Source of the DNA: Thermoanaerobaculia bacterium
GTDB taxonomy: Bacteria; Acidobacteriota; Thermoanaerobaculia; UBA5066
Length of the DNA: 64,000 nucleotides
Assembly (NCBI GenBank): GCA_022071945.1
Contig: JAJVIN010000028.1
Span: 1-64,000 of the forward strand
Reading direction: 5' to 3'
Position numbers and translations under genes: made by a program. How positions within the stretch are numbered: position 1 is the first letter of the stretch; each line of letters starts with the position of its first letter. Under the pieces are notes generated by a model. The model did no database searches. It saw nothing but the letters and a program-made list of their open reading frames with translations, and had not been told where the DNA came from. Positions 1-64,000 of this stretch are shown piece by piece.

Positions 1-136
1 CGCTCCACGCTTCCTTCAGACGGTCGCTCGCGCTTCCGCCCTTGCGCTTCGCTCTGGTCGGTGTGATCTCCTTCCTACGGGTCTTTCACCCGCTAGCTGA
101 TGCCCATGCTGGGCGTACACCCGGCGCCTCGCGCCA

Positions 137-164
137 CCCTCTCCCCGCTCTCGCGGGGCGAGGG
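137..164. repeat. GC-rich inverted repeat downstream of ispA
   Basis: A 12-base inverted repeat (137-148 and 153-164, one mismatch, TCTC loop) lies in the 213 bases after the ispA stop, where I see no gene. Read on the minus strand it could be a transcription end, but no T run follows. The CCCTCTCCC core also occurs in the inverted repeat at 4381-4430, so a dispersed genomic repeat is an equally good reading. Confidence 0.45.
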
Positions 165-213
165 CACGCCCCCGCCACCATTCAAGGATGCACCCCAACG
201 GGAAACGGCGGCC

Positions 214-1149
214 TCAGCTCGAGCGGTGGGCCGCGAAGCCGGCCAGGGCCACGAGGATCTGAGCACGCCCGGCGATGGGCGCGATCGCCTCTCGCGCCTC
301 CCCGAGGGCTCTTTCGAGCTCTCGTTTCGCCCCGTCCATGCCGAAGACGGCCGGGTAGGTCAGCTTGTCCTGGACGGAGTCCTTGCCGGGGGTTTTCCCG
401 AGGGCCTCCGGCGTCGCCGTGACGTCGAGGAGATCGTCGGCGATCTGGAACAGAAGCCCCAGGGCGTTTCCATAGCGGACGACGATCTCTCGCAGATCCG
501 GGTCCGCGCCGGCGTAGATCGCTCCGAGTTCGGCGGAGGCTCTGAGGAGCGCCCCTGTCTTGAGCGCGTGGATCCGCCGGAGCCTGGCGACGGAATCCGC
601 GGTCTCGTGCCCGTGCCCTGTTTCCATCAGGTCGAAGGCTTGCCCTCCAGCCATCCCGGCGTGCCCGATGGCGCGAGCCACCGTGAGAACGGCGTCGGCG
701 CGGCGGGCCGCCCAGGCACCGCCCGGCGGCCGGGAAGAAAGGAGCTCGAACCCGAGCGACTGGAGGGTGTCTCCCGCAAGGAGCGCCATGGCCTCGCCGT
801 GAACGACGTGGCACGTCGGCTTACCGCGGCGCAGCGAGTCGTTGTCCATGGCCGGCAAGTCGTCGTGGATGAGGGAGTAGGTGTGGATGAGCTCGAGAGA
901 CGCCGCAGCCTCCACGAGCTCCCGGCGGTCAGCCGCGGCTCCCGTGAGACTCGAGCAGACCTCGTGGAGCGCGAGGACCAGAATCGGACGCAGCCGCTTG
1001 CCACCCGCCAGCACGCTGTAGCGCATCGCGGCGGAAAGGGGAGCGGGCGCCTCTGACTCGCCGGGTAGAACCCTCCTTAGAGCGGCCTCCACCTCGTCGC
1101 GGCGTTCGGCCAGATAGCGCTTCAGGTCGACGGCGGTCTCGGTCGTCAA
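214..1149 (-). CDS. ispA: Polyprenyl (farnesyl/geranyl) diphosphate synthase
   Basis: Trans-prenyltransferase that condenses isopentenyl diphosphate with allylic diphosphates in cytoplasmic isoprenoid synthesis. The 311-residue protein shows GGKRLRP at about 49-55, the first aspartate-rich motif DDLPAMD at 96-102 (the DDx4D spacing usual in bacterial FPP/GGPP synthases) and the second, DDLLD, at 238-242. Both are intact. The start is TTG, overlapping the xseB stop as TTGA, with GGGAGG about 6 bases upstream; no better start exists before residue 42. It is the last gene of the xseA-xseB-ispA operon, a common bacterial arrangement in which dxs often follows. No dxs is visible in the remaining 213 bases. 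The chain length of the product cannot be decided from sequence alone. Confidence 0.93.
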   Translation of the reverse strand: MTTETAVDLKRYLAERRDEVEAALRRVLPGESEAPAPLSAAMRYSVLAGGKRLRPILVLALHEVCSSLTGAAADRRELVEAAASLELIHTYSLIHDDLPAMDNDSLRRGKPTCHVVHGEAMALLAGDTLQSLGFELLSSRPPGGAWAARRADAVLTVARAIGHAGMAGGQAFDLMETGHGHETADSVARLRRIHALKTGALLRASAELGAIYAGADPDLREIVVRYGNALGLLFQIADDLLDVTATPEALGKTPGKDSVQDKLTYPAVFGMDGAKRELERALGEAREAIAPIAGRAQILVALAGFAAHRSS

Positions 1150-1409
1150 GCGTCCTCCCCGCCGTCTCCGGATTCGAACGGGGCGGTCTCCAGGCCTTCG
1201 GGACTCTCTTTCAGGACGATTTCAACGCGTTTCTCGATCTCCGAGATCCGGCTCCGGCAGAAGCGCGAGAGCGCCACGCCCTCCTCGAAGAGCTCGAGAG
1301 CCTCCTCGAGCTCCTTGTTCGGCGCCTCGAGCTCGGAAACGACGTCCGAGAGCCTGGCAAGCGCTTTTTCGAAGGTCATGTTCTTCGGGATCCGGCCGCC
1401 TGTTTTCAT
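1146..1409 (-). CDS. xseB: Exodeoxyribonuclease VII small subunit
   Basis: Small subunit of exonuclease VII, the single-strand-specific DNA exonuclease; many copies bind one XseA large subunit. The 87 residues carry the family core: FEKALARLSDVVSELE at about 13-28, then an ELEEALELFEEGVALSRFC-like helix and a charged ERV segment. The start ATG overlaps the xseA stop as ATGA, and AGGAG lies just upstream. A second in-frame Met at residue 11 is possible, but the longer form has the better ribosome site. The C-terminal tail is acidic (SGDGGEDA) and overlaps the TTG start of ispA, so translation of all three genes is probably coupled. Confidence 0.93.
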   Translation of the reverse strand: MKTGGRIPKNMTFEKALARLSDVVSELEAPNKELEEALELFEEGVALSRFCRSRISEIEKRVEIVLKESPEGLETAPFESGDGGEDA

Positions 1410-2833
1410 TCCTTCTCCTCGTTCGTTGGCCGTTCCAGCGACCCGGGAAGGCCAGGGGCCGTTCTGGTCACCGAGGCCTCGAGTCTTCCCTCGGAAAGCA
1501 GGATATCGAGCGGGTCCCCGGGCGCCACTTCCCGAAACGACCGGACCGGCGTGCGTTCGCCCCTGGGGTAGACGACGGCATATCCGCGAGAGAGGATCCG
1601 GAGGGGGTTGACCGCGTCCAGATGAGAGGCGAGCGCCCCCAGGGCCGTCCCCGACTCGTTCAGGCGGCGCCGCATCGCGGTGACGAGCGCCAGCGACTCT
1701 TCTTCGACTTCCTCTGCTCGGGCGGGCAGGGCCGCTCTCAGAAGCCAGGAATCCAGGGCGCCCTCCTCGCGCAAGAGCCGCTCCCGGTAGACGAGAGGAA
1801 GGTTCTTGAACGCCGCAACGACGCTCTGCGAGAGCCTTCTGGCGTTCATTCCCGCCACGGAAACCGCCGCCGGAAAGCCTCGAAAGGCCCTCCGGCCTTC
1901 CTCGGCGAGAAGGCGGTTGCGGGAACGCTGCATTCTCACCTCCCAGAGGTTCCCGAGCTCCCTCGTCCTGGAAAGGAGAGTCCGCAAAAGCTCGTCGCGG
2001 CTCGCCATCACGATCTCGGCCGCCTGGGACGGAGTGGCCGCGCGCACGTCGGCCGCCAGGTCGGCGAGAGAGACATCGATCTCGTGTCCGATGGCGGCCA
2101 CGGTGGGAATCGCGGACCCCGCGATGGCCCGGACGACGCCTTCATCGTTGAAGGCCGAAAGGTCGTCCTTCGACCCCCCGCCCCGCGCGACGATGACGAC
2201 GTCGCCGGCGCGATGCTCAGACACCATCCGCACGGCCCTCGCTATCTCCTCGGGAGCCCCGATCCCCTGAACGGAGACCGGGAAGATCACGACGTTAACC
2301 CCGCCAAAGCGGTGGGAGAGGACCTTCAGGATGTCCTGGATGGCGGCGCCGCGGGGCGAGGTGACGACCGCGATCCTCGACGGCAAGAGGGGAAGCCGCC
2401 GCTTGCGTTCCGCGTCAAAGAGCCCCTCGGCCGAGAGCCTTGCCTTCAGCTGCTCGAAGGCGAGCTGGAGGGCGCCGAGCCCCGCGGGCTCGAGAGCGGA
2501 GACGATGAGCTTCATCCGGCCGTTGGGCGCGTAGACCTCCGGGCGCCCAAGCGCCAGGACCTCCATCCCGGACCCGGGACGAAAAACGAGCCGCTGCCGG
2601 TCGCTTCCGAACATCATCGCCTCGAGCGTGGCGGAGCGGTCCTTGAGGCTGAAGTAGGCGTGTCCCGAGGACCAGACCTTCCAGTCGACGATCTCGCCCT
2701 TGACCCAGGAGTCGGGAAGCGAGTTCTTGAGTACTCCATTGAGCCGGGCAATGAAGAGCGAAACGGTCAACGCGCCGACCGGCGGGGGCGCCAGGGGCCC
2801 GCCCACGCTCCGCAGGGACCGGCCCGGTCTCAT
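1406..2833 (-). CDS. xseA: Exodeoxyribonuclease VII large subunit
   Basis: Catalytic subunit of exonuclease VII, degrading single-stranded DNA to oligonucleotides in repair. The 475-residue protein has an N-terminal OB-fold (LPDSWVKGEIVDWKVWSSGH and HAYFSLKD at about 35-65) and the catalytic core with PSRIAVVTSPRGAAIQDIL, VVIVARGGGSKDDLSAFNDE and AAIGHEIDVSLADLAADVRAATPSQAAE-like segments, followed by a long helical region and a C-terminal RGYAVVYP motif. The reading frame stays open about 136 codons further upstream, but that part is antisense-like, low-complexity sequence. The ATG at 2833, which overlaps the stop of the upstream gene as TGATG, fits the family N-terminus. Length is slightly above the usual 400-460 residues. 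Confidence 0.93.
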   Translation of the reverse strand: MRPGRSLRSVGGPLAPPPVGALTVSLFIARLNGVLKNSLPDSWVKGEIVDWKVWSSGHAYFSLKDRSATLEAMMFGSDRQRLVFRPGSGMEVLALGRPEVYAPNGRMKLIVSALEPAGLGALQLAFEQLKARLSAEGLFDAERKRRLPLLPSRIAVVTSPRGAAIQDILKVLSHRFGGVNVVIFPVSVQGIGAPEEIARAVRMVSEHRAGDVVIVARGGGSKDDLSAFNDEGVVRAIAGSAIPTVAAIGHEIDVSLADLAADVRAATPSQAAEIVMASRDELLRTLLSRTRELGNLWEVRMQRSRNRLLAEEGRRAFRGFPAAVSVAGMNARRLSQSVVAAFKNLPLVYRERLLREEGALDSWLLRAALPARAEEVEEESLALVTAMRRRLNESGTALGALASHLDAVNPLRILSRGYAVVYPRGERTPVRSFREVAPGDPLDILLSEGRLEASVTRTAPGLPGSLERPTNEEKE

Positions 2834-3978
2834 CACGACGCCGCCTCGTTCTCGATGAGGGGCGGCTCCTTCATCCGAAAGGGCAAGACGGACAGGAGCA
2901 GCGTGAACCTGAGTATCTCCACGTCCCCGAAGTTGTACTCGAATTGTCCGGCGACAAAAAGGGAGATCATCGCGGCGGCGGACCCCAGGAGGAGTCCGCT
3001 CTTGTTCCCCTTGCGCCGCTCCCGGAACACCCCGGCAAAGAAGGCTCCGGTGAACCAGAGATAGATGGCCATGGAGGGCAGGCCGGTCTCGGCCGCGATC
3101 ATCACCAGGTTGTTGTGCAGGTGCCCGGGATGAGGTTCCACGTAGCCGGGCTGGCGGTACTGTGCGTAGAGTTCCTTCACGCGTCCGGGTCCGACTCCCA
3201 CGAGAGGGTGGTCTTCGATCATCAGCCGCCCCGCCTTCCACATGACGATGCGGTCCCGGGAGGTCGGATCCTCCGGGTCAAAGATCGACTTTGCCCGGTC
3301 CTTCACGTCTGCGGGGCTCATGAACAGGAGCGCGAGCATGGCGGGTGGAAGGATCCAAACGGTCTTTGGACGGTGGAGAAAGAGGAGCAGGATCGCTCCC
3401 ACGATGAAGCCGAGATAGGCGCTCCTCGTCAGGCTCAAGGCGAGGAGCACGACTCCAAGAGTGAAGAGAAGGGCGTCGAGGACCCTGTCTCTCCCGCTCC
3501 GGCCGCGATCGAGGGCGGCCGCGCCGAGGAGGAGCGTGAGGGGCATCAGGAGTCCGGCAAACGTCATGTGATTCGAGAGCCCGCCGGTCAGACGGGTCCC
3601 CAGGTCCCCCTTGCCCGCGAGGACTTCCAGCGTGGCCTGGAGCCCGATCATCACCTGGGTCAGCCGGAGAAGATTGAGGAAAAACCACCCGTCCGAGACA
3701 TTCCGGATCAGGACGAGACCGGCCGGCACCAGAAGGAATGTCAGGAGGCCCTTGATCTCCCCGACTGATCTCGAAGGGGAAGTCGAGAAGATGGCGGAGA
3801 CGATGCTGATACCGATGAACGCGAGGATGGGGAGGAGGACGTCCGGATAGGGCCGGGAAACGGGTAAGAAGGCGCCCCCGGAGAGCTTCCGCTGGATGGC
3901 CAGAAAGAGAAGCAGGGCGAGGGACCCGCCGAGCGCGATGTTGGCGGCCACCATCACCGGGGTCAGCACCCCGGTCAA
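2833..3978 (-). CDS. O-antigen ligase / Wzy-like polytopic membrane protein
   Basis: Inner-membrane protein of at least 381 residues with about ten hydrophobic segments and a large loop containing SRDRIVMWKAG, a GVGPGRVKELY segment and HPGHLHNNLVMIAAETG. This is the pattern of the Wzy_C family (O-antigen ligases WaaL and polymerases Wzy), which transfer or polymerise undecaprenyl-linked glycans in the periplasm. Ligase and polymerase cannot be separated by eye. The start is uncertain: the only conventional codon near the N-terminus is TTG at 3978, yet the same frame continues upstream with coding-like, hydrophobic sequence (GRDRVETAAFCLLV) back to a stop at 4093-4095. That stretch holds only CTG candidates, at 4062 and 4074. 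The gene follows a Trm112-like gene and precedes xseA with a 1-base overlap. Confidence 0.8.
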   Translation of the reverse strand: MTGVLTPVMVAANIALGGSLALLLFLAIQRKLSGGAFLPVSRPYPDVLLPILAFIGISIVSAIFSTSPSRSVGEIKGLLTFLLVPAGLVLIRNVSDGWFFLNLLRLTQVMIGLQATLEVLAGKGDLGTRLTGGLSNHMTFAGLLMPLTLLLGAAALDRGRSGRDRVLDALLFTLGVVLLALSLTRSAYLGFIVGAILLLFLHRPKTVWILPPAMLALLFMSPADVKDRAKSIFDPEDPTSRDRIVMWKAGRLMIEDHPLVGVGPGRVKELYAQYRQPGYVEPHPGHLHNNLVMIAAETGLPSMAIYLWFTGAFFAGVFRERRKGNKSGLLLGSAAAMISLFVAGQFEYNFGDVEILRFTLLLSVLPFRMKEPPLIENEAAS

Positions 3979-4054
3979 GACGAGAAGGCAGAATGCGGCC
4001 GTCTCTACGCGGTCACGCCCGAGGAAATGCGGCGGCGGGAGCGGTTCTTGGGCG

Positions 4055-4312
4055 TCAAGCAGCTCGGGCGTCAGAGGGAAGGGCCTCGTCGATCAGCATG
4101 ACCGGAATGTCGGAAACGATGGCATAGACCCGGCCACACTTCTGGCAAAAGAGCCCTTCGGTGACGACCGGCTGCTCATCCCGGAACTTGTCGCGGTACT
4201 TCTCGACCAGCTGGGCCGAGACGTCGGACTTCAGCGGACAGAGGGAGACCGGCGGACGATCGTCACACGCCGGGCACGCGAGGATGGCGAGGAGCTCGGG
4301 ATCAACAGCCAT
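4055..4312 (-). CDS. Trm112/UPF0434-type zinc-ribbon protein
   Basis: Small 85-residue protein of the Trm112 family: DPELLAILACPACDD at 4-18 followed by a second knuckle CQKCGRVYAIVSDIPVM at about 57-73, giving four cysteines in two CxxC pairs that should bind zinc. In bacteria such proteins often stabilise SAM methyltransferases or sit beside lipid A/LPS genes; the partner here is unknown. The ATG at 4312 has no Shine-Dalgarno sequence. Instead a TAGCAT box sits 6 bases upstream, suggesting a leaderless mRNA. Its end overlaps the open frame of the O-antigen-ligase-like gene, so the two are likely cotranscribed. Confidence 0.85.
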   Translation of the reverse strand: MAVDPELLAILACPACDDRPPVSLCPLKSDVSAQLVEKYRDKFRDEQPVVTEGLFCQKCGRVYAIVSDIPVMLIDEALPSDARAA

Positions 4313-4318
4313 GGCCGA

Positions 4319-4324
4319 ATGCTA
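4319..4324 (-). promoter_or_regulatory. -10-like box (TAGCAT), leaderless layout
   Basis: TAGCAT on the minus strand ends 6 bases before the ATG of the Trm112-like gene. No purine-rich ribosome site lies between them and no clear -35 is seen. The same TAGCAT-N6-ATG occurs before the aldehyde dehydrogenase at 40069. Confidence 0.45.
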
Positions 4325-4380
4325 CCAAGGTCCCGCCGATGGTGAGTTCACCAGAAGTGACTTCATCAGGGGGAAGTGAC

Positions 4381-4430
4381 GGGAGCGGGAGAGCCCTCAC
4401 CCCGCGCTCTGCGCGACCCTCTCCCGCGAG
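4381..4430. repeat. GC-rich inverted repeat after the YmdB gene
   Basis: GCGGGAGAG (4385-4393) and CTCTCCCGC (4419-4427) are perfect 9-base arms around a GC-rich loop that contains CCCTCACCCCGCGC. It lies just past the stop of the phosphoesterase gene. The right half resembles the repeat at 120-165 (GCGC, then ACCCTCTCCC), suggesting a dispersed element of the kind often found between genes, here perhaps also serving as a transcription end. Confidence 0.45.
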
Positions 4431-4433
4431 TGC

Positions 4434-5222
4434 CTACCCCACCCTCTCCTGGATCGACGTGATCTCTCGCGCCTTCCCGGTGGTCTCGTCGACGTCCACG
4501 ATCGCGCCGCAGAGGCGGACATCGCCCGTGGCCGTCTCCATGGCGCGCGGCGTCTGGTAGAGAAACCGGTGGATGATGGGTTCGACGGTGAAGCCGATGA
4601 TGCCCTCGTAGGCGCCCGTCATCCCGGCGTCGCCCTGATAGGCCGTCCCCTTCGGGAGGATCCGGGCGTCGGCGGTCGGAACGTGCGTGTGCGTGCCGAT
4701 GACGAGCGAGGCGCGGCCGTCGAACCAGTGTCCGATCGCCTGCTTCTCGGAGGTCGCCTCGGCGTGGATGTCGACCAGAACGACTTTCAGGTCGGGCCGG
4801 CGCGTCTTCATCTCGGCCAGGAGCTCTTCACCGACGCGGAACGGCGAGTCGGTGTTGGCCATGAAAACCTGTCCCTGCAGGTTCAAGACGCCGACCGGGA
4901 TCCCGTTCTTCCCCTGCTGGATCGCCCAGCCCCGTCCCGGGTTTCCGGGCGGATAGTTGGCGGGTCGCAGGACGTTCTCGAGATCGTTGAGGAGGGGAAC
5001 GAACTCCTTCTTGTCCCAGATGTGGTTCCCGGAGGTGAACACATCGACCGGCATTCGCGTCAACTCCGAAAAGACATCGAGAGTCACTCCGAAACCTCCG
5101 GCCGCGTTCTCGATGTTGACGACCGTGAAGTCGATCGCTTCTCTCTGGATCAAGGCGGGCAGGACCCGGAGCGCCTTGCGGCCCGGCTTGCCGACAACAT
5201 CACCCACGAACAGGAGCTTCAA
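4434..5222 (-). CDS. ymdB: YmdB-family (TIGR00282) metallophosphoesterase
   Basis: Cytoplasmic calcineurin-like phosphoesterase. The family includes Bacillus YmdB, which hydrolyses 2',3'-cyclic nucleotides and affects RNase Y dependent RNA turnover. The 262-residue protein has all metal-ligand motifs: GDVVG at 7-11, VNIENAAGG near 35-43, SGNHIWD near 64-70, VDIHAEATSEK near 146-156 and GTHTHVPTAD near 172-181. It starts at TTG with GAGGG about 6 bases upstream and follows the RNase Y gene by 48 bases, the classic rny-ymdB pairing, so a joint role in RNA metabolism is likely. A perfect hairpin separates the two genes. Confidence 0.92.
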   Translation of the reverse strand: MKLLFVGDVVGKPGRKALRVLPALIQREAIDFTVVNIENAAGGFGVTLDVFSELTRMPVDVFTSGNHIWDKKEFVPLLNDLENVLRPANYPPGNPGRGWAIQQGKNGIPVGVLNLQGQVFMANTDSPFRVGEELLAEMKTRRPDLKVVLVDIHAEATSEKQAIGHWFDGRASLVIGTHTHVPTADARILPKGTAYQGDAGMTGAYEGIIGFTVEPIIHRFLYQTPRAMETATGDVRLCGAIVDVDETTGKAREITSIQERVG

Positions 5223-5244
5223 AGGCGCCCTCTCTTCTGACCGT

Positions 5245-5265
5245 GCGGCGCGGAAACCGCGCCGC
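5245..5265 (-). promoter_or_regulatory. Perfect 9-bp hairpin between rny and ymdB
   Basis: GCGGCGCGG and CCGCGCCGC flank a three-base loop in the 48-base rny-ymdB spacer. There is no T run, so an RNA processing or stability element, or a partial terminator that lowers ymdB expression, is more likely than a full stop. Confidence 0.45.
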
Positions 5266-5270
5266 CCTTC

Positions 5271-6872
5271 TCATTTCGCGTATTCGACTGCCCGGGTTTC
5301 CCGGAGAACCGTGACCCTGATCTGACCGGGATACTGGAGTTCCGCCTGGATCCTCTTCGCGAGGTCCTTCGAGAGCCAGAAGCACTCGTCATCGCTGATC
5401 TGCTTCGGGTCGACGATGACGCGCAGCTCGCGGCCCGCCTGGATGGCGAATGTCCGCTCGACGCCCTTGACCCCGTCCGTCATCTTCTCGAGCTTCTCGA
5501 GCCTCTTGACGTAGGTCTCGAGGATCTCCCGCCGGGCACCGGGCCGCGCCGCGGAAACGGCGTCGGCCGCGTTCACGATGACGGCCTCGACCGTCCGCGG
5601 CTCGTAGTCGCCGTGGTGGCACTCCATGCCGTGGATGACGGCCTCCGTCTCGCCGTACTTCTTCAGGAGTTGACGGCCGAGTTCGAGGTGCGTTCCCTCC
5701 TGCTCACGATCAATGGCCTTGCCGATGTCGTGGAGGAGGCCCGCGCGCTTGGCCACGGTGACGTCCGCCTTCAGCTCGCTGGCGATGTGACAGGCGGCCC
5801 AGGCGACCTCGAGGGAGTGCTGGAGCACGTTCTGCCCGTAGCTCGTCCGGTACTTGAGGCGGCCGAGGAGCTTGACGAGCTCCGGATGGAGGTCCGGGAT
5901 ACCCATCTCATAGGCGGCGGCCTCTCCGGCTTGCCGGATGCGCTCCCACAGCTCGGATCGGACCTTCTCGACGATCTCCTCGATGCGGGCCGGGTGAATA
6001 CGCCCGTCCTGCAGGAGCCGCTCGAGAGCCATCCGGGCCACCTCGCGGCGGATCGGGTCGAACGAGGAAAGCAGGATCGCCTCGGGCGTGTCGTCGATGA
6101 TGATGTCGACGCCCGTCGCGGATTCGATCGCCCGGATGTTCCGGCCCTCGCGCCCGATGATGCGGCCCTTCATGTCGTCCGACGGCAGGTCGACGACGGA
6201 GACCGTGTTCTCGACGACGTGCTCGGACGCCATCCGCTGGATCGTCATGGAGATGATGCGCCGCGCCTTCTGGTTGGCGTTCTCCACCGCGTCTTCCTCG
6301 ATCCGCCGGACCAGGCCCGTCGCCTCGAGCCGCGCTTCGTTCTCGAGCTCGCGAATCAAGTCTCGCTTGGCCTGCTCGGCGGTCAAGCCGGCGATCTTCT
6401 CGAGCTTCGCCCTCTGTTCGCCGATCAGGGCCTCGGCCTTGGCTTCGGCCTCGGCCTCGATCTCGGAGAGACGCTTTTCGCGCTTGTTGAGGTTCTGGGC
6501 TCTGTTCTCGCTGTCCTGCTCGCGCCGTTCAACTGTCGAGATCTTCTTGTCAAGAGTCTCTTCTTTTTGCAGGAGCCGCTTCTCGATTTCCGTCAGCTCG
6601 CTCCTCCGCCGCGCCAGTTCGTTGTCGGCGGCTTCGCGAGCCTTGAGGAATTTCTCCTTGGCGTCGAGATCAGCGCGCTGGGCCTCTGCTTCGGCCCGGC
6701 GCTTGGTCTCTTCCGCCTTCAGGCGCGATTCCTCGAGAAGGCGCTTGGCCTCGATCTCGGCCAGCGCCTTCACTTCCGCAGCCACGCTGCGGGCCTTCGC
6801 GCCCAGGATGAAGAACACAACCCCCACCACGGCGAAGATGGCCACCATGACGAGGACTAACGTTGATGTCAC
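5271..6872 (-). CDS. rny: Ribonuclease Y
   Basis: Membrane-anchored endoribonuclease that starts mRNA decay. The 533-residue protein has an N-terminal transmembrane helix (about 4-25), a long charged coiled coil (about 30-210), a KH RNA-binding domain (GRIIGREGRNIRAIE near 235-250) and an HD domain with LQHSLEVAW and LLHDIGKAID motifs. This is the full family architecture at normal length. The GTG start is chosen because a GAGGGGG stretch lies about 8 bases upstream and because it keeps the membrane anchor whole. It is followed by the YmdB-type phosphoesterase; upstream lies the 6S RNA locus, with an apparent separate promoter region between. Confidence 0.96.
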   Translation of the reverse strand: MTSTLVLVMVAIFAVVGVVFFILGAKARSVAAEVKALAEIEAKRLLEESRLKAEETKRRAEAEAQRADLDAKEKFLKAREAADNELARRRSELTEIEKRLLQKEETLDKKISTVERREQDSENRAQNLNKREKRLSEIEAEAEAKAEALIGEQRAKLEKIAGLTAEQAKRDLIRELENEARLEATGLVRRIEEDAVENANQKARRIISMTIQRMASEHVVENTVSVVDLPSDDMKGRIIGREGRNIRAIESATGVDIIIDDTPEAILLSSFDPIRREVARMALERLLQDGRIHPARIEEIVEKVRSELWERIRQAGEAAAYEMGIPDLHPELVKLLGRLKYRTSYGQNVLQHSLEVAWAACHIASELKADVTVAKRAGLLHDIGKAIDREQEGTHLELGRQLLKKYGETEAVIHGMECHHGDYEPRTVEAVIVNAADAVSAARPGARREILETYVKRLEKLEKMTDGVKGVERTFAIQAGRELRVIVDPKQISDDECFWLSKDLAKRIQAELQYPGQIRVTVLRETRAVEYAK

Positions 6873-6997
6873 GGGTCAAACCCCCTCGAAAACTTCCTTT
6901 TCGAGGGCGACAGACGAGCGGATGGAGGAGATTCTGAAACCGTCCGTTCCGGAGGAGTCCCCGAATCTAGAAAAGGCCCCCGCGACGGCCGTGAGAG

Positions 6998-7173
6998 TCG
7001 TGTCGACTGAACCCGCCTCTAGACAGGTCGGGCCCTCCTGGGCAGCCCATTAGTTCCTCCACCGGCCAGGCGAGACCGGATCTCTCCGGTGGTTCGCCAG
7101 ACCTGGGAGGTATCACAGGACGGCCACGAGTAGGAAAGCCCACAATCGAAATATCGGTTCAAGGACATTGAAC
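6998..7173 (-). ncRNA. ssrS: Probable 6S RNA
   Basis: The minus strand just downstream of zapA begins with TGTCCTTGAACCGATATTTC, closely matching the 5' closing-stem and GATATTT segment of known 6S RNAs. Its 3' end GGTTCAGTCGACA can pair with it (TGAACC/GGTTCA and TGTC/GACA). In between are GC-rich arms around a purine-rich bubble (CCACCGGAGAGATCCGG and CCGGTGGAGGAAC), as expected for the open-promoter mimic that binds RNA polymerase sigma-70. Length is about 176 bases. The zapA-ssrS neighbourhood is conserved in many bacteria. After the 3' end a GGCC...GGCC segment is followed by TTTT near 6971. Ends are approximate. Confidence 0.75.
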
Positions 7174-7177
7174 TCAT

Positions 7178-7534
7178 TCACGCACCGCGCAGGGTCCCAG
7201 ACTTCTCCCGTGTTCTGAAACTCGGCCCCCCGGAGGGGGACGACTTCAGGATCTCATCCAACCTCTCGACAAGGCGCCCTGCCCGGTCGGCAAAGCGCCC
7301 AGGATCGCCCTCTTGTGCCTTGGTCCGGTACTGGCGAAGCTCGTCCGAGATGTTCAGGGCGGCCAGGATCGCAATTTTGGCAAGGTCGACCGCCGGCGTC
7401 TCTTCCGCGACTTCCCTCATCCGCTTGTCGACATAGGCTGCGACTTCGCGAACCGCTTCGGGATCGGAGGACGACCGGATCGAGAAAACCTGGCCGAAAA
7501 TCTCGACTTGCTGGGACACCACCTGCTGTTCCAT
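7178..7534 (-). CDS. zapA: Cell division protein ZapA
   Basis: FtsZ-binding protein that bundles FtsZ filaments at the division ring. The 118-residue product has the ZapA head (VEIFGQVFSIRSSSDPEAVREVAAYVDKRM as overlapping segments at about 10-40) and the following helix DLAKIAILAALNISDELRQYR that forms the coiled-coil dimer. ATG start with a GGGGGAG stretch about 11 bases upstream. The gene order pheT - coiled-coil protein - zapA - 6S RNA is compact. The preceding small coiled-coil gene may work with it in division. Confidence 0.93.
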   Translation of the reverse strand: MEQQVVSQQVEIFGQVFSIRSSSDPEAVREVAAYVDKRMREVAEETPAVDLAKIAILAALNISDELRQYRTKAQEGDPGRFADRAGRLVERLDEILKSSPSGGPSFRTREKSGTLRGA

Positions 7535-7595
7535 CTCGGCAGAACTCCCCCTTCGGGACCTACCGCTCCCTCAGGATAGCACGCGGAGGAGGAGG

Positions 7596-7925
7596 TCACC
7601 CGGCGGCGGGCGTTTCGGGTTCTTCCAGCGACTTGACGAGCTTCTCGATCCGGGTCTTCAGGCCGGTCCGCTCCGCCTCGAACTTCGCGAGGCGTTCGGA
7701 GAGTTCCGACTCGGTCTTGCCCGCCGCGGACTTCGACTCCTCCAGAGCGGACTTCAACCCGTCCCGCTCGGCAGAGACCGCATCCAGGTCCTTCTTCAGC
7801 CGGCCGTTCTCCGCCGTCATCTCGGCGACGCGGGCCGAGAGCTTCTCGACCCGCTCCTCGAGCACCTCGAAGATCGACTCGATCGTCATCTCTTCGCCCT
7901 CGGCACGCTTCTCTTTTTCCTTCAT
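7596..7925 (-). CDS. Small coiled-coil protein, ZapB-like in appearance
   Basis: A 109-residue, almost entirely helical, highly charged protein: heptads run from about residue 14 to 100 (EVLEERVEKLSARVAEM, ENGRLKKDLDAV, ERDGLKSALEESK, FEAERTGLKTRIEKLVKSL). No enzyme motif is visible. It begins 10 bases after pheT and is followed 61 bases later by zapA, so it is probably cotranscribed with them. Position and coiled-coil shape resemble small FtsZ-ring proteins such as ZapB, but sequence alone cannot prove that. An internal ATG at residue 13 is an alternative start. Confidence 0.75.
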   Translation of the reverse strand: MKEKEKRAEGEEMTIESIFEVLEERVEKLSARVAEMTAENGRLKKDLDAVSAERDGLKSALEESKSAAGKTESELSERLAKFEAERTGLKTRIEKLVKSLEEPETPAAG

Positions 7926-7935
7926 CCTTGAATCC

Positions 7936-10008
7936 TCATTCGTCGATTCCGTCGACTCGAGTTTCGCTCACGCGGAGAATACGGCGCGCCGCGGCATCCC
8001 GCCATCCGTTGATCTCCTCGCGTGAAAGCGACCGTTCGACGGACCCGAACGCCAGGGAAACCGTCGTCTTGACGAATCCCTCCGGCACCCCCGCGCCGGC
8101 GTACTGATACAGAACGCCGAGTCCGGTCAGCTCGGCGGGCGCCCCGCCCCGGATCGCCTCCGCGAGCACCCTCCACTCGAGGTTCTTGCGATGAGTGACC
8201 GTCAGGTCGACCGAGCTCCCGGGGAATCGCGAGGGCGCTTCGATCGACGAGGGCGCGGGCGGAATCGAAATGAGACCGAGGTCGATTTCGCCCGCCACCG
8301 GGTCCGTCAGATCCCACCGGGCAGAAAGCTCAGGGCTCAGGACCCCCACCCAGCCGACTGGTTTTCCTCCGCACAGGATCCGTGCCGTGCGCCCCTCGGA
8401 AAGGAACGGGAAGACGGCCTTCTCGAACGCGACGGATTCCACGCCGAGCCCTGACAGGAGCGCGCTCGCCACTCCCGAGCCATCGAAGAAATCAACGGGG
8501 CGGGCCGGGGCTGCCCAGTGGACGTTCTCGTTGCCGGCCAGGAGAAACGTGACCCTGCGAGACTCGACTGGCTTGTCCCCATCCATGCCGTAGGCGCGCC
8601 CGACCTCGAAGAGACCGATGTCCCCTTGCCCGCGCCGGATGTTCTGCTGGGCGCTCTTGAGGATTCCGGCCAGCGGGGTCGCCCGCATCGTCGTGAACGG
8701 TTCCCCCAGCGGGTTGGCGATCAGAGCGGCCGTTGCCGGCGCGAGAGAGACGAAGGGAGCGTTCTCGTCCCCGGAAACGAAGGAATAGGTGCAAACCTCG
8801 AAGAGACCCATCCCCGCCATCAGGTCGCGGGTCCTCTCCTCCAGAACGAGGTGAGGAAGCACCTCGACAGGGTTGTAGGCCGGCGGCAGCGTCTCGGGAA
8901 GCGTGGCGTAGCCGACGTGCCGGATGATCTCCTCGATCAGGTCGACCTCGATCTCGAGGTCGATCCGGGCCGTCGGGACGGTCACCTCGAGGACCCCCTC
9001 GCCGACGGACTGCCACGTGAAGCCGAGGCCCGCGAAGATGTTGAAGATCCGCTCCTCGGGAACGTCCATGCCCAAGAAACCGGCGACTCGCTTCATCCGG
9101 AGCCGAATGGTCCGCCTCGGAATGGGCCGCGCCAGAACGTCGATGACGCCTCTGGCCAGGCTGCCTCCGTTGCTCTCGAGAATCATCCGGGCAGCCCGGT
9201 CGAGCCCCTCGATCGTGGCCGATGGGTCCGTCCCCCGCTCGAAGCGGTGCGAGGCATCCGTGTGCATGCCGAGGGCCTTCGCTCCCCTTCTCACCACGGG
9301 GGGATGGAAGTGCGCGGACTCGAGCAGGATCCGGGTGGTCTTCTCGGAAATCGCGGTGTCCAGGCCGCCCATGATGCCGGCGAGCGCGACCGGCTTCTCG
9401 GCATCGGCGATGACGAGCATCTCCGGGGTGAGGGTCCGGGCAATCCCGTCGAGCGTGACGAGCATCTCGCCCGGGCGCGCGCGCCTCACGATGATGGCGG
9501 GTCTTCCATCCGCGTCTTTGGCGAGGAGATCGAGGTCGAAGGCATGCAGCGGCTGGCCGATGTCCCACAGGACATGGTTCGTGGCGTCCACGGGGCCGCT
9601 GATGCGGCTCGAACCGATCGCCTCCAGGCGGTTCTTGACCGCGGCCGTCGCCTCTCCGGGCCTGAGGCCCGCAATCACGCGGGCGGAGTAGCGCGAGCAG
9701 AGCTCTGGCTCCTCGATCGTGACGGAGGCGAGCTCGGCGGCGTCGGGGCCGGTCTCCTCGAGCTCGATCGTCCAGGCGCTGTCCCGATAGGCACGGCCGA
9801 GGGCGAGGGCTGATTCGCGCCCGAGCCCGCGGTGGTTCATCGCGTCGGGGCGGTTGGCCGTCATCTCGACATCGAGGATGGCCGCCTCTCCTTCGCCCTC
9901 GATTCCCTCGAGGATGAAGCCGGCGGACGTCAACCTCTCCGCCAGATGCCGCGGATCAGGGATGTCTCCAGAGAAGTACTGGTGGAGCCAGGCAAGCTGA
10001 AATTTCAT
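7936..10008 (-). CDS. pheT: Phenylalanyl-tRNA synthetase beta chain, short form
   Basis: Beta subunit of the alpha2-beta2 enzyme that charges tRNA-Phe and edits mischarged Tyr-tRNA. At 690 residues it is about 100 shorter than usual (about 790-810). The N-terminal segment (LTSAGFILEGIEG at about 27-39) runs directly into AILDVEMTANRPDAMNHRGLGRE, so the OB-fold tRNA-binding domain normally inserted between them is absent. The B3/B4 editing region (ISGPVDATNHVLWDIGQPLHAFD), B5 and the C-terminal FDX-ACB domain (SSVDLTVTHRKNLEWRVLAEAI) are all present. It starts 6 bases after pheS. No frameshift or pseudogene sign is seen, so this looks like a true domain loss. Confidence 0.95.
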   Translation of the reverse strand: MKFQLAWLHQYFSGDIPDPRHLAERLTSAGFILEGIEGEGEAAILDVEMTANRPDAMNHRGLGRESALALGRAYRDSAWTIELEETGPDAAELASVTIEEPELCSRYSARVIAGLRPGEATAAVKNRLEAIGSSRISGPVDATNHVLWDIGQPLHAFDLDLLAKDADGRPAIIVRRARPGEMLVTLDGIARTLTPEMLVIADAEKPVALAGIMGGLDTAISEKTTRILLESAHFHPPVVRRGAKALGMHTDASHRFERGTDPSATIEGLDRAARMILESNGGSLARGVIDVLARPIPRRTIRLRMKRVAGFLGMDVPEERIFNIFAGLGFTWQSVGEGVLEVTVPTARIDLEIEVDLIEEIIRHVGYATLPETLPPAYNPVEVLPHLVLEERTRDLMAGMGLFEVCTYSFVSGDENAPFVSLAPATAALIANPLGEPFTTMRATPLAGILKSAQQNIRRGQGDIGLFEVGRAYGMDGDKPVESRRVTFLLAGNENVHWAAPARPVDFFDGSGVASALLSGLGVESVAFEKAVFPFLSEGRTARILCGGKPVGWVGVLSPELSARWDLTDPVAGEIDLGLISIPPAPSSIEAPSRFPGSSVDLTVTHRKNLEWRVLAEAIRGGAPAELTGLGVLYQYAGAGVPEGFVKTTVSLAFGSVERSLSREEINGWRDAAARRILRVSETRVDGIDE

Positions 10009-10014
10009 GAGGCG

Positions 10015-11100
10015 TCAGTTCCAGACCCGATCCAGGAAGCGAATGTCGTTCTCGAACAGGAGTCGAAGATCGGGAATCCCGTACAGGAGCATGGCGATCC
10101 GGTCGATGCCCATCCCGAAGGCGAAGCCCGTGAAGCGGTCCGGGTCGATCCCGCCGTTCTGGAGAACGTTCGGGTGGACCATCCCCGCGCCCATGATTTC
10201 GATCCAGCCGGAAAACGAGCAGATCCGGCAGCCCTTCTTCTCGCAGAAGACACAGCTGACGGCGACGTCGACACCGGGCTCGACGAAGGGGAAAAAGGTC
10301 GGGGCGAGGCGCACCTCGGCCCTCTCGGAGAAGAAGCTGCGAGCGAAGGCGGCCAGGGTGCCGCGCAAGTCCGAGAACGTGATGCCCTCGTCGATCACGA
10401 GCCCCTCGACCTGGTGGAACACCGGCGAGTGGCGCGGATCGATGTCGTCCTTGCGATACACCCGGCCCGGAATCAGGATCCGGATCGGCGGCTTTTTTCG
10501 CTCCATCGAACGGATCTGCACCGGCGAGGTGTGAGTGCGCAGGAGTAGTTGATCACGCCCCCCGGCACCGCCCTGGACGAAGAAGGTGTCGACGGAGTCC
10601 CGCGCGGGATGGTCGGGAGGGAAGTTGAGGGCCTCGAAGTTGTACCAATCCGTCTCGATCTCGGGGCCGTCGGCGATCTCGTAGCCGAGGGCGCGGAAGG
10701 CGGATTCGATCCGCCTCCTCACGACGGTGAGCGGGTGGAGACGGCCGAGCTGCGGGCGCCTGGGGGGAAGGGTGACGTCGACGGCCCGGGCCGCCTCGGC
10801 AAGCCGCGCGGCGCGAGCCTCGGCCTTTTCGAGGAGGCCTTCGAGGGTCTCCTCGATCTCCTTCTTGAGCGCGTTGACGGCGGCGCCGAAGGCGGCCTTC
10901 TCTTCCTTCGGGACTTCCTTCAGGCGAGAGAGGAGGGCGGTGATGAGGCCCTGCTTCTTTCCCAGCCAGCGCAGGGAAAGGGCGGAGACGTCAGCCGGCA
11001 AGAGGCCACCGCGCGGCTCAGAGGCCGCGCGGGTGGCGTCGAGGTCCTCCTGGAACTTCTGCCGGGCCTCGGCGGGCGCCGGGAGGGTGGGGGCAGACAC
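10015..11100 (-). CDS. pheS: Phenylalanyl-tRNA synthetase alpha chain
   Basis: Catalytic alpha subunit of class II phenylalanyl-tRNA synthetase. The 361-residue protein has an N-terminal coiled-coil arm (about 60-110), then LHPLTVVRRRIESAFRALGY, motif 2 (PGRVYRKDDIDPRHSPVFHQVEGL) and motif 3 (FGMGIDRIAMLLYGIPDLR). A CVFC...CRIC pair precedes GWIEIMGAGMVHP; four cysteines here are seen in a subset of bacterial PheS and may bind metal. Start is GTG, 10 bases after rplT. Together with infC, rpmI, rplT and pheT it forms the standard translation operon. Confidence 0.96.
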   Translation of the reverse strand: MSAPTLPAPAEARQKFQEDLDATRAASEPRGGLLPADVSALSLRWLGKKQGLITALLSRLKEVPKEEKAAFGAAVNALKKEIEETLEGLLEKAEARAARLAEAARAVDVTLPPRRPQLGRLHPLTVVRRRIESAFRALGYEIADGPEIETDWYNFEALNFPPDHPARDSVDTFFVQGGAGGRDQLLLRTHTSPVQIRSMERKKPPIRILIPGRVYRKDDIDPRHSPVFHQVEGLVIDEGITFSDLRGTLAAFARSFFSERAEVRLAPTFFPFVEPGVDVAVSCVFCEKKGCRICSFSGWIEIMGAGMVHPNVLQNGGIDPDRFTGFAFGMGIDRIAMLLYGIPDLRLLFENDIRFLDRVWN

Positions 11101-11110
11101 GGCCGGTCCC

Positions 11111-11485
11111 TCAGGCCCGGCTGGCCGCGACTCCGAGGGCGCTCTTGGCGGACGCCACGAGACCCGCGAATCCCTTCGGATCCTGCATGGCGATCTCGGC
11201 GAGCATCTTCCGGTTGATCTCGGAGCCGGCCTTCTTCAGTCCAGCCATGAGCGTCGAGTAGCTCATGTCGTGCTCCCGGGCCGCCGCGTTGATCCTGACG
11301 ATCCAGAGCCCCCGGAACTCCCGCTTCTTCGTCTTGCGGTCTCGCGTGGCGTATCCGAGCGACTTCTCGACCTGCAGTTCCGCGATGCGGAAGCAGTTGT
11401 GCTTTGTTCCGTAATAACCCTTTGCCAGCTCGAGAATCTTCTTCCGCCGGTCCTTCCTCTTGGTTCCACGTTTGACGCGAGGCAT
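11111..11485 (-). CDS. rplT: 50S ribosomal protein L20
   Basis: Large-subunit protein needed for early 50S assembly and, in Escherichia coli, a repressor of its own operon. The 124 residues match L20: [24 protein letters not shown] at the N-terminus (read as overlapping segments), [25 protein letters not shown] in the middle, then [29 protein letters not shown] sits upstream of the ATG. Normal length is 115-120, so the last few residues are slightly extended. Confidence 0.97.
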
Positions 11486-11538
11486 CTTCGACTCCTTATT
11501 TCCTTCGCTTCTCCGCTACCTTGTGAATGCCGCGCTCT

Positions 11539-11742
11539 TCAGGCGTACGGCAGCATCTCGCGCACGACGGCCTCGTCGGCCTTGGCCACGTAGGACGGAG
11601 CTCCGAGGCTCCTCAGGCGTCCCGCGCTCTTGTGCGTGAGGATGTGGCGCTTCATCGCCTGGCTTCTCTTGAACTTGCCCGACGCCGTCTTCTTGAACCG
11701 CTTTGCCGCGCCTCGGTGCGTCTTTCTCTTGTATGTCGCCAT
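11539..11742 (-). CDS. rpmI: 50S ribosomal protein L35
   Basis: Small basic protein of the large ribosomal subunit. The 67 residues begin [19 protein letters not shown] and contain the family's [15 protein letters not shown] segment. The frame stays open for 10 codons upstream, but the ATG at 11742 has GGAG 8 bases before it and matches the family start. It lies between infC and rplT, as in most bacteria. Confidence 0.97.
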
Positions 11743-11819
11743 GATTGCTGCTCCTAATGGCGAGAACTCCACCGGAGGCCGTTCTGGCCCCTGCCCGGCC
11801 GGGCGTTCTCGGTTTGATC

Positions 11820-12368
11820 CTAGTGCTTCTTCAGCGGGGCGAAGACCTGGTGCATCCGGTTGCCCATGACTTCCGGGCTCGTCTCCGCGTGCGCCTTCCC
11901 GTCCAGATCCTTGATCAACCTGTCGAGCACCTTCCGTCCGTTGTCCATGCGGGACATCTCGCGGCCACGGAACTGGATGGTGGCCTTGACCTTGTCGCCT
12001 TCCTCGATGAACCGATGGATGCTCTTCAGCTTGAAGTCGTAGTCGTGCTCGTCGATGTTGGGCCGGAACTTGACTTCCTTGACCTGAGTGACCTTCTGCT
12101 TCTTCTTGGACTCGTGCTCCTTCTTCTTCTTCTCGAAGATGAACTTGCCGAAGTCCATGATCTTGCAGACGGGCGGGTCAGCCTGCTCGGCGATGACCAC
12201 CACGTCGAGGCCCTCTTCCCGGCCCTTCGCCAGGGCCGTTTGCGGGTCGACGATGCCGGCTTGCTCTCCCGTCGATGTGATCAGCCGTACTTGGGGAAAC
12301 CTCAGGATGTACTCGTTGATCGGAGAGTTCTTCTGGGGGGGGATTCGCGGTCCGCCTCTGATGAAAAT
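11820..12368 (-). CDS. infC: Translation initiation factor IF-3, ATT start
   Basis: IF-3 binds the 30S subunit, checks start codons and keeps subunits apart. The complete frame encodes 182 residues: N-domain ([16 protein letters not shown], then [24 protein letters not shown]), linker ([24 protein letters not shown], lysine-rich) and C-domain ending [12 protein letters not shown]. Between the upstream stop and the first GTG at 12203, which lies inside the N-domain, there is no ATG, GTG or TTG. The codon at the expected place is ATT (12368-12366), preceded by GGAGG 7 bases away. An ATT start is the known autoregulatory feature of enteric infC, because IF-3 itself rejects such starts. The thrS stop lies 18 bases upstream, as in E. 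coli. Confidence 0.93.
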
Positions 12369-12386
12369 GGCACGTCCTCCTTGTGC

Positions 12387-14348
12387 TCAGTGGGTGAGGG
12401 CCTCTTTGGGCACTCCCCAGTTCAGGGATCGAGATTTGGTTGCTGCCAGCATATCCGGAATCAGGGCCGCGAGGCTCCTCGATCCGAGATCTCCGGCTCC
12501 GTGTTTTCTGAGGGAGACCGTTTCGCTCGTCCGCTCCTTCTCGCCGACGATGAGAAGCGCGGGCACCTTCTCGAGTTCCCCGTTGCGGATCTTGGCCCCG
12601 AGCTTCTCGTTCCTGCGGTCGACGGTGGCGCGGAGCCCCGCCTGGACGAGCGCGGTGCACACCTCGTGCGCGTACTCGTTGAGCTTCTCCGATACGGGTA
12701 TGACCCGGGCCTGCTCCGGCGCGAGCCAGAACGGGAAGTTACCGGCGGTGTGCTCGATGAGGATTCCGAAGAACCGCTCGAGCGAACCGAGAACGGCGCG
12801 GTGCAGGACGACGGGACGGTGCTTCGCCCCATCCTCTCCCGTGTAGACGAGATCGAAATTGTCGGGGTTGGCGAAATCGACTTGCAGGGTCCCGAGCTGC
12901 CAGGGCCTGCCGATCGCATCGGTCACCTGGAAGTCGAGCTTCGGACCGTAGAACGCTCCGTCGCCGGCGTTGACGAAGAAGTCGCGTCCCCTCTTCTCGA
13001 AGGCCGAGGCCAGGGCCTTTTCAGCCTTGTCCCAGTTCTCGATCTTGCCCATCCACTTCTCGGGACGCGTCCCGAGGCCGACACGGATTCCCGAGAAGCC
13101 GAACGTGCCGTAGACCTCGTCGATGAGATCGATGAAGCGGTCCATCTCGGCCGGCATCTGGTCGATGGAGCAGAAGATGTGGGAGTCGTCCTGGCAGAAG
13201 GTCCGGACTCTCGTCAGGCCCTGCGTGACGCCGGAGCGCTCGTAGCGGTGCAGGCGGCCGAAGTCGGCGAACCTCACCGGGAGATCCCGGTAGGAATAGG
13301 CCTGAGAGGCGTACATCAGGAAATGCCCCGGGCAGTTCATCGGCTTGACGCCGAATTCCCGCTCGTCGATCTCCGTGAAGTACATGTTCTCCTTGTAGTT
13401 GCTGTAGTGCCCGGACTTCTTGAAGAGGTCCGCGTCGAAGACCTGCGGGCTGACCACCTCCTGGTAGCCGTACTTGACGTACAGCTCGCGCATGAACTGC
13501 ACGAGGAGGTTGTAGACCATCGCCCCCTTCGGGAGGAAGAAAGGCGAGGCGGGAGCCCAGGGGTGGAAGACGAAGAGACCGAGTTCCTTGCCCAGCTTCC
13601 GGTGATCGCGGGCGCGTGCCGCCTCGAGGCGAGCCAGGTGCTCGTCGAGCTGCTTCTGCGAGAGGAAGCAGGCCCCGTAGATGCGCTGGAGCATCGGGTT
13701 GCGTTCGTCACCCTTCCAGTAGGCCCCGGCAGTGTGCGTCAGCTTGAAGACACCGAGCTTCCCCGTCGCGGGCACGTGAGGCCCACGGCAGAGATCGATG
13801 AAGTCGGCCTGCCGGTAGCAGGAAACGTGATCGTCCGGGATGCTCTCGATGATCTCGACCTTCAGGGGGTCGTTGAGATCGGAGAAGATCTTGACGGCCT
13901 CGGCCTTGGGCATCTCGAGCCGTTCGATCGGGGCGTTCTCCGCCACGATCTTCTTCATCTCGGCCTCGATCTTCTCGAGATCCTCCGGAGTGAAGGCCCG
14001 GCCGGGATCGAAGTCGTAGTAGTAGCCGTTCTCGATGGCCGGACCGATCCCGATCTTCACGCCCGGGAAGAGCCGCTTGACGGCGTGAGCCGTCAGGTGG
14101 GCCGAAGAGTGACGGTAGACCTCGAGCGCATCGGCGTGGGAGGGGGTGACGACTTCGAAGGGCCCGGACTCGAGAAGCGGCCGGGCGAGGTCGAGAACGC
14201 GGCCGTTCAGCTTGATGGCAAGGGCGTCCTTGGCGAGGCGGGAGCCGATCGACGCCGCCACCGCCAGACCCGTAGTGCCGGTCGGAACCTCCCGCGTTGA
14301 ACCATCGGGAAGTGTCAGACGGACAATCGGTTCGGCATCGACAGACAT
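12387..14348 (-). CDS. thrS: Threonyl-tRNA synthetase
   Basis: Class II enzyme that charges tRNA-Thr. The 653-residue protein has the TGS domain (LTLPDGSTREVP at about 11-22), the editing domain with HSSAHLTAHAVKRLFPG near 80-96 and YRQADFIDLCRGPHVPATGK near 187-206, a catalytic core with MNCPGH (zinc cysteine), RYERSGVTQGLTRVRTF and the C-terminal anticodon domain (ARVIPVSEKLNEYAHEV). The three zinc ligands C, H and H are present. ATG start with GGAGAAGG upstream. No T-box or tRNA-like leader was seen in the 102 bases between it and the tRNA-Val genes. Confidence 0.97.
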   Translation of the reverse strand: MSVDAEPIVRLTLPDGSTREVPTGTTGLAVAASIGSRLAKDALAIKLNGRVLDLARPLLESGPFEVVTPSHADALEVYRHSSAHLTAHAVKRLFPGVKIGIGPAIENGYYYDFDPGRAFTPEDLEKIEAEMKKIVAENAPIERLEMPKAEAVKIFSDLNDPLKVEIIESIPDDHVSCYRQADFIDLCRGPHVPATGKLGVFKLTHTAGAYWKGDERNPMLQRIYGACFLSQKQLDEHLARLEAARARDHRKLGKELGLFVFHPWAPASPFFLPKGAMVYNLLVQFMRELYVKYGYQEVVSPQVFDADLFKKSGHYSNYKENMYFTEIDEREFGVKPMNCPGHFLMYASQAYSYRDLPVRFADFGRLHRYERSGVTQGLTRVRTFCQDDSHIFCSIDQMPAEMDRFIDLIDEVYGTFGFSGIRVGLGTRPEKWMGKIENWDKAEKALASAFEKRGRDFFVNAGDGAFYGPKLDFQVTDAIGRPWQLGTLQVDFANPDNFDLVYTGEDGAKHRPVVLHRAVLGSLERFFGILIEHTAGNFPFWLAPEQARVIPVSEKLNEYAHEVCTALVQAGLRATVDRRNEKLGAKIRNGELEKVPALLIVGEKERTSETVSLRKHGAGDLGSRSLAALIPDMLAATKSRSLNWGVPKEALTH

Positions 14349-14450
14349 GATCCTTCTCCTTTTGGTCTCTCACCAGGCGGTCAGGCCGCCCGTGGACGGA
14401 CATCCGAATTCTACGGATTCTTCAGGAGGGACCGGAGGAGGGGAGGAGGA

Positions 14451-14526
14451 TGGTAGGCGCTAGCAGACTCGAACTGCTGACCCCTTCCGTGTGAAGGAAG
14501 TGCTCTACCGGCTGAGCTAAGCGCCT
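14451..14526 (-). tRNA. tRNA-Val (CAC)
   Basis: Complete cloverleaf on the minus strand: acceptor AGGCGCT/AGCGCCT, D stem GCTC/GAGC, anticodon stem CTTCC/GGAAG with loop TTCACAC (anticodon CAC), T stem AGCAG/CTGCT, discriminator A and encoded CCA at 14453-14451. The acceptor starts with an A-U pair. Confidence 0.95.
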
Positions 14527-14571
14527 TCTGAGGCCGCGCCGCTGTGAGCGCCTGGGCGATGAGGAGAGAGA

Positions 14572-14646
<75 letters not shown>

Positions 14647-14844
14647 ATGTTTCGCGCTCATCGCGCTGGGCTATCGGCGGGAGACCCCGTGGCTTTCGGC
14701 AAGCCACTCGAGGTTTCTTTTGTCCCCGCCCTCGACCCGGAATTCCCAAAGAACGACCTGGCTACTCGCCAGGGAGACGGAGGCTACCCGATCGGCCGGG
14801 GGGACGTCAAGCCGAACGCCCCGTCCGGGTGCCCGCTCCCTCGC

Positions 14845-16350
14845 TCAGCGCTGTGCGGCTGCGGAGGGCCGCATCTGCTCGAAGCGCAGGGCCAGCCCTA
14901 TTTCTGGCTCCCACTCGATCTTCCGCGAGAACGCGACGGTCTCTCTCGGAACGAGGAGCGGGACCACGAGCTCCTTCTCGGAAACGAGGGCCATTCCCTT
15001 TCGAGCCGCTTCGAGCCGGGCCCTGGAATCCGGCTTCCGGAGGCTTTCCTCGATGAGCTGGTCGAGGGTGGCGTCGCTGATGTTCATGTAGTTGAAGTCG
15101 CCCTGACCGCTCTTTCCGCGAGTCCGGACCAGGGCTTCGAGAACGTCTCCACCGAAAAGGGTGTTGCTTGTCCAGCCCATCAGAAAGAACGACGAAGCCC
15201 CACTTCTGATGCTGGAGAGGTAACGGCCCTTCGGCATCGCGTTGACGGTGACCCTCATCCCCGCTCGCGCGAGCTGGGCCCCGATCTCTTCGAGGATCTC
15301 GACGTCGTTTATGTACCGGTCGCTCGGACCGTCGAGCCTAAGGTCCAGGCCGGCCGGATACCCCGCCTCGGCGAGCAGCCGCCGCGCCTCGGCAAGGTCC
15401 GGGATCGATTCCGGGATCTCCGAGTTGTACCCGGGGATCTGGGGAGCAACGAGCTGCGTGGCTGGCGAGGCCATGCCGCGAAGCGCCTTTTGGATCAGGT
15501 CTCTCTGGTCAAGCGCGAGTCGTGCGGCGCGGCGGACACGGATGTCGGAAAAGGGGGCCCGATCCACGCGAAAGGCGAGAAATAAGACGCGCAAACTCGG
15601 CTGCGAAACCACCCGGATGCCCGGTTCGCGCTCGAGCCGCGAGACCTCTTCGGGCGGGATCGAGTCGGCGACCTGAGCCCTGCCAGAGACCAACGCCTCG
15701 ATCCGTTCGCTGCCGGAGGGCATCACCTGCACGAGCACGCGCTCGAACGCGGGAGCGGGACGATAGAACGAGTTGCGCTCCAGAACGAGATCACGACCGG
15801 GCGTCCAGCCCGCAAAGCGGTACGGCCCCGAGCCGGTCGACGGAACTGGTGATTGCAGGAGCGCCTTTTCGGGAAGAATGAAGGCGGACTGCAGATGGGC
15901 CAGGAGGTGCGGGGTACCGAGGTGCGTTCTGATGACGACGCGGCCCGGCCCGACAGCCTCGATGGAATCCTCCGGGAGCAGGGGTGTGTTGCGGGGAGCC
16001 ATCATCCGGAGGGACGCGACCACATCGGACGCGAGGACGTCGGTGCCATCCGAGAACTTGACGCCCGGTCTGAGATGAAAGTTCCACGAGAGTTCGTCTG
16101 GGTTCTCCCAGCCCTCGGCCAGCGCGGGAACGACTCCAAGGTCCCGGTCGAATCGAACGAGGCTGTCGAAGACGTTCGCGTTCATGTCGATGGAGAACAC
16201 CTCCGCCTGATACGGAGGGTTCGGGAAGATCCCGGTCACGTCAGCCCTCGTCGCCACGTTCAGAGTGGAAAAGGAGGGTGCGGGGACGCGACGGCACCAG
16301 GCGTACGCCGCGAGCGCCACCAGGAGGATCGGGAGCCCGGCTCGGAGCAT
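14845..16350 (-). CDS. Extracellular solute-binding protein, family 5 (peptide/oligosaccharide type)
   Basis: Periplasmic or membrane-tethered binding protein of the SBP_bac_5 (OppA/DppA) family. The roughly 501-residue protein has an N-terminal hydrophobic stretch (LPILLVALAAYAWC) and family segments VPALAEGWENPDELSWNFHLRPGVKFSDGT (read in pieces, about 65-95), GSGPYRFAGW, ADSIPPEEVSRLE and RRAARLALDQRDLIQKAL. The Cys after the hydrophobic stretch lacks a convincing lipobox. The start is not settled: ATG 16350, TTG 16362 or ATG at 16395 or 16401 are in frame; I chose 16350, whose product begins right before the hydrophobic segment. No permease or ATPase genes are adjacent, so it is an orphan here. 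It diverges from polX. Confidence 0.85.
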   Translation of the reverse strand: MLRAGLPILLVALAAYAWCRRVPAPSFSTLNVATRADVTGIFPNPPYQAEVFSIDMNANVFDSLVRFDRDLGVVPALAEGWENPDELSWNFHLRPGVKFSDGTDVLASDVVASLRMMAPRNTPLLPEDSIEAVGPGRVVIRTHLGTPHLLAHLQSAFILPEKALLQSPVPSTGSGPYRFAGWTPGRDLVLERNSFYRPAPAFERVLVQVMPSGSERIEALVSGRAQVADSIPPEEVSRLEREPGIRVVSQPSLRVLFLAFRVDRAPFSDIRVRRAARLALDQRDLIQKALRGMASPATQLVAPQIPGYNSEIPESIPDLAEARRLLAEAGYPAGLDLRLDGPSDRYINDVEILEEIGAQLARAGMRVTVNAMPKGRYLSSIRSGASSFFLMGWTSNTLFGGDVLEALVRTRGKSGQGDFNYMNISDATLDQLIEESLRKPDSRARLEAARKGMALVSEKELVVPLLVPRETVAFSRKIEWEPEIGLALRFEQMRPSAAAQR

Positions 16351-16481
16351 TCCTCGTGTCAAGGCCTGAATTGTCCCTCGTTCCCCCTTTCCCATTTCCA
16401 TCCTGGGGACGGGACAGTCTTCTTTCCCCGGTGCGATTCTCGTCTTCTTTTCTGGGACAGACCTCCTCGCATCCCCTTCGC

Positions 16482-16487
16482 TACAAT
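16482..16487 (+). promoter_or_regulatory. -10-like box (TACAAT) 7 bases before the polX start
   Basis: TACAAT matches five of six bases of the TATAAT consensus and ends 7 bases before the GTG of polX. There is no Shine-Dalgarno sequence between, so transcription may start at the initiation codon. No clear -35 is visible. Confidence 0.5.
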
Positions 16488-16494
16488 CCCGGCC

Positions 16495-18120
16495 GTGGAC
16501 CGCGCGGCCGCCTCTGAACTCCTGGACGAAATCGCCACACTCCTGTCGCTGAAGGGTGAAAACCCCTTCAAGATCCGCGCGTTCGAGAACGCCGCCCGGG
16601 CCCTGGGCCACCTCGAGGACTTCGACGAGCGGGCGCGGAAGGGCGACTTCTCCTCCGTCAAGGGTGTCGGGAAGGCGATCTCGGAAGTCCTGGTCGAGTT
16701 CGGTAAAACCGGCCGCTCCTCCGTCCTGGAGGAACTCCAACGAGAGGTTCCCCCGGGCGTCCGGGATCTCCTGCGCCTGCCGGGCCTCGGGCCCAAGAAG
16801 GCTACCGTTCTCTGGAAGGACCTGGGAGTGGCCTCCCTCGGTGAGCTCGAGTACGCCATCCGCGAAAACCGCCTGGTGACCCTGCCCGGATTCGGCGAGA
16901 AAACGCAGGAAAAGCTCGGGGCAGGTCTGCGCTTCCTCGCCGCCAATTCCGGACGCTTCCGGCTGGACGAGGCGCTCGATCGGGGCGCAGCGGTCTCGGC
17001 CTTCCTTCTCGGCGTAGCCGGCAGGGCCGCTGGGGTCACGCGAGTCGAGATAGCGGGCGAGCTGCGGCGCGGATTCGACGCCGTCCCCGAGATCGTTCTC
17101 GTCGCCGCCTGCGCGTCCGCGGATCGCCTCCCACGGATCCCGGATGGCACGGTTCCCGTCCGGCTCGTCCCTTGCTCGCCCGCCGAGTTCTTCGCCACCC
17201 TCTTCCGGGAAACCGGACCGGCCAGCCACGTGGACGAGATGCTTGGTGCCGTGGGAACAGCCGCAGTTCAAAGCGAGGAGGAGATCTACACCAGAGCGGG
17301 CCTCTCGTTCCTCCCTCCCGAGCTCCGGGATGACCAGGAGGCGATCTCCCTCGCCCGGAACAGGACCTCGCCGAATCTCCTTTGCGACGGGGACATCCGG
17401 GGGATCTTCCACGTCCACAGCACGTTCTCCGACGGCAAGGCCACGCTGGAGGAGATCTTCCGGCGGACGGTCGAGCTCGGCTACTCCTACCTCGGACTCT
17501 CGGATCACTCCCCCACCGCGGCCTACGCCGGCGGCGTCACGCCCGAAAGGCTCGAAAAGCAGTGGGCCGAGATCGACTCCCTTCTCCCGAAGTTCCCCTC
17601 TCTGACCGTCTTCAGGGGAACGGAGGCCGACATCCTGCCCGACGGCAGCATCGACTACGGCGACGAGTTCCTGGCGAGGTTCGACTTCGTCATCGCCTCG
17701 CTTCACTCGTCGTTCCGCCTGCCGCCGGCCCAGCAGACCGCACGGCTGATCAAGGCCGTGAGGAACCCGAGGGTGACGATGCTGGGTCATCCGACGGGAC
17801 GTATCCTGCTGGCCCGCGACGGGGTCGATGCCGACTGGGAGGCCGTCTACGATGCGGCCACCGAATCCGGTTGCGGCGCCGAGATCAACGCCTCGCCCTA
17901 CAGGCTCGACCTCGACTGGAAGACCGGCCGGGACGTGAGAAGAAAGGGCATCTTCACCTCGATCAACCCGGATGCGCACGAGCTCGCCGGCCTTTCGGAG
18001 GTTCACTTCGGCGTGAAAATCGCGCGACGGGCCGGCTTCGCCTCGCACCAGGTGCTCAATGCCCTGCCAGCCGGAGAGGTCGCAGAGAAGCTCCGGGTCC
18101 TCCGGTCGCGGACCGGATGA
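16495..18120 (+). CDS. polX: PolX-like protein: PHP nuclease with degenerate polymerase X core
   Basis: 541-residue protein with the layout of bacterial family X DNA polymerases: N-terminal 8-kDa domain and helix-hairpin-helix (LRLPGLGPKKA near 93-103, VTLPGFGEKTQEKLG near 128-142), polymerase palm region, then a C-terminal PHP phosphoesterase domain. The PHP metal residues look intact (FHVHSTFSDG, LSDHSP, GTEADILPDG, ASLHSS, LGHPTGR, NPDAHE). In the palm the usual G-S-x-R-R...D-I-D motif reads GELRRGFDAVPEIV (188-201), so both metal-binding Asp are lost (E199, V201), and the third reads VPVRLV where the family has VDLR. It is therefore probably nuclease-only. GTG start, leaderless layout. 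Its stop overlaps the next gene as ATGA. Confidence 0.88.
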   Translation: MDRAAASELLDEIATLLSLKGENPFKIRAFENAARALGHLEDFDERARKGDFSSVKGVGKAISEVLVEFGKTGRSSVLEELQREVPPGVRDLLRLPGLGPKKATVLWKDLGVASLGELEYAIRENRLVTLPGFGEKTQEKLGAGLRFLAANSGRFRLDEALDRGAAVSAFLLGVAGRAAGVTRVEIAGELRRGFDAVPEIVLVAACASADRLPRIPDGTVPVRLVPCSPAEFFATLFRETGPASHVDEMLGAVGTAAVQSEEEIYTRAGLSFLPPELRDDQEAISLARNRTSPNLLCDGDIRGIFHVHSTFSDGKATLEEIFRRTVELGYSYLGLSDHSPTAAYAGGVTPERLEKQWAEIDSLLPKFPSLTVFRGTEADILPDGSIDYGDEFLARFDFVIASLHSSFRLPPAQQTARLIKAVRNPRVTMLGHPTGRILLARDGVDADWEAVYDAATESGCGAEINASPYRLDLDWKTGRDVRRKGIFTSINPDAHELAGLSEVHFGVKIARRAGFASHQVLNALPAGEVAEKLRVLRSRTG

Positions 18121-19832
18121 GGCGAGTCCACCGGCCCGTTTGCGGACTCCTGGCGGCGGTCCTCTTCGCTTCGGCCTGCACGGTCAACCGGAGAGACCGC
18201 CTGCCCGAGCGCCGGCCCGACGGGCGCGCGAGTTCGGTCTGCGTCCTGATGTGCGACGGCCTCTCTGACGAGGCCCTCGATCAACTCCTCGCCGAGGGCC
18301 AGATTCCGACCATCAAGAGCTTGATCGTGGACCGCGGCCTGAGGGTCAAAACCGCGGTTTCCTCGCTCCCCAGCGAGACCTATCCCAACGTCTCCACGAT
18401 GATGTCCGGGCTCCTGCCCGGCCACAACGGGATCGCGGCCAACGTTTGGGTCGACCGGAGTCTCAGGCGGACCGAACGGCACACGAATCTCCTCCGGATC
18501 TACTCGACGGGAGACTTCCTGGCGGGAAATGTCAAGACGATCTTCGAGCGTCTTCCGGCGCCCACGGTCGCGATCACGACACCCGTCTTCCGCGGCGCCA
18601 CGGACCTTTCGAAGAACACTCCGGCCGTCATAGCCTCGTACTTCCGCAACGACTGGGCCTTTCTGGACCGAAAGACGCTCGAGGACGCGGGCGACGCCTA
18701 CCGGCGGCACCTCGACGAGGGGACCATCCCGTCTCTCGTCTGGGCCCACATCCTGGGGCCCGACGAGGTCGCCCACTATGACGGACCCGCAAGCCGGGAG
18801 TTCGCGGACCTGGCGCACTCGCTCGACCGTTCCTTCGCGCGCCTCGTGAGGAGGCTGAATCGCTGGAAGCTCCTCGACCGGATCCTCTTCGTCCTCGTGG
18901 GAGACCACGGAAACGAGCCCTACACCAAGGCCCTCGTCGCGGACGAGCTCGTCTTTCGCGTGCTCTACGCCCATCCCACCGAGGCCTACTGCCTCGACGG
19001 CGGCTGCTATGTCGTCCCCTATTCAAAGGCCAAGAAGAAGAAGGCGTTCGACATCGGGGAGACGAAGATCGCGGTCGGGGCCTATCGCGGGATCATGATC
19101 TGGCTTCCGGGCGAACGGCCGGAGGACCCCTTGCCCGTGGCCTTCAAGAAAGGAAGACGGAAGAAGCGAAAGGCCATCCGGCCCATCGCCCCGGCACCTC
19201 CGCGATCGGAGTTCGCCTCCGCCCTGTCCAGGCTTCCGGAAATCCAGCTCGTGATCTCCCGGGCCCCGATTCCCGGAACGGTCGAGATCTACGGACCAAA
19301 CGGCAGGTCCATCATCCAGCGCGAAGACGCCGATGACGAGGCTCGCTATCTCTATCTCGTCGTGGATGGACAGGACCCGCTCGGGTACACCTCCCGCGCG
19401 GAGAGCGCCAGCTTGATCGGGCGCCCCTCCACCGCCACCGAGTGGCTGATCGCCACGCGGGAGACGGACTATCCCGACATCGTGGTCCAGCTCGCGGAGT
19501 ACTTCGACTCGCCCCGCGCGCCCGACGTCTACCTGACGCCGAAGTCCGGCATCGGGTTCCGGGCGAATCGCCTCTCGGGACACGGGGCCCTCCTGAGGAG
19601 AGAGATGGTCGTCCCCATGCTGTTCGCGGGCCCGGGAGTGCTGCCCGGCCGGCGCCTCGTCGCCCGGACGGCCGATCTGATGCCGACGATCCTCTCCTAC
19701 TTCGGCGTCCCGTACGACGAGTCGGAGCTGGATGGAGAAGACTTGGCCATTCTCAGCCCGGTCCCTCCGGGCGGGCCCTTTCCCCCGCTCCCCGCCGTCC
19801 CCGAGCCGGACGGCGAGGAAGACGAGCGGTAG
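18117..19832 (+). CDS. Alkaline-phosphatase-superfamily phosphodiesterase lipoprotein
   Basis: 571-residue exported protein of the alkaline phosphatase/nucleotide pyrophosphatase superfamily. Signal peptide with a plausible lipobox (LLAAVLFASAC, Cys about 21). Metal and nucleophile motifs: VLMCDGLSDEAL near 42-53, SLPSETYPNVSTMMSGLLPG near 83-102 (nucleophile Ser/Thr), HILGPDEVAHYDGP near 216-229, LVGDHGNEP and a late LSGHGALLRREMVVPMLF segment. A Lys/Arg-rich loop (KKGRRKKRKA) interrupts the core near 345. The substrate is unknown; NPP-type phosphodiesters are the best guess from the motif layout. It starts at the ATGA overlap with polX, and its last 80 bases lie opposite the 3' end of pyruvate kinase. 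Confidence 0.82.
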   Translation: MRRVHRPVCGLLAAVLFASACTVNRRDRLPERRPDGRASSVCVLMCDGLSDEALDQLLAEGQIPTIKSLIVDRGLRVKTAVSSLPSETYPNVSTMMSGLLPGHNGIAANVWVDRSLRRTERHTNLLRIYSTGDFLAGNVKTIFERLPAPTVAITTPVFRGATDLSKNTPAVIASYFRNDWAFLDRKTLEDAGDAYRRHLDEGTIPSLVWAHILGPDEVAHYDGPASREFADLAHSLDRSFARLVRRLNRWKLLDRILFVLVGDHGNEPYTKALVADELVFRVLYAHPTEAYCLDGGCYVVPYSKAKKKKAFDIGETKIAVGAYRGIMIWLPGERPEDPLPVAFKKGRRKKRKAIRPIAPAPPRSEFASALSRLPEIQLVISRAPIPGTVEIYGPNGRSIIQREDADDEARYLYLVVDGQDPLGYTSRAESASLIGRPSTATEWLIATRETDYPDIVVQLAEYFDSPRAPDVYLTPKSGIGFRANRLSGHGALLRREMVVPMLFAGPGVLPGRRLVARTADLMPTILSYFGVPYDESELDGEDLAILSPVPPGGPFPPLPAVPEPDGEEDER

Positions 19833-21276
19833 GCGCCTCGCCGAGCTTCCTGACCCGGATCGAGTTGGCCGCGCCCTCGACGTTGAGGACACCGGCGATT
19901 TCGACGATGGTCGCGCCCGGGAGCCCGGGTTGCCGCATCAGGACCGCGTCTCCGGCCTGGATGATCTCCTCGACGGAACCGACCTCGGGGACGACGAAGG
20001 ACGTGACGTCCCGGATGATCGTCATCTTCCGCCGGACCTCCTCGAAGGGAGTGAAGGCGATGACGGGAATCGTCGAGCTGTTCTTCGCCACGAGGCGCGC
20101 CGTCCAGCCGGACATCGTGTAGACGACGACGCGGTCGGCCCGTATCTGGTCGGCCGCCAGACACGCTGCGTTCGCGATGACAGTCGCCACGTCCTCACCC
20201 GAGGGTCCCGCCGGACCTCCAGCCTCGTCCGGACTCGGGATTTCGGCCGTCCGCGCGATCTCGGCCATGGTCCTGACGGCCTCGACGGGGTAGGACCCGA
20301 CCGCCGTCTCTCCGGAGAGCATCACCGCGTCGGCTCCGTCGTGAACGGCGAAGGAGACGTCGGAGACCTCGGCCCTGGTCGGCGAGGCGTTCTCGATCAT
20401 CGACTCGAGCATCTGAGTCGCCACGATCACGGGCGTGGCGAGGCGCCGGCCCATCGCCACGATCTCTCGCTGGACGCGCGGCACCGAGGAAAGGCCGATC
20501 TCGACCCCGAGATCTCCCCTGGCCACCATCATCACGTCCGCCTCGAAGGCGATCTCCGTGAGGTTCGCGACGGCCTCTGGCCGCTCGATCTTCGCGACGA
20601 TCCAGGGCCTTCTGTGCGACGGGAGATGCTGCATCCGTTTTCTCAGGTCGCGCACGTGGGCCGCCGTCCGGACGAACGAAAGGCCGACGAGGTCGATGCC
20701 CGCTTGCAGACCCTCTTCCAGATCTCTCTTGTCCTTGGCGGTCAGGGCCGGTGCGGAGAGGATGGAATGTGGGAAGTTCACGCCGGCCCCGCCACGGAAC
20801 TTCCCACCCGTCAGAACGGTTCCCGAAAGCGAGGCCCTCGAAACAGCGTCGATTCGAATCCGGAGCCGCCCGTCGTTGATCCGGATCTCGTCACCCGCGC
20901 GAACGTCCTTCAAGAGAGCCGGGTACGTCACGGAAATCCGTCCCTCTGCCCCACGAACGGAACCCGGAACGATCTCGACCTTCTGGCCGCTTTTCCACTC
21001 CAGGGTCCCTTCCTCGACCGGTCCGACCCGGATCTTCGGCCCCCCGAGATCGAGGAGAACGCCGACGGGGCGGCCCATCTCCTTCTCCAGGTCGCGGACC
21101 AGCGCGACCCGCCGCAGGATCTCCCCCGGTTTCGCGTGGGCCGAGTTGATCCGGACCACGTCCACTCCCGCGGAAAGAAGGGCTCGCAAGTGAGCCGGAT
21201 CCTCCGCGCGCGCGCCGATCGTCGCGACGATCTTCGTGCCGCGGGCGGCCTCTGCCTGCTTCGTCTTCTCGGCCAT
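19753..21276 (-). CDS. pyk: Pyruvate kinase
   Basis: Glycolytic enzyme making pyruvate and ATP from PEP and ADP in the cytoplasm. The 507-residue protein has TKIVATIGARAEDP at 14-27, DVVRINSAHAKP near 39-50, LLDLGGPKIRVG, the catalytic KIERPEAVANL, MMVARGDLGVEIG, VIVATQMLESMIENASPTRAE and AVMLSGETAVGSYPVEAV. Normal length is about 470-480. The family-like sequence ends at about residue 475, and the last 30 or so are Arg/Gly-rich and encoded opposite the end of the upstream phosphodiesterase gene, so they are probably a neutral run-on tail. ATG start with GGGGAGG 6-7 bases upstream. It diverges from folE. Confidence 0.95.
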   Translation of the reverse strand: MAEKTKQAEAARGTKIVATIGARAEDPAHLRALLSAGVDVVRINSAHAKPGEILRRVALVRDLEKEMGRPVGVLLDLGGPKIRVGPVEEGTLEWKSGQKVEIVPGSVRGAEGRISVTYPALLKDVRAGDEIRINDGRLRIRIDAVSRASLSGTVLTGGKFRGGAGVNFPHSILSAPALTAKDKRDLEEGLQAGIDLVGLSFVRTAAHVRDLRKRMQHLPSHRRPWIVAKIERPEAVANLTEIAFEADVMMVARGDLGVEIGLSSVPRVQREIVAMGRRLATPVIVATQMLESMIENASPTRAEVSDVSFAVHDGADAVMLSGETAVGSYPVEAVRTMAEIARTAEIPSPDEAGGPAGPSGEDVATVIANAACLAADQIRADRVVVYTMSGWTARLVAKNSSTIPVIAFTPFEEVRRKMTIIRDVTSFVVPEVGSVEEIIQAGDAVLMRQPGLPGATIVEIAGVLNVEGAANSIRVRKLGEAPTARLPRRPARGRRGAGERARPEGPG

Positions 21277-21295
21277 CTGAGTCCTCCCCTTCCCT

Positions 21296-21301
21296 TAACA
21301 T
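21296..21301 (+). promoter_or_regulatory. -10-like box (TAACAT), leaderless layout before folE
   Basis: TAACAT ends 6 bases before the folE ATG, with no ribosome-binding site in the spacer (CCGGTC). It has the same geometry as the boxes before the Trm112-like, aldehyde dehydrogenase and transposase genes. Confidence 0.45.
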
Positions 21302-21307
21302 CCGGTC

Positions 21308-21925
21308 ATGACAGCCATGAACTCTGCGCAAGCCCCCGAAACTCGTCCCCGGTCAGAGGACCAGCGCGTCGAGGAGATCGCAAGATCGGTGCGCGAGATT
21401 ATCAGCGTTCTCGGCCTTCACCCCGACAAGGACCCGAACCTCGCCGGCACGGATCGGCGGGTCGCCAAGATGTATCTCGAGATCTTCTCGGGCCTGGACG
21501 AAGGAACGCGCCCCAAGCTGACGAGCTTTCCCAACGACGAGCACTACACGTCGATGGTCATGGAGAAAGACATCCCCTTCTACTCGATGTGCGTCCACCA
21601 CTTCGTCCCGTTCCACGGTCACGGACACATCGCCTACATCCCCAACGAGCGGATCGTGGGCCTGTCGAAGCTCCCCAGGATTCTCGAGTTCTACGCCCGA
21701 AGGCCGCAGCTTCAAGAGCGCCTGACGGAGCAGGTCGCATCATTCCTCGACGAGGAGCTCAAACCGCAGGGAGTGATGGTCGTGATCGAGGCCCGGCACC
21801 TCTGTCTGGAGATGCGGGGCGCCAAGAAACCCGGCGCCATCACCGTGACGTCCTCCATTCGCGGAGTCTTCGCCGAGAAGGAGGTCAGGGAGGAATTCCT
21901 GGACCTCCTCAGGCGAAACCACTGA
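21308..21925 (+). CDS. folE: GTP cyclohydrolase I
   Basis: Zinc enzyme that converts GTP to 7,8-dihydroneopterin triphosphate, the first step of folate and pterin synthesis. The 205-residue protein has the family pattern: NLAGTDRRVAKMYLEIFSGL near 43-62, DIPFYSMCVHHFVPFHGHGHIAYIP near 88-112 with the zinc Cys and His, IVGLSKLPRILEFYARRPQ, and HLCLEMRGAKK with the second zinc Cys. A conserved QxxxT-type segment (RLTEQVASFL) is present. An ATG three codons downstream is an alternative start. The gene stands alone between pyk (divergent) and the minus-strand group. Confidence 0.96.
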   Translation: MTAMNSAQAPETRPRSEDQRVEEIARSVREIISVLGLHPDKDPNLAGTDRRVAKMYLEIFSGLDEGTRPKLTSFPNDEHYTSMVMEKDIPFYSMCVHHFVPFHGHGHIAYIPNERIVGLSKLPRILEFYARRPQLQERLTEQVASFLDEELKPQGVMVVIEARHLCLEMRGAKKPGAITVTSSIRGVFAEKEVREEFLDLLRRNH

Positions 21926-21930
21926 GGATC

Positions 21931-22620
21931 TCAGGGGCGCAACCAGCCGGGGCTCGCCCCGGCCTTCCTGGCCTCATCGCGAAGGGCGGTCTCTTGCTTC
22001 TCGAGGGCCCGGACCCTTCTCTCGAAAAGCGAGACCTCCGCCACGAGGTCGTTGTGGATCTGAGTCCAGCCGGGCGAACCGTGATCGGCCTCGTTTCGCT
22101 CATGCGCCAGGAGCTTCTCGACCGACGTCATCAATCCCGACCGCGCATCCTCCAGATCCCGCGCGATCACCTCCGACCGTTGGCGGAAGTACACCTCGCC
22201 CATGTCCCGCGCCGGCCCCGCCGTCGGGAACGGAGAGCTCTTCTTGAACGTCTGGGTCGGAGTGGAGGACGCCGGGCTCGCCAGGATCCGCCCGGCTTCC
22301 TCCGGAGCGGAGCGCATCGGCGGTCTCGGGGAAGGGACAGGCTGTTCCGCGCTGCCCGCGACGCCGGGCCGCGTCCGGGAAGTCTCGCCCGGCGGCGGAG
22401 CCGTGTCGACAACGCCGCTCTTGCCAAGGTCCACGTCATCCAGGCGAGCCGAAACCAGTTTTCGTCCGGGATACTCGTACCCCCGGAGCTCCTTACCCTT
22501 CTGGACGGGCGGCCCCACCAGCATCACGCTGGTGCCGTCCTTCCAGACGAGCCGGTACAGGCTCTCCCCTCTTGCCAGCCCGGAAATCAAGAACGTCAAG
22601 AGCAAGACGGCGGCTCGCAT
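21931..22620 (-). CDS. Secreted hypothetical protein with C-terminal helical region
   Basis: 229-residue protein I do not recognise. It has a clear signal peptide (MRAAVLLLTFLISGLARG, cut near residue 18), then a short strand-rich head (ESLYRLVWKDGTSVMLVGPPV), a Pro/Ser/Thr-rich linker (about 75-125) and a C-terminal helical region (EVIARDLEDARSGLM, SLFERRVRALEKQETALRDEARKA). The ATG at 22620 is favoured by GAGGAATGG upstream and by the signal peptide, although it lies 128 bases inside the preceding BtuF-like gene in another frame. Export and coiled coil suggest an envelope role. Confidence 0.72.
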   Translation of the reverse strand: MRAAVLLLTFLISGLARGESLYRLVWKDGTSVMLVGPPVQKGKELRGYEYPGRKLVSARLDDVDLGKSGVVDTAPPPGETSRTRPGVAGSAEQPVPSPRPPMRSAPEEAGRILASPASSTPTQTFKKSSPFPTAGPARDMGEVYFRQRSEVIARDLEDARSGLMTSVEKLLAHERNEADHGSPGWTQIHNDLVAEVSLFERRVRALEKQETALRDEARKAGASPGWLRP

Positions 22621-23326
22621 CCATTCCTCGCAGTGTCCGGACTCCGTGCCAAGAGAAATCGTCACCCGGGACAAGCAGAGAGAGAGCATCCGGACAGTGC
22701 TCGCTCCAGAAGCGCCGGTGATCCTCGCCAAACCTGTAGGGCTCGTCGGGGAGAAGTATGACATCGGGACGCGCGGCCGTGATCCCGTCCACGGTCACCA
22801 CCGGGTAGTCCGGGGTCCCGGGGACGCTTTCTGGCGGCTGTCCTCCGGCAAGCGCGCACACGCTCGCGATATACGTCCCGGGCCCCGCGATCATCCACGG
22901 TTCCTTCCAGACGAAATAGATGTACGAAAACGGGGTCCGTGTCTTCGCCACCTCATCCGCGAAGGCCCTTTCCACGTTACGCGCCATCGTCTCGGCGGCG
23001 GCCGCCCGGCCGCAGAGCTGACCGAGGTGCCGGAGATGCCCGGGGATCTCCTCGACCCGGCGCGGAAACGAGACATCCACCCGGAATTCCTCCCCAATCC
23101 TCTCGATGTCCTCCCGCCGGTTCTCCTCGGCGTTCATCAAGACGAGATCCGGCGTCAGGGCCCGGATCGCCAAAAGATCGGGGTTCTTCGTGCCTCCGGC
23201 TCTCGTGACAGACCGGAGCCTGTCCCGCGGATGTGTGCAATAGCGCGTAACCGCGACGACATCATCCCCGGCCCCGAGAGCGAAAAGCGTCTCGGTGATC
23301 GAGGGGCAGAGAGAGACGATCTTCAC
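22493..23326 (-). CDS. BtuF-like helical-backbone metal/cobalamin receptor domain protein
   Basis: 277-residue protein of the periplasmic-binding fold class III (BtuF/FepB type). It begins IVSLCPSITETLFALGAGDDVVAVTRYC at 3-30 and shows LTPDLVLMNAEENRREDIE, a VWKEPWMIAGPGTYIASVCALAG segment and VDGITAARPDVILLPDEPYRF. Such proteins bind vitamin B12 or metal chelates, but this one has no signal peptide, no transporter genes nearby and a GTG start without a strong ribosome site, so its role is open. The domain ends near SWHGVRTLRGMD (about 235); the remainder overlaps the next gene and looks unconstrained. It starts 15 bases after the PilT-like gene. Confidence 0.82.
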   Translation of the reverse strand: MKIVSLCPSITETLFALGAGDDVVAVTRYCTHPRDRLRSVTRAGGTKNPDLLAIRALTPDLVLMNAEENRREDIERIGEEFRVDVSFPRRVEEIPGHLRHLGQLCGRAAAAETMARNVERAFADEVAKTRTPFSYIYFVWKEPWMIAGPGTYIASVCALAGGQPPESVPGTPDYPVVTVDGITAARPDVILLPDEPYRFGEDHRRFWSEHCPDALSLLVPGDDFSWHGVRTLRGMDASRRLALDVLDFRAGKRGEPVPARLEGRHQRDAGGAARPEG

Positions 23327-23341
23327 GCAGGACAGCCCGGT

Positions 23342-25030
23342 TCAGCGGCGGGCCGCCGCCGCCGCCGTGTCTTCATCTGGTCCCGGCGCCACGGCCGCGC
23401 TCTCCTGTGGGAACGGAACACCGAGACTCCTCAGACCCGACACGAGACCGGCCTTGTCGTTGGCCTTGAGGTAGGCCTCGCGGGGTTCCACGATGCCCGC
23501 ACGCACGTGGTCGAGAAGCGAGTCCGTCATCGAGATCATCCCCTGGTTGCGAGCGGACTGGAGCATCGCCGGGATCTGGAAGGCCTTGCCGTCTCTGAGG
23601 AGATTTCGCGCCGCCGGAGTGTTGAGGAAGATCTCGAAGGCGGCCACGCGGCCGCCGCCCACGCGCTTGCAGAGTGTCTGAACCACGATGGCCCGAAGAC
23701 AGTCCGCGAGCATGATCTGCACCTGGGCTCTGCGGTCAGCCGGGAAGAGGTCGATGATCCTCTCGACGGTGGACGCCGCGGACGTCGTGTGAAGAGAGCC
23801 GAAGACGAGGTGACCGGTCTCGGCGATCTCCAGGCACGCCTCGATGGCGGGGAGCTCCCGGAGCTGACCGACGAAGACCACGTCGGGATCGGCTCTCAAA
23901 GCCGCCCTCAATCCCTCCACGAATCCTGGAACGTGGGTGCCGATCTCCCGCTGGTTCACGAGGCTTCTCTTGCTTTGATGAACGAACTCGATCGGGTCCT
24001 CGAGAGTGAGGATGTGCCCCGCGCGGCTCTCGTTGATCCTGTCGAGGAGCGCAGCCAGAGTCGTCGACTTTCCGGATCCGGTCGCACCCGTGACGAGGAC
24101 GAGGCCGCTCGTGAAATCCGCGAGCTGGACGACAGCCGGGGGGAACTCCAGACCGCGAGCCAGCTGTACCTCGAGGGGGATCTGCCTGAGCACGGCCGAA
24201 ACCCCATTCCTGTCGCGGAAGACATTGACGCGATAACGCGCGTAGCCCTCGAGCTCGTACACGAATTCCGCGTCGTGCTTCTCGTTGAATTCCTGCCGGT
24301 GCTCTTCGGGAAAGATCGGGTTCAGGAGCTTCTCGAGATCGGAGGAGGACGGCTTCGCCAGGTCCTTGTGAGCGACGAGCTCGCCGTGAATCCTGAAGAC
24401 CGGGGACTGGCCCACGGAGAGATGGACGTCCGAGGCCTGAAGGTCCGCCATCAGGAAGAGGATCTCGTCGATCGGCTTGACGGCCGCGTGAGCCCCCGTG
24501 CGGGCCGAGAGCTTGCGCATGGACTGCGTGGAGCCGCTGCCCGAGGCAGGGGGAGTGGAGACCTTCTGCTGGGCCAGCGCCGCCTGCACTTGCGAAGGGG
24601 TGATCGCCGGAAACGCCTGGGACCGCCACTCCCTGGCGATCGCGCGGTCGATCTCTTGCAGCGACATGGGCTGGCTGCGGCCGGATTTCGCGGCCGCAGC
24701 CTCCGAGAGGTCGGCGGCAACCGCCCCGGCGCGGGAAATCATTAGGGCCGGCTTGGCCGAGACCAGGCCGAACGTGACTTCGACCGCGTCGGACGCGGGA
24801 TCGGGACGGTAGGTCAACCGGTACTCGGACTCTGACAGAACGTGCATGGGGGTCGACGGTACGAGCTCGAAAGAGACGGCCTGCAAGGAGTCGTCGCTGA
24901 GGGGTTCACGTCCGACGATGGCTCTCCCGAGCCCCTTCATCATGAAGATCTTCTCGCCCGGCACGAGATAGAGCCCGTCGGCATCCGATCGCAGGAAGCT
25001 GCGGACGAGACTTTCGATCTTTGAACCCAT
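23342..25030 (-). CDS. PilT-like ATPase with extra N-terminal domain and altered Walker B
   Basis: 562-residue secretion ATPase of the PilT/VirB11 family. Residues about 185-520 match PilT: DEILFLMADLQASDVHLSVGQ, Walker A GATGSGKSTT near 324-333, Asp box LTLEDPIEFVHQ, His box SLHTTSAASTVERIIDLFP. The segment that reads GEMRD in PilT is GQLRE here (about 385), replacing the conserved Glu with Gln. Residues 1-120 form an added domain (GLYLVPGEKIFMMKGLGR, SEYRLTYRPDPASDAVEVTFG) that vaguely mirrors the following PilT N-domain; 120-185 is a linker. ATG start with GGGGAGG 4 bases upstream. It sits 36 bases after a small hypothetical gene. It is distinct from the canonical PilT at 35046. Confidence 0.85.
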   Translation of the reverse strand: MGSKIESLVRSFLRSDADGLYLVPGEKIFMMKGLGRAIVGREPLSDDSLQAVSFELVPSTPMHVLSESEYRLTYRPDPASDAVEVTFGLVSAKPALMISRAGAVAADLSEAAAAKSGRSQPMSLQEIDRAIAREWRSQAFPAITPSQVQAALAQQKVSTPPASGSGSTQSMRKLSARTGAHAAVKPIDEILFLMADLQASDVHLSVGQSPVFRIHGELVAHKDLAKPSSSDLEKLLNPIFPEEHRQEFNEKHDAEFVYELEGYARYRVNVFRDRNGVSAVLRQIPLEVQLARGLEFPPAVVQLADFTSGLVLVTGATGSGKSTTLAALLDRINESRAGHILTLEDPIEFVHQSKRSLVNQREIGTHVPGFVEGLRAALRADPDVVFVGQLRELPAIEACLEIAETGHLVFGSLHTTSAASTVERIIDLFPADRRAQVQIMLADCLRAIVVQTLCKRVGGGRVAAFEIFLNTPAARNLLRDGKAFQIPAMLQSARNQGMISMTDSLLDHVRAGIVEPREAYLKANDKAGLVSGLRSLGVPFPQESAAVAPGPDEDTAAAAARR

Positions 25031-25066
25031 TCGCCCTCCCCTGAAAAGCGCGCTCTTCGCCCGCGG

Positions 25067-25543
25067 TCAGAAAGACACTCTGACGATGCGGGCCTTGTTC
25101 ACCAGGACGATCCTGTCGCCGAGATCGAGAACGACGAAGCGCGACGAAGCATTGAAGATGTCCGACATCCTCGCGCTGCCCTCCGGAGTGACGACGCGAA
25201 GGATCCCGGCGATTTCCTCTCCGGAATCGAGACGCACCCGGACGAGGTCGAACGAGACCCCGACGGGTGGCAGCTCCTGAAGGCCCGGACTGCGGGCCGG
25301 CAAACTGATGTGCCTGACGGCGGCCCGGCAGATCAGGGCGTTCTCGCCCCCTTGCAGACCGAACGGGATGAAGTCCTTCGGTCCCTCCAGGATCGCCTCG
25401 ATCGGGGCAACGCGGCTTTCCCGCCCGAGATCGCGCGGAAGCCAGAAGACCCCTTCAAGGTCCGACCCGTCAGCCATCCGGACCCGGGCCCCGCAAGGCA
25501 CGTTGAGTGAGTCGAGCAGAAGCCCTGTATCTTGAAGAGCCAT
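25067..25543 (-). CDS. Hypothetical protein upstream of the PilT-like gene
   Basis: 158-residue soluble protein that I do not recognise. It is strand-rich, with two similar halves: residues 13-60 (VPCGARVRMADGSDLEGVFWLP) and 95-158 (FDLVRVRLDSGEEIAGILRVV and RFVVLDLGDRIVLVNKARIVRVSF), each a V-R-x-x-D/S-G-x-x-x-x-G-x-x pattern reminiscent of a small beta-barrel repeat. No signal peptide or membrane segment. It begins the group that includes the PilT-like ATPase and may be its partner. ATG start with a TAAGAT box 9 bases upstream and no ribosome site. Confidence 0.72.
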   Translation of the reverse strand: MALQDTGLLLDSLNVPCGARVRMADGSDLEGVFWLPRDLGRESRVAPIEAILEGPKDFIPFGLQGGENALICRAAVRHISLPARSPGLQELPPVGVSFDLVRVRLDSGEEIAGILRVVTPEGSARMSDIFNASSRFVVLDLGDRIVLVNKARIVRVSF

Positions 25544-25604
25544 TCCGGACAGATCTTATCGGTTTTCAGGGCGCCCGCCCCGCCTGTGTGATGGCGAAAA
25601 AGAA

Positions 25605-25638
25605 GAACGCCCGGAACCTTTGACGGCGCCGGGCGTTC
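25605..25638 (-). terminator. Rho-independent terminator of surface protein 1
   Basis: GAACGCCCGG and CCGGGCGTTC form a perfect 10-bp stem with a 14-base loop, 23 bases after the stop of the surface-protein gene. On the minus strand it is followed by TTCTTTTTC, the expected U-tract. Confidence 0.8.
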
Positions 25639-25660
25639 GAAACGCTGGTTCAGATACGGA

Positions 25661-28600
25661 TCATGGATTCGGGACGAGCCCGGAGATACGGGCCAGGAAC
25701 TCCCCGACCTCGGCGCGCGTCAGGGTGCTCGACGGACAGAACGTGAGGTTCGCCCCGATGGCACCCCCACAGCCCGCCGTCGTCCGGTCTGAGAAGGCGA
25801 CGTTCGCCTCGCGGCGCGGCCAGTTGGCAACCTGCATTCCGGGATCCGCCCAGCCCACGCAGCTCGGCCACGCGGCCACGCAGCCCGGGTCATACGAGCC
25901 AATCGTTGCGAGGTAGCCCGCCAGGGACGAGCCGTACTTCAACCTCATCAGGAACGTCACCATCTCGGCGCGGGTCAGGGTGTTGTTCGGCAGGTAGCAG
26001 TAGCCTCCCTTGAGGCTGCACGGAGAGCCGACCGTCACGCCCCACGCCTTGATCCAGTGGATGTAGAGCCACTGCGGGTGAGAGCAGGCCACGTCGGGGA
26101 AATCGGTCGAGGCGCCGGTGTCGGGGTCCGTCAAGCAGACTTCCGGCGGAACGCTCGTCAGACCCGTCCGCCACCACTGGTAGGCCTTGGCCAGGTACTG
26201 GGCCACCATGGCACGACTGACGGCCTGGGCCGGCAAGAACTGCGGCCCAGCGGTGACCGCGTCGGCATCGGCCTCCATGATCCCCTCGTCGGCGACTCTG
26301 GAGGAAGACAGGAAGTAGTAGTCGTTCTCAAGGACATCCGTGAAGGCCCGCACGACGAGCGCCTGCAGCAGGCGCCCGCGGTCTTCCGTGCCGGTCGTGT
26401 TGAAGCCGACGTCATAGAAGCCAGCCGGTGCCGTGGCGATGGGCGTCACGATCCCGGAGACGGACGTGAGGCCAAAGGCTGTGTTCTGCGGGACGAAGCC
26501 GGGCTCACCCGCGAGGTCCGCGAAGACCACGGTGTTCTGGAAGAACGGGTTCAGGCCGGTCAGCGTGAAGGCCGCGGCGGCGCCGTAGCGATTGAGAACC
26601 CACGGCGTGAACCCAACGAGAGTCTGGGTCGCTCCATCGACCGCCGTCGACAACGTCCGAACCTCGGAGGAGACGGCCGCGAGGTTTCCGCAACCCGGAT
26701 ACGCAATGACCTTCCACGAGTACGTGGAATTGGCATTCAGATTCACGTCGAGAGACGTCTGCGGCGCGTAGACGGCCGCGTAGCGGGCCAGCGGGGTCGC
26801 GCCCTGATAAATATAGACGTCGTAGTGAGAGGCGCCGGGCATCGGCTGCCACTGCAGGGTGACCTTTCGCGGCAGGAACGTCGCCCCGTTGGCCGGCTGG
26901 ACGAGAACCGGCGCAAACCCGGTCCAGGGGCAGGCGCCCGTCGTGAACGACCAGACCGGCGACGGCGAGGTGTTGCACGCGGTCGTCGAGGTGACGCGCC
27001 AGTAGTAGGTCGTGTTGGCGAGCCACGTCGGAAGAGTCGCCGTGTTCTTGTCCGTGTTGATCAGCCGCTTCTCGGGCGGATTCACGGTGTCGAAGTAGAC
27101 GATCTTCTCGTCGTCCTGAATTCCCGTGTTCGACCACGAGAGCGACGAGGCGACCACGTTCGTCGAGTTGTGCGCGGGAGACGGATTGGCCGCGGCGAAC
27201 GTCGGCGCGGCGATCTCGACAACCGTCGAGGAGAGGTCGGACCAGCAACCGTTCACATAAGCCTGGGCGTAGTAGCGTCCCGAGAGATCGGAGGGCGCGG
27301 CATAGACCGTCGGATTCTGGAGGCTCGACGACCAGTTGTTGGGCCCGGTCCAGCGGTACATCGTCGGATTCGGTCCGCCCGAGACGTTGGTCGCGTAGAG
27401 CTGGAGCGCGCTCCCCTCGCAGATCGGCGAGTTGCTCGAGGCCAGCGGCGCGACCGGCAGCGGATTCACCGTGACGGTCGTGCACCCCGGCGCGGACGTG
27501 CAGCCCGGCGCGGAAACGGTCACGCAGTAGAGGCCGTTGAGGGCGATCGTGGCGTTCGGGAACGAAACCTCGCGGGTCGTGGCCGTGAAGCCGTTCGGCC
27601 CGGTCCATGAGTACGTGACGGTCACGCCTGCCGGCACGGTCAACGCCGGGGTGGAGAGCGTGACGGTCGACCCTTCACACGCGGGCGTGTTCGAAGTCGC
27701 GGTGGCGGTGGCGGGAATGACCAAGACCTGCTTCGTTTCCTCGACCGTGCACGCGCCGCGCGTGACCGTGGCCGTCAGGGTCACGATTCCGCTCGCGGGT
27801 GCCTGGAAGACCAGGGTGGGCGTGTTGAGGGGTCCCTCGGCGACCGCGCCGCCGGTGAGCGTCCATGCGTAAGAGGCTCCGGCGCCGGCATCGGGAACGC
27901 TCGCGACATTCCCGGAGCTCTCGGCGCAGACGGAGACGGGAGCCGTGATGGTCGCGACGGGCCGGGCGTCGACCTGGACGGTCACTCCTTGCGGAACGCT
28001 CGTACAGCCATTCGCGGTGACGGCAACCCAGTAGGTCCCGGAGGCCGCGGGCGTGGCCGAGAGGATGATGGGGTTCTGCTGCGTGGATGTGAAGCCATTC
28101 GGGCCAGTCCAGAGGTAGGTGGCCCCGGCAACCGTGTCGGCGGTGAGGACGAGAGTGCTTCCCTCGCAGATGGGAGCGTTCGAGGCCGGATTCGGGGAGG
28201 GATTCCCACAGCAGTCGTACAGGCCCAAGCCGAGACTCCAGGAGTCCAACGTCCCGGTGCCGCCGGCCGCGTTGTCGATGATCGTCAGCGTCCACGATCC
28301 GTTGGTGCTCTCACCTCGGAACACATCCAGTCCGGACTCAGGGGTGAGGCTCGGCTCGGGAATGCCGCTGACGAACGTCGGCGGGTTCTCGGTGACGAGC
28401 TTGAGCCCGGAGTCGGACCACGTCGTCCCGTTGAACAGGTCGACGTTGGCTCCGCCGTTGCCCGAGGTCAGGACGGCCTGCGAGCCAGACGGAGACGACA
28501 GCCGAATGGTCAGCTGTCCAGGAGCGGCATGGCGGAGGTTCGTGAGGACGAATGCCTGGCCGATTCGCGGGTTCCCCGGGAGATTCAGCGTCAAGACTAT

Positions 28601-29356
28601 CCCTGCGGATCCCCCATCCGGTATGGTCACGGGCGTCAGCGAGTCGAACGACGCCGCCCCGATCACGGGCAGCGAGGGGACGGTCGTGACGGTGAGCGTC
28701 CAGTTGTGGATGACGCCCGTGTTCGGAGCAACGAGGTCCGTGACCTCGAGAGTCCAGTTGCCGACCGCGGAACCGCCCAGAAGCCCGCTCAGCGGCTGCC
28801 GCGGTGCCACGACGGGCGCCGGGACGTTGTCGACATAGGCGTAGTCCGTGACGGGGATCGGGTTGTGGGGCGGATTGATGCTCCCACCCTGGTTGTCGAA
28901 CACGGTGGGGTTGAGGGTGTTATAGAACGGCCCCCCATCCCTGTCGGCAAGCAGGATCGGTCCGCCAAAGGGCGGGTACAGCACGACCCGGAGCTGATTC
29001 GTGACGGGGTGGGCGAGCTCCACGCGGACGTCGATGTCCCAAATGACGGGATTCGTCGTTCCCGCCACCAGGATCGTGCTGGTCGCCGGCGCGCCTGGAG
29101 GATCGGGAATCCCGACGTCCAGTGCAGGGGCGTTGAAGGACTGCGTCGCCGCGACGCCACAGGCGGGACCGACCGGAGGCGCCGCGTCAAGCGACGGGAG
29201 CTCCGCGCCCGCGCGGGCGCTGAAGGTTTTCGTCCACGCTGGCCCGGCCGGCGAGGCAGGGAATGAGGCCCCCTGAACCCACGAAGACTGAAGGGACCAA
29301 GAACCGAGCAGCAGGGCCACTCCTGCCGTGATCATCGAGCGGTACGACGTCCGCAT
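25661..29356 (-). CDS. Large secreted surface protein: P-domains, Ig-like repeats, FN3-like and SLH-like C-terminus
   Basis: 1231-residue exported protein. Signal peptide at 1-29 (ending SSWVQGA). Two proprotein-convertase P-like domains follow: one near 75-215 (DIDVRVELAHPVTNQLRVVL, NWTLEVTDL) and one near 225-375 (GQLTIRLSSPSG, GSWTLTIIDNAAGGTGTLDSW). Then come several Ig/PKD-like repeats, each with C-x-G-S-x-x-x-L or YxWTGPNGF motifs (about 380-700), fibronectin-like sections with TTYYWRV and MPGASHYDVYI (about 720-900), and a C-terminal module from about 1000 with three SLH-like halves ending in SRAMVAQYLAKA, TRAEMVTFLMRL and TRAEVGEFLARI. Start ATG 29356 has GGAGAGGG upstream. Probably surface-displayed; it shares its C-terminal half with the protein at 46643-50977. 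Confidence 0.85.
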   Translation of the reverse strand: MRTSYRSMITAGVALLLGSWSLQSSWVQGASFPASPAGPAWTKTFSARAGAELPSLDAAPPVGPACGVAATQSFNAPALDVGIPDPPGAPATSTILVAGTTNPVIWDIDVRVELAHPVTNQLRVVLYPPFGGPILLADRDGGPFYNTLNPTVFDNQGGSINPPHNPIPVTDYAYVDNVPAPVVAPRQPLSGLLGGSAVGNWTLEVTDLVAPNTGVIHNWTLTVTTVPSLPVIGAASFDSLTPVTIPDGGSAGIVLTLNLPGNPRIGQAFVLTNLRHAAPGQLTIRLSSPSGSQAVLTSGNGGANVDLFNGTTWSDSGLKLVTENPPTFVSGIPEPSLTPESGLDVFRGESTNGSWTLTIIDNAAGGTGTLDSWSLGLGLYDCCGNPSPNPASNAPICEGSTLVLTADTVAGATYLWTGPNGFTSTQQNPIILSATPAASGTYWVAVTANGCTSVPQGVTVQVDARPVATITAPVSVCAESSGNVASVPDAGAGASYAWTLTGGAVAEGPLNTPTLVFQAPASGIVTLTATVTRGACTVEETKQVLVIPATATATSNTPACEGSTVTLSTPALTVPAGVTVTYSWTGPNGFTATTREVSFPNATIALNGLYCVTVSAPGCTSAPGCTTVTVNPLPVAPLASSNSPICEGSALQLYATNVSGGPNPTMYRWTGPNNWSSSLQNPTVYAAPSDLSGRYYAQAYVNGCWSDLSSTVVEIAAPTFAAANPSPAHNSTNVVASSLSWSNTGIQDDEKIVYFDTVNPPEKRLINTDKNTATLPTWLANTTYYWRVTSTTACNTSPSPVWSFTTGACPWTGFAPVLVQPANGATFLPRKVTLQWQPMPGASHYDVYIYQGATPLARYAAVYAPQTSLDVNLNANSTYSWKVIAYPGCGNLAAVSSEVRTLSTAVDGATQTLVGFTPWVLNRYGAAAAFTLTGLNPFFQNTVVFADLAGEPGFVPQNTAFGLTSVSGIVTPIATAPAGFYDVGFNTTGTEDRGRLLQALVVRAFTDVLENDYYFLSSSRVADEGIMEADADAVTAGPQFLPAQAVSRAMVAQYLAKAYQWWRTGLTSVPPEVCLTDPDTGASTDFPDVACSHPQWLYIHWIKAWGVTVGSPCSLKGGYCYLPNNTLTRAEMVTFLMRLKYGSSLAGYLATIGSYDPGCVAAWPSCVGWADPGMQVANWPRREANVAFSDRTTAGCGGAIGANLTFCPSSTLTRAEVGEFLARISGLVPNP

Positions 29357-29454
29357 GACCCTCTCCTTTCCCGCAAAGAGCTGGGCACGAATCATAAGAT
29401 CCTAGTAAGGCCAAGAAACGATAACACGTGGTTTTGGGGAACGAAAGTGAAGGA

Positions 29455-32400
29455 TCACGAGACCGCGGCCGTCTTTTCCGCGCCGGACCGGGTTCCGGAC
29501 GCTCCCGGGCGGCCCCCCTCGACCCTCACGGCCTCGGCAAGAAGCGCGTCCTGCTCGACCTGAAAGACAAAGTGAGATCCGGGAGCGGGTGAGGCGAGGG
29601 GCCTCCTCCCGATGTATCGGAGCGCTCTCCCGGCGGGCACTCCCGAAACGAGGCCATCCAGGAACTGCTCCCTGACGAACCTCCAGGCTCCCATGTTCCT
29701 CGGCTCTTCCTGCACGTAGACGAGCTCAGCGGCTTGGGGATACCGGCAGAGAGTCTGGCCGAGGAGCTCTCCCGGGAAGGGATAGAACTCCTCGAGCCGC
29801 ACGATGGCCACGTCGTCTCGTCCGTGCTTTTCCCGGGCCGCGATCAGCTCATAGATGACCTTCCCGCTGGCGATGACGACGCGCCTCACCCTCTCCCGGC
29901 CCGTCTTCTGGAACTCCGGGTCGTCCAAAACGGGGCGGAACGTCCCGCCGAGAAGCTCATCGATCGACGAGACCGCCTTCGGGCTTCTCAGGAGGCTCTT
30001 CGGGGACATCAGGATCAACGGCTTGCGCGTCTCCCCCGCCATTTGGCGCAGGAGCGCGTGGTGGTACTGGGCGGGTGTCGAGAGGTTTGCGACTCTGAGA
30101 TTGTCCTCGGCGCACAGCGTCAGGAACCGCTCCAGCCGCGCCGAGGAGTGCTCGGGCCCCTGGCCTTCCTGGCCGTGAGGCAGGAGCAAGACGAGACCGC
30201 ATCGCTGCCCCCACTTCTGCTCCGAGCCCGAGATGAACTGGTCGATGATGACCTGCCCTCCGTTGGCGAAGTCGCCGAATTGCGCCTCCCACAGAACGAG
30301 GGTCGAGGGGTCGACGATGGCGTAGCCGAACTCGAAGCCCATGACCGCATTCTCGGAGAGAAGGCTGTCGATGACGTCGAATCGGGCCTGCGGCCCGCCC
30401 AGGTGGTTGAGCAGGGTGATCTCCTTGCCGGTCTGGTAGTCGTCGAGAACCGCATGGCGATGCGAGAAGGTTCCCCGGCCGGAATCCTGTCCGGAGAGGC
30501 GCACGGGCGTCCCCGAAAGGAGGAGCTTGCCGAAGGCGAGCGCTTCCGCGCCCGCCCAGTCGATCTCCGGGCGGCCGCTCCCGAACTCGGCACGCCTCTT
30601 CAGCAGGGGCCGGAGCTTCGGGTGGAGCTCGAACCCGTCGGGAACCGTCGAGATCGCCCGGATGACTTTCTCCAGGATCTCCCGGGCGCTCTCCGTGACC
30701 TCGATGCGGGGTGCCGGAGGCGCCGCCAGCGAATCGATCCCGTGCGTCTTCTTCTTCTCGTCCGAGAGCTTGTCGTACGCCGTTTCCAGTTCCTTCCTGC
30801 ACGAATCCCAGAGCGCCTCGATCTCGGGCTGGGTCACGACGCCCGACTTAGCGAGGCTCTCCCCGTACAGGCGCGCGATCGAAGCGTGGTTCTTGATCTT
30901 CTGGTAGAGGAGCGGCTGGGTATAGGAGGGCTCGTCGCCCTCGTTGTGCCCGTAGCGGCGATAGCAGACCATGTCGATGACCACGTCGTGCCGGAAGGCC
31001 TTGCGGTACTCGACGGCCAGATCGACCGCCTGCATGACGGCCTCGGGATCGTCGCCGTTGACGTGGAAGATGGGCGCCTGGACCATCTTCGCCACGTCCG
31101 TGCAGTAGGGCGTGGAGCGGGCATCGTCCGGATCGGTCGTGAAGCCAATCTGGTTGTTCACGACGATGTGGATCGTCCCGCCCGTCCTGTACCCATCGAG
31201 CTCGCACATGTTGAAGGTCTCGGCAACGATTCCCTGGCCCGCGAACGCGGCGTCCCCGTGGATGAGAACGGGCCAGACGCGCATCCGTTCCGTGTCGCCG
31301 CAGCGCTCTTGCTTGGCGCGAACCATGCCCTCCACCACCGGATCGACGAACTCGAGGTGGGAGGGGTTGGGGGAGACGGCGACCTTCAGCGCCGAGCCGC
31401 ACAGAGCCTCGTGGATCCCCGTGGCCCCGAGGTGGTACTTGACATCCCCCGATCCCTGGAATGTCAGGTCCGGCACCTCCTCGAACTCGGCGAAGATCTG
31501 CTGGACGGGCTTTTTCACGACCGTGGTCAGGACGGTGAGCCGTCCACGGTGGGGCATGCCCATGATGATCTCCTCGGCGCCGTTCTCGGCGGCCCGGTCG
31601 AGGAGCCTCGTCAGGAGCGGGATGGCGGCCTCTCCGCCCTCGAGGGAGAAGCGCTTGTGCCCGACATACTTGGCATGGAGGAACTTCTCGAAGCTCTCGG
31701 CCTCGATGAGGCGGGAGAGGATCCGTCGACGGTAGGCGCCATCGAGCGCCGGCTTATTCCGGCACGACTCCATCCGGTCCATCAGCCAGCTCTTCTGGAC
31801 CGGGTCCTGGATGTTCATGAACTCCGCGCCGATCTTGGCGCAGTAGGTCTCCCTCAGGACCTCCAAGATTTCCCTCAGCGTGGCTTGATCGGTTCCGCCG
31901 AGACCATTGGTGATGAAGATCCGGTCCAAGTCCCAGATCGTGTAGCCGAACGTCGCGGGATCCAGCTCCGCGTGGTACCTCACCGAGTCCTTGCCCAGGG
32001 GGTCGAGATCCGCGATCAGGTGGCCCCGGACCCTGTAGAAGTTGATGAGCGGGAGGATTCGGGCCTGTTTCTCGACCGCCTCGAGCTTGGAGGACGTCCT
32101 GAAAAACGGAGGGTTCTTGTCGGTCTCCCACCGGATCGGGCGGTGCGGAATCCTCAGGTCGGCAAAGAGGCGCTCGTAGAACTCCTCGGACCCCAGCAGG
32201 AGCTCCTGGACCGTCGCGAGAAACGAACCCGATTCGGCTCCCTGGATGATCCGGTGGTCGTAGGTCGAGGTGAGGGTGATGACCCTCGAGATCCCCAGGC
32301 TGGCCACGAGCTGCTCAGGGAGCGCCTGGTACTCGGCCGGGTAGCCGACGACACCCGTTGCCAGGATCGTCCCCTGGCCGGGCATGAGCCTCGGCGCCGA

Positions 32401-33216
32401 GGCTGTCGTGCCGAGCGTGCCGGGATTCGTGAGGGAAATCGTGGTGTTGGCGTAGGCATCCGGGTCGAGGGTTCCCTTGCGGGCCTTGCCGATGAGCTGA
32501 TCGTAGGCTGCCAGGAACTCGCCGAAGTTCATCGACTCCACGTTCTTGATGTTCGGAACGAGGAGACTCCGGCTCCCGTCCCTTTTCGTGACGTCGACGG
32601 CGACTCCGAAGTTGACGGCGCCCTTCCTGATGCGCACCGGCTTGCCGTCTTGCTCGCCGTAGGCATCGTTCATGACCGGGTGCTTCTTCAGGGCCTTGAC
32701 GACGGCCCAGGCCACCAGGTGCGTGAACGAGACTTTTGTCTGTCCCTTCAACTCGCGGTGCTGATTGATGACCCTCCGGTTCTCCTCCATGGTCTTGACC
32801 GGAAAGACCCGCTGGGATGTCGCGGTCGGAATCGCGAGGGAAGCTTCCATGTTCCGTGCGATCGTCGCGGCGGCGCCGGCGAGCGCGAGGACCTCGTCCC
32901 CCGGACGGGGCGCTGGAGGCGTGAACCGGGGGGCCGAGGGCGCCGGGGCCGCTGCTTCGGGGGCGGGCGGGAGCTGGCGGGGCGGCGCGGGCTCCGCGAT
33001 CCGGGGAATCGAGGGAACGGCCGGGGCTTCCCGTCCGGCACCTTCCTCCGTCAGCCGGGCCCTGACTCCTCGCTCGAGGCCGCTGAAGCTTGCCCTCCAG
33101 CTTTCGCCGACGCTTCCGGGGTCGACGCAGTACTGCGCGTAGAGATCCAGGGCAAGAGGAGCGTTCTCTCCGAAGGCAGTGGCAATGGCATCCGTCATCG
33201 CGAATCGCGTATCCAT
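29455..33216 (-). CDS. kgd: Multifunctional 2-oxoglutarate dehydrogenase E1 with fused E2 acyltransferase domain
   Basis: 1253-residue TCA-cycle enzyme that decarboxylates 2-oxoglutarate. Order: short N-terminal E1 tail (about 10-40), Pro/Ala-rich linker (about 65-115), an E2 catalytic domain (about 125-370) with the acyltransferase motif STYDHRIIQGAESG, then the full ThDP-dependent E1 part: ERFLHAKYVGHKRFSLEG-like segment, MGMPHRGRLTVL, GDAAFAGQGIVAETFNM with the metal-binding NNQIGF, and a C-terminal transketolase-like pyrimidine domain. No lipoyl domain is present. This is the architecture of mycobacterial Kgd. ATG 33216 is chosen because AAAGGA lies 6 bases upstream and the protein begins with DAIATAFGENAPLALDLYAQY. 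An E3 and a lipoyl donor must be encoded elsewhere. Confidence 0.93.
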   Translation of the reverse strand: MDTRFAMTDAIATAFGENAPLALDLYAQYCVDPGSVGESWRASFSGLERGVRARLTEEGAGREAPAVPSIPRIAEPAPPRQLPPAPEAAAPAPSAPRFTPPAPRPGDEVLALAGAAATIARNMEASLAIPTATSQRVFPVKTMEENRRVINQHRELKGQTKVSFTHLVAWAVVKALKKHPVMNDAYGEQDGKPVRIRKGAVNFGVAVDVTKRDGSRSLLVPNIKNVESMNFGEFLAAYDQLIGKARKGTLDPDAYANTTISLTNPGTLGTTASAPRLMPGQGTILATGVVGYPAEYQALPEQLVASLGISRVITLTSTYDHRIIQGAESGSFLATVQELLLGSEEFYERLFADLRIPHRPIRWETDKNPPFFRTSSKLEAVEKQARILPLINFYRVRGHLIADLDPLGKDSVRYHAELDPATFGYTIWDLDRIFITNGLGGTDQATLREILEVLRETYCAKIGAEFMNIQDPVQKSWLMDRMESCRNKPALDGAYRRRILSRLIEAESFEKFLHAKYVGHKRFSLEGGEAAIPLLTRLLDRAAENGAEEIIMGMPHRGRLTVLTTVVKKPVQQIFAEFEEVPDLTFQGSGDVKYHLGATGIHEALCGSALKVAVSPNPSHLEFVDPVVEGMVRAKQERCGDTERMRVWPVLIHGDAAFAGQGIVAETFNMCELDGYRTGGTIHIVVNNQIGFTTDPDDARSTPYCTDVAKMVQAPIFHVNGDDPEAVMQAVDLAVEYRKAFRHDVVIDMVCYRRYGHNEGDEPSYTQPLLYQKIKNHASIARLYGESLAKSGVVTQPEIEALWDSCRKELETAYDKLSDEKKKTHGIDSLAAPPAPRIEVTESAREILEKVIRAISTVPDGFELHPKLRPLLKRRAEFGSGRPEIDWAGAEALAFGKLLLSGTPVRLSGQDSGRGTFSHRHAVLDDYQTGKEITLLNHLGGPQARFDVIDSLLSENAVMGFEFGYAIVDPSTLVLWEAQFGDFANGGQVIIDQFISGSEQKWGQRCGLVLLLPHGQEGQGPEHSSARLERFLTLCAEDNLRVANLSTPAQYHHALLRQMAGETRKPLILMSPKSLLRSPKAVSSIDELLGGTFRPVLDDPEFQKTGRERVRRVVIASGKVIYELIAAREKHGRDDVAIVRLEEFYPFPGELLGQTLCRYPQAAELVYVQEEPRNMGAWRFVREQFLDGLVSGVPAGRALRYIGRRPLASPAPGSHFVFQVEQDALLAEAVRVEGGRPGASGTRSGAEKTAAVS

Positions 33217-33295
33217 GGAAATCCTTTCTCGCCGGGACCTGACCAGAAGGCGGCCTGCCGGCCGCGCCTGGCGGCGGGTCCCCAAGGAATCTCAC

Positions 33296-33301
33296 ATCAT
33301 A
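33296..33301 (-). promoter_or_regulatory. Possible -10 box (TATGAT) for the oxoglutarate dehydrogenase gene
   Basis: TATGAT on the minus strand lies about 80 bases before the ATG in the 155-base divergent spacer shared with the pantothenate kinase gene. No convincing -35 element was found. Confidence 0.3.
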
Positions 33302-33371
33302 CTTCGGCGGGACCAGGGCCCGGGCTTCCCCCGGCCGGTCACGCGCGCGACTCTCCCTGAGAGAATCGCCC

Positions 33372-34247
33372 GTGATGAAGAGTCCACCCGAGCCGGCCGC
33401 GGACATCGGATTCGATCTCGGTGCCACCCTGGCGAAGGCGGTGATCGTCGACGAGGGCCAGCCCCTCTCGTCGTTCCGGACATTCGTTTGCCGCTCGGAC
33501 GACTCGCTCGCGATCTCGAGCTTCCTGTCGGTCCACTCGCCCGCGAAGGTCGCCGTGACAGGCGGAGGCGCCCACGGCGTCCTGCACGAGACGGGTGACG
33601 GACGGACCGGGCGGCAAGACGAGTTCGCGAGCCTCACGGAGGGGAGCCGGATCCTCCTGGAGAAGTCCTCGCCCGAGGTCTCCGACCCGTTCCTTCTCGT
33701 TTCCCTGGGCACCGGAACCTCCGTCCTGGCGGTTTTCCGCTCCCGGGAGTCCTTCCGGGCGGGCGGGACCGCGGTCGGCGGAGGCACCATCCGCGGGCTC
33801 GGGGAACTGATCCTCGGCACCGATGACTTCGAGGAGCTGACGCGACTCGCTCGCTCTGGAGACAGAAAGAAAGTGGATCTCCTCGTCGGGGATCTGTACC
33901 CGCCGGGCCAGATCGCCCTGATGCCGAACCTGACCGCGGCCAACTTCGGCCGGATCCGCTCGAGGAGCGCCCCGGACCTCGCGGCGGCTGTTCTCGGTCT
34001 CGTGGGAGAGACCGTCGCCCTCATGGCGGGCGCCCTGGGGAGAGCGGTCTCGGCGGAGCACCCCGTCGCTCCCCTGGACGTCGTCTACGCCGGCTCGACC
34101 CTGAGGCACAACCCCGTCCTCGAAGAGGTGCTCCTGACCGTTTCCGCCCTCATGGGACTCAGGCCCCGCATCCTCCCGAGAGGAGAGTTCTCAGCCGCTC
34201 TCGGCGCGCTGTCCCTGGCTCGAAAGCAGGAGGTCCGATCGACATGA
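33372..34247 (+). CDS. coaW: Type II pantothenate kinase
   Basis: Kinase that phosphorylates pantothenate, the first step of coenzyme A synthesis, of the eukaryote/Staphylococcus-like type II family. The 291-residue protein shows IGFDLGATLAKAVIVD at 11-26, VAVTGGGAHGVL near 60-71, EFASLTEGSRILLEK near 83-97, LVSLGTGTSVLAV near 108-120, GGTAVGGGTIRGLGELILG near 130-148, then GDRKKVDLLVGDLYPP and YAGSTLRHNPVLEEVL. This is close in layout to S. aureus CoaW, which is feedback-resistant to CoA. The start could be GTG 33372 or the adjacent ATG 33375. Its stop overlaps the SDR start as ATGA. Confidence 0.88.
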   Translation: MMKSPPEPAADIGFDLGATLAKAVIVDEGQPLSSFRTFVCRSDDSLAISSFLSVHSPAKVAVTGGGAHGVLHETGDGRTGRQDEFASLTEGSRILLEKSSPEVSDPFLLVSLGTGTSVLAVFRSRESFRAGGTAVGGGTIRGLGELILGTDDFEELTRLARSGDRKKVDLLVGDLYPPGQIALMPNLTAANFGRIRSRSAPDLAAAVLGLVGETVALMAGALGRAVSAEHPVAPLDVVYAGSTLRHNPVLEEVLLTVSALMGLRPRILPRGEFSAALGALSLARKQEVRST

Positions 34248-35014
34248 AGCTCGACTTGCCAGGTCAGACAGCCCTCGTCACGGGAGGGTCGCGCGGAATC
34301 GGCGCCGCAACCGTCCGGCTCCTCGCTTCAGCCGGAGTCAGGGTGGCCCTCCATTTCGCCAAGTCTCGGGACCTCGCGGAGACGCTCGCGAAAGAGATCG
34401 CGGAAACAGGCCAGCCCGAACCCGTTCTCGTACAGGGAGACCTCGCGTCGGAAACCGAACGGCGGAAGGTCTTCGAAGAAGCGGTGCGAGGCCTGTCGAG
34501 AATCGACCACCTGGTCAACAACGCGGGCATTTTCGAGCGCAATCCCATGGACGAGGGGCACGACGATGCCCTCTTCCTCGCCCGCTGGCGGCACACGCTG
34601 AACGTCAACCTCGAGGCGGCGGTCCACCTGACCTACCTGGCCCTCCCCGCAATGAGGGCGCGGCGGTTCGGCCGGATCGTGATGGTCTCGTCGCGCGCCG
34701 CCTTCCGCGGAGAGACGGATTGCGCCGACTACGCCGTCTCCAAGGCCGGCATGGTGAACCTCGCCCGCTGTCTGGCGCGGGCCGAGGGCAAGCACGGGAT
34801 CACGGCGAATGCCGTCTGCCCGGGCTGGGTCGAGACCGACATGGCACAAGCCGATCTCCTTCGGGACAGAGAAGCGATCCTCGGCGACATCCCGCTGGGC
34901 CGCGTGGCCACGGCCGAGGATGTCGCACGGGCCATCCTCTTCTATGTCTCGCCACTCGGAAGCTACGCGAACGGAACCGCCCTCGGCCTCAATGGGGGTT
35001 CGTTCTTGCACTGA
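34244..35014 (+). CDS. SDR-family oxidoreductase (FabG-like)
   Basis: 256-residue NAD(P)-dependent short-chain dehydrogenase. It has TGGSRGIG at 14-21, the NNAG motif near 91-94, a catalytic Ser (VMVSSRA), YAVSK near 162-166 and the PGWVETDMA C-terminal loop ending in NGGSFLH. The layout fits 3-oxoacyl-ACP reductase or a related alcohol/sugar dehydrogenase, and the substrate cannot be named from sequence. It is translationally coupled to the pantothenate kinase gene (ATGA), but the functional link is unclear. Confidence 0.88.
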   Translation: MKLDLPGQTALVTGGSRGIGAATVRLLASAGVRVALHFAKSRDLAETLAKEIAETGQPEPVLVQGDLASETERRKVFEEAVRGLSRIDHLVNNAGIFERNPMDEGHDDALFLARWRHTLNVNLEAAVHLTYLALPAMRARRFGRIVMVSSRAAFRGETDCADYAVSKAGMVNLARCLARAEGKHGITANAVCPGWVETDMAQADLLRDREAILGDIPLGRVATAEDVARAILFYVSPLGSYANGTALGLNGGSFLH

Positions 35015-35045
35015 GCCATAATCGGCTGCCGCTCCGGAGGTGTGC

Positions 35046-36164
35046 ATGTCGTCGGCCTCGCCCGTCACCGTTCCCTTCCCGAATCTCGTCGCGATGATGG
35101 TCCGGAAATCGGACAAGGTCTCCGACCTCATCTTCTCGCCCGGCCGCCCGCCGCAGGTCGAGCTTCTGGGAAAGCTCGAGCCCGTGCCCGCGCCGGGCTG
35201 GGAGATGCTGACGCCGGAACACACGGCGGCCATCGCCAACCACCTGATGGGCGAGAACCCGAAGGCGCGGCAGGCGATGAAGGAGGACGGCGCCGCCGAC
35301 ATCGCGTACTCGATCCCGAACCTCTCGCGGTTCCGCGTCAACGTCTTCATGCAACGCGGGACGAACGCCATCGTGATGCGCGTCATCCCGGTGAAGATCC
35401 CCAGCTTCGACGACTACCGCCTCCCGGAGGTCTTGAAGGAGATCGTCAGCCTGAAAAACGGGATCGTCCTGGTCACCGGTCCAACCGGCTCCGGAAAATC
35501 CTCGACCCTCGCCGCGGTCATCAACCTGATCAACGAGACGCACTCGTACCACATCGTCACGATCGAGGACCCGATCGAGTTCATGCACCCCCACAAGCGG
35601 TGCACGATCCACCAGCGCGAGCTCCACCAGGACTGCCCGTCGTTCGCCCGCGCTCTTCGATCCGCCCTTCGCCAGGCGCCCAAGGTCATCCTGGTCGGCG
35701 AGATGCGCGACGTGGAGACGATCGAGATCGCGATGGAGGCCTCCGAGACGGGTCACCTCGTCCTCTCGACGCTCCACACGACCGACGCGGCCAAGACCAT
35801 CGACCGCATCATCGGGGTCTTCCCGAAGGCGGAGGAGCAGGTGATCCGCACCCGCCTCGCCAACTCGTTCAAGTTCATCGTTTCCCAGCGCCTCATTCCG
35901 AAGGGCGACGGCAAGGGCCGGATCGCGGCGATCGAGATCCTCCGGTCGAATGCCCGGACCCGCGACTACATCGAGAGGGGCGGGGGGAGCGAGGAAGGCA
36001 AATCGCTCACCGACGCGATGCGGGACGGCAGCGTCGAGGGGATGCAGACGTTCGATCAAGTCCTCGAGCAGATGGTGAGGACCCGGGTGATTTCGATGGA
36101 GACAGCGATGCTCTACGCGACGAACGCCGGGAACCTCAGGATCCAGCTCGCCGACTTCGGGTGA
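35046..36164 (+). CDS. pilT: Type IV pilus retraction ATPase PilT/PilU
   Basis: Hexameric cytoplasmic ATPase that retracts type IV pili for twitching and DNA uptake. The 372-residue protein has the PilT N-domain (DKVSDLIFSPGRPPQVELLGKL), Walker A GPTGSGKSST near 145-154, Asp box TIEDPIEFMHPHKRCTIHQRE, Walker B VILVGEMRDVETIEIAME with the conserved Glu, and His box STLHTTDAAKTIDRIIGVFP. The usual AIRNLIRE motif of PilT is not evident near the C-terminus, so PilU is also possible. ATG 35046 is preceded by CCGGAGGTGTGC, an excellent ribosome site. It lies 31 bases after the SDR gene and converges with the aminotransferase gene. Confidence 0.92.
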   Translation: MSSASPVTVPFPNLVAMMVRKSDKVSDLIFSPGRPPQVELLGKLEPVPAPGWEMLTPEHTAAIANHLMGENPKARQAMKEDGAADIAYSIPNLSRFRVNVFMQRGTNAIVMRVIPVKIPSFDDYRLPEVLKEIVSLKNGIVLVTGPTGSGKSSTLAAVINLINETHSYHIVTIEDPIEFMHPHKRCTIHQRELHQDCPSFARALRSALRQAPKVILVGEMRDVETIEIAMEASETGHLVLSTLHTTDAAKTIDRIIGVFPKAEEQVIRTRLANSFKFIVSQRLIPKGDGKGRIAAIEILRSNARTRDYIERGGGSEEGKSLTDAMRDGSVEGMQTFDQVLEQMVRTRVISMETAMLYATNAGNLRIQLADFG

Positions 36165-36167
36165 GGC

Positions 36168-37301
36168 TCAGCCCGCCTCGTTCTCCGCGGCCAGGACCGC
36201 CGCGATCACCTCGTCGACCTGCGCGTCGCTCATCGCGGGCCAGAGCGGGAGGGTGATGGTCGAGTCGCCGATCCGCTCCGCCTCGGGGAACATTCCCCTC
36301 CGGAAGCCGAAACGCTCCCTGTAGAACTTCATCAGGTGAACGGCCCGGTAGTTGACGGCAACGCCGACGCCTCTCGCCTGGATCCCCGCCAGGATCGCAT
36401 CGCGCCTTTGGGGATCGACCCAGATCGTGAAGAGGTGCCGGGCGGAAACGGCCCCCTCGGGGACAGTGGGGAAACGGATCCCGTCCGTCTCTCCAAAGGC
36501 GGCCTCGTAGCGCCGGCAGATCTCCTCGCGGCGACGGTGACGTAGAGCGAGCTTGGGGAGTTGGGGAAGAAGGAGGGCGGCCAGGATATCCGAGAGGTTG
36601 TACTTCCACCCGAGCTCTTCCATGTCCCAGTGCTGGTACTTGCCCGCATAGCGGTCGGCCGCGTTGCGCGTCATCCCATGAGACCCGATCTGGCGAATCC
36701 GGGTCTTCTCCTCCTCCGACCTGCAAGAGATCGCCCCGCCTTCTCCGCACGTCAGGTTCTTCGTCGCATAGAAGCTGAAGCAGCCGTAGTCGGCCAGCTG
36801 TCCCGGGCCGTATCCATCACGACGGCCCTCGACGCAGTGAGCGGCATCCTCGATGAGGAGGAGCTTCCGCGCGTCGGCGATCTCCCGGAGCGACTTCATG
36901 TCCGCGAGGAGACCGTAGAGATCGACGGCCGCGATCGCCTTCGTCCGGGGCGTGATGGCCGAAGCGACCGCCGCCGGGTCGATGTTGCCGGTCGAGGGCT
37001 CGACATCCACCAGGACGGGGGTCGCTCCCGTGTAGACGATGGTGTTCACCGTCGACAGGAACGTCATCGGAGTGGTGATGACTTCATCCCCGGGACCCAC
37101 GCCTGCAGCCAGGAACGCCAGATGAAGCGAGGCCGTGCAGTGGACGGTGCCGGTGACGGCTGGGAGGGACAGGTAGGCGGCGAACTGCCTCTCGAACTCG
37201 TAGACCTTCTGGCCCGTGGTCAGAAAGAGGGAGTCGAGAACAGCGGCGGAGGCGGCCTTCTCATCCTCGCCGAGGGAATGACGGTAGAAGTCGACGGACA
37301 T
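36168..37301 (-). CDS. DegT/DnrJ/EryC1/StrS sugar aminotransferase
   Basis: 377-residue PLP-dependent aminotransferase that puts an amino group on keto-sugars (nucleotide-linked) for surface glycans. It shows GTVHCTASLHLAFLAAGVGPGDEVITTP near 50-78, LIEDAAHCVEG near 170-180 and the PLP lysine in FSFYATKNLTCGEGGAI near 198-214. Other cluster genes such as nucleotide-sugar dehydratases are not adjacent. The start ATG lacks a ribosome site and is preceded by a 12-bp hairpin. It converges with pilT, the two stops being only 3 bases apart. Confidence 0.9.
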   Translation of the reverse strand: MSVDFYRHSLGEDEKAASAAVLDSLFLTTGQKVYEFERQFAAYLSLPAVTGTVHCTASLHLAFLAAGVGPGDEVITTPMTFLSTVNTIVYTGATPVLVDVEPSTGNIDPAAVASAITPRTKAIAAVDLYGLLADMKSLREIADARKLLLIEDAAHCVEGRRDGYGPGQLADYGCFSFYATKNLTCGEGGAISCRSEEEKTRIRQIGSHGMTRNAADRYAGKYQHWDMEELGWKYNLSDILAALLLPQLPKLALRHRRREEICRRYEAAFGETDGIRFPTVPEGAVSARHLFTIWVDPQRRDAILAGIQARGVGVAVNYRAVHLMKFYRERFGFRRGMFPEAERIGDSTITLPLWPAMSDAQVDEVIAAVLAAENEAG

Positions 37302-37317
37302 GGGGAAAGAGGGTAGG

Positions 37318-37363
37318 GGCTGGCGGCCGGGTCATCAAGCCCAACTCCAAGCGGCCGCCAGCC
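37318..37363 (-). promoter_or_regulatory. Perfect 12-bp hairpin before the aminotransferase gene
   Basis: GGCTGGCGGCCG and CGGCCGCCAGCC form a perfect stem with a 22-base loop, 17 bases upstream of the DegT start and 19 bases past the stop of the upstream gene. There is no T run. It could end or process the upstream transcript or shape translation of the aminotransferase mRNA. Confidence 0.5.
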
Positions 37364-37381
37364 AAGTCCTGCCGGGGAGGG

Positions 37382-38506
37382 CTACTTGCCTCTCTCGGGC
37401 CGCACGGCGTCCAGGGCGTCCTTGACGGCCTGGCGGGGATCCGCTGACAGGACGGAACCCCGGCCGGGCCACTCCGCGTAGCTCAGCTGGAGGCCAAGAT
37501 AGCGAAGCCCGTCGCGGCTCTTGCGGATCGAGGTGACGAGTCCCTGGTCGGCTCCCTCCGCCACACCGAGGAAAAGCCTCGTGTCCTTCAGTCCGGTCCG
37601 GATCCTCTCCCGCTGCTGCCCTTCTCCCTCGGGGTTGAAGGGACCGCCGATGCTCGCGACGCCCACGAAGGTCCCGGGCTTGCGCATGGCGACGTTGTAG
37701 GCCAGGACGCCCCCTCGTCCGATTCCGAAGAGCGTGACGGGAAGCTCGGCGCCCGCCGTCCGCTGGCGGACCTCGGCGATGGTCACCTCGGCGGCTTTCA
37801 AGGCCCGCGCGGTGGGCCCCCAGCCAAAGCGCTTGCGCCCGACTCTCGATGGCCCGCGGGGAATGGCGACATAGAGGTTTCGGGCCTTGGCCTCCTCCAG
37901 GAAGGGAGTCGCCGCGGACATCGGATCCGAGGAGGCGTCGTGGAACACGATCAGGATGCCGGCGGGTTTCGTCCCTTCGGGACTCACGAACAGACCTTCC
38001 TTGATGACGGCGGCGTCGCCGGCCTCGCGGTTCTTCTTGGCTCCCGCGAGGATCCTGTTGAACTCGGGCTTGGCATGAAGGGGGACGAGGTCCTTGTCCG
38101 CCATCAGCATTCCCTCGTCATCAAGCCCGGCGGCGATCGCCTTGTCGAGGTTCTTGAAGGCCGAGTCGATCTTCCCCTCGCGCACGTCGAGACAGGCGAG
38201 ATTGAAGGGGGCCGTGGGAAGCTCGCCGAGGTCCCAGGACCTCTGGAAGAACTCGCGGGCCTTCACGACTTCGCCCGCATTGGCGGCCGTCACTCCGAAC
38301 CTCTCGAACTGGTAGGGATCACTTCCCGCGTCGGGATCGGAGACCATGGGGGGTTCCGCCGGTCTGGCGGGAGGAAGGTTCAGGGAGTCCCCTGCACTTG
38401 CCGGGGTCGAGGCAGGAGCCTTGGGCGCCGCGGGCGTCTTTCCGGCGTCGAGGGGGAACGAGAGAAAACCGAGGATCGCAACCGCGATCGAGAGGAGACA
38501 CTTCAT
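37382..38506 (-). CDS. Secreted TPR + alpha/beta-hydrolase-like protein lacking the Ser nucleophile
   Basis: 374-residue exported protein: signal peptide (MKCLLSIAVAILGFLSFPLDA), Pro/Ala-rich linker, a TPR-like helical part (GEVVKAREFFQRSWDLGELPTAPFNLACLDVREGKIDSAFKNLDKAI in pieces, about 75-125) and a phospholipase/carboxylesterase-type alpha/beta domain (GILIVFHDASSDPMSAATPF, NLYVAIPRGPSRVG, VTLFGIGRGGVLAYNVA). The nucleophile elbow reads G-I-G-R-G where G-x-S-x-G is expected, and the usual catalytic His near the C-terminus is replaced by a PGRGS stretch. It is likely a non-catalytic binding or scaffold protein. A TAGAAT box lies 9 bases upstream. It follows the aldehyde dehydrogenase gene by 12 bases. 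Confidence 0.72.
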   Translation of the reverse strand: MKCLLSIAVAILGFLSFPLDAGKTPAAPKAPASTPASAGDSLNLPPARPAEPPMVSDPDAGSDPYQFERFGVTAANAGEVVKAREFFQRSWDLGELPTAPFNLACLDVREGKIDSAFKNLDKAIAAGLDDEGMLMADKDLVPLHAKPEFNRILAGAKKNREAGDAAVIKEGLFVSPEGTKPAGILIVFHDASSDPMSAATPFLEEAKARNLYVAIPRGPSRVGRKRFGWGPTARALKAAEVTIAEVRQRTAGAELPVTLFGIGRGGVLAYNVAMRKPGTFVGVASIGGPFNPEGEGQQRERIRTGLKDTRLFLGVAEGADQGLVTSIRKSRDGLRYLGLQLSYAEWPGRGSVLSADPRQAVKDALDAVRPERGK

Positions 38507-38518
38507 CGGGTCGGGATT

Positions 38519-40069
38519 CTACCCGGGCAGGGGACCGAGCTTCCTCTTGAGCCCTCTTCCATACAGAACCCGGGTGGCCCGGCGAATGAGACCGAGGACC
38601 TTCATGTCGTAGGGAAAGCTCAGATGCCGTGCAATCAGGTTTCCGATGGGAGCCAGCGGGGCGAAGGGAACGGTCAGCGACTCGGTGCGGGTCCACTGTC
38701 TGATCCCTTCGACTCCGTGCCGCACGCCGACGCCGCTCGCCTTCACTCCTCCGAGAGGCGCCTCGACGACGAGGTAGTTGACGAGGACATCGTTGACGAT
38801 CGCGTTGCCCGTTTGGAGCCGTTCGGCAAATCGCTTCGCCTTGTCCGTGGGCCCGAAGACCGTGGCGTTCAGACCGAGATGGGTGTCGTTCGCGGCGGCC
38901 AGTGCTTCTTCCTCGGACCGGACGCGCATGACCCCGACGAGGGGCCCGAAGGTCTCCTCTCGGGTCAGTTCCATCCCGGAAGTCGCTCCGAGGACGACGG
39001 TCGGTTCGAAGAAGCTCTTCCCGAGATCCTCTCTCGCCTTCCCGCCGGAGACGAGCTTGGCCCCCTTCTTGATGGCATCTTGGAGCTGGGAGGCGACGAT
39101 CTCGATCTGCCGGGGAAAGGTCACGCTGCCGAGATCGTGTTCGCTCTCGAGCCCTGCGCTGGCACGCGCCTGCCGGAGCGCCTTCACGCGGTCGACGAAC
39201 CGGCGCTCGAACTCGTCCGCGATCGGCTCCTCGACGATGATGCGCTCGGTCCGGATGCAGGCCTGTCCGCTGTGAAAAAAGCTCGACCACGCCGCCGCCC
39301 TGGCCGCGCGATCCAGATCGGCTCCCGATAGGACGACGAACGGCGACTTCCCCCCCAGCTCGGTGACGCACGGGATCAACCGCTCTCCGCAACGCGAGGC
39401 CACCCTGCGGCCCGTCGCGACCGAGCCCGTGAAGATCACGCCGTCGGAGAGCTCCGTCACGCGGGCTCCGGCCTCTCCCCGTCCCGTCACGACCTGAAAG
39501 ACGCCGGGTGGATTCCCGGCGGCCTTCCAGAGTTCTGCGAGCCTCACCGACGTCAAGGGGGTGACCTCGGAGGGCTTGAGAATGACGGCGTTTCCCGCGA
39601 CGAGGGGCGCCACCGCATCCGCGGCGTTGTTGAGGATCGGGAAATTCCAGGGCCCGATGACGCCGACGACCCCGAGCGGCTTCTTGACGAGCAGAGTCCG
39701 CTTCGTCTGCATCAGGAACGGACGCCTCACCTCGCGGCGGAGGGCCCTCTTGGCCGAGGAGCAGCAGAAACGGACCACCTCGCAGAAGTAGAGGAGCTCG
39801 ACGCCCTCTGCCTCGTGGCGGGGCTTGCCGCTCTCGCGAACGAGGGTCGCGATCACCCCAGGATCGTCCAAGATGGCGTCCCGCCACTTCTTCAGAGCCT
39901 CCGATCGCTCCGAGACCGGCAGGGACGCCCAGCCCGGGGCGGCGGCGCGCGCCCTGTCAAAGGCCGCGTCCACTCCGGCCGGTCCCTCGTCAGGGACCTC
40001 ACCCACGATCGACCCGTCAATCGGCGAGAGAACGCGGATCAAAGCAAGCGGGGCCACGGATGTCGCCAT
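38519..40069 (-). CDS. NAD(P)-dependent aldehyde dehydrogenase family protein
   Basis: 516-residue oxidoreductase that turns aldehydes into acids. It has GVVGVIGPWNFPILN near 133-147, NAVILKPSEVTPLTS near 159-173, GVIFTGSVATGRRVA, the general base Glu in VTELGGKSPFVVL near 250-262 and the catalytic Cys in FHSGQACIRTER near 285-296. The C-terminal 40 residues (RHLSFPYDMKVLGLIRRATRVLYG) are basic and amphipathic, as in fatty-aldehyde dehydrogenases that touch membranes, so long-chain aldehydes are plausible substrates. No ribosome-binding site: TAGCAT sits 6 bases before the ATG, suggesting a leaderless mRNA. Confidence 0.9.
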   Translation of the reverse strand: MATSVAPLALIRVLSPIDGSIVGEVPDEGPAGVDAAFDRARAAAPGWASLPVSERSEALKKWRDAILDDPGVIATLVRESGKPRHEAEGVELLYFCEVVRFCCSSAKRALRREVRRPFLMQTKRTLLVKKPLGVVGVIGPWNFPILNNAADAVAPLVAGNAVILKPSEVTPLTSVRLAELWKAAGNPPGVFQVVTGRGEAGARVTELSDGVIFTGSVATGRRVASRCGERLIPCVTELGGKSPFVVLSGADLDRAARAAAWSSFFHSGQACIRTERIIVEEPIADEFERRFVDRVKALRQARASAGLESEHDLGSVTFPRQIEIVASQLQDAIKKGAKLVSGGKAREDLGKSFFEPTVVLGATSGMELTREETFGPLVGVMRVRSEEEALAAANDTHLGLNATVFGPTDKAKRFAERLQTGNAIVNDVLVNYLVVEAPLGGVKASGVGVRHGVEGIRQWTRTESLTVPFAPLAPIGNLIARHLSFPYDMKVLGLIRRATRVLYGRGLKRKLGPLPG

Positions 40070-40075
40070 CCGCGC

Positions 40076-40081
40076 ATGCTA
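40076..40081 (-). promoter_or_regulatory. -10-like box (TAGCAT), leaderless layout before the aldehyde dehydrogenase
   Basis: TAGCAT on the minus strand ends 6 bases before the ATG, with no purine-rich site in the GCGCGG spacer. It is identical in sequence and spacing to the box before the Trm112-like gene. Confidence 0.45.
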
Positions 40082-40136
40082 CCGGAATCCGGGTTCTGTG
40101 CTTCCGGAAGATCGGAAGCCCTAGCAGCCAGAAGGA

Positions 40137-40487
40137 GGGACAGACATTGAACCTCAGGGACAAGGGACAGACATTGAACATCAAAAAGGAGGGACAGACA
40201 TTGAACGTCATTGAACGTCATTGAAAGATTTCATGTGGGGATGGGGACAGACAAACTAGGGGAGACAAACTAGGGGAAAAGCTCCCCGAGGGAATCTTGG
40301 GATTTCGGGATTTCAGGGACAGACAATTTCCAGACGTCAGGGACAGACAATTTCCAGACGTCAGCAGACGTCAGGGACAGACAATTTCCAGACGTCAGCA
40401 GACGTCAGGGACAGACAATTTCCAGACGTCAGCAGACGTCAGGGACAGACAATTTCCAGACGTCAGGGACAGACAATTTTCAGAATT
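40137..40487 (+). repeat. GGGACAGACA direct-repeat array upstream of the RAYT transposase
   Basis: The 455-base gap before the transposase holds no gene but ten same-direction copies of GGGACAGACA (starts 40137, 40164, 40191, 40244, 40316, 40340, 40374, 40408, 40442, 40466). The first three continue as ATTGAAC, and TTGAACGTCA is itself repeated at 40201-40220. From 40314 a 24-base unit starting CAGGGACAGACAATTTCC repeats six times (40314, 40338, 40372, 40406, 40440, 40464; the last diverged), with a 10-base CAGCAGACGT inserted after units 2, 3 and 4, giving mixed 24/34-base periods. The position next to a RAYT gene suggests its target or mobile non-autonomous elements. Confidence 0.85.
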
Positions 40488-40512
40488 CAGGAAGGAACGC
40501 CAGGATTTGGCG

Positions 40513-40518
40513 TAAAAT
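40513..40518 (+). promoter_or_regulatory. -10-like box (TAAAAT), leaderless layout before the transposase
   Basis: TAAAAT, five of six consensus bases, ends 6 bases before the transposase ATG (spacer TGGCGT). There is no ribosome-binding site and no clear -35. It immediately follows the repeat array. Confidence 0.5.
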
Positions 40519-40524
40519 TGGCGT

Positions 40525-41496
40525 ATGAGAACGGGGCGAGCGTTTCCGGCAGAGGACTCCCAGGCGGGCTTCTTCCACTGCATCTCCCGCGTCGTGGATC
40601 GCCGCTTCATCCTCGGTGACCCCGAGAAGGAGACCTTCCGCAAGATCCTCAGGGCCTGCGAGACCTTCTACGGCCTGAAGATCCTGACCTTTTGCGTCAT
40701 GTCCAACCACTTCCACATCCTCGTGGAAGTGCCTGAACCACGCGAGCTTACCGAAGAGGAGGTCCTCTCTCGAGTGGCAGCCCTCTACTCTCCCAAGTTC
40801 GTCTGCGGTGTCCGAGAGGATCTCGACACCTTCAGGCAAGCCGGCCTTGAAGAGCGGGCTCAGGCTCTCCTGGCCTCTTTCACGCGCCGGATGTGGAGCC
40901 TCAGCAACTTCATGAAGTCCCTCAAACAGCGCTTCTCCAGCCTCTACAACCGGAACAACCAGCGATCCGGCACCCTCTGGGAGGAACGTTTCAAGAGCAT
41001 CATCGTCGAGGGAGACGAATCCGCCCTTCTCACCATGGCCCTGTACATCGATCTCAATCCCATCCGCGCTGGGCTCGTGAGCGATCCCGCCGAGTACCGC
41101 TTCTGCGGTTACGCGGAGGCCGTCGGGGGCAGCGAGGCCGCCCGGGAAGGCCTCCGATCACTGCTTTCCCGAAGACCAAGGTCGTGGAAGATCGTCCAGG
41201 CGGAGTACCGGCGCCTGCTCTATTCCAACGGGGAAGAAAGCTCGATCCGGAAGGGGTTCACGCGCGAGCAGACCGCGGATGTGGAAGCCCGGGAAGGACA
41301 TCTGCCGGCCGGGACGGCACTCCGGCACCGGATTCGCTACCTCTCGGAGGGCGTCATCCTGGGGAGCCGCGTCTTCATCGACGGCTGGCTCGAACGAAAC
41401 CGGTGGCGATCCGGAGATAGATCGGGAAATCAAGGCTCGAATCGACACCTCCCGGACTTGACGGCCCTGGGGATCTTGCGTCCCGCCCCGGCCTGA
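40525..41496 (+). CDS. REP-associated tyrosine transposase (Y1_Tnp / RAYT)
   Basis: 323-residue HUH-type single-strand DNA transposase of the IS200/REP family. It shows FHCISRVVDRRFILGD near 17-32, the metal-binding HUH motif in SNHFHILVEVPEP near 60-72, RRMWSLSNFMKSLKQRFSSLYN near 118-140 carrying the likely catalytic Tyr, GTLWEERFKSIIVEG and ALYIDLNPIRAGLVSDPAEYRFC. The C-terminal 120 residues are a longer extension (RKGFTREQTADVEARE) common to larger RAYTs. Such proteins usually act on repetitive palindromic or tandem elements. The reading frame is intact. The next 278 bases up to the helicase hold no gene I can support. Confidence 0.92.
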   Translation: MRTGRAFPAEDSQAGFFHCISRVVDRRFILGDPEKETFRKILRACETFYGLKILTFCVMSNHFHILVEVPEPRELTEEEVLSRVAALYSPKFVCGVREDLDTFRQAGLEERAQALLASFTRRMWSLSNFMKSLKQRFSSLYNRNNQRSGTLWEERFKSIIVEGDESALLTMALYIDLNPIRAGLVSDPAEYRFCGYAEAVGGSEAAREGLRSLLSRRPRSWKIVQAEYRRLLYSNGEESSIRKGFTREQTADVEAREGHLPAGTALRHRIRYLSEGVILGSRVFIDGWLERNRWRSGDRSGNQGSNRHLPDLTALGILRPAPA

Positions 41497-41774
41497 CGCC
41501 CGGAGATTTCCCGCACACCATCACGTGACCGACAAGGCCCTTCGCCGTCCCCGCTCCCCTTTGCCCGGAGGAGACGAGCCTCGCACGCGCCTTCCTCAGC
41601 CGTTTCCCCGGTCTCCCTGACCAGCGAGGACTCGATCCAGCACGTTCCCCATTCGCTCGGCCGTTCCCGTCCGGCGAGGATCCAGGCGCCGGTTGGAGGT
41701 GTGCTCATCTCTCGATCGCACGAGGAGGATGGAGACGGCAGCCTCGAGAGGACGGACGATACAATCCAGGCTGG

Positions 41775-43343
41775 ATGACCTCCGAGGACCATCTCTCCGA
41801 TCTCTTTTTCGCGGACCTCCCCCTTCCGCACGGCGTGCGGGCGGGAATCGCCGCCTGTGGCTTCACCCGTGCCACCCCGGTGCAGGCAGCCACCCTCCCT
41901 CTCCTTCTCGCGGGGCAAGACGTGGCCGCCCAGGCCCAGACTGGAACCGGCAAGACGGCCGCGTACCTCGTCGCCGTGTTCACGCGCCTCTCGTCGCCTC
42001 CCCCACGGCCCCGTCCTCCCCTGGCTCCGCGGGCTCTGCTCGTGGCGCCGACCCGCGAGCTCGCCGTCCAGATCCAGGCGGACGCCGTGGCTCTGGGGCA
42101 GTTCCTTCCGTTGAAGATCGTCACCGTCTACGGCGGAATCGACTACGCCAAGCAGCGGGACCAGCTCCGGGCCGGCTGTGATCTCCTCATCGGGACCCCC
42201 GGAAGACTCCTCGACTACGAGGAACAGAAGGCCACGACCTTCGGCTATGTCGAGTCCCTGGTGATCGACGAGGCAGACCGGCTCTTCGATCTCGGGTTCA
42301 TCAAGGATCTCAGACGGATCCTGAGGCGTTGCCCGCCCCCGCACGAACGCCAGTCCGTTCTTCTTTCCGCGACTCTGAGCTATCGAGTCATGGAGCTCGC
42401 CTACGAGTACATGAACGATGCCAAGAAGATCGAGATCAACCCCGAACGCGTGACGGCGGACCGCGTGATCCAGTCGCTGTACCACGTCGCCACGTGGGAG
42501 AAGGTCTCGCTTCTTTCGGGACTCCTGAAGCGCGAGGGTTTCGATCGAGCCGGCGAGGGGAGCGTCTCTTCGGAGCCGCCCTCGCGCGCCATGCTGTTCG
42601 TGAACACGAAGCGATTCGCGGACCACCTCGTCACGACGCTGAAACGCCTGGGCTTCCGGGCGGGCGCCCTCAGCGGGGACCTGCCCCAGATGAAGCGCCT
42701 GAAGATCCTCTCCGAGTTCAAGGCGGGCAAGCTCCCGATCCTCGTTGCCACCGACGTGGCGTCTCGAGGACTGCACATCGACGGCGTCACTCACGTCTTC
42801 AACGTGGATCTCCCGCAGGACGCCGAGGACTACGTTCACCGGATCGGCCGGACCGCCCGCGCCGGCAAGAGCGGGAAGGCGATTTCCCTCGCCTGCGAGA
42901 ACTACGTTCTCTCCCTGGACGCCATCCAGAAGCTGATCGGCTTCCCGATACCGGTGGAACATCCGGGCGAGTCTCTCTTCCTGTCTCTGGACGCCGCGAA
43001 GAAGGGAGTTCCCGTCACGTCGGGCGGGTCGCGCCACATCGCGCCCGACGACGACGGCGAGGACGAGGAACCGGCCGAGATCGAAGAAACCCCCGTCGCG
43101 GCAGCTGCCGTCGAGGCCGCCCTGGAAGCACCGATCGAGGTCGAGGACGAGCCGTCCCCGGGCGCACCAACGGGAGCTCCCGATTTCTGGGTGCGAGAGG
43201 CCTTCGGCCTGGAAGAAGCGCTGCCCGCGGGTTCCGTCTCCGTCTCCCCTTCCTCCCCGGGTCCGGCCCGCAAGAGACGCCCCCGGCGGCGCCGGCGTCC
43301 CGGTCCAAAGGAGGCCCCCTCGGCCGCGCCAGAGGCCTCCTGA
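41775..43343 (+). CDS. DEAD-box ATP-dependent RNA helicase
   Basis: 522-residue RNA helicase acting in ribosome assembly or RNA decay. All motifs are present: Q motif GFTRATPVQ near 29-37, motif I AQTGTGKT near 54-61, PTRELAVQIQ, TPGRLLDYEE, DEAD in VIDEADRLFDLG, SAT in LLSATLS, and ATDVASRGLHIDGVTHVFNVDLP with HRIGRTARAG. The last 120 residues are acidic and Ala/Pro-rich, ending in an Arg-rich tail (KRRPRRRRRPG), as in RhlB/RhlE-like proteins with RNA-binding tails. There is no ribosome site; TACAAT lies 9 bases before the ATG. Confidence 0.94.
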   Translation: MTSEDHLSDLFFADLPLPHGVRAGIAACGFTRATPVQAATLPLLLAGQDVAAQAQTGTGKTAAYLVAVFTRLSSPPPRPRPPLAPRALLVAPTRELAVQIQADAVALGQFLPLKIVTVYGGIDYAKQRDQLRAGCDLLIGTPGRLLDYEEQKATTFGYVESLVIDEADRLFDLGFIKDLRRILRRCPPPHERQSVLLSATLSYRVMELAYEYMNDAKKIEINPERVTADRVIQSLYHVATWEKVSLLSGLLKREGFDRAGEGSVSSEPPSRAMLFVNTKRFADHLVTTLKRLGFRAGALSGDLPQMKRLKILSEFKAGKLPILVATDVASRGLHIDGVTHVFNVDLPQDAEDYVHRIGRTARAGKSGKAISLACENYVLSLDAIQKLIGFPIPVEHPGESLFLSLDAAKKGVPVTSGGSRHIAPDDDGEDEEPAEIEETPVAAAAVEAALEAPIEVEDEPSPGAPTGAPDFWVREAFGLEEALPAGSVSVSPSSPGPARKRRPRRRRRPGPKEAPSAAPEAS

Positions 43344-43361
43344 GAGCGATTCCCTTGGCGG

Positions 43362-43367
43362 TATGAT
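43362..43367 (+). promoter_or_regulatory. Possible -10 box (TATGAT) for the alpha/beta hydrolase gene
   Basis: TATGAT matches five of six consensus bases and sits 41 bases before the ATG, leaving a leader that carries GGAGGG. No good -35 was found. Confidence 0.4.
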
Positions 43368-43408
43368 GCCCGCCTAGCGCCCCGGACCAGCCTCAACGGA
43401 GGGAAGAA

Positions 43409-44227
43409 ATGCCTTACGCAGCCGTGAATGGCCAGCGCCTTTACTACGAGGTCGGAGGTGACGGCGACGTCATCGTCCTCCTCCACGGATTCCTGGCGAG
43501 CCTCGACATGATGGAGGCGCCCGCGACGGGGCTGGGCTCCGGGTTCCGCGCCCTGCGCGTCGAGCGGCGAGGACACGGGCGCTCGAGCCCGGCGCAGGCC
43601 TCCGTATCCCTCGCGGATGAGGCAAAGGACATCCTGGCGCTTCTCGACTGGTTCAGCTGCGACGCCGCTCATTTCGTGGCCCACGACAATGGCGCCGAGG
43701 TCGCTCTCGAGTTCGCCTTGACCTTCCCGACAAGGACTCGGTCCGTCGCTCTTCTCTCGCCCGAACTCGACGGGAACCCGATGTCCCCGGAGGCCATCGC
43801 AGCCTGGCGGGACCTCGTGCTGCTCTACCGCATGGACCCTCAACGGGCCCTCAACGAGAAGTACTTCCCGCAGCACATCTTCGACGCGGCCCGGGAGCGG
43901 GACGAAGAAGAGGGCACCTTCGAGAGGATCTCGAACATCTACCTCAAGGCCGGCCCGAGCTCCTACTACTCCTTCGATCCCGCGCCGCGAGCAAACCCCC
44001 GGCACATCCAGAGACTGGGGGAGCTGAAGGCCCCCTTTGCCGTCCTGATCGGCGAGCGTGACGAGCCGGACCGGATCCGGGCCGCCGCCTACCTCGCCCG
44101 CGGCGTCCCCGGAGCCCAGTTCTTCAGCTTCCCGGGACTCTCCCGGTTCCTCCACATCGAGGATTCACGAGCCGTCATGCGGCGGCTGAACGACTTCTTC
44201 ATGCCCGAGCCGGAGTTCGAGCGGTAG
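43409..44227 (+). CDS. Alpha/beta hydrolase with Asp nucleophile (epoxide hydrolase/dehalogenase type)
   Basis: 272-residue soluble hydrolase. It has the oxyanion segment VLLHGFLASLDMM near 24-36 and VERRGHGRSSPA near 51-62. The nucleophile elbow is FVAHDNGAEVALEFAL, with Asp where esterases have Ser, as in epoxide hydrolases and haloalkane dehalogenases (HDxGG). The acid lies in LIGERDEPD and the His in RFLHIEDS near the C-terminus, so the triad appears complete. The substrate is unknown; a C-O or C-halogen bond is expected from the Asp nucleophile. CGGAGGGAAGAA upstream of the ATG is a strong ribosome site. Confidence 0.88.
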   Translation: MPYAAVNGQRLYYEVGGDGDVIVLLHGFLASLDMMEAPATGLGSGFRALRVERRGHGRSSPAQASVSLADEAKDILALLDWFSCDAAHFVAHDNGAEVALEFALTFPTRTRSVALLSPELDGNPMSPEAIAAWRDLVLLYRMDPQRALNEKYFPQHIFDAARERDEEEGTFERISNIYLKAGPSSYYSFDPAPRANPRHIQRLGELKAPFAVLIGERDEPDRIRAAAYLARGVPGAQFFSFPGLSRFLHIEDSRAVMRRLNDFFMPEPEFER

Positions 44228-44324
44228 ACCCCCGACGAATCCGAACAGCGTCAGAAGGAACCGGGCCGAGGGAGGCACGCTGACGGCACGAGATGTCTGC
44301 GCGCGTTCGGCCCGGCCGGTTCAC

Positions 44325-45470
44325 GTGGCCTACGTGAACCTGGCCTTCCTCCCTCTGAAGAGCGCCCGGGAGCTTCTGGAACGCCAGGCGACGATGCGCC
44401 TCTTCTGCGAGGCCGTCACGAACGAACCGGGAATCACCATCAGCCTTCTGAGCCGGTTCGGCAGCGATGAGGACCTCGAGTTCGCAAACGTGCGGGCCAC
44501 GTTTCGCTCCGACTGGTCCGGTTCGCCCTGGCCCCGTTTCTGGCACCAACCGGCGGGGCTCCTTCGAGTTCTCCGCGATCTCGAACCGGACATCATTCAC
44601 GTCAACGGGTTCGTCTTTCCCGTCCAGACCGCAGACATCAAGAGAGCGGCCAAACCCGGGGCGGCACTCCTCCTGCAACACCACGGGGAGACCGTGCCCG
44701 AAGGCGCCCAGAAGCTCCGGCAGGCCGTCGGCACACGGCTCTCGGACGGCGTCCTCTTCACGGCGACCGAGATGGCTCGCCCGTGGATCGAGGCGGAGAT
44801 GTTCAGACAGGACGTCCGTGTCTATCAGGTCCTGGAGGCCTCGACTCTCTTTTCCCCCAAACCGAGGGAGTCCGCGCGCGCCGCGACGCGCCTCGGAGGC
44901 GACCCGGCCGTGCTGTGGGTCGGACGGCTTCACCCTCGCAAGGACCCCGAAACGGCCCTTCGCGGATTCGAGGCCGCCGCCAGTTCCCTGCCCGGGGCCC
45001 GGCTCCACATGGTCTTTCAAGAGGACGTCCTTCTTTCCCAGCTCGAAGCCCTCATCACACGATCGCCCGTCCTCCGCGGCCGGGTCGAGATGATCGGGCG
45101 CGTGGAGCACGAGAAGCTGCCGGACTACTACAGCGCCGCCGACCTCTTCGTCACGTCGAGTCCGTCGGAAGGCTCGAACTACGCCCTGATCGAGGCCCTC
45201 GCCTGCGGGCTTTTCCCCGTGGGAAGCGACATCCCGGCGCACCGGGCGATCACCTCGAATGGGGACCTTGCCTGCCTCTTCACTCCTGGGGACCCCGTTT
45301 CGTGCGGCGAGGCGATTTCGCGGGCCCTTGGACGCCTGCGGGGAGAGGCGACTCTCAGAAGCCGGGTGCGAGTCCACTTCGAGGAGAACTTGTCGTGGAG
45401 CTCGATTGGCCGCTCTGCCGCGGCCGCCTATCGCTCGGCCTCAGCGCGCGAGCTGGCGGCGGCGCGATGA
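44325..45470 (+). CDS. Glycosyltransferase family 4 protein
   Basis: 381-residue GT-B glycosyltransferase. N-terminal Rossmann half with IIHVNGFVFPVQTADIK near 96-112; C-terminal nucleotide-sugar half with AVLWVGRLHPRKDPETALRGFEAA near 200-224, VEMIGRVEHEKLPDYYSAADLFVTSSPSEGSNYALIEALACGLFPV (in pieces, about 255-300) carrying the E-x7-E loop. It acts on lipid-linked or surface glycans in the cytoplasm; the sugar is unknown. The start is uncertain: GTG 44325 lacks a ribosome site, while the frame continues upstream as coding-like sequence (RPVHVAY completes the first strand) to CTG 44280, which has GGGAGG upstream. Its stop overlaps the next gene as ATGA. Confidence 0.9.
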   Translation: MAYVNLAFLPLKSARELLERQATMRLFCEAVTNEPGITISLLSRFGSDEDLEFANVRATFRSDWSGSPWPRFWHQPAGLLRVLRDLEPDIIHVNGFVFPVQTADIKRAAKPGAALLLQHHGETVPEGAQKLRQAVGTRLSDGVLFTATEMARPWIEAEMFRQDVRVYQVLEASTLFSPKPRESARAATRLGGDPAVLWVGRLHPRKDPETALRGFEAAASSLPGARLHMVFQEDVLLSQLEALITRSPVLRGRVEMIGRVEHEKLPDYYSAADLFVTSSPSEGSNYALIEALACGLFPVGSDIPAHRAITSNGDLACLFTPGDPVSCGEAISRALGRLRGEATLRSRVRVHFEENLSWSSIGRSAAAAYRSASARELAAAR

Positions 45471-46585
45471 GGGTTCTCCTCGTCCTTCCGGGGGGGCTGT
45501 CGAGCATGGAAGAGGGGGCCTTCATCCCTGCTCTCGCCGCCCTCACCTCGCGGATAGCGGCTCACCATGAAACGACCGCCTTCGTCCTGGCACAAGACCC
45601 GGAACCTCGGGAGTACAGCTTCAGGGGCGCCCGAGTGGTGTCTCTCGGAGCCCCGCTCGATCTGGCTTCCAGCGGCCGGACTTTCCTCACGAAGCTCGCG
45701 CAGTTCCGCCGGGCGCTCGCCCGGCATGGCCCCTTCGATGTGGTCCACGCGTTCTGGGCCAACACATCCGGACTCCTCGCGGCCCTGTCGATCCCCGAAA
45801 AGACGCCCTTCGTCGTCAGCCTCGCCGGAGGCGAGTTCGCCGCTTGCCCCGAGATCTCGTACGGGCAGGAGACCACGCTTGCGGGGAGGATCCGGGTGCG
45901 CTGGGCGCTCAGGCGGGCGGACGCGATCACGGCGGCCTCTGGGTTCATCGAGCACATGGCCGGCCGGCGGGGCTGGTCCGTCAGGCGAATCCCCCTCGGG
46001 GTGGATGCCGGACTGAGCACTCCCCTGCCCGCCATCCGGAGCAGACCTCCCTATTCGATCCTCAGCCTGGCTTCCCTGAACCTCGTGAAGGGCCCATTCG
46101 TGCTGCTCGACGCTTTCGGGATCCTCCTGAAAACGGGCCTCGACGTCACCCTGACTCTCGCCGGAGAAGACGCCCTCGATGGCCGCGTGGAGAGACATGC
46201 GAGAGCCGGCGGACTCACCTCTCGAACGCTCTTCCTCGGCCGGGTTCCACCGGGGCAGGCCAGCGCCCTGCTGAAGCGTGCAGACGTCCTGGCCGTCTCG
46301 TCCTTTCACGAAGCGGGTCCAGTGGCGGCAGTGGAAGCGGCCGCCGCGGGAGTTCCGATCGCCGGGACGGCGGTCGGGCACCTCGCCGACTGGGCGGGCG
46401 GACTCTGCGAAGCGGTTCCTCCGGGCGACCCCGCGAGGCTCGCGCAGGCGATCGGCCGGCTGCTCGCCTCGCCTTCCCGTCGCCTCGAGCTCAGAAAGCG
46501 GGGACGAGCCTGGGCGGCGGTGTACGACGCGGACAGGACCGCGACGGAGTTCCTTGCGGTCTACGAGTCCCTGCTGAAGGCCTGA
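45467..46585 (+). CDS. Glycosyltransferase family 4 protein
   Basis: 372-residue GT-B enzyme, translationally coupled to the preceding glycosyltransferase. It starts MRVLLVLPGGLSSMEEGAFIPAL, then FDVVHAFWANTSGLLAAL near 90-107, ADAITAASGFIEHMA near 150-164, a VRRIPLGVDAG hinge, and the sugar-nucleotide half with LFLGRVPPGQASALLKRADVLAVSSFHEAGPVAAVEAAAAGVP (in pieces, about 254-300). The frame is open far upstream, but the ATG at the ATGA overlap matches the family start. The pair probably adds successive sugars to one acceptor. It ends at a strong shared terminator. Confidence 0.92.
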   Translation: MRVLLVLPGGLSSMEEGAFIPALAALTSRIAAHHETTAFVLAQDPEPREYSFRGARVVSLGAPLDLASSGRTFLTKLAQFRRALARHGPFDVVHAFWANTSGLLAALSIPEKTPFVVSLAGGEFAACPEISYGQETTLAGRIRVRWALRRADAITAASGFIEHMAGRRGWSVRRIPLGVDAGLSTPLPAIRSRPPYSILSLASLNLVKGPFVLLDAFGILLKTGLDVTLTLAGEDALDGRVERHARAGGLTSRTLFLGRVPPGQASALLKRADVLAVSSFHEAGPVAAVEAAAAGVPIAGTAVGHLADWAGGLCEAVPPGDPARLAQAIGRLLASPSRRLELRKRGRAWAAVYDADRTATEFLAVYESLLKA

Positions 46586-46594
46586 GCGCAACAC

Positions 46595-46630
46595 GGGGGA
46601 ATCCCTCGGCAGAAAGCCGGGGATTCCCCC
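46595..46630. terminator. Bidirectional terminator hairpin
   Basis: A 16/15-base inverted repeat (46595-46610 and 46616-46630, one bulge, AGAAA loop) sits in the 57 bases between the convergent stops of the second glycosyltransferase and surface protein 2, so it can serve both. Confidence 0.75.
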
Positions 46631-46642
46631 TCATCATGCGAC

Positions 46643-49600
46643 CTACGGGGTCGGAACCAGTCCGATGGCCCGGGCCAGGAATTCCCCGATCTCGCCGCGC
46701 GTCAAGGGGTTCCCGACGCACATCGTCAGACCGTTGCCCACCGTGCCCGCGCACCCGGCCGTCATCCGGTCGGCAAAGGCCACGTTGACCTCTCGCCTCG
46801 GCCAGCCGGCTGTCTGCATCCCGGGATCCGTCCAGCCCGAGCAGGCGGGCCAGGGTTCGGAGCAGCCGGGATCGATCTCTCCCACCGTCGAGAGAAGGGT
46901 CGGGAGCAGCGTTCCCTGCCTCAGTCTTTCGAGGAACGTGGCCATCTCACCGCGCGTGAGAGTGTTTGCGGGCAGATAGCAGAACCCCTGGTCGCAGGTG
47001 GCTCCGATCGTGATGCCCCAAGTCTTGATCCAGTGGATGGCCAGCCACTGCGGGTGGGCGCAGGGCACATCCGGGAAGTCCGTCGAACCCGCCCCGGCGG
47101 GAATGCAGGTCGCGGGGGCCAGGGCCGTGGATCGCGTCCGCCACCACTGGTAGGCGCGGGCCAGGTACTCCGCCATCAGGGCGCGTGTCACCTGTGTGGC
47201 CGGGGCAAAGTCGGGGATCCCGTCGCCGGGTGAGAAGTCGGCCTCCATGATGCCGGCATCCGCCATCCTCGACGAGGAGAGGAAGTAGAAGTCGGTGTCG
47301 GAGACGTCCCGGAAGGCCCGGACCGAGAGAGCGCCGGGAAGCCTCGCCACCTCGCTGCCCCAGAGCGTGAGGCCCACGTCGTAGCGGCCCGCGGGAGCAG
47401 AGAGATCGGGTCCCAGGGTTCCCGTGACCGTGGAGGGCGTCAAGGTCGAGACCGTGAACGGGCCCGCGGAGCGCCCGTCGAGACTGGGCGCCAGGGACAT
47501 TCCGTCGCCGATGCCGGCTCCCGCCGCCGAGAGGACCGTCGAGCCGTACCGGAAGTGTTGCGATGGGGAAACGCTCGCGAGCGAGAAGCCGGAGCTCGCG
47601 ACCTGGAACCAGGACTCGAGCGACACCGAGGCCGCGGCGCTCCCGCAGCCGGGGACCGCCGTCACGTTCCAGTAGTACGTCGTGCCGGGATTCAGGGCGA
47701 CGGCGACGCTCGTAGAGGGCGCCATGACGGACCTGAAGACCGGGGTTTGAGCCGTGACCGGGCTCGTGCTCAGACGGATGTCGTAATGCGAGGCTCCCGG
47801 GACGGCGGACCACTCGAGGTCCGTCTCCTTGGGCACATCGAGGGTCGCGAGCGCGGGCGAGAGGGTGTGAGACGGTGTGATGGTCCACGGACAGGGACCC
47901 GACACGAAGAAGTAGACCGGCGAGGTCGAGCTCCCGCACGGGTTCGTGGCCCGGACTTGCCAGTAGTAGGTGGTACTCGGGAAGAGGACCGGGATCGCGG
48001 CCGTGTTCGCGGTCACGTCATCCGCCAGGATTCTCTGGGGCGGGTTGACCGTGTCGAAGAGGACGCGGTACCGGCCGTAGGGCTGCGGGGTCCATTCCAG
48101 GGAATTCTCCGCATAGCCGGCGGCTGCCTGGAGAGGCTTGACCGCCGCCGGGACCGCCGCCGACTGCGTGATGGCGACCGCCCGCGTACCCGTCGCAAAG
48201 CAGGTTCCGTTATTCGACGTGACCTCGAGCGTGACGGTTCCAGAGACCGGGGCGTTCCATGTGATGTTGGGGGTTCCCTGCCCCGAGACCAGGGTGCCTC
48301 CCCCGAGAACGCGCCAGAAGAAGGTCGTGCCTGGCGTGTTGCTGACGGAGGCGGTCTGGCCGGTGGCCCCCGCGCAAACCGATTCGGGGGCCGTGATCGT
48401 CGTGGAGGGCGAGGGGAGAATCGTGATCGCCACGTCCGCCGAGGAGGACTGGTTGCAAGCCGCGCTCGTGATCGTCCAGCGCAGGACCACGGGGCCGCTC
48501 CCCTGGTTGTGCTGGAAACGCGCTCCCGGAGTCGCGGCATCGGGCAGGAAGGTCCCGGTTCCGCCGCTGACGACTTTCCACTGACCGACCCCGCTCACCG
48601 GGGTGTTCCCTCCGAGGGGGGCCGTAGCCGTCCGGGCGCAGATGGACTGCGGCCCGCCCACGGTCGCGGGAGTCGGAGGGTACTCGACGGTGATCACGGC
48701 GCTCCCCTGCGAGACACCCGTGCAGACGGCATCGGTGACGGACGTGACGGTATAGATCGTCGTGGCGCCGGGGCTGACGGTTCGCGTGGCTGGCGACGTC
48801 GCCACCGCCGGCTGAACGAACCCGTCGGACCACGTGACCGTCCAGGGAGAAACCCCGGTCAGGGCAGCCTGGATCAGGGCGGAAGACCCGCTGCAAACCA
48901 TGCGGGATCCGCTGACGGAAGCGGTGGGGCTCAAGGTGACCGTCGCGCTCCCGGTCGCGCTGCCCGTGCAGGTGGAATCGGAAAGCGCCGTGACCGTGTA
49001 GGTCGTCGTGAAGGCCGGGGTCACCGACCGGACCGCGGGACTCGTCGCGGATGTCTGCAGAAAACCGTCGGACCAGGTGAGGTCCCAGGGTCCGGTGCCG
49101 GTCAAGCTGACGGAGAGGTTCGCCGATCCGCCGCCGCAGATGGTGGTCGATCCCGAGACCACTCCGGTCGGAACGGGATTCACGGTGACCGTCGCGCTTC
49201 CACTGGACGTTCCCGTGCACGTGGCGTTCTGGATCGTCGTGATCGTGTAGACCGTGGTGGAGCCTGGCGTCACCGTCCGGACAACGGGACTCGCTGTCAC
49301 GTTGTTCTGCTGGAGTCCATCCGACCACAGAATCGAGAAGGGACCGGTCCCGGTAAGGGCCGCCTGGATCGTGGTCGACTCGCCCGCGCAGATCTGCGCA
49401 CCGCCGGTGACGAGCGCCGTCGGGACGACGGACACTGTCAACTCGGCCGAAGGAGAGACGGTCTCACCCCACACGGGCGGAGCCTCGTAGACGATCACGG
49501 AGTAGGTCCCCCCGAAGGAAGGCCCGACGCCACTCAGTGTGAGGGTGTCGGTCTTCGAACCCGAGATCTTGGGGCCGTCATCGAGGGGAGAGCCCCCGTA

Positions 49601-50977
49601 CAGCCACTGGTAGGAGAGATTGCTCCCGCCGGCGGAGACGGTGAAGGTCGCATCCGAACCCGAGCAGACAGTCTGGCTCTGCGGGGGAGTGTTGATCACG
49701 GGGTTGACGACGGGCCCAAGCACCCGGGCCTCGATCTTTCCGGTTCCGAAGAGATTGAAGGCAGCCACGGACAGATCGCCCGACATGCGGACGAGGCTGA
49801 GATTGGCGTGTGTTTCCCCGAGCAGGTTCTTGTCGCTGATGTTGAACTGAAGGCCGTCCCGCGTCCCCGTCGGAAGGAGCTTCTGCGCCACTGCCTTCAC
49901 ACCGTCTATGAAGGCCACGAGGAAGTGGTTGCCGCTCAGGAAGGAGGCCGAGGCGGTTCCCTGAATCCCGATGGGGTTCTCGTTGATCCGGAATTCGGAT
50001 CCGTCGCGTTCGCCATCGGGCCGGAATCTCTGGGCTCGCACATCCCCTAACCCGTCGTCTCCTGCCTCGGCGGCGAGGGATGTCCAGGTGATCAGCAGCC
50101 GTCCGTCGCTGCCGGCGGCGATCTGGGGCTCGCCCTGGTACCCGGAGGTGATCTGATCGTTGACCAGAAGATCGTCGGAGAGGAACCCGCCCCCCGCATC
50201 GAAGCGGCGGATGACGACGGCGTTGCCGCTCATGTCACCGGGCTGCTGCTCAGCCTGCCAGGTCATCAGGAACGACCCGTCCGAGAAAGGAGAGACTTGA
50301 ACGCGCTGCTGTAGCCCGTTGGAGTTGATGTGAGCTCGCACTTCCTCGGACCCCGGCACGCCCGATGCACTGATGATCCGGAAGTAGATGTCGGCTTCGG
50401 TGCCTGGATTCCACCGGCGCCAGGCCACGATGAAGGATCCGTCGGCGCGTTTCGCGACCGCCGGGAAGAAATCCGATAGCCCCGTCAGCGCGTTGACGCG
50501 GATCTCGGCCCCGACCGGAGTGCCGGAGGAATCGAACCGCTGGGCGAAGATAGAGGTGCTGCCAGCGTCGGGGGCGGCCCAGACGATCACGAAGTTCCCG
50601 GCCGCATCCGCCGCGATGGTGGGCGCGTCCTGCGGGGTCGAAACGGTGCTGACGTGGGTTTGCGGCCCCAGCGGGTTCCCGTCCGTGTCGAATCGCCGGA
50701 AGTAGATCCCCTTCGGCGAGGCGAAGAAGTCGCACTGGTAGGCGACCACGAAGAAACCGCTCGCGCTGTAAGCGACGGGTCTGACACCGGCGTAGCACCC
50801 CAGGTCGTTCGGGTGAGGGACCGCGGCCGGCTGGGAAACATCGACGTTCGGCCCGTGGGGGCCGATCTCGGCGCGGGAGACGAGCGGAGCGCAGAGGCAA
50901 ACCGCCAAGACAGGAAAAAGCCAGACGATTCCCAAACGAGCCACTCTCGGGTGCTCCAGCCTCGCGTCGGCGTTCAT
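46643..50977 (-). CDS. Large secreted surface protein: beta-propeller-like repeats, Ig/SprB-like repeats, FN3-like and SLH-like C-terminus
   Basis: 1444-residue exported protein. Signal peptide 1-36 (ending APLVSRA). Residues about 45-430 carry repeats of the form F-x-V/I-A-W/Y... R-R-F-D-x-x-G-x-x-x-G (for example GNFVIVWAAPD, IYFRRFDTDGNPLG), as in seven-bladed propeller-like surface proteins. Then an Ig-like domain (QTVCSGSDATFTVSAGGSNLSYQW) and several SprB-type repeats, each with ICxGxSxxx, a G-P-W/F-x-x-x-W-S-D-G core and TTxYTVT ends (about 520-800). FN3-like parts contain YRVLFDTVNPPQR and VPGASHYDIRL. The C-terminal 180 residues form an SLH-like triplet (TRALMAEYLARA, TRGEMATFLERL, TRGEIGEFLARA). 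ATG with AAGGAGG upstream. Confidence 0.86.
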   Translation of the reverse strand: MNADARLEHPRVARLGIVWLFPVLAVCLCAPLVSRAEIGPHGPNVDVSQPAAVPHPNDLGCYAGVRPVAYSASGFFVVAYQCDFFASPKGIYFRRFDTDGNPLGPQTHVSTVSTPQDAPTIAADAAGNFVIVWAAPDAGSTSIFAQRFDSSGTPVGAEIRVNALTGLSDFFPAVAKRADGSFIVAWRRWNPGTEADIYFRIISASGVPGSEEVRAHINSNGLQQRVQVSPFSDGSFLMTWQAEQQPGDMSGNAVVIRRFDAGGGFLSDDLLVNDQITSGYQGEPQIAAGSDGRLLITWTSLAAEAGDDGLGDVRAQRFRPDGERDGSEFRINENPIGIQGTASASFLSGNHFLVAFIDGVKAVAQKLLPTGTRDGLQFNISDKNLLGETHANLSLVRMSGDLSVAAFNLFGTGKIEARVLGPVVNPVINTPPQSQTVCSGSDATFTVSAGGSNLSYQWLYGGSPLDDGPKISGSKTDTLTLSGVGPSFGGTYSVIVYEAPPVWGETVSPSAELTVSVVPTALVTGGAQICAGESTTIQAALTGTGPFSILWSDGLQQNNVTASPVVRTVTPGSTTVYTITTIQNATCTGTSSGSATVTVNPVPTGVVSGSTTICGGGSANLSVSLTGTGPWDLTWSDGFLQTSATSPAVRSVTPAFTTTYTVTALSDSTCTGSATGSATVTLSPTASVSGSRMVCSGSSALIQAALTGVSPWTVTWSDGFVQPAVATSPATRTVSPGATTIYTVTSVTDAVCTGVSQGSAVITVEYPPTPATVGGPQSICARTATAPLGGNTPVSGVGQWKVVSGGTGTFLPDAATPGARFQHNQGSGPVVLRWTITSAACNQSSSADVAITILPSPSTTITAPESVCAGATGQTASVSNTPGTTFFWRVLGGGTLVSGQGTPNITWNAPVSGTVTLEVTSNNGTCFATGTRAVAITQSAAVPAAVKPLQAAAGYAENSLEWTPQPYGRYRVLFDTVNPPQRILADDVTANTAAIPVLFPSTTYYWQVRATNPCGSSTSPVYFFVSGPCPWTITPSHTLSPALATLDVPKETDLEWSAVPGASHYDIRLSTSPVTAQTPVFRSVMAPSTSVAVALNPGTTYYWNVTAVPGCGSAAASVSLESWFQVASSGFSLASVSPSQHFRYGSTVLSAAGAGIGDGMSLAPSLDGRSAGPFTVSTLTPSTVTGTLGPDLSAPAGRYDVGLTLWGSEVARLPGALSVRAFRDVSDTDFYFLSSSRMADAGIMEADFSPGDGIPDFAPATQVTRALMAEYLARAYQWWRTRSTALAPATCIPAGAGSTDFPDVPCAHPQWLAIHWIKTWGITIGATCDQGFCYLPANTLTRGEMATFLERLRQGTLLPTLLSTVGEIDPGCSEPWPACSGWTDPGMQTAGWPRREVNVAFADRMTAGCAGTVGNGLTMCVGNPLTRGEIGEFLARAIGLVPTP

Positions 50978-51081
50978 CTCCTGATCCTCCTTGTGGCTGG
51001 GATTTCATCAGAAGACGGGTCCGTCATCAATGGTTGCCTGGGTTGCCTGCCGGAGCCCGAGGTGGAGGGACGCTCAACGAT

Positions 51082-51106
51082 AAAGGGGCCCGGTGAGGGC
51101 CCCTTT
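51082..51106 (-). terminator. Rho-independent terminator of ilvE
   Basis: AAAGGGGCCC and GGGCCCCTTT form a perfect 10-bp stem with a 5-base loop, 28 bases past the ilvE stop. On the minus strand the stem ends in TTTATCGTT, a short U-tract. Confidence 0.8.
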
Positions 51107-51134
51107 CGTGGGATTCGGGACAGACTCCGAGGGC

Positions 51135-52073
51135 TCATGCCGGAACGGGCGCCTGGACGGGAGTCAGCCAGGAGTACCTGTCGGGAACCTTCCCGCTGAC
51201 GATGTCGAAGAAGGCGGTCTGCAGCTTTTCGGTGATCGGCCCCCGGCTTCCACACCCGACCTGGATCCTGTCGACCGAGCGGATGGGAGTGACTTCCGCG
51301 GCCGTGCCCGTGAAGAAGAGCTCGTCTGCCGCGTAGAGCATTTCTCTCGGGATGGTCTTCTCCTCGATGCGGATACCGAGCTCCCGGGCGAGCTGGATGA
51401 TCGTCAGGCGCGTGATGCCGGGAAGAGTCGAGGAAGCCAGCGGCGGAGTGTAGAGCCGTCCCTTCCACACGACGAACAGGTTCTCACCGGACCCTTCCGA
51501 GATGCGGCCCGTGTCATCGAGTGCGATTCCCTCGTCGTAGCCGTTCGTGATGGCCTCCATCTTGATGAGCTGGCTGTTGGCATAGTTCGCTGTTGCCTTG
51601 GCCATTGCCGGCATGGAGTTGGCCGCGATGCGCATCCAGGAAGAGCAGCACACGTCGACTCCCCTCTCCAGCGCCTCGGCTCCGAGGTAGCGGCCCCACT
51701 TGTAGCAGCCAATCATGACATCCACCGGGTTCGGGAACGGGTTGACGCCGAGGGTGCCATACCCGCGAAAGACCAGAGGACGGATGTAGCACTCCGGAAA
51801 GTCGTTCGCCCGGATGGTCTCCAGGACCGCGTCACGCAGCTGGGGAAGCGTGAAGGGGATCTGCATCCGGTACATCTTCGCGGACCAGATCAGCCGGTCG
51901 ATGTGCTCGTCGAGGCGGAACACTTCCGGACCTCGCGTGGTCTTGTAACAGCGGGCCCCTTCGAAAACTCCGGACCCGTAATGAAGTGCATGGGTGAAGA
52001 CATGGATCTTGGCGTCGGCGAAGTCGACCAACTTGCCGTTCATCCAGATTTTCTTGACGTCGTCGAAGCTCAT
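51135..52073 (-). CDS. ilvE: Branched-chain amino acid aminotransferase
   Basis: PLP fold-type IV aminotransferase that makes Leu, Ile and Val from their keto acids. The 312-residue protein has KIWMNGKLVDFADAKIHVFTHALHYGSGVFEGARCY (in pieces, 8-43), YIRPLVFRGYGTLGVNP near 96-112, the PLP lysine in MPAMAKATANYANSQLIKMEA near 153-173, and ISEGSGENLFVVWKG near 190-204. ATG 52073 has CCGGAGG 6 bases upstream; a TTG five codons earlier is less likely. It is the last gene after rsmE, 61 bases away, and has its own terminator. Confidence 0.95.
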   Translation of the reverse strand: MSFDDVKKIWMNGKLVDFADAKIHVFTHALHYGSGVFEGARCYKTTRGPEVFRLDEHIDRLIWSAKMYRMQIPFTLPQLRDAVLETIRANDFPECYIRPLVFRGYGTLGVNPFPNPVDVMIGCYKWGRYLGAEALERGVDVCCSSWMRIAANSMPAMAKATANYANSQLIKMEAITNGYDEGIALDDTGRISEGSGENLFVVWKGRLYTPPLASSTLPGITRLTIIQLARELGIRIEEKTIPREMLYAADELFFTGTAAEVTPIRSVDRIQVGCGSRGPITEKLQTAFFDIVSGKVPDRYSWLTPVQAPVPA

Positions 52074-52134
52074 GGACGCCTCCGGCAAAGATGGTAGCCG
52101 AAATCAGACGGGCAAATCGCTCGAATCCGGCAGC

Positions 52135-52839
52135 TCACCTGACCAAGTGAGAAAGTGCCGCGACCACGGCCGTCTCGACCCGCAAGACCCTCGGTCCCAA
52201 GGAGAAAACGCGTACCCGCTCCGCCTCGAAGACCGAGAGCTCCGCAGGGCTGAACCCTCCCTCGGGACCGACGAAGAGAGAGAGATTCCGTTCGAGCTCC
52301 GACGGCGGCTGGAGCCTCGGCGCTCCCGGGGCGGCGACAAAGGGGACCCCGGGCGCCAGAGCCAGAGCTTCCCTCAAGCTGATGGGGCCCTCGACGATGG
52401 GCAGGACCGTCCGGCGGCACTGCTTCATCGCCTCGGCCGCGATCCTCCTCAGCCTCGGCATCCTCGAGGCTGTCGATTCGTGATGTCCACGCTGGGTCCG
52501 CTCGAGGCTCACGATGTAAAAGCCCGCCGCGCCGCACTCGGTCCCCTTTTCCACCGCCCACTCGATCCGGGAGGGTTCCGAGTTCCCCAGAAAGACGAGG
52601 ACACGCGACGCGGGCTCACCCTCTCCCTCGACGACCCTCTCGACCGCGACCGACTCCCCCCCTTCGTCGAGGACGCCGATCGCAAGATGACCTTTCCCGT
52701 CCAAGAGCCCCGCCGGCTCGCCCGGCAAGAGCCGCTTGCTCCTCACGTGGCGCGTCTCGGAAGCAGGCAGGCTCACGGCGCGGCCCGGTGAAAACGGCTC
52801 ATTCGGAACGAAGAAAAGAGGGATCTCCCTGCTGGTCAC
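52135..52839 (-). CDS. rsmE: 16S rRNA (uracil-1498-N3)-methyltransferase
   Basis: SPOUT-family methyltransferase that modifies U1498 in the 16S rRNA decoding region. The 234-residue protein has an N-terminal PUA-like part (REIPLFFVPNEPF, ETRHVRSKRLLPGEPAGLLDG), then EWAVEKGTECGAAGFYIVSLERTQ, RIAAEAMKQCRRTVLP, and the knotted SAM site LFVGPEGGFSPAELSVFE with LGPRVLRVETA. The frame continues upstream inside prmA, but the GTG at 52839 overlapping the prmA stop as GTGA gives the correct family length. Confidence 0.94.
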   Translation of the reverse strand: MTSREIPLFFVPNEPFSPGRAVSLPASETRHVRSKRLLPGEPAGLLDGKGHLAIGVLDEGGESVAVERVVEGEGEPASRVLVFLGNSEPSRIEWAVEKGTECGAAGFYIVSLERTQRGHHESTASRMPRLRRIAAEAMKQCRRTVLPIVEGPISLREALALAPGVPFVAAPGAPRLQPPSELERNLSLFVGPEGGFSPAELSVFEAERVRVFSLGPRVLRVETAVVAALSHLVR

Positions 52840-53678
52840 GTCCTCGCGCCTCGTTTCCGGCTCGCGGTGGCGAGCCACTCGTTCTCCTTCAGCAGGAGGA
52901 ACACCTCGAATCCGGCCCGCGAGAGCTCCACGACGAAGGACTCCTCGGCCTCGGCGAGTTGCCCGGACGTCAGAAGGAGCCCCCCGGGCTTGAGGATCCG
53001 CGCCAGATCCGGCACCAGCGGCAGCACTTCCTCGCGCAGCATGTTCGCGACCACGAGGTCCGCCCAGGGAGCGACGGCGGAGAGGGCGGCGGTGCTGCCA
53101 GCGAACGGCAGGACACCGGCAATGCCATTCGAGGCCGCGTGCTCCCTGACGGCCAGGGCCGCGTCGCAATCGATGTCGAAGGCCACGACCCGCGCTGCCC
53201 CCTCGAGCCGGGCGACGAATCCCAGGGTCCCGGCTCCACAGCCCGCGTCCACGACGGTGAGACCCGCGACGGACAGCCTCTGGAGGAGGCGAACCGCCAG
53301 CCGGGTGGACTCGTGAGAGGCCGTGCCAAAAGCCCTCGCGGCCGGCAGGTAGATCCGGCGGCGCCTTCCCGGGGGGGACGCTCGCTCGCCCTCGTGCGGG
53401 TCGAAGAGATACCGGCCCGCCGCCACGGCCTTCCTCAGCGCCGCCGACTCCTCGAGCCAGTCCCTCTCGGGCTCGTCTCTCTCGGCCATGATCTCGATGT
53501 CTTTCGACAGGAGGGCGCCGCGAGCGTCATCGGCCTCGGTCCCGTCCACCCAGAGCGTCACGGTCCCGTCGGGTTGGGACATCCAGGAGACGGAGAGGTC
53601 CTCGAGCGCCTCCATGAGGAGGGTGTCGAAATCCCCTGCGGCCCGGCAGGGAGCGAGGGTGAACTGCCGGACCGCCAC
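52836..53678 (-). CDS. prmA: Ribosomal protein L11 methyltransferase
   Basis: SAM-dependent enzyme that methylates ribosomal protein L11. The 280-residue protein has the substrate-binding N-domain (DDARGALLSKDIEIMAERDEPERDW), then AARAFGTASHESTRLAVRLLQ (family AFGTGxHxTTxLxL), motif I VVDAGCGAGTLGFVARLEG near 157-175 and VVANMLREEVLPLVPDLARIL near 213-233. The GTG start at 53678 has GGAGG about 6 bases upstream and lies 9 bases after dnaJ. The order dnaJ-prmA-rsmE matches many Firmicutes. Confidence 0.92.
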   Translation of the reverse strand: MAVRQFTLAPCRAAGDFDTLLMEALEDLSVSWMSQPDGTVTLWVDGTEADDARGALLSKDIEIMAERDEPERDWLEESAALRKAVAAGRYLFDPHEGERASPPGRRRRIYLPAARAFGTASHESTRLAVRLLQRLSVAGLTVVDAGCGAGTLGFVARLEGAARVVAFDIDCDAALAVREHAASNGIAGVLPFAGSTAALSAVAPWADLVVANMLREEVLPLVPDLARILKPGGLLLTSGQLAEAEESFVVELSRAGFEVFLLLKENEWLATASRKRGART

Positions 53679-53687
53679 GTCTGCCTC

Positions 53688-54803
53688 CTAGTTGGAGAAG
53701 AACTCCCGGATTCGTTCGATGAAGGACTTCTCTTCCTTGTTCGGCGGCGCGGCATCGGTCCCGAACGCCTCGGCGAGCTGCTCGATCGCTTCTCTCTGGG
53801 CGGAGGTGAGCTTCTTGGGAACGCGGATCGTCACGACCACGTGCTCGTCTCCCCGGCCCCGCCCGTCCACCCGCGTGACGCCTTTACCCTTCAGGGTGAA
53901 GACCTTGCCGGCCGCGGTCGCGGGTGGGATGTCGATCGTCGTCTCCCCCTCGAGGGTCGGGACGGTGACGGTTCCGCCCAGGACGGCGGTCGGAAACGGG
54001 ATGGCCCACGTCAGGATCAAGTCGACGCCTTCGCGGCGGAAGTGCTCGTGCGGTTCGACCGCCAGGACGACGTAGAGATCCCCGGGCGGCCCCCCCGCGC
54101 GCCCGAAGTTCCCGTCGCCGGAAAGCCTCACGCGCGTCCCCTCGTCGACGCCCGCCGGGATCCTGATCGTGAGCGTCCGGTCGCGGGGGACCCGTCCGTC
54201 CCCGCGGCACTCCGCGCACGGATTCCGGACCTTCTCTCCGCTTCCCTCGCAATCGGGACACGGCCGCTCGAGCGCGAAGAAGCCCTGCCGGAACTGGACC
54301 CGTCCCCGTCCCCGGCACGTCGGACACGCCACGGTCGACTCGCCTTCCTTCGAACCGGTCCCCCGGCAGGAGTCGCAGCGCTCGAAGCGCCGGATCTTGA
54401 GGTTCTTCTCGGCGCCGAAGGCGGCTTCCTCGAAGGTCAGGCTCAAGTCGGCCTTCAGATCCTCGCCTTGCCGGCGGCGTCCTCTCCGGCCCGAATCGCC
54501 GAAGCCGAACCCGAAGAAGTCACCGAGGATATCGGCGAAATCGCTGAAGGTGACCGGGTCGAAGCCGCCGGGACCGGCGGCTCCCTGAACCCCTTCGGGT
54601 CCGAACCGGTCGTACCGGGCCCGCTTCTCGGCGTCCGAAAGGACGGAGTAGGCCTCAGCGCCGGCCTTGAACTTCTCCTCCGCTTCCTTGTTCCCCGGGT
54701 TGCGGTCCGGGTGGTACTTGAGGGCAAACTTCCGGTAGGCAGACTTGATGGTGTCGGGGTCGGCATCCTTGCTGACGCCCAGAATCTCGTAGTAGTCCTG
54801 CAC
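53688..54803 (-). CDS. dnaJ: Chaperone DnaJ
   Basis: Hsp40 co-chaperone that stimulates DnaK ATPase and delivers substrates. The 371-residue protein has the J domain ([32 protein letters not shown] in pieces, HPD near 32-34), a short Gly/Phe region (DFFGFGFGD), four zinc CxxCxGxG repeats ([32 protein letters not shown]) and the C-terminal substrate domain. All key residues are present. It lies 76 bases after dnaK, with a hairpin between. Confidence 0.96.
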
Positions 54804-54837
54804 GGTTTCCTGTCTTTGGGGGGATGGGCCCGCCTCG

Positions 54838-54871
54838 AGCTCCCCCGGAGGAGAGGGTCTCCGGAGGGGCT
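54838..54871 (-). promoter_or_regulatory. Hairpin in the dnaK-dnaJ spacer
   Basis: Two 13-base arms (54838-54850 and 54859-54871, two mismatches, 8-base loop) occupy half of the 76-base spacer, starting 8 bases after the dnaK stop. It has no T run in the direction of dnaJ transcription, so it may lower dnaJ expression or stabilise the dnaK mRNA end. Confidence 0.5.
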
Positions 54872-54879
54872 CTTTTGGG

Positions 54880-56694
54880 CTAGTCCTTCTTTTCCTTGTA
54901 GAGCATGGCGTGCATCAGGATTTTCTGCACGCCCTGCATGTCCAGGAGCGCGTTGTCGACCTCGCCCCTTTCCTCGGCCGTCATCACTTCGCGGGCGTGC
55001 TGGAGGGTCTTGGTGACGCGGTCGCGCTCGTCCTCCTGCAGGAGGTTCCCGAACTCCCGGAAGGTCCGGTCGTTGGCCGTGATGAGGCCCTCGAGCTTGT
55101 TCTTCAGCTGCCGGATCTCCTTGCGCTTTGTGTCCGCCTGCTTATTGATCTCGGCCTCGGCGATGATCTTGTCGATCTCGTCGCGGGAGAGGCCGCCCGC
55201 CGGGTTGATCTGCATGCCCTGGGCGCGTCCGGTCGCCATGTCGCGCGCCGACACGTTCACGATCCCGGAGGAGTCGATGGCGAACGTGACCTCGATCTGC
55301 GGGACCCCTCGCGGAGCGGGGGGGATGCCGACGAGCTGGAACTTCCCGAGGGACTTGTTCTCACGGGCGATCTCGCGCTCGCCTTGCAGGACGTGGATCT
55401 CGACGATGCTCTGGTTGTCGGAGACCGTCGTGAACACCTGGGTGTTCTTCGTCGGGATCGTGGAGTTGCGCTCGATCAGCTTGACGAAGAGGCCACCGTG
55501 CGTCTCGACGCCGAGTGAGAGCGGGGTGACGTCGAGCAGGACGATGTCCTTGATCTCGCCGCGCAGAACGCCGGCCTGAACGGCCGCGCCGACGGCCACG
55601 ACCTCGTCCGGATTGATCGACCGGCTCGCGGCCTTGCCGAAGATGGTCTGCACCATCTGCTGGACGCGGGGCGTCCTCGTCTGGCCCCCCACCAGGATGA
55701 CGGTGTCGATCTTGTCGGGCGTCAGGCCGGCCGCCTCGAGGGCGTTCCTGCAGGGTCCGGCGGTCCGCTGGACGAGAGGCTCCACGAGAGACTCGAAGTG
55801 GTCGCGCGTCAGGACGGTGTTGATGTGCTTGGGACCCGTCGCGTCGGAGGCGATGAAGGGGAGCGCGATCGTCGTCTCGGTGGCGGTCGACAGTTCGCAC
55901 TTCGCCTTCTCGGCCCCCTCCTTCAGACGCTGCAGGGCGAGACGGTCCTGCCTGAGGTCGATCCCCGTGGTCCTGAGGAAGTCCGACAGGAGCCAGTCCA
56001 TGATGGCCCGGTCGAAGTCCTCGCCGCCCAGGAACGTGTCGCCCGAGGTCGAGAGGACCTCGAACATCCCGTTGTCGATCCTGAGGATCGAGATATCGAA
56101 CGTCCCCCCGCCGAGGTCGTAGACGGCGATCGTCTCGTTCTTCTTCTTCTCGAGGCCGTAGGCGAGAGAGGCCGCCGTCGGCTCGTTGATGATGCGGAGG
56201 ACCTCGAGTCCCGCGATCCGGCCCGCGTCACGCGTGGCCTGCCGCTGCGAGTCGTCGAAGTAGGCCGGGACCGTGATGATGGCCTCCCGGATCTCTTCTC
56301 CCAGGGTCTCCTCGCAGAATTCCTTGATCTCTCGCAGGACGAAGGCCGCGATCTCCTCGGGCGCGTAGTCGCGGTCGCGGATCCGGATCCGCACGTCTCC
56401 ATTGGCCGCCGAGACGATCGGATAGGAGAGGTGATCCTTGGCGTGGCGGACCTCGGCGTCTTCCCACTTCCGGCCGATCAGCCGCTTGACCGCGTAGATG
56501 GTCTGCGTCGGGTTCGTGATGGCCTGGCGTTTGGCGATCTGGCCGACGAGGCGTTCCCCATCCTCCGTGAAGGCCACGATGGAGGGAGTGGTCCGGGCGC
56601 CCTCGCGGTTCGTGATGACCTGCGGTTCGCCCACCTCGATCACGGAGGCGCAAGAGTTCGTGGTGCCGAGATCGATTCCCAAGACCTTTCCCAC
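54880..56694 (-). CDS. dnaK: Chaperone DnaK (Hsp70)
   Basis: ATP-driven Hsp70 chaperone. The 604-residue protein has [10 protein letters not shown] at 6-15, [15 protein letters not shown] near 145-159, [10 protein letters not shown] near 174-183, [13 protein letters not shown] near 195-207, [14 protein letters not shown] near 332-345 and the substrate-binding segment [13 protein letters not shown]. It is about 30 residues shorter than typical DnaK: the disordered acidic tail and terminal EEVD-like end are missing, and the protein stops at YKEKKD just after the helical lid. It lies 3 bases after grpE. Confidence 0.96.
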
Positions 56695-56697
56695 GGC

Positions 56698-57513
56698 TCA
56701 CTCCTCTCGGCTGGCCGGAGTACCGGCGGACGAATCATCGGCGGGATGGGAGAGCGCAGCCGAGACCTTCACCATCGCGGGCCTGAGCAGGCGGTCGTTG
56801 AGGATGTAGCCCCTCTGGAGGACGGAGACCACCGTGCCGGGGGGAACGGCATCCGTCTCTTCCCTCATCACGGCCTCGTGAAAGTTCGGATTGAAGGCCT
56901 GGCCCTCGGCCAGAACCTCGACGAGCCCCATTCGCTTCAGGGTGTCGGCGAGCTGCCGGGAGATCATCTGGATCCCGAGCTTGAAGTCGGCGAGCGGCCC
57001 CTCGGGGACCGTTCCGGCGTGCTGCATGGCCCGCTCGAAGTTGTCCAGGACGGGCAAGAGCTCTCTGAAGAAGTCGCAGAGGGCGTACTTCAAGTAGTCG
57101 CTCTTGTCCTTCTCGGTTCGCCTCTTGAGGTTCTCGAAATCCGCCGCCTTCCTGATGGCGGCCTCTCTCAGCCGGCCCGTCTCTTCCTCCGCGAGGATCG
57201 TTCGCTCCTTCTCCTCGAGGAGGAGGGCCTCGAGCTCTTTGACCCGCGCCTCCAGCGTCGCCGCGTGGGGAACCTCCTGGGGCGGGGTCCCGGGCTCGAT
57301 TCCCATCTCCACTTCCTCGGTGAGCTCCACTTCGATGGGGGCCGGAGCCAGAGAGGCAGACCGTGGAGCCTCCTCCCGGCGATGACGCTCTTCCACCGCC
57401 GCGACGGCCTTCTCGGCGTCGGCCAGCGCCCTGGCCAGGTCGTCCCCGCTCGTCTCGTCGAGGTACAAGATGTTCTCGTCCGACGAGCCGGATCGCCTCT
57501 TGTCGTTGCTCAA
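56698..57513 (-). CDS. grpE: Nucleotide exchange factor GrpE
   Basis: DnaK nucleotide-exchange factor. The 271-residue protein has an unusually long, acidic and Pro/Ala-rich N-terminal part (about 1-95), the dimerising coiled coil (VKELEALLLEEKERTILAEE in pieces, REAAIRKAADFENLKRRTEKDKSDY) and the beta-wing domain (GLVEVLAEGQAFNPNFHEAVMRE, GTVVSVLQRGYILNDRLLRPAMVKVS). Family members are usually 180-230 residues. The start is TTG, overlapping the hrcA stop as TTGA, with AAGGAGG about 9 bases upstream; the longer open frame upstream is antisense-like. Confidence 0.93.
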   Translation of the reverse strand: MSNDKRRSGSSDENILYLDETSGDDLARALADAEKAVAAVEERHRREEAPRSASLAPAPIEVELTEEVEMGIEPGTPPQEVPHAATLEARVKELEALLLEEKERTILAEEETGRLREAAIRKAADFENLKRRTEKDKSDYLKYALCDFFRELLPVLDNFERAMQHAGTVPEGPLADFKLGIQMISRQLADTLKRMGLVEVLAEGQAFNPNFHEAVMREETDAVPPGTVVSVLQRGYILNDRLLRPAMVKVSAALSHPADDSSAGTPASREE

Positions 57514-58571
57514 GATCCTTCCTCCTTCAGCCGTCTCGTGAGAACCCGGCTGACCTCCTCCACCATGGGCACGATTCGAGCATATTCCATTCGCCGTGGG
57601 CCGATGACGCCGATGGCTCCGAGGATCCTCGAGCCGGTTCCGTAGGCCGCGGCGACGATCGAGCTGTTGGTCTCGCGCGTGAACGAGCTCTCCGACCCGA
57701 TGACGACCGACAGGCCCGGCTGCATCAGGCAGTCGGACAGGAGCCTCACGAGGCGCGCCTTCTCGTCCAGGGCCCGGAACATCCGGCGCAGCGCTTCGAG
57801 ATCCTTCCCGAACTCCGGCTTCTCGAGCATCGTCTCGGTTCCCTCGACGATGACCTCGCCCTCTCCCCCCGGTTCCGGTTCGGAGAAGGCTCTCCTTCCC
57901 AGCTCGAGGGCCTTTCTGAGCGCCTCGTCGAAGAGCACCTTTTCTTCCATGAGGCCCGTCAGAAGGAGCTGCTGGATCTCGCTGAGCGTCTTGCCCGCGA
58001 AGTCGGCCGTCAGCCGGCGAGAAATCGACTCGAGGTCGGGCCCCGTGTAGTCCTCCGAGGTCTCGATCAGGCGCGTGTCGACGAGGCCAGTGTCGGAAAC
58101 CTGGACCACCAGGACTTTTGCCTCCGCGACTCTCGTCAGATGAACCGACTGGAGAACGAAGCGCGCGGAGTCCGGCGCCGAGACGACGGCCACCTCCCCC
58201 GTCATCCGCGACAGGACGCGCGAAGCCGTATGCAGGAACTTGTCGAGTTCTCCCGGCTCGGACTCGACCTCTGTCGTGATCGCCTTCTTTTCCTCGGGGC
58301 TCGGAGCCGTCACCGTCATCAGCTCGTTCACGAACGTCCGGTAGCCGAGATCGGTCGGCACCCTTCCGGCGGAGACGTGCGGGTGCGTCAGGAAGCCGAG
58401 GTCCTCGAGGTCGGCCATCGCGTTTCTCAGGGACGCGGGCGACAGATCGAACCGCCCGCCCTTGGTCAGCTGGCGGGAAGAGACGGGCACCGCGCTGCGG
58501 ATGTAAGCGACCACGACGGATGCCAGGACATCCCTCGAGCGCGGATCCAGCACGCTTGCCTTCGGCCCCAT
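57510..58571 (-). CDS. hrcA: Heat-inducible transcription repressor HrcA
   Basis: Repressor that binds CIRCE operators in front of heat-shock operons and depends on GroEL for activity. The 353-residue protein has the winged-helix N-terminus (SRDVLASVVVAYIRSAVPVSSRQL, LSPASLRNAMADLEDLGFLTHPHVSAGRVPTDLGYR in pieces) and the C-terminal GAF-like part (SLVVIGSES-like SVVIGSESSFTRETNSSIVAAAYGTGSR, GAIGVIGPRRMEYARIVPMVE). It heads the seven-gene operon hrcA-grpE-dnaK-dnaJ-prmA-rsmE-ilvE. No CIRCE inverted repeat (TTAGCACTC-N9-GAGTGCTAA) is visible in the 114 bases before it. Confidence 0.95.
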   Translation of the reverse strand: MGPKASVLDPRSRDVLASVVVAYIRSAVPVSSRQLTKGGRFDLSPASLRNAMADLEDLGFLTHPHVSAGRVPTDLGYRTFVNELMTVTAPSPEEKKAITTEVESEPGELDKFLHTASRVLSRMTGEVAVVSAPDSARFVLQSVHLTRVAEAKVLVVQVSDTGLVDTRLIETSEDYTGPDLESISRRLTADFAGKTLSEIQQLLLTGLMEEKVLFDEALRKALELGRRAFSEPEPGGEGEVIVEGTETMLEKPEFGKDLEALRRMFRALDEKARLVRLLSDCLMQPGLSVVIGSESSFTRETNSSIVAAAYGTGSRILGAIGVIGPRRMEYARIVPMVEEVSRVLTRRLKEEGS

Positions 58572-58685
58572 CTCCCTTCACCCCCCGGCTGGCTCCCTTC
58601 CAGGCACCCAACCCTTCTCTCCGCGAGGCCCTGTAAAGGGGACTATCCTGAACGAGCCCGCGAAGGAACCCAGAGAGAACTCTTT

Positions 58686-59489
58686 ATGTTAACAAACCAC
58701 CGTTGCGAGCCTTCGTCGGTCGCCATCCTGGGCCGGAGCCGCGCCGGCAGGGCCCTGTTCGCCGCGCTGATTCAAGCGGGGTCCCCGGTCTCCCTGATCC
58801 CGGCGCGCCGGACCCTCCGATCATCCTCCCTGCCCCGGCCTCTCGTGTCAGCCGAAGTCCTGGTCTTGGCGCTTCCCGACAGGTTCCTGTCGATGGCGGC
58901 GGCAGAGATCGCGCGGAGGATCCCCGGGGCCCGTGCCTCGGTCCTCCACCTCTCGGGAGCGCTCGACCACACCGTGCTGCTCCCGTTCGTCCCCACGGGC
59001 CGCTCGGTGGCGAGCTGCCACCCCATCCAGACCCTCAGGGGCGAGACGGATGCAGGGTCCCTGTTCTCGGGCGTGACGTTCGGCATCGAGGGCCAGCCAC
59101 CGGCCCGCCGCCGCGCGGCGGCCCTCGTCAGACGCCTCGGCGGGGTTTCCGCAACCGTCGCCCCCGGCACCAAGGCTCTCTACCACCTCGCGGCTTCACT
59201 CGCTTCGAACGCGACGGTTGCCCTCGCGGGGCTCGCGGAAGACCTCCTGCGCCAGACTGGTTTCAGCCAGGGCTCCGCGAGGCGGGCCCTCGCTCCCCTG
59301 ATGAGGAGGAGTCTCGAGAATGCACTCGAAGCGGGGCCGAGACGGGCCCTCACCGGTCCGGTCGCCCGGGGAGACTTGGCGACCCTGAAGCGGCACCGGG
59401 ACGCCCTCTCCGCGGCGGATCCGGCTCTCGTCCCGCTCCTCGACGCGCTCGTTCACCTGCAGCGCCGCCTCCTGGAAAAGGGTCCCTGA
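58686..59489 (+). CDS. Rossmann-fold / DUF2520 protein
   Basis: 267-residue protein of the DUF2520 family, related to F420/NADP-dependent and ketopantoate-type reductases. N-terminal Rossmann strand VAILGRSRAGRALFAALIQAG at 12-32, VLVLALPDRFL near 58-68, VLHLSGALDHTVL, SCHPIQTLRG near 116-125, YHLAASLASNATVALAGLAE near 160-179 and the hallmark ALTGPVARGDLATLKRH near 220-236. Function in this family is unsettled. ATG 58686 is inside a TTTATGTTAACAAAC stretch with only a weak ribosome site; the gene is divergent from hrcA. Confidence 0.85.
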   Translation: MLTNHRCEPSSVAILGRSRAGRALFAALIQAGSPVSLIPARRTLRSSSLPRPLVSAEVLVLALPDRFLSMAAAEIARRIPGARASVLHLSGALDHTVLLPFVPTGRSVASCHPIQTLRGETDAGSLFSGVTFGIEGQPPARRRAAALVRRLGGVSATVAPGTKALYHLAASLASNATVALAGLAEDLLRQTGFSQGSARRALAPLMRRSLENALEAGPRRALTGPVARGDLATLKRHRDALSAADPALVPLLDALVHLQRRLLEKGP

Positions 59490-59540
59490 GGCTCTCTCGG
59501 GATCGTGCAGGGGGAAATTCCCTCCTGGCGGGTCCCTCGG

Positions 59541-59549
59541 TGCTAACAT
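59541..59549 (+). promoter_or_regulatory. Extended -10 promoter element (TGCTAACAT) before mglA
   Basis: TGC-TAACAT is an extended -10 (TGn motif plus TAACAT) 41 bases before the mglA ATG. No -35 match is needed for this promoter type and none is clear. Confidence 0.5.
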
Positions 59550-59590
59550 TCACATCCCAGTCTCTTCGAGACAGGACGGGCGAAGGATCG

Positions 59591-60934
59591 ATGGTCTTCT
59601 TCAACTACGCCACGATGCAGATGGCCGCGAAGATCGTTTACTACGGTCCGGGTCTGTGCGGCAAGACGACGAACCTGCACGTCATCTATAACCGGACGGC
59701 CCCGAACTCGCGCGGTGAGATGGTGTCTCTGGAGACCGAGACCGACCGGACGCTGTTTTTTGACCTTCTCCCCCTCGACGTCGGGGTGATCGGCGGGTTC
59801 AAGACGCGTTTGCAGCTCTACACCGTTCCGGGTCAGGTCTTCTACAACACGACGCGGAAGCTGGTGCTGAAGGGTGTCGACGGGATCGTCTTCGTCGCCG
59901 ACTCCCAGCGCCCCATGCTCGAGCCGAACCGGGAGAGCTTCAAGAACCTGCAGGACAACCTCGCCGAGGCCGGACAGGACTGGCGGAAGATCCCGCTGGT
60001 TCTGCAGTACAACAAGCGCGACATCACCAATATCCTGACCGTCGACGAGCTGAACGCGGCGCTCAACCCGGACGGAGCGATCGAGTGGTACGAATCTTCG
60101 GCCGCCAACGGTCTGGGTGTCTTCGAGACCCTGAAGGGGATCTCGAAACAGACGCTGAAGGTCCTGCGCGAGAAGATGTCGCAGGATCTCAAGAAGCCCT
60201 CGGTCATCGCGGCTCCGGCGGCGGGCATCAGCCAGGCGATCCCCGTTCTTTCACCGGGTGGTCTCGCGGGACAGGTCCCCGGAGGTCCTTCAAAGGGTCA
60301 GGGAGAGACTCTCGCAAAGCTGGCCCGGTTCGCCGAGTTCAGCGGTGGGACGGGAGCGACACCGCCCGCGGTGCCGGCCGTTCCGCCTTCCACTTCGAGC
60401 ACGACGGCGAAGGTCCCCGCCCTTTCGACCGAACCCCCTCCTTCCGCCCCTGTGCTCGCGCCGCCTCCGAAGCCCGAGGCGGTGGTCTTTTCAGAAGCCG
60501 AGACTCCTTCCCAGAAGGCTGTCCCGGCGGAGACTTCTGTGAAACACGTTCGAGTCCGTTCGAACGTCGACATCCTCTCCGAGCTCGACAAGCTCCGGAA
60601 GGCCTCGACGCAAAAGCCGCCCGGATCATCAGGAGCTTTCCCGGTCGTCCCGATCGCGGGCTTGACGGGGGAAACCGGCAAGAAGTCAGCGATCTCCCTG
60701 GACGACATCCTCTCCAACGCCCAGAACCACAAGCGGGAGCTCTCGAAGTCTTTCGACGTGGCCGTGCCGCGCGACACGCTGCACCAGAGCCGTTCGGTCG
60801 TCGTCGCCCTGCGTTTCAGCGACGAATACGGGGGACCCCTCATGCTCGAGAAGACCTTTTCGGTCGATCTCTCGAACCTCCGGGATGTCCAAAGATTGCT
60901 CCTTTCCCTCAAATTCAACGTTCAGGGCGAGTAA
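59591..60934 (+). CDS. mglA: MglA-type small Ras-like GTPase with long C-terminal extension
   Basis: GTPase that sets cell polarity and motility with type IV pili or gliding machinery. Residues 1-195 match MglA: P-loop GPGLCGKTTN at 19-28, the switch-1 region with SLETETDRTLFFDLLP, switch 2 YTVPGQVFYNTTRKLVLKG and base-recognition QYNKRD near 137-142. Unlike the usual 195-residue protein, this one is 447 residues: a Pro/Ala/Ser-rich linker (about 205-320) leads to a C-terminal domain (SNVDILSELDKLRKAS; SRSVVVALRFSDEYGGPLML; VDLSNLRDVQRLLLSL) that I do not recognise. GAAGGA lies just upstream of the ATG. Confidence 0.93.
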   Translation: MVFFNYATMQMAAKIVYYGPGLCGKTTNLHVIYNRTAPNSRGEMVSLETETDRTLFFDLLPLDVGVIGGFKTRLQLYTVPGQVFYNTTRKLVLKGVDGIVFVADSQRPMLEPNRESFKNLQDNLAEAGQDWRKIPLVLQYNKRDITNILTVDELNAALNPDGAIEWYESSAANGLGVFETLKGISKQTLKVLREKMSQDLKKPSVIAAPAAGISQAIPVLSPGGLAGQVPGGPSKGQGETLAKLARFAEFSGGTGATPPAVPAVPPSTSSTTAKVPALSTEPPPSAPVLAPPPKPEAVVFSEAETPSQKAVPAETSVKHVRVRSNVDILSELDKLRKASTQKPPGSSGAFPVVPIAGLTGETGKKSAISLDDILSNAQNHKRELSKSFDVAVPRDTLHQSRSVVVALRFSDEYGGPLMLEKTFSVDLSNLRDVQRLLLSLKFNVQGE

Positions 60935-60991
60935 TCCTTCAAAAAAGTTGCCGTGAAGGCTCCTCACCCCCTTGACCGGGGAGCGGGTCTT

Positions 60992-61008
60992 CGCGCTAAC
61001 TTAGCGCG
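60992..61008 (+). promoter_or_regulatory. 17-base perfect palindrome overlapping the transglycosylase start
   Basis: CGCGCTAA-C-TTAGCGCG is a perfect 8-bp dyad whose last G is the first base of the GTG start codon. TTGACC at 60972-60977 resembles a -35, and TAACTT within the palindrome could act as a -10, so it may be an operator or a translation-blocking hairpin. Confidence 0.55.
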
Positions 61009-62966
61009 TGCGGAAAAACCAGGCTTCTTTTCCGGCCGTGCCAGCTTTTTCCCCGTTTTCGGCACGGTCCTTTTTCGTGATCCCCGCTCTCGCGTGCCTG
61101 GCTCTGGCAGGTTCGGGGTGCTCCTCCTCGCAATCGAAGTCTCAGGCGCCGGTGACGGCTCCGTCGCAGGCCCGGCAACGGGAACCGGAAACGAACCAGG
61201 CTTTCCGGGTGGCGTCCGAGCAGTTCTATCGCGGCAAGGCTCACGCTCTCTCGGGCGAACCCGACTGTGCCCGCCTCGAGTTCGACGCGGCCCTGGAGAC
61301 CATCCGCCAGAATGCCCGGCCCGGCAATGCGGCAGACCTGGCCTTCGCGCAGCAACTCTTCGACAGTATCGATCTCTACCGGACGATCCTCTCCGGTCCC
61401 AACGGCTCGGAGGAACGCCCCCCGGCCGAAGACACCTCCGACACCCTGATCGCGTCGGTCCCGCCGGCTCCGAGTCAGGAGGAGCTGGAAACGGCCAAGA
61501 ACGAAGTAGCCGGGTCCCAGAAGTCCGTCACCTACGACGTGCCCCTCGTCGTGAATGACGCGGTCCTCAGGGCCATCGCGTTCTACCAGTTCCGGACGCC
61601 CCAGCACTTCGCGGCCGCCCTGAAAAGGAGCGGGCGCTATCTGCCGATGATGCGGCAAATCCTCCGGGAGCAAGGGCTTCCCGAGGATCTCGTCTACATC
61701 GCGATGATCGAATCGGCGTTCAAGCCGGTGGCCCACTCCCGCAAGGGCGCGCACGGCTTCTGGCAGTTCATCGATGGCACGGCCACCCGCTACTCGCTCC
61801 GCCGGAACCGGCAGTTCGACGAGCGGAGCGACCCGGTGAAGTCGACCCTTGCCGCCGCCGCCTACTTCCGGGATCTGTACGAGCTCTTCGGAGACTGGTA
61901 TCTCGCCATGGCGGGCTACAGCACCGGTGAGGGGCGCGTGATCCGGGCCCTCCAGCGCACGGGAGCCCGCGACTACTGGGAGCTCAACGCGATGAGCGCC
62001 CTGCACCCCGAGACCGAGGCCTACGTTCCGTTCTTCCTCGCGACGATGATCATCGCGAAGGACCCGATGAGGTTCGGGTTCGATGTCATTCCGGATCCTC
62101 CCCTGGAATTCGAGACCGTCGAGCTCGACCGCACGATGGATCTTGCGCGGGTGGCCACCGCCATCGGCAGCACCGTCGAGGACCTGAGGACTCTCAACAG
62201 CGAGCTGACGAGCCGGTTCACCCCTCGCCCGGAGCCCACCTACCCGCTTCGCGTCCCCGTCGGGGCGGCGTCCATCCTGAAATCGGCCCTCGCCTCGCTC
62301 CCCTCCGCCCCCGAGTACGAGGAGCGCCGCGTGGCCGTGAAGAAGGGAGACACCATCGAGCGCGTCGCGGCGCGGTACGGGATGTCCGTCACCGACTTCC
62401 GTGAGCTCAACGACCTTCCCCAGAAGGCCCGGCTCAAGAAGGGCAGCAAGGTCACGGTTCTCGTGGCGCGGATCCCGGCGACGGTGAGCCGCCCGTCCCT
62501 CGTCGCCGTGCGCGGCACGGTCGAGCCGGCGCAGAGAGCGTCCTCCGGCGCCAGGGTCGAGGGAGAGATCCGGGCGCTTCCCACCCCCTCCTCGGCGGTG
62601 ACGAATCCAGCGGAGATCGGGATCGCCTCTTACCAGACGGTCTCCGTCTCGAGCCCGAGACCAGCGCCCCGGCCGCTTCCCGATACGGTCAGCATCCCGG
62701 CGGAAGGATTTGCGAGGGACACGGTCCCGGCGGTGCGCCGCGTGGATGCGGAGAAGACGGTGGAGAGAAGCGAGGCCGCCAAGCGCAAGGCCTCCGCGAA
62801 GGCTCGCAAGCCCAGCTACACGGTCCGCAAGGGGGACACCCTCTACCAGATCGCGGAGCGCCACGGGGTGACCGTGGAGAAGCTCGCGAAAGAGAACCGG
62901 ATCCGTCCGCGAACGCCCCTGCAGGTCGGCCAGAAGCTCGCTCTTCCGGCAGAGCCGGCGCGCTAG
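61008..62966 (+). CDS. mltD: MltD-like lipoprotein lytic transglycosylase with two LysM domains
   Basis: 652-residue exported murein transglycosylase. Lipoprotein signal with lipobox LALAGSGC near 31-38; a Ser/Gln-rich linker; an N-terminal region (40-170); the SLT domain with [23 protein letters not shown] (catalytic Glu in the IES segment, near 240), [19 protein letters not shown] and [26 protein letters not shown]; a linker; LysM 1 ([25 protein letters not shown] near 445-470) and LysM 2 ([25 protein letters not shown] near 605-630). It cleaves glycan strands and anchors to peptidoglycan. The start is GTG, overlapping a palindrome. Confidence 0.93.
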
Positions 62967-62973
62967 CCCTTCC

Positions 62974-64000
62974 TTGAGCGTCGCCCGCGTCTTTTCCGCG
63001 AGCGTCCTCGGCCTGGAAGGGCGAACGGTCATCGTCGAGACCGCCATCGGGGCCGGCATGCCCGGCCTTGCGATCGTCGGGCTGCCCGACACGGCCGTCA
63101 AGGAGAGCCGGGAACGGGTGAAATCCGCGCTTCGTCAGCTTGGCTTTCCGGTTCCAAACCGCAACGTCATCGTGAATCTCGCTCCGGCCGACCTCCCCAA
63201 GGCCGGGACGGGGCTCGATCTCCCGCTGGCCGTTTCGATCCTCCTGGCCAACGGAGATCTCCCCCTCGAATGCACCGCGGGCCTCACCCTCGTCGGGGAG
63301 CTGGCGCTGGACGGAACCCTGAGACCCGTTCCTGGGCTCCTGGCCATTGCCGAGGCCTCCCGCAGGGAGGGACGGCCGGAGCTCATCGTCCCCTTGGAAA
63401 ACGCTCTGGAGGCCGCTGCCATCGACGGTGTCACGGTCCGTCCCGCGAGCCACCTCGGCGCCGTGATGGCTCACCTCTCGGGCCGGGAACTCCTGGCTGC
63501 CGTTTCGGACGACTCCCCCTGGACCGGGAGCGAGGAGAGCCCGCTCGACGCCGATCTGAGAGACGTGAGGGGACAAGTTTTGCCCAAGCGGGCGCTGGAG
63601 ATCGCGGCCGCGGGCGCTCACAACATCCTGTTCAGCGGTCCCCCCGGTTCGGGAAAGACGATGCTCGCTCGGAGGCTCCCGGGAATCCTGCCGCCTCTTA
63701 GCCGGGAGGAAGCCCTCGAGCTGACCCTCGTCTGGAGCGTCGCGGGAAAGCTCCCGGCCGCGACCGGCCTGATCCGGTCTCGCCCGTTTCGCTCCCCGCA
63801 TCACGGGGCCTCGGCGGCGGCCCTCAGCGGGGGCGGAACCGATCCCCGGCCGGGTGAGCTCTCGCTGGCGCACTTCGGAGTCCTCTTTCTCGACGAGCTG
63901 CCGGAATTCCGCCGGGATGCCCTCGAGACCTTGCGCGAGCCTCTCGAGGACGGCGTGGTCTCGGTGGCCCGGGCGGCCGGCGCCCGGACTTTCCCGGCCC
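62974..64000 (+). CDS. comM: YifB/ComM-family Mg-chelatase-like AAA ATPase (3' end cut)
   Basis: Truncated at the window edge; 342 codons are present. It has the ComM N-domain ([66 protein letters not shown] in pieces), a linker, then the AAA+ core: Walker [23 protein letters not shown] near 217-238 and Walker [11 protein letters not shown] near 307-316. ComM is a branch-migration helicase needed in natural transformation. The start is TTG at 62974, 7 bases after the mltD stop, without a clear ribosome site; the first Met lies inside the conserved N-domain and is too late. Confidence 0.93.

Follow-up and report, generated by a model that had tools for sequence, protein, structure and literature searches.

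Among the systems closest to the one analysed here are the TIRtrons/TIRYTs described by Di Nocera et al. in 2013, which have the TIR consensus GGGGWSAS, whose TIR copies can form genomic dimers or clusters, and most of whose ends bear no relation to palindromic REPs (PMC3733652). In the classification of Quentin et al. (2018), 20 of 26 TIRYTs were placed in TnpA-Y1 subclass 2.1 (PMC6006769). The members of subclass 2.3, published from Chromatiales and Alteromonadales, have a median length of 325 aa, a 55-aa insertion, an HUH-Tyr distance of about 110, and the motifs WE and YVDLNP; the subclass is listed as 'REP: no', associated repeats not having been found in the published searches (PMC6006769). 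Class 1.1 (IS200/IS605) of the same study is marked by the motif Y[IV]ENQ and by near-identical copies, and recognition of single-stranded ends is the rule of the IS200/IS605 family (PMC6006769). The TnpAREP enzymes cut single strands beside the REP at CT or CA, and it has been proposed that the free 3'-OH left by the cut primes replication or attacks another end (PMC8266576).

The direct array and the transposase behind it

The locus lies in a 64-kb window, by which we mean the whole stretch of DNA that was analysed, where a transposase gene is flanked by genes for an aldehyde dehydrogenase and a DEAD-box helicase, one on either side. The gene is preceded by ten exact copies of GGGACAGACA, all on the + strand and all aimed at it, which start at 40137, 40164, 40191, 40244, 40316, 40340, 40374, 40408, 40442 and 40466 (Table 1). 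When one mismatch is allowed, GGGACAGACA has 16 matches in the window vs 4.7 expected, a number reached by no shuffle. Tandem Repeats Finder reported periods of 27 bp (2.8 copies), 24 bp and 34 bp (4.0 copies, 100% match) within the array, and no second array of comparable size elsewhere in the window.

A sequence-only reading of the region 40100-41496, which takes in the gene in addition to the array proper, had described ten same-direction copies with 24/34-base periodicity before the transposase, and both the exact search and Tandem Repeats Finder agree with this. The ATTGAAC continuation by which it set apart copies 1-3 is likewise seen in the array, copy 4 continuing with AAACTAGGGG and copies 5-10 with AATTT[CT]C. 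It had also proposed six 24-base units with optional 10-base inserts. The units are real, GGGACAGACAATTT being present in six copies at spacings of 24/34/34/34/24, but an independent insert is not: the 34-bp unit corresponds to the 24-bp one in which the final ten bases (GCAGACGTCA) are doubled, and since GCAGACGTCA is a tandem copy of the unit's own end, the extra bases constitute a nested duplication of what stands immediately left of the next GGGACAG. In addition to the ten exact copies there is one truncated tip, and local duplications away from any tip are also present, for example the one to the right of tip 3 (Table 1).

Table 1. Positions in the 64-kb window of the array, the transposase gene and the adjoining features
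Feature	Position	Strand	Basis or remark
Array of ten one-directional GGGACAGACA tips	40137..40475	+	
First sub-array: three units GGGACAGACATTGAAC of 27-bp period; GGGACAA at 40157 is a truncated tip	40137..40210	+	
Local duplication, 2.7 copies of CATTGAACGT, on the right side of tip 3	40199..40225	+	Tandem Repeats Finder
Tip 4, then AGACAAACTAGGGG x2 (40249-40277)	40244..40277	+	
Second sub-array: six tips reading GGGACAGACAATTT[CT]C, spaced 24/34 bp apart; extra 10 bp is duplicated left flank (CAGACGTCAG)	40316..40475	+	
Gene-proximal tip (59 bp 5' of ATG) and leader	40466..40524	+	
Leader hairpin ACGCCA-GGATT-TGGCGT	40497-40513	+	
TAAAAT box, 5' of ATG	40513-40518	+	
HUH/Y1 transposase, 323 aa, HFH62-64, catalytic Tyr174 (YIDLNP), subclass-2.3-like	40525..41496	+	
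Transposase C-terminal tail from about residue 298	41416..41496	+	Low model confidence; divergent between near-identical-core paralogues
Degenerate form of the 3' flank common to paralogues L040, L045, L048 and L052; without inverted GGGACAG	41497..41540	+	

The encoded protein matches Y1_Tnp (PF01797) with an E value of 1.3e-12, and its catalytic motifs are intact, with an HUH-Tyr distance of 112. The histidine motif reads NHFH in the window protein and in the relatives compared, vs NHYH in four of five plasmid members. With the NCBIfam REP transposase model NF047646 it scores 66.2 bits, which is below the cut-off of 80; the best structural match of its AlphaFold model (pLDDT 82.7) is TnpAREP 4er8. 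Judged by its length, HUH-Tyr spacing and motifs, the window transposase resembles subclass 2.3.

The tip in the source genome and in other genomes

The source genome comprises 6.17 Mb in 69 contigs, and the genome-wide statistics given here were derived from pattern searches and from loci that were fetched. Six full-length paralogues, 76-88% identical to the window protein, and more than ten partial ones are present, and in all ten paralogues with an intact 5' side GGGACAG[A/G]CA stands 32-75 bp 5' of the start codon. The sequence-only reading had proposed looking for arrays near RAYT genes across the genome, and besides a tip before each of these ten paralogues this search gave 2-10 copies at several loci; half of the ten have two or more, and several intact ones have a single tip. 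Genome-wide, GGGACAGRCAAT occurs 31 times, vs once for the reversed control, and in 60 relatives, a set of genomes from outside the genus, it occurs 0-3 times each; nearly all of these relatives have no transposase or only distant ones. Neither of the two outcomes that the sequence-only reading had named as speaking against it, namely, a wide presence of the repeat without RAYT genes and confinement to one locus without variation in copy number, was seen. The 0-3 copies in relatives lacking the RAYT subfamily also rule out that the motif is a general feature of the lineage, and the motif is multiplied at several loci and in other phyla, these other arrays ruling out that the array is confined to the window locus.

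The base preceding GGGACAG is A at 28 of 34 sites. A five-copy array at C18:112.9-113.1 kb is gene-free, no transposase having been found in the surrounding 10 kb, and tips without a nearby gene could have another origin. An inverted right-end tip was not found within 500 bp downstream of the transposase copies of this genome and, hence, the element looks one-ended here. Two paralogue leaders were folded, and neither showed the leader hairpin of the window copy; since folding yielded no hairpin common to the paralogue leaders, a palindromic REP identity is not supported.

Several observations concern the paralogues themselves. In the set consisting of L043, L044, L046, L047, L049, L050 and L053-L056, the core DNA, which extends from close to the start codon as far as about codon 297, is 94-99% identical, and the upstream leader and the C-terminal tail are strongly different in DNA, the protein pattern of the tail being conserved. 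This would be accounted for by core gene conversion or by rapid change at the ends. Both flanks of paralogue L040 (C8) hold diverged copies of one ~90-bp gene end (ANSL..VVAAPANLPA). Broken transposase copies are clustered at C67 (L224) and C18:5076-5335, and C21:82018-82353 (L001) encodes one short IS200-type transposase of 150 aa, whose Y1_Tnp score is far above those of the RAYT copies. Inside open frames at L112, L121, L124 and L136, GGGACAGACAAT is present four times in one phase, coding [K/Q]GQTI, and its in-frame codons GGA and ACA look unusual for a GC-rich genome; a view of such scattered in-gene tips as inserted pieces has to be set against the plausible in-frame [K/Q]GQTI at these four.

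Relatives of the transposase at about 38-54% identity are found mostly in Verrucomicrobiota, and GGG[AT]CAG or its complement is eightfold more frequent in the 400 bp 5' of their genes than far away (2.84 vs 0.36 per kb). Recent copies of the element can be aligned in the Chthoniobacteraceae MAG G061 (Verrucomicrobiota), where similarity ends at CAATAAAGTCTCTGTCCCT and the left end is AGGGACAGACACTTTAT, the inverted match of CAATAAAGTCTCTGTCCCT. Because similarity stops at these inverted tips, GGGACAG is very likely the terminal tip of an element, in G061 one with inverted repeats. The same genome has direct arrays of 2-9 copies at transposase gene starts, and tip arrays on its contig C7 without a gene in the 8 kb examined. 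Six direct tip copies are present at relative L063, and an inverted second copy of the motif is found in relatives L089 and L072 and in G061. No tip was found within 400 bp of the gene in relatives L067, L074, L076, L085, L090, L093, L099 and L227. At four G061 loci (L220:366-455, L221:1932-2021, L237 and L238) a truncated left end with only the first 30-35 transposase codons is followed directly by a new complete left end. The marine-plasmid transposases of the 2.3 type have end words other than GGGACAG; on Pseudoalteromonas plasmid p1 (L245:1726-1923, 3262), TAGACA[CT]CCA is present in six direct copies upstream and in one inverted copy downstream. A relative of the transposase was not found in phage records, and the literature retrieved for GGGACAG or GGGGACAG together with a transposase consisted mostly of primers and unrelated papers.

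Duplications at the tip and the possible origin of the array

Many tips are preceded by a word, 0-7 tip bases and the same word again, followed directly by GGGACAG; an example in L040 is ACTCTCTCAGGGACA followed by ACTCTCTCAGGGACAG. An 8-base duplication ending no more than 2 bases from the tip start is present at 15-22% of the sites in this genome, vs a background of 0.55% elsewhere in the same loci, and by offset the signal falls to 1-2 sites of 40 at both -4 to -8 and +4 to +6, and to zero at +8 to +22. Counted by locus, flush duplications are present at 6 of 20 in this genome (P 4e-6), a test that is post hoc because the pattern was seen before testing. In other genomes they are present at 4 of 28 tips (P 8e-4 by tip, 0.01 by locus), in a set that includes L061, which had been noticed beforehand. 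At the right-end tips L229, L230 and L072 the duplications are in mirror image. What is observed, then, is the constant link between tip and gene family, a boundary tip in a relative, recurrent arrays and duplications flush with the tip.

We consider it somewhat more probable than not that the array is the left-end tip of the element plus its flank, reiterated through nicking by the transposase and subsequent slippage or re-priming of the 3'-OH. The Y1 transposase encoded downstream would recognise (A)GGGACAG[A/G]CAAT, the left terminal tip of a single-gene element of TIRtron-like type, and would nick single-stranded DNA at or inside this tip, leaving a 3'-OH. Before resealing, this 3'-OH would slip back or re-prime on nearby DNA and thereby duplicate the outside flank plus 0-7 tip bases, or a whole flank-plus-tip unit. 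Every duplication would supply new tips, such that the locus would grow into an array of nested units that all point one way; gene-free sites would also hold some of the tips. That the window protein binds and nicks, that the duplications arise by slippage, and that tips spread as units are steps that we infer. The recurrence of the tip and its pile-ups in unrelated bacteria suggests cutting of the tip by the enzyme and duplication of the tip during repair, and on whether nicking and slipping is the mechanism that made the array our judgement is evenly poised. The intact HUH and Tyr motifs, the structural match to TnpAREP 4er8 and the published cutting by TnpAREP enzymes beside REP also speak for this explanation; the lack of an inverted tip downstream of the copies in this genome and the relatives without a tip within 400 bp of the gene speak against it.

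An alternative accepts that the motif is an element end and takes the array for an ordinary VNTR, generated by replication slippage in neutral intergenic DNA, in which the transposase has no part. The inner 24- and 34-bp units are perfect tandem repeats, as slippage yields, duplications remote from a tip do occur, and the activity of the enzyme in array growth is putative. However, slippage in neutral DNA does not account well for the excess of duplications ending at the tip over the rest of the same loci (17-22% vs 0.55%), for the recurrence of tip-flush duplications in other phyla with unrelated flanks, or for a window without another array of this size, and we regard this alternative as rather unlikely. 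It is less probable still that each unit is a separate 3'-truncated element, inserted beside one already present, and that the target was duplicated in the process, the arrays being piles of aborted transposition. Units do start at the tip and vary in their end point, and the long truncated pieces of G061, in which the leader and 30-35 codons precede a new tip, are in line with such serial insertion; nevertheless, successive units share their outside flanks, a better fit to local duplication, and several junctions carry only 0-6 tip bases. Target duplications are not known for the IS200/IS605 type, which likewise counts against serial insertion.

The array might also be a cis-acting operator, by means of which the transposase or a host protein would regulate how the gene is transcribed, and its position directly upstream in one orientation would suit this, as would the fact that element ends often overlap promoters and the TANNAT-like box that follows in most paralogues. 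We consider this reading the weakest and highly improbable, because single-tip loci exist, at several intact paralogues, and the distance between GGGACA and the promoter-like box varies; moreover, the motif is also present in gene-free arrays and marks both element ends in G061. For the same two reasons, the regulatory site suggested by the sequence-only reading is not supported. Its -10-like box after the last unit does exist, as TAAAAT, but the distance of 13-29 nt across paralogues rules out GGGACA as a promoter -35. Its tie between array and RAYT holds in that the motif belongs to the transposase family, and fails as to a dedicated substrate next to a REP system, the motif being very probably the element's own terminal tip.

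Comparison with known systems

The analysis names an end motif for the 2.3-like branch, that is, for a subclass reported without associated repeats. The tips, which in several phyla have direct arrays and duplications flush with them, provide a concrete candidate substrate for biochemistry, and the explanation preferred here offers a simple account of the origin and spread of short non-palindromic repeats beside such transposases. A wider proposal we put forward only tentatively, considering it rather doubtful: the large Y1 transposases of the 2.3 kind may act on a non-palindromic tip, their nicking may make tandem duplications, and the tip may thus be a self-multiplying direct repeat, REP-like without palindromes, that edits neighbouring DNA.

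With IS200/IS605 elements (ISDra2, IS608) the system shares the catalytic fold; it differs from their subterminal hairpins, their TnpA of about 150 aa, and the Y[IV]ENQ motif of class 1.1, whose copies are near-identical. The REPtron of E. coli (TnpAREP, 4er8) has the same fold and likewise has short repeats, both beside the gene and scattered over the genome, whereas here there is no GT[AG]G foot and no paralogue-wide hairpin, the NF047646 score is below cut-off, and the repeats in this genome are not in inverted pairs. The likeness to subclass 2.3 extends to length (323 aa vs a median of 325), HUH-Tyr distance (112 vs about 110), the motifs WE and Y[IV]DLNP, and many copies per genome; the differences are HFH here and HYH there, the other phyla, and an end motif in place of the published lack of repeats.

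As in the TIRtrons/TIRYTs, a lone RAYT-like gene, coding here for a Y1 transposase with HUH and catalytic Tyr, is accompanied by an end motif that is not a REP and reads alike (GGGACAG/GGGGACAG): AGGGACAG here, and GGGGACAG at some sites and in relatives, fit GGGGWSAS, with seven of eight positions invariant. Unlike in TIRtrons, the copies in this genome have no inverted right-end tip within 500 bp, which is present in G061, L072 and L089, and for this reason the window copy is named TIRtron-like and not TIRtron. The long one-directional tip array is a further difference, and the described TIRYTs belong mostly to subclass 2.1. The case is therefore a variant, with a 2.3-like protein, an element that in this genome is apparently one-ended, long one-way arrays, and duplications flush with the tip.
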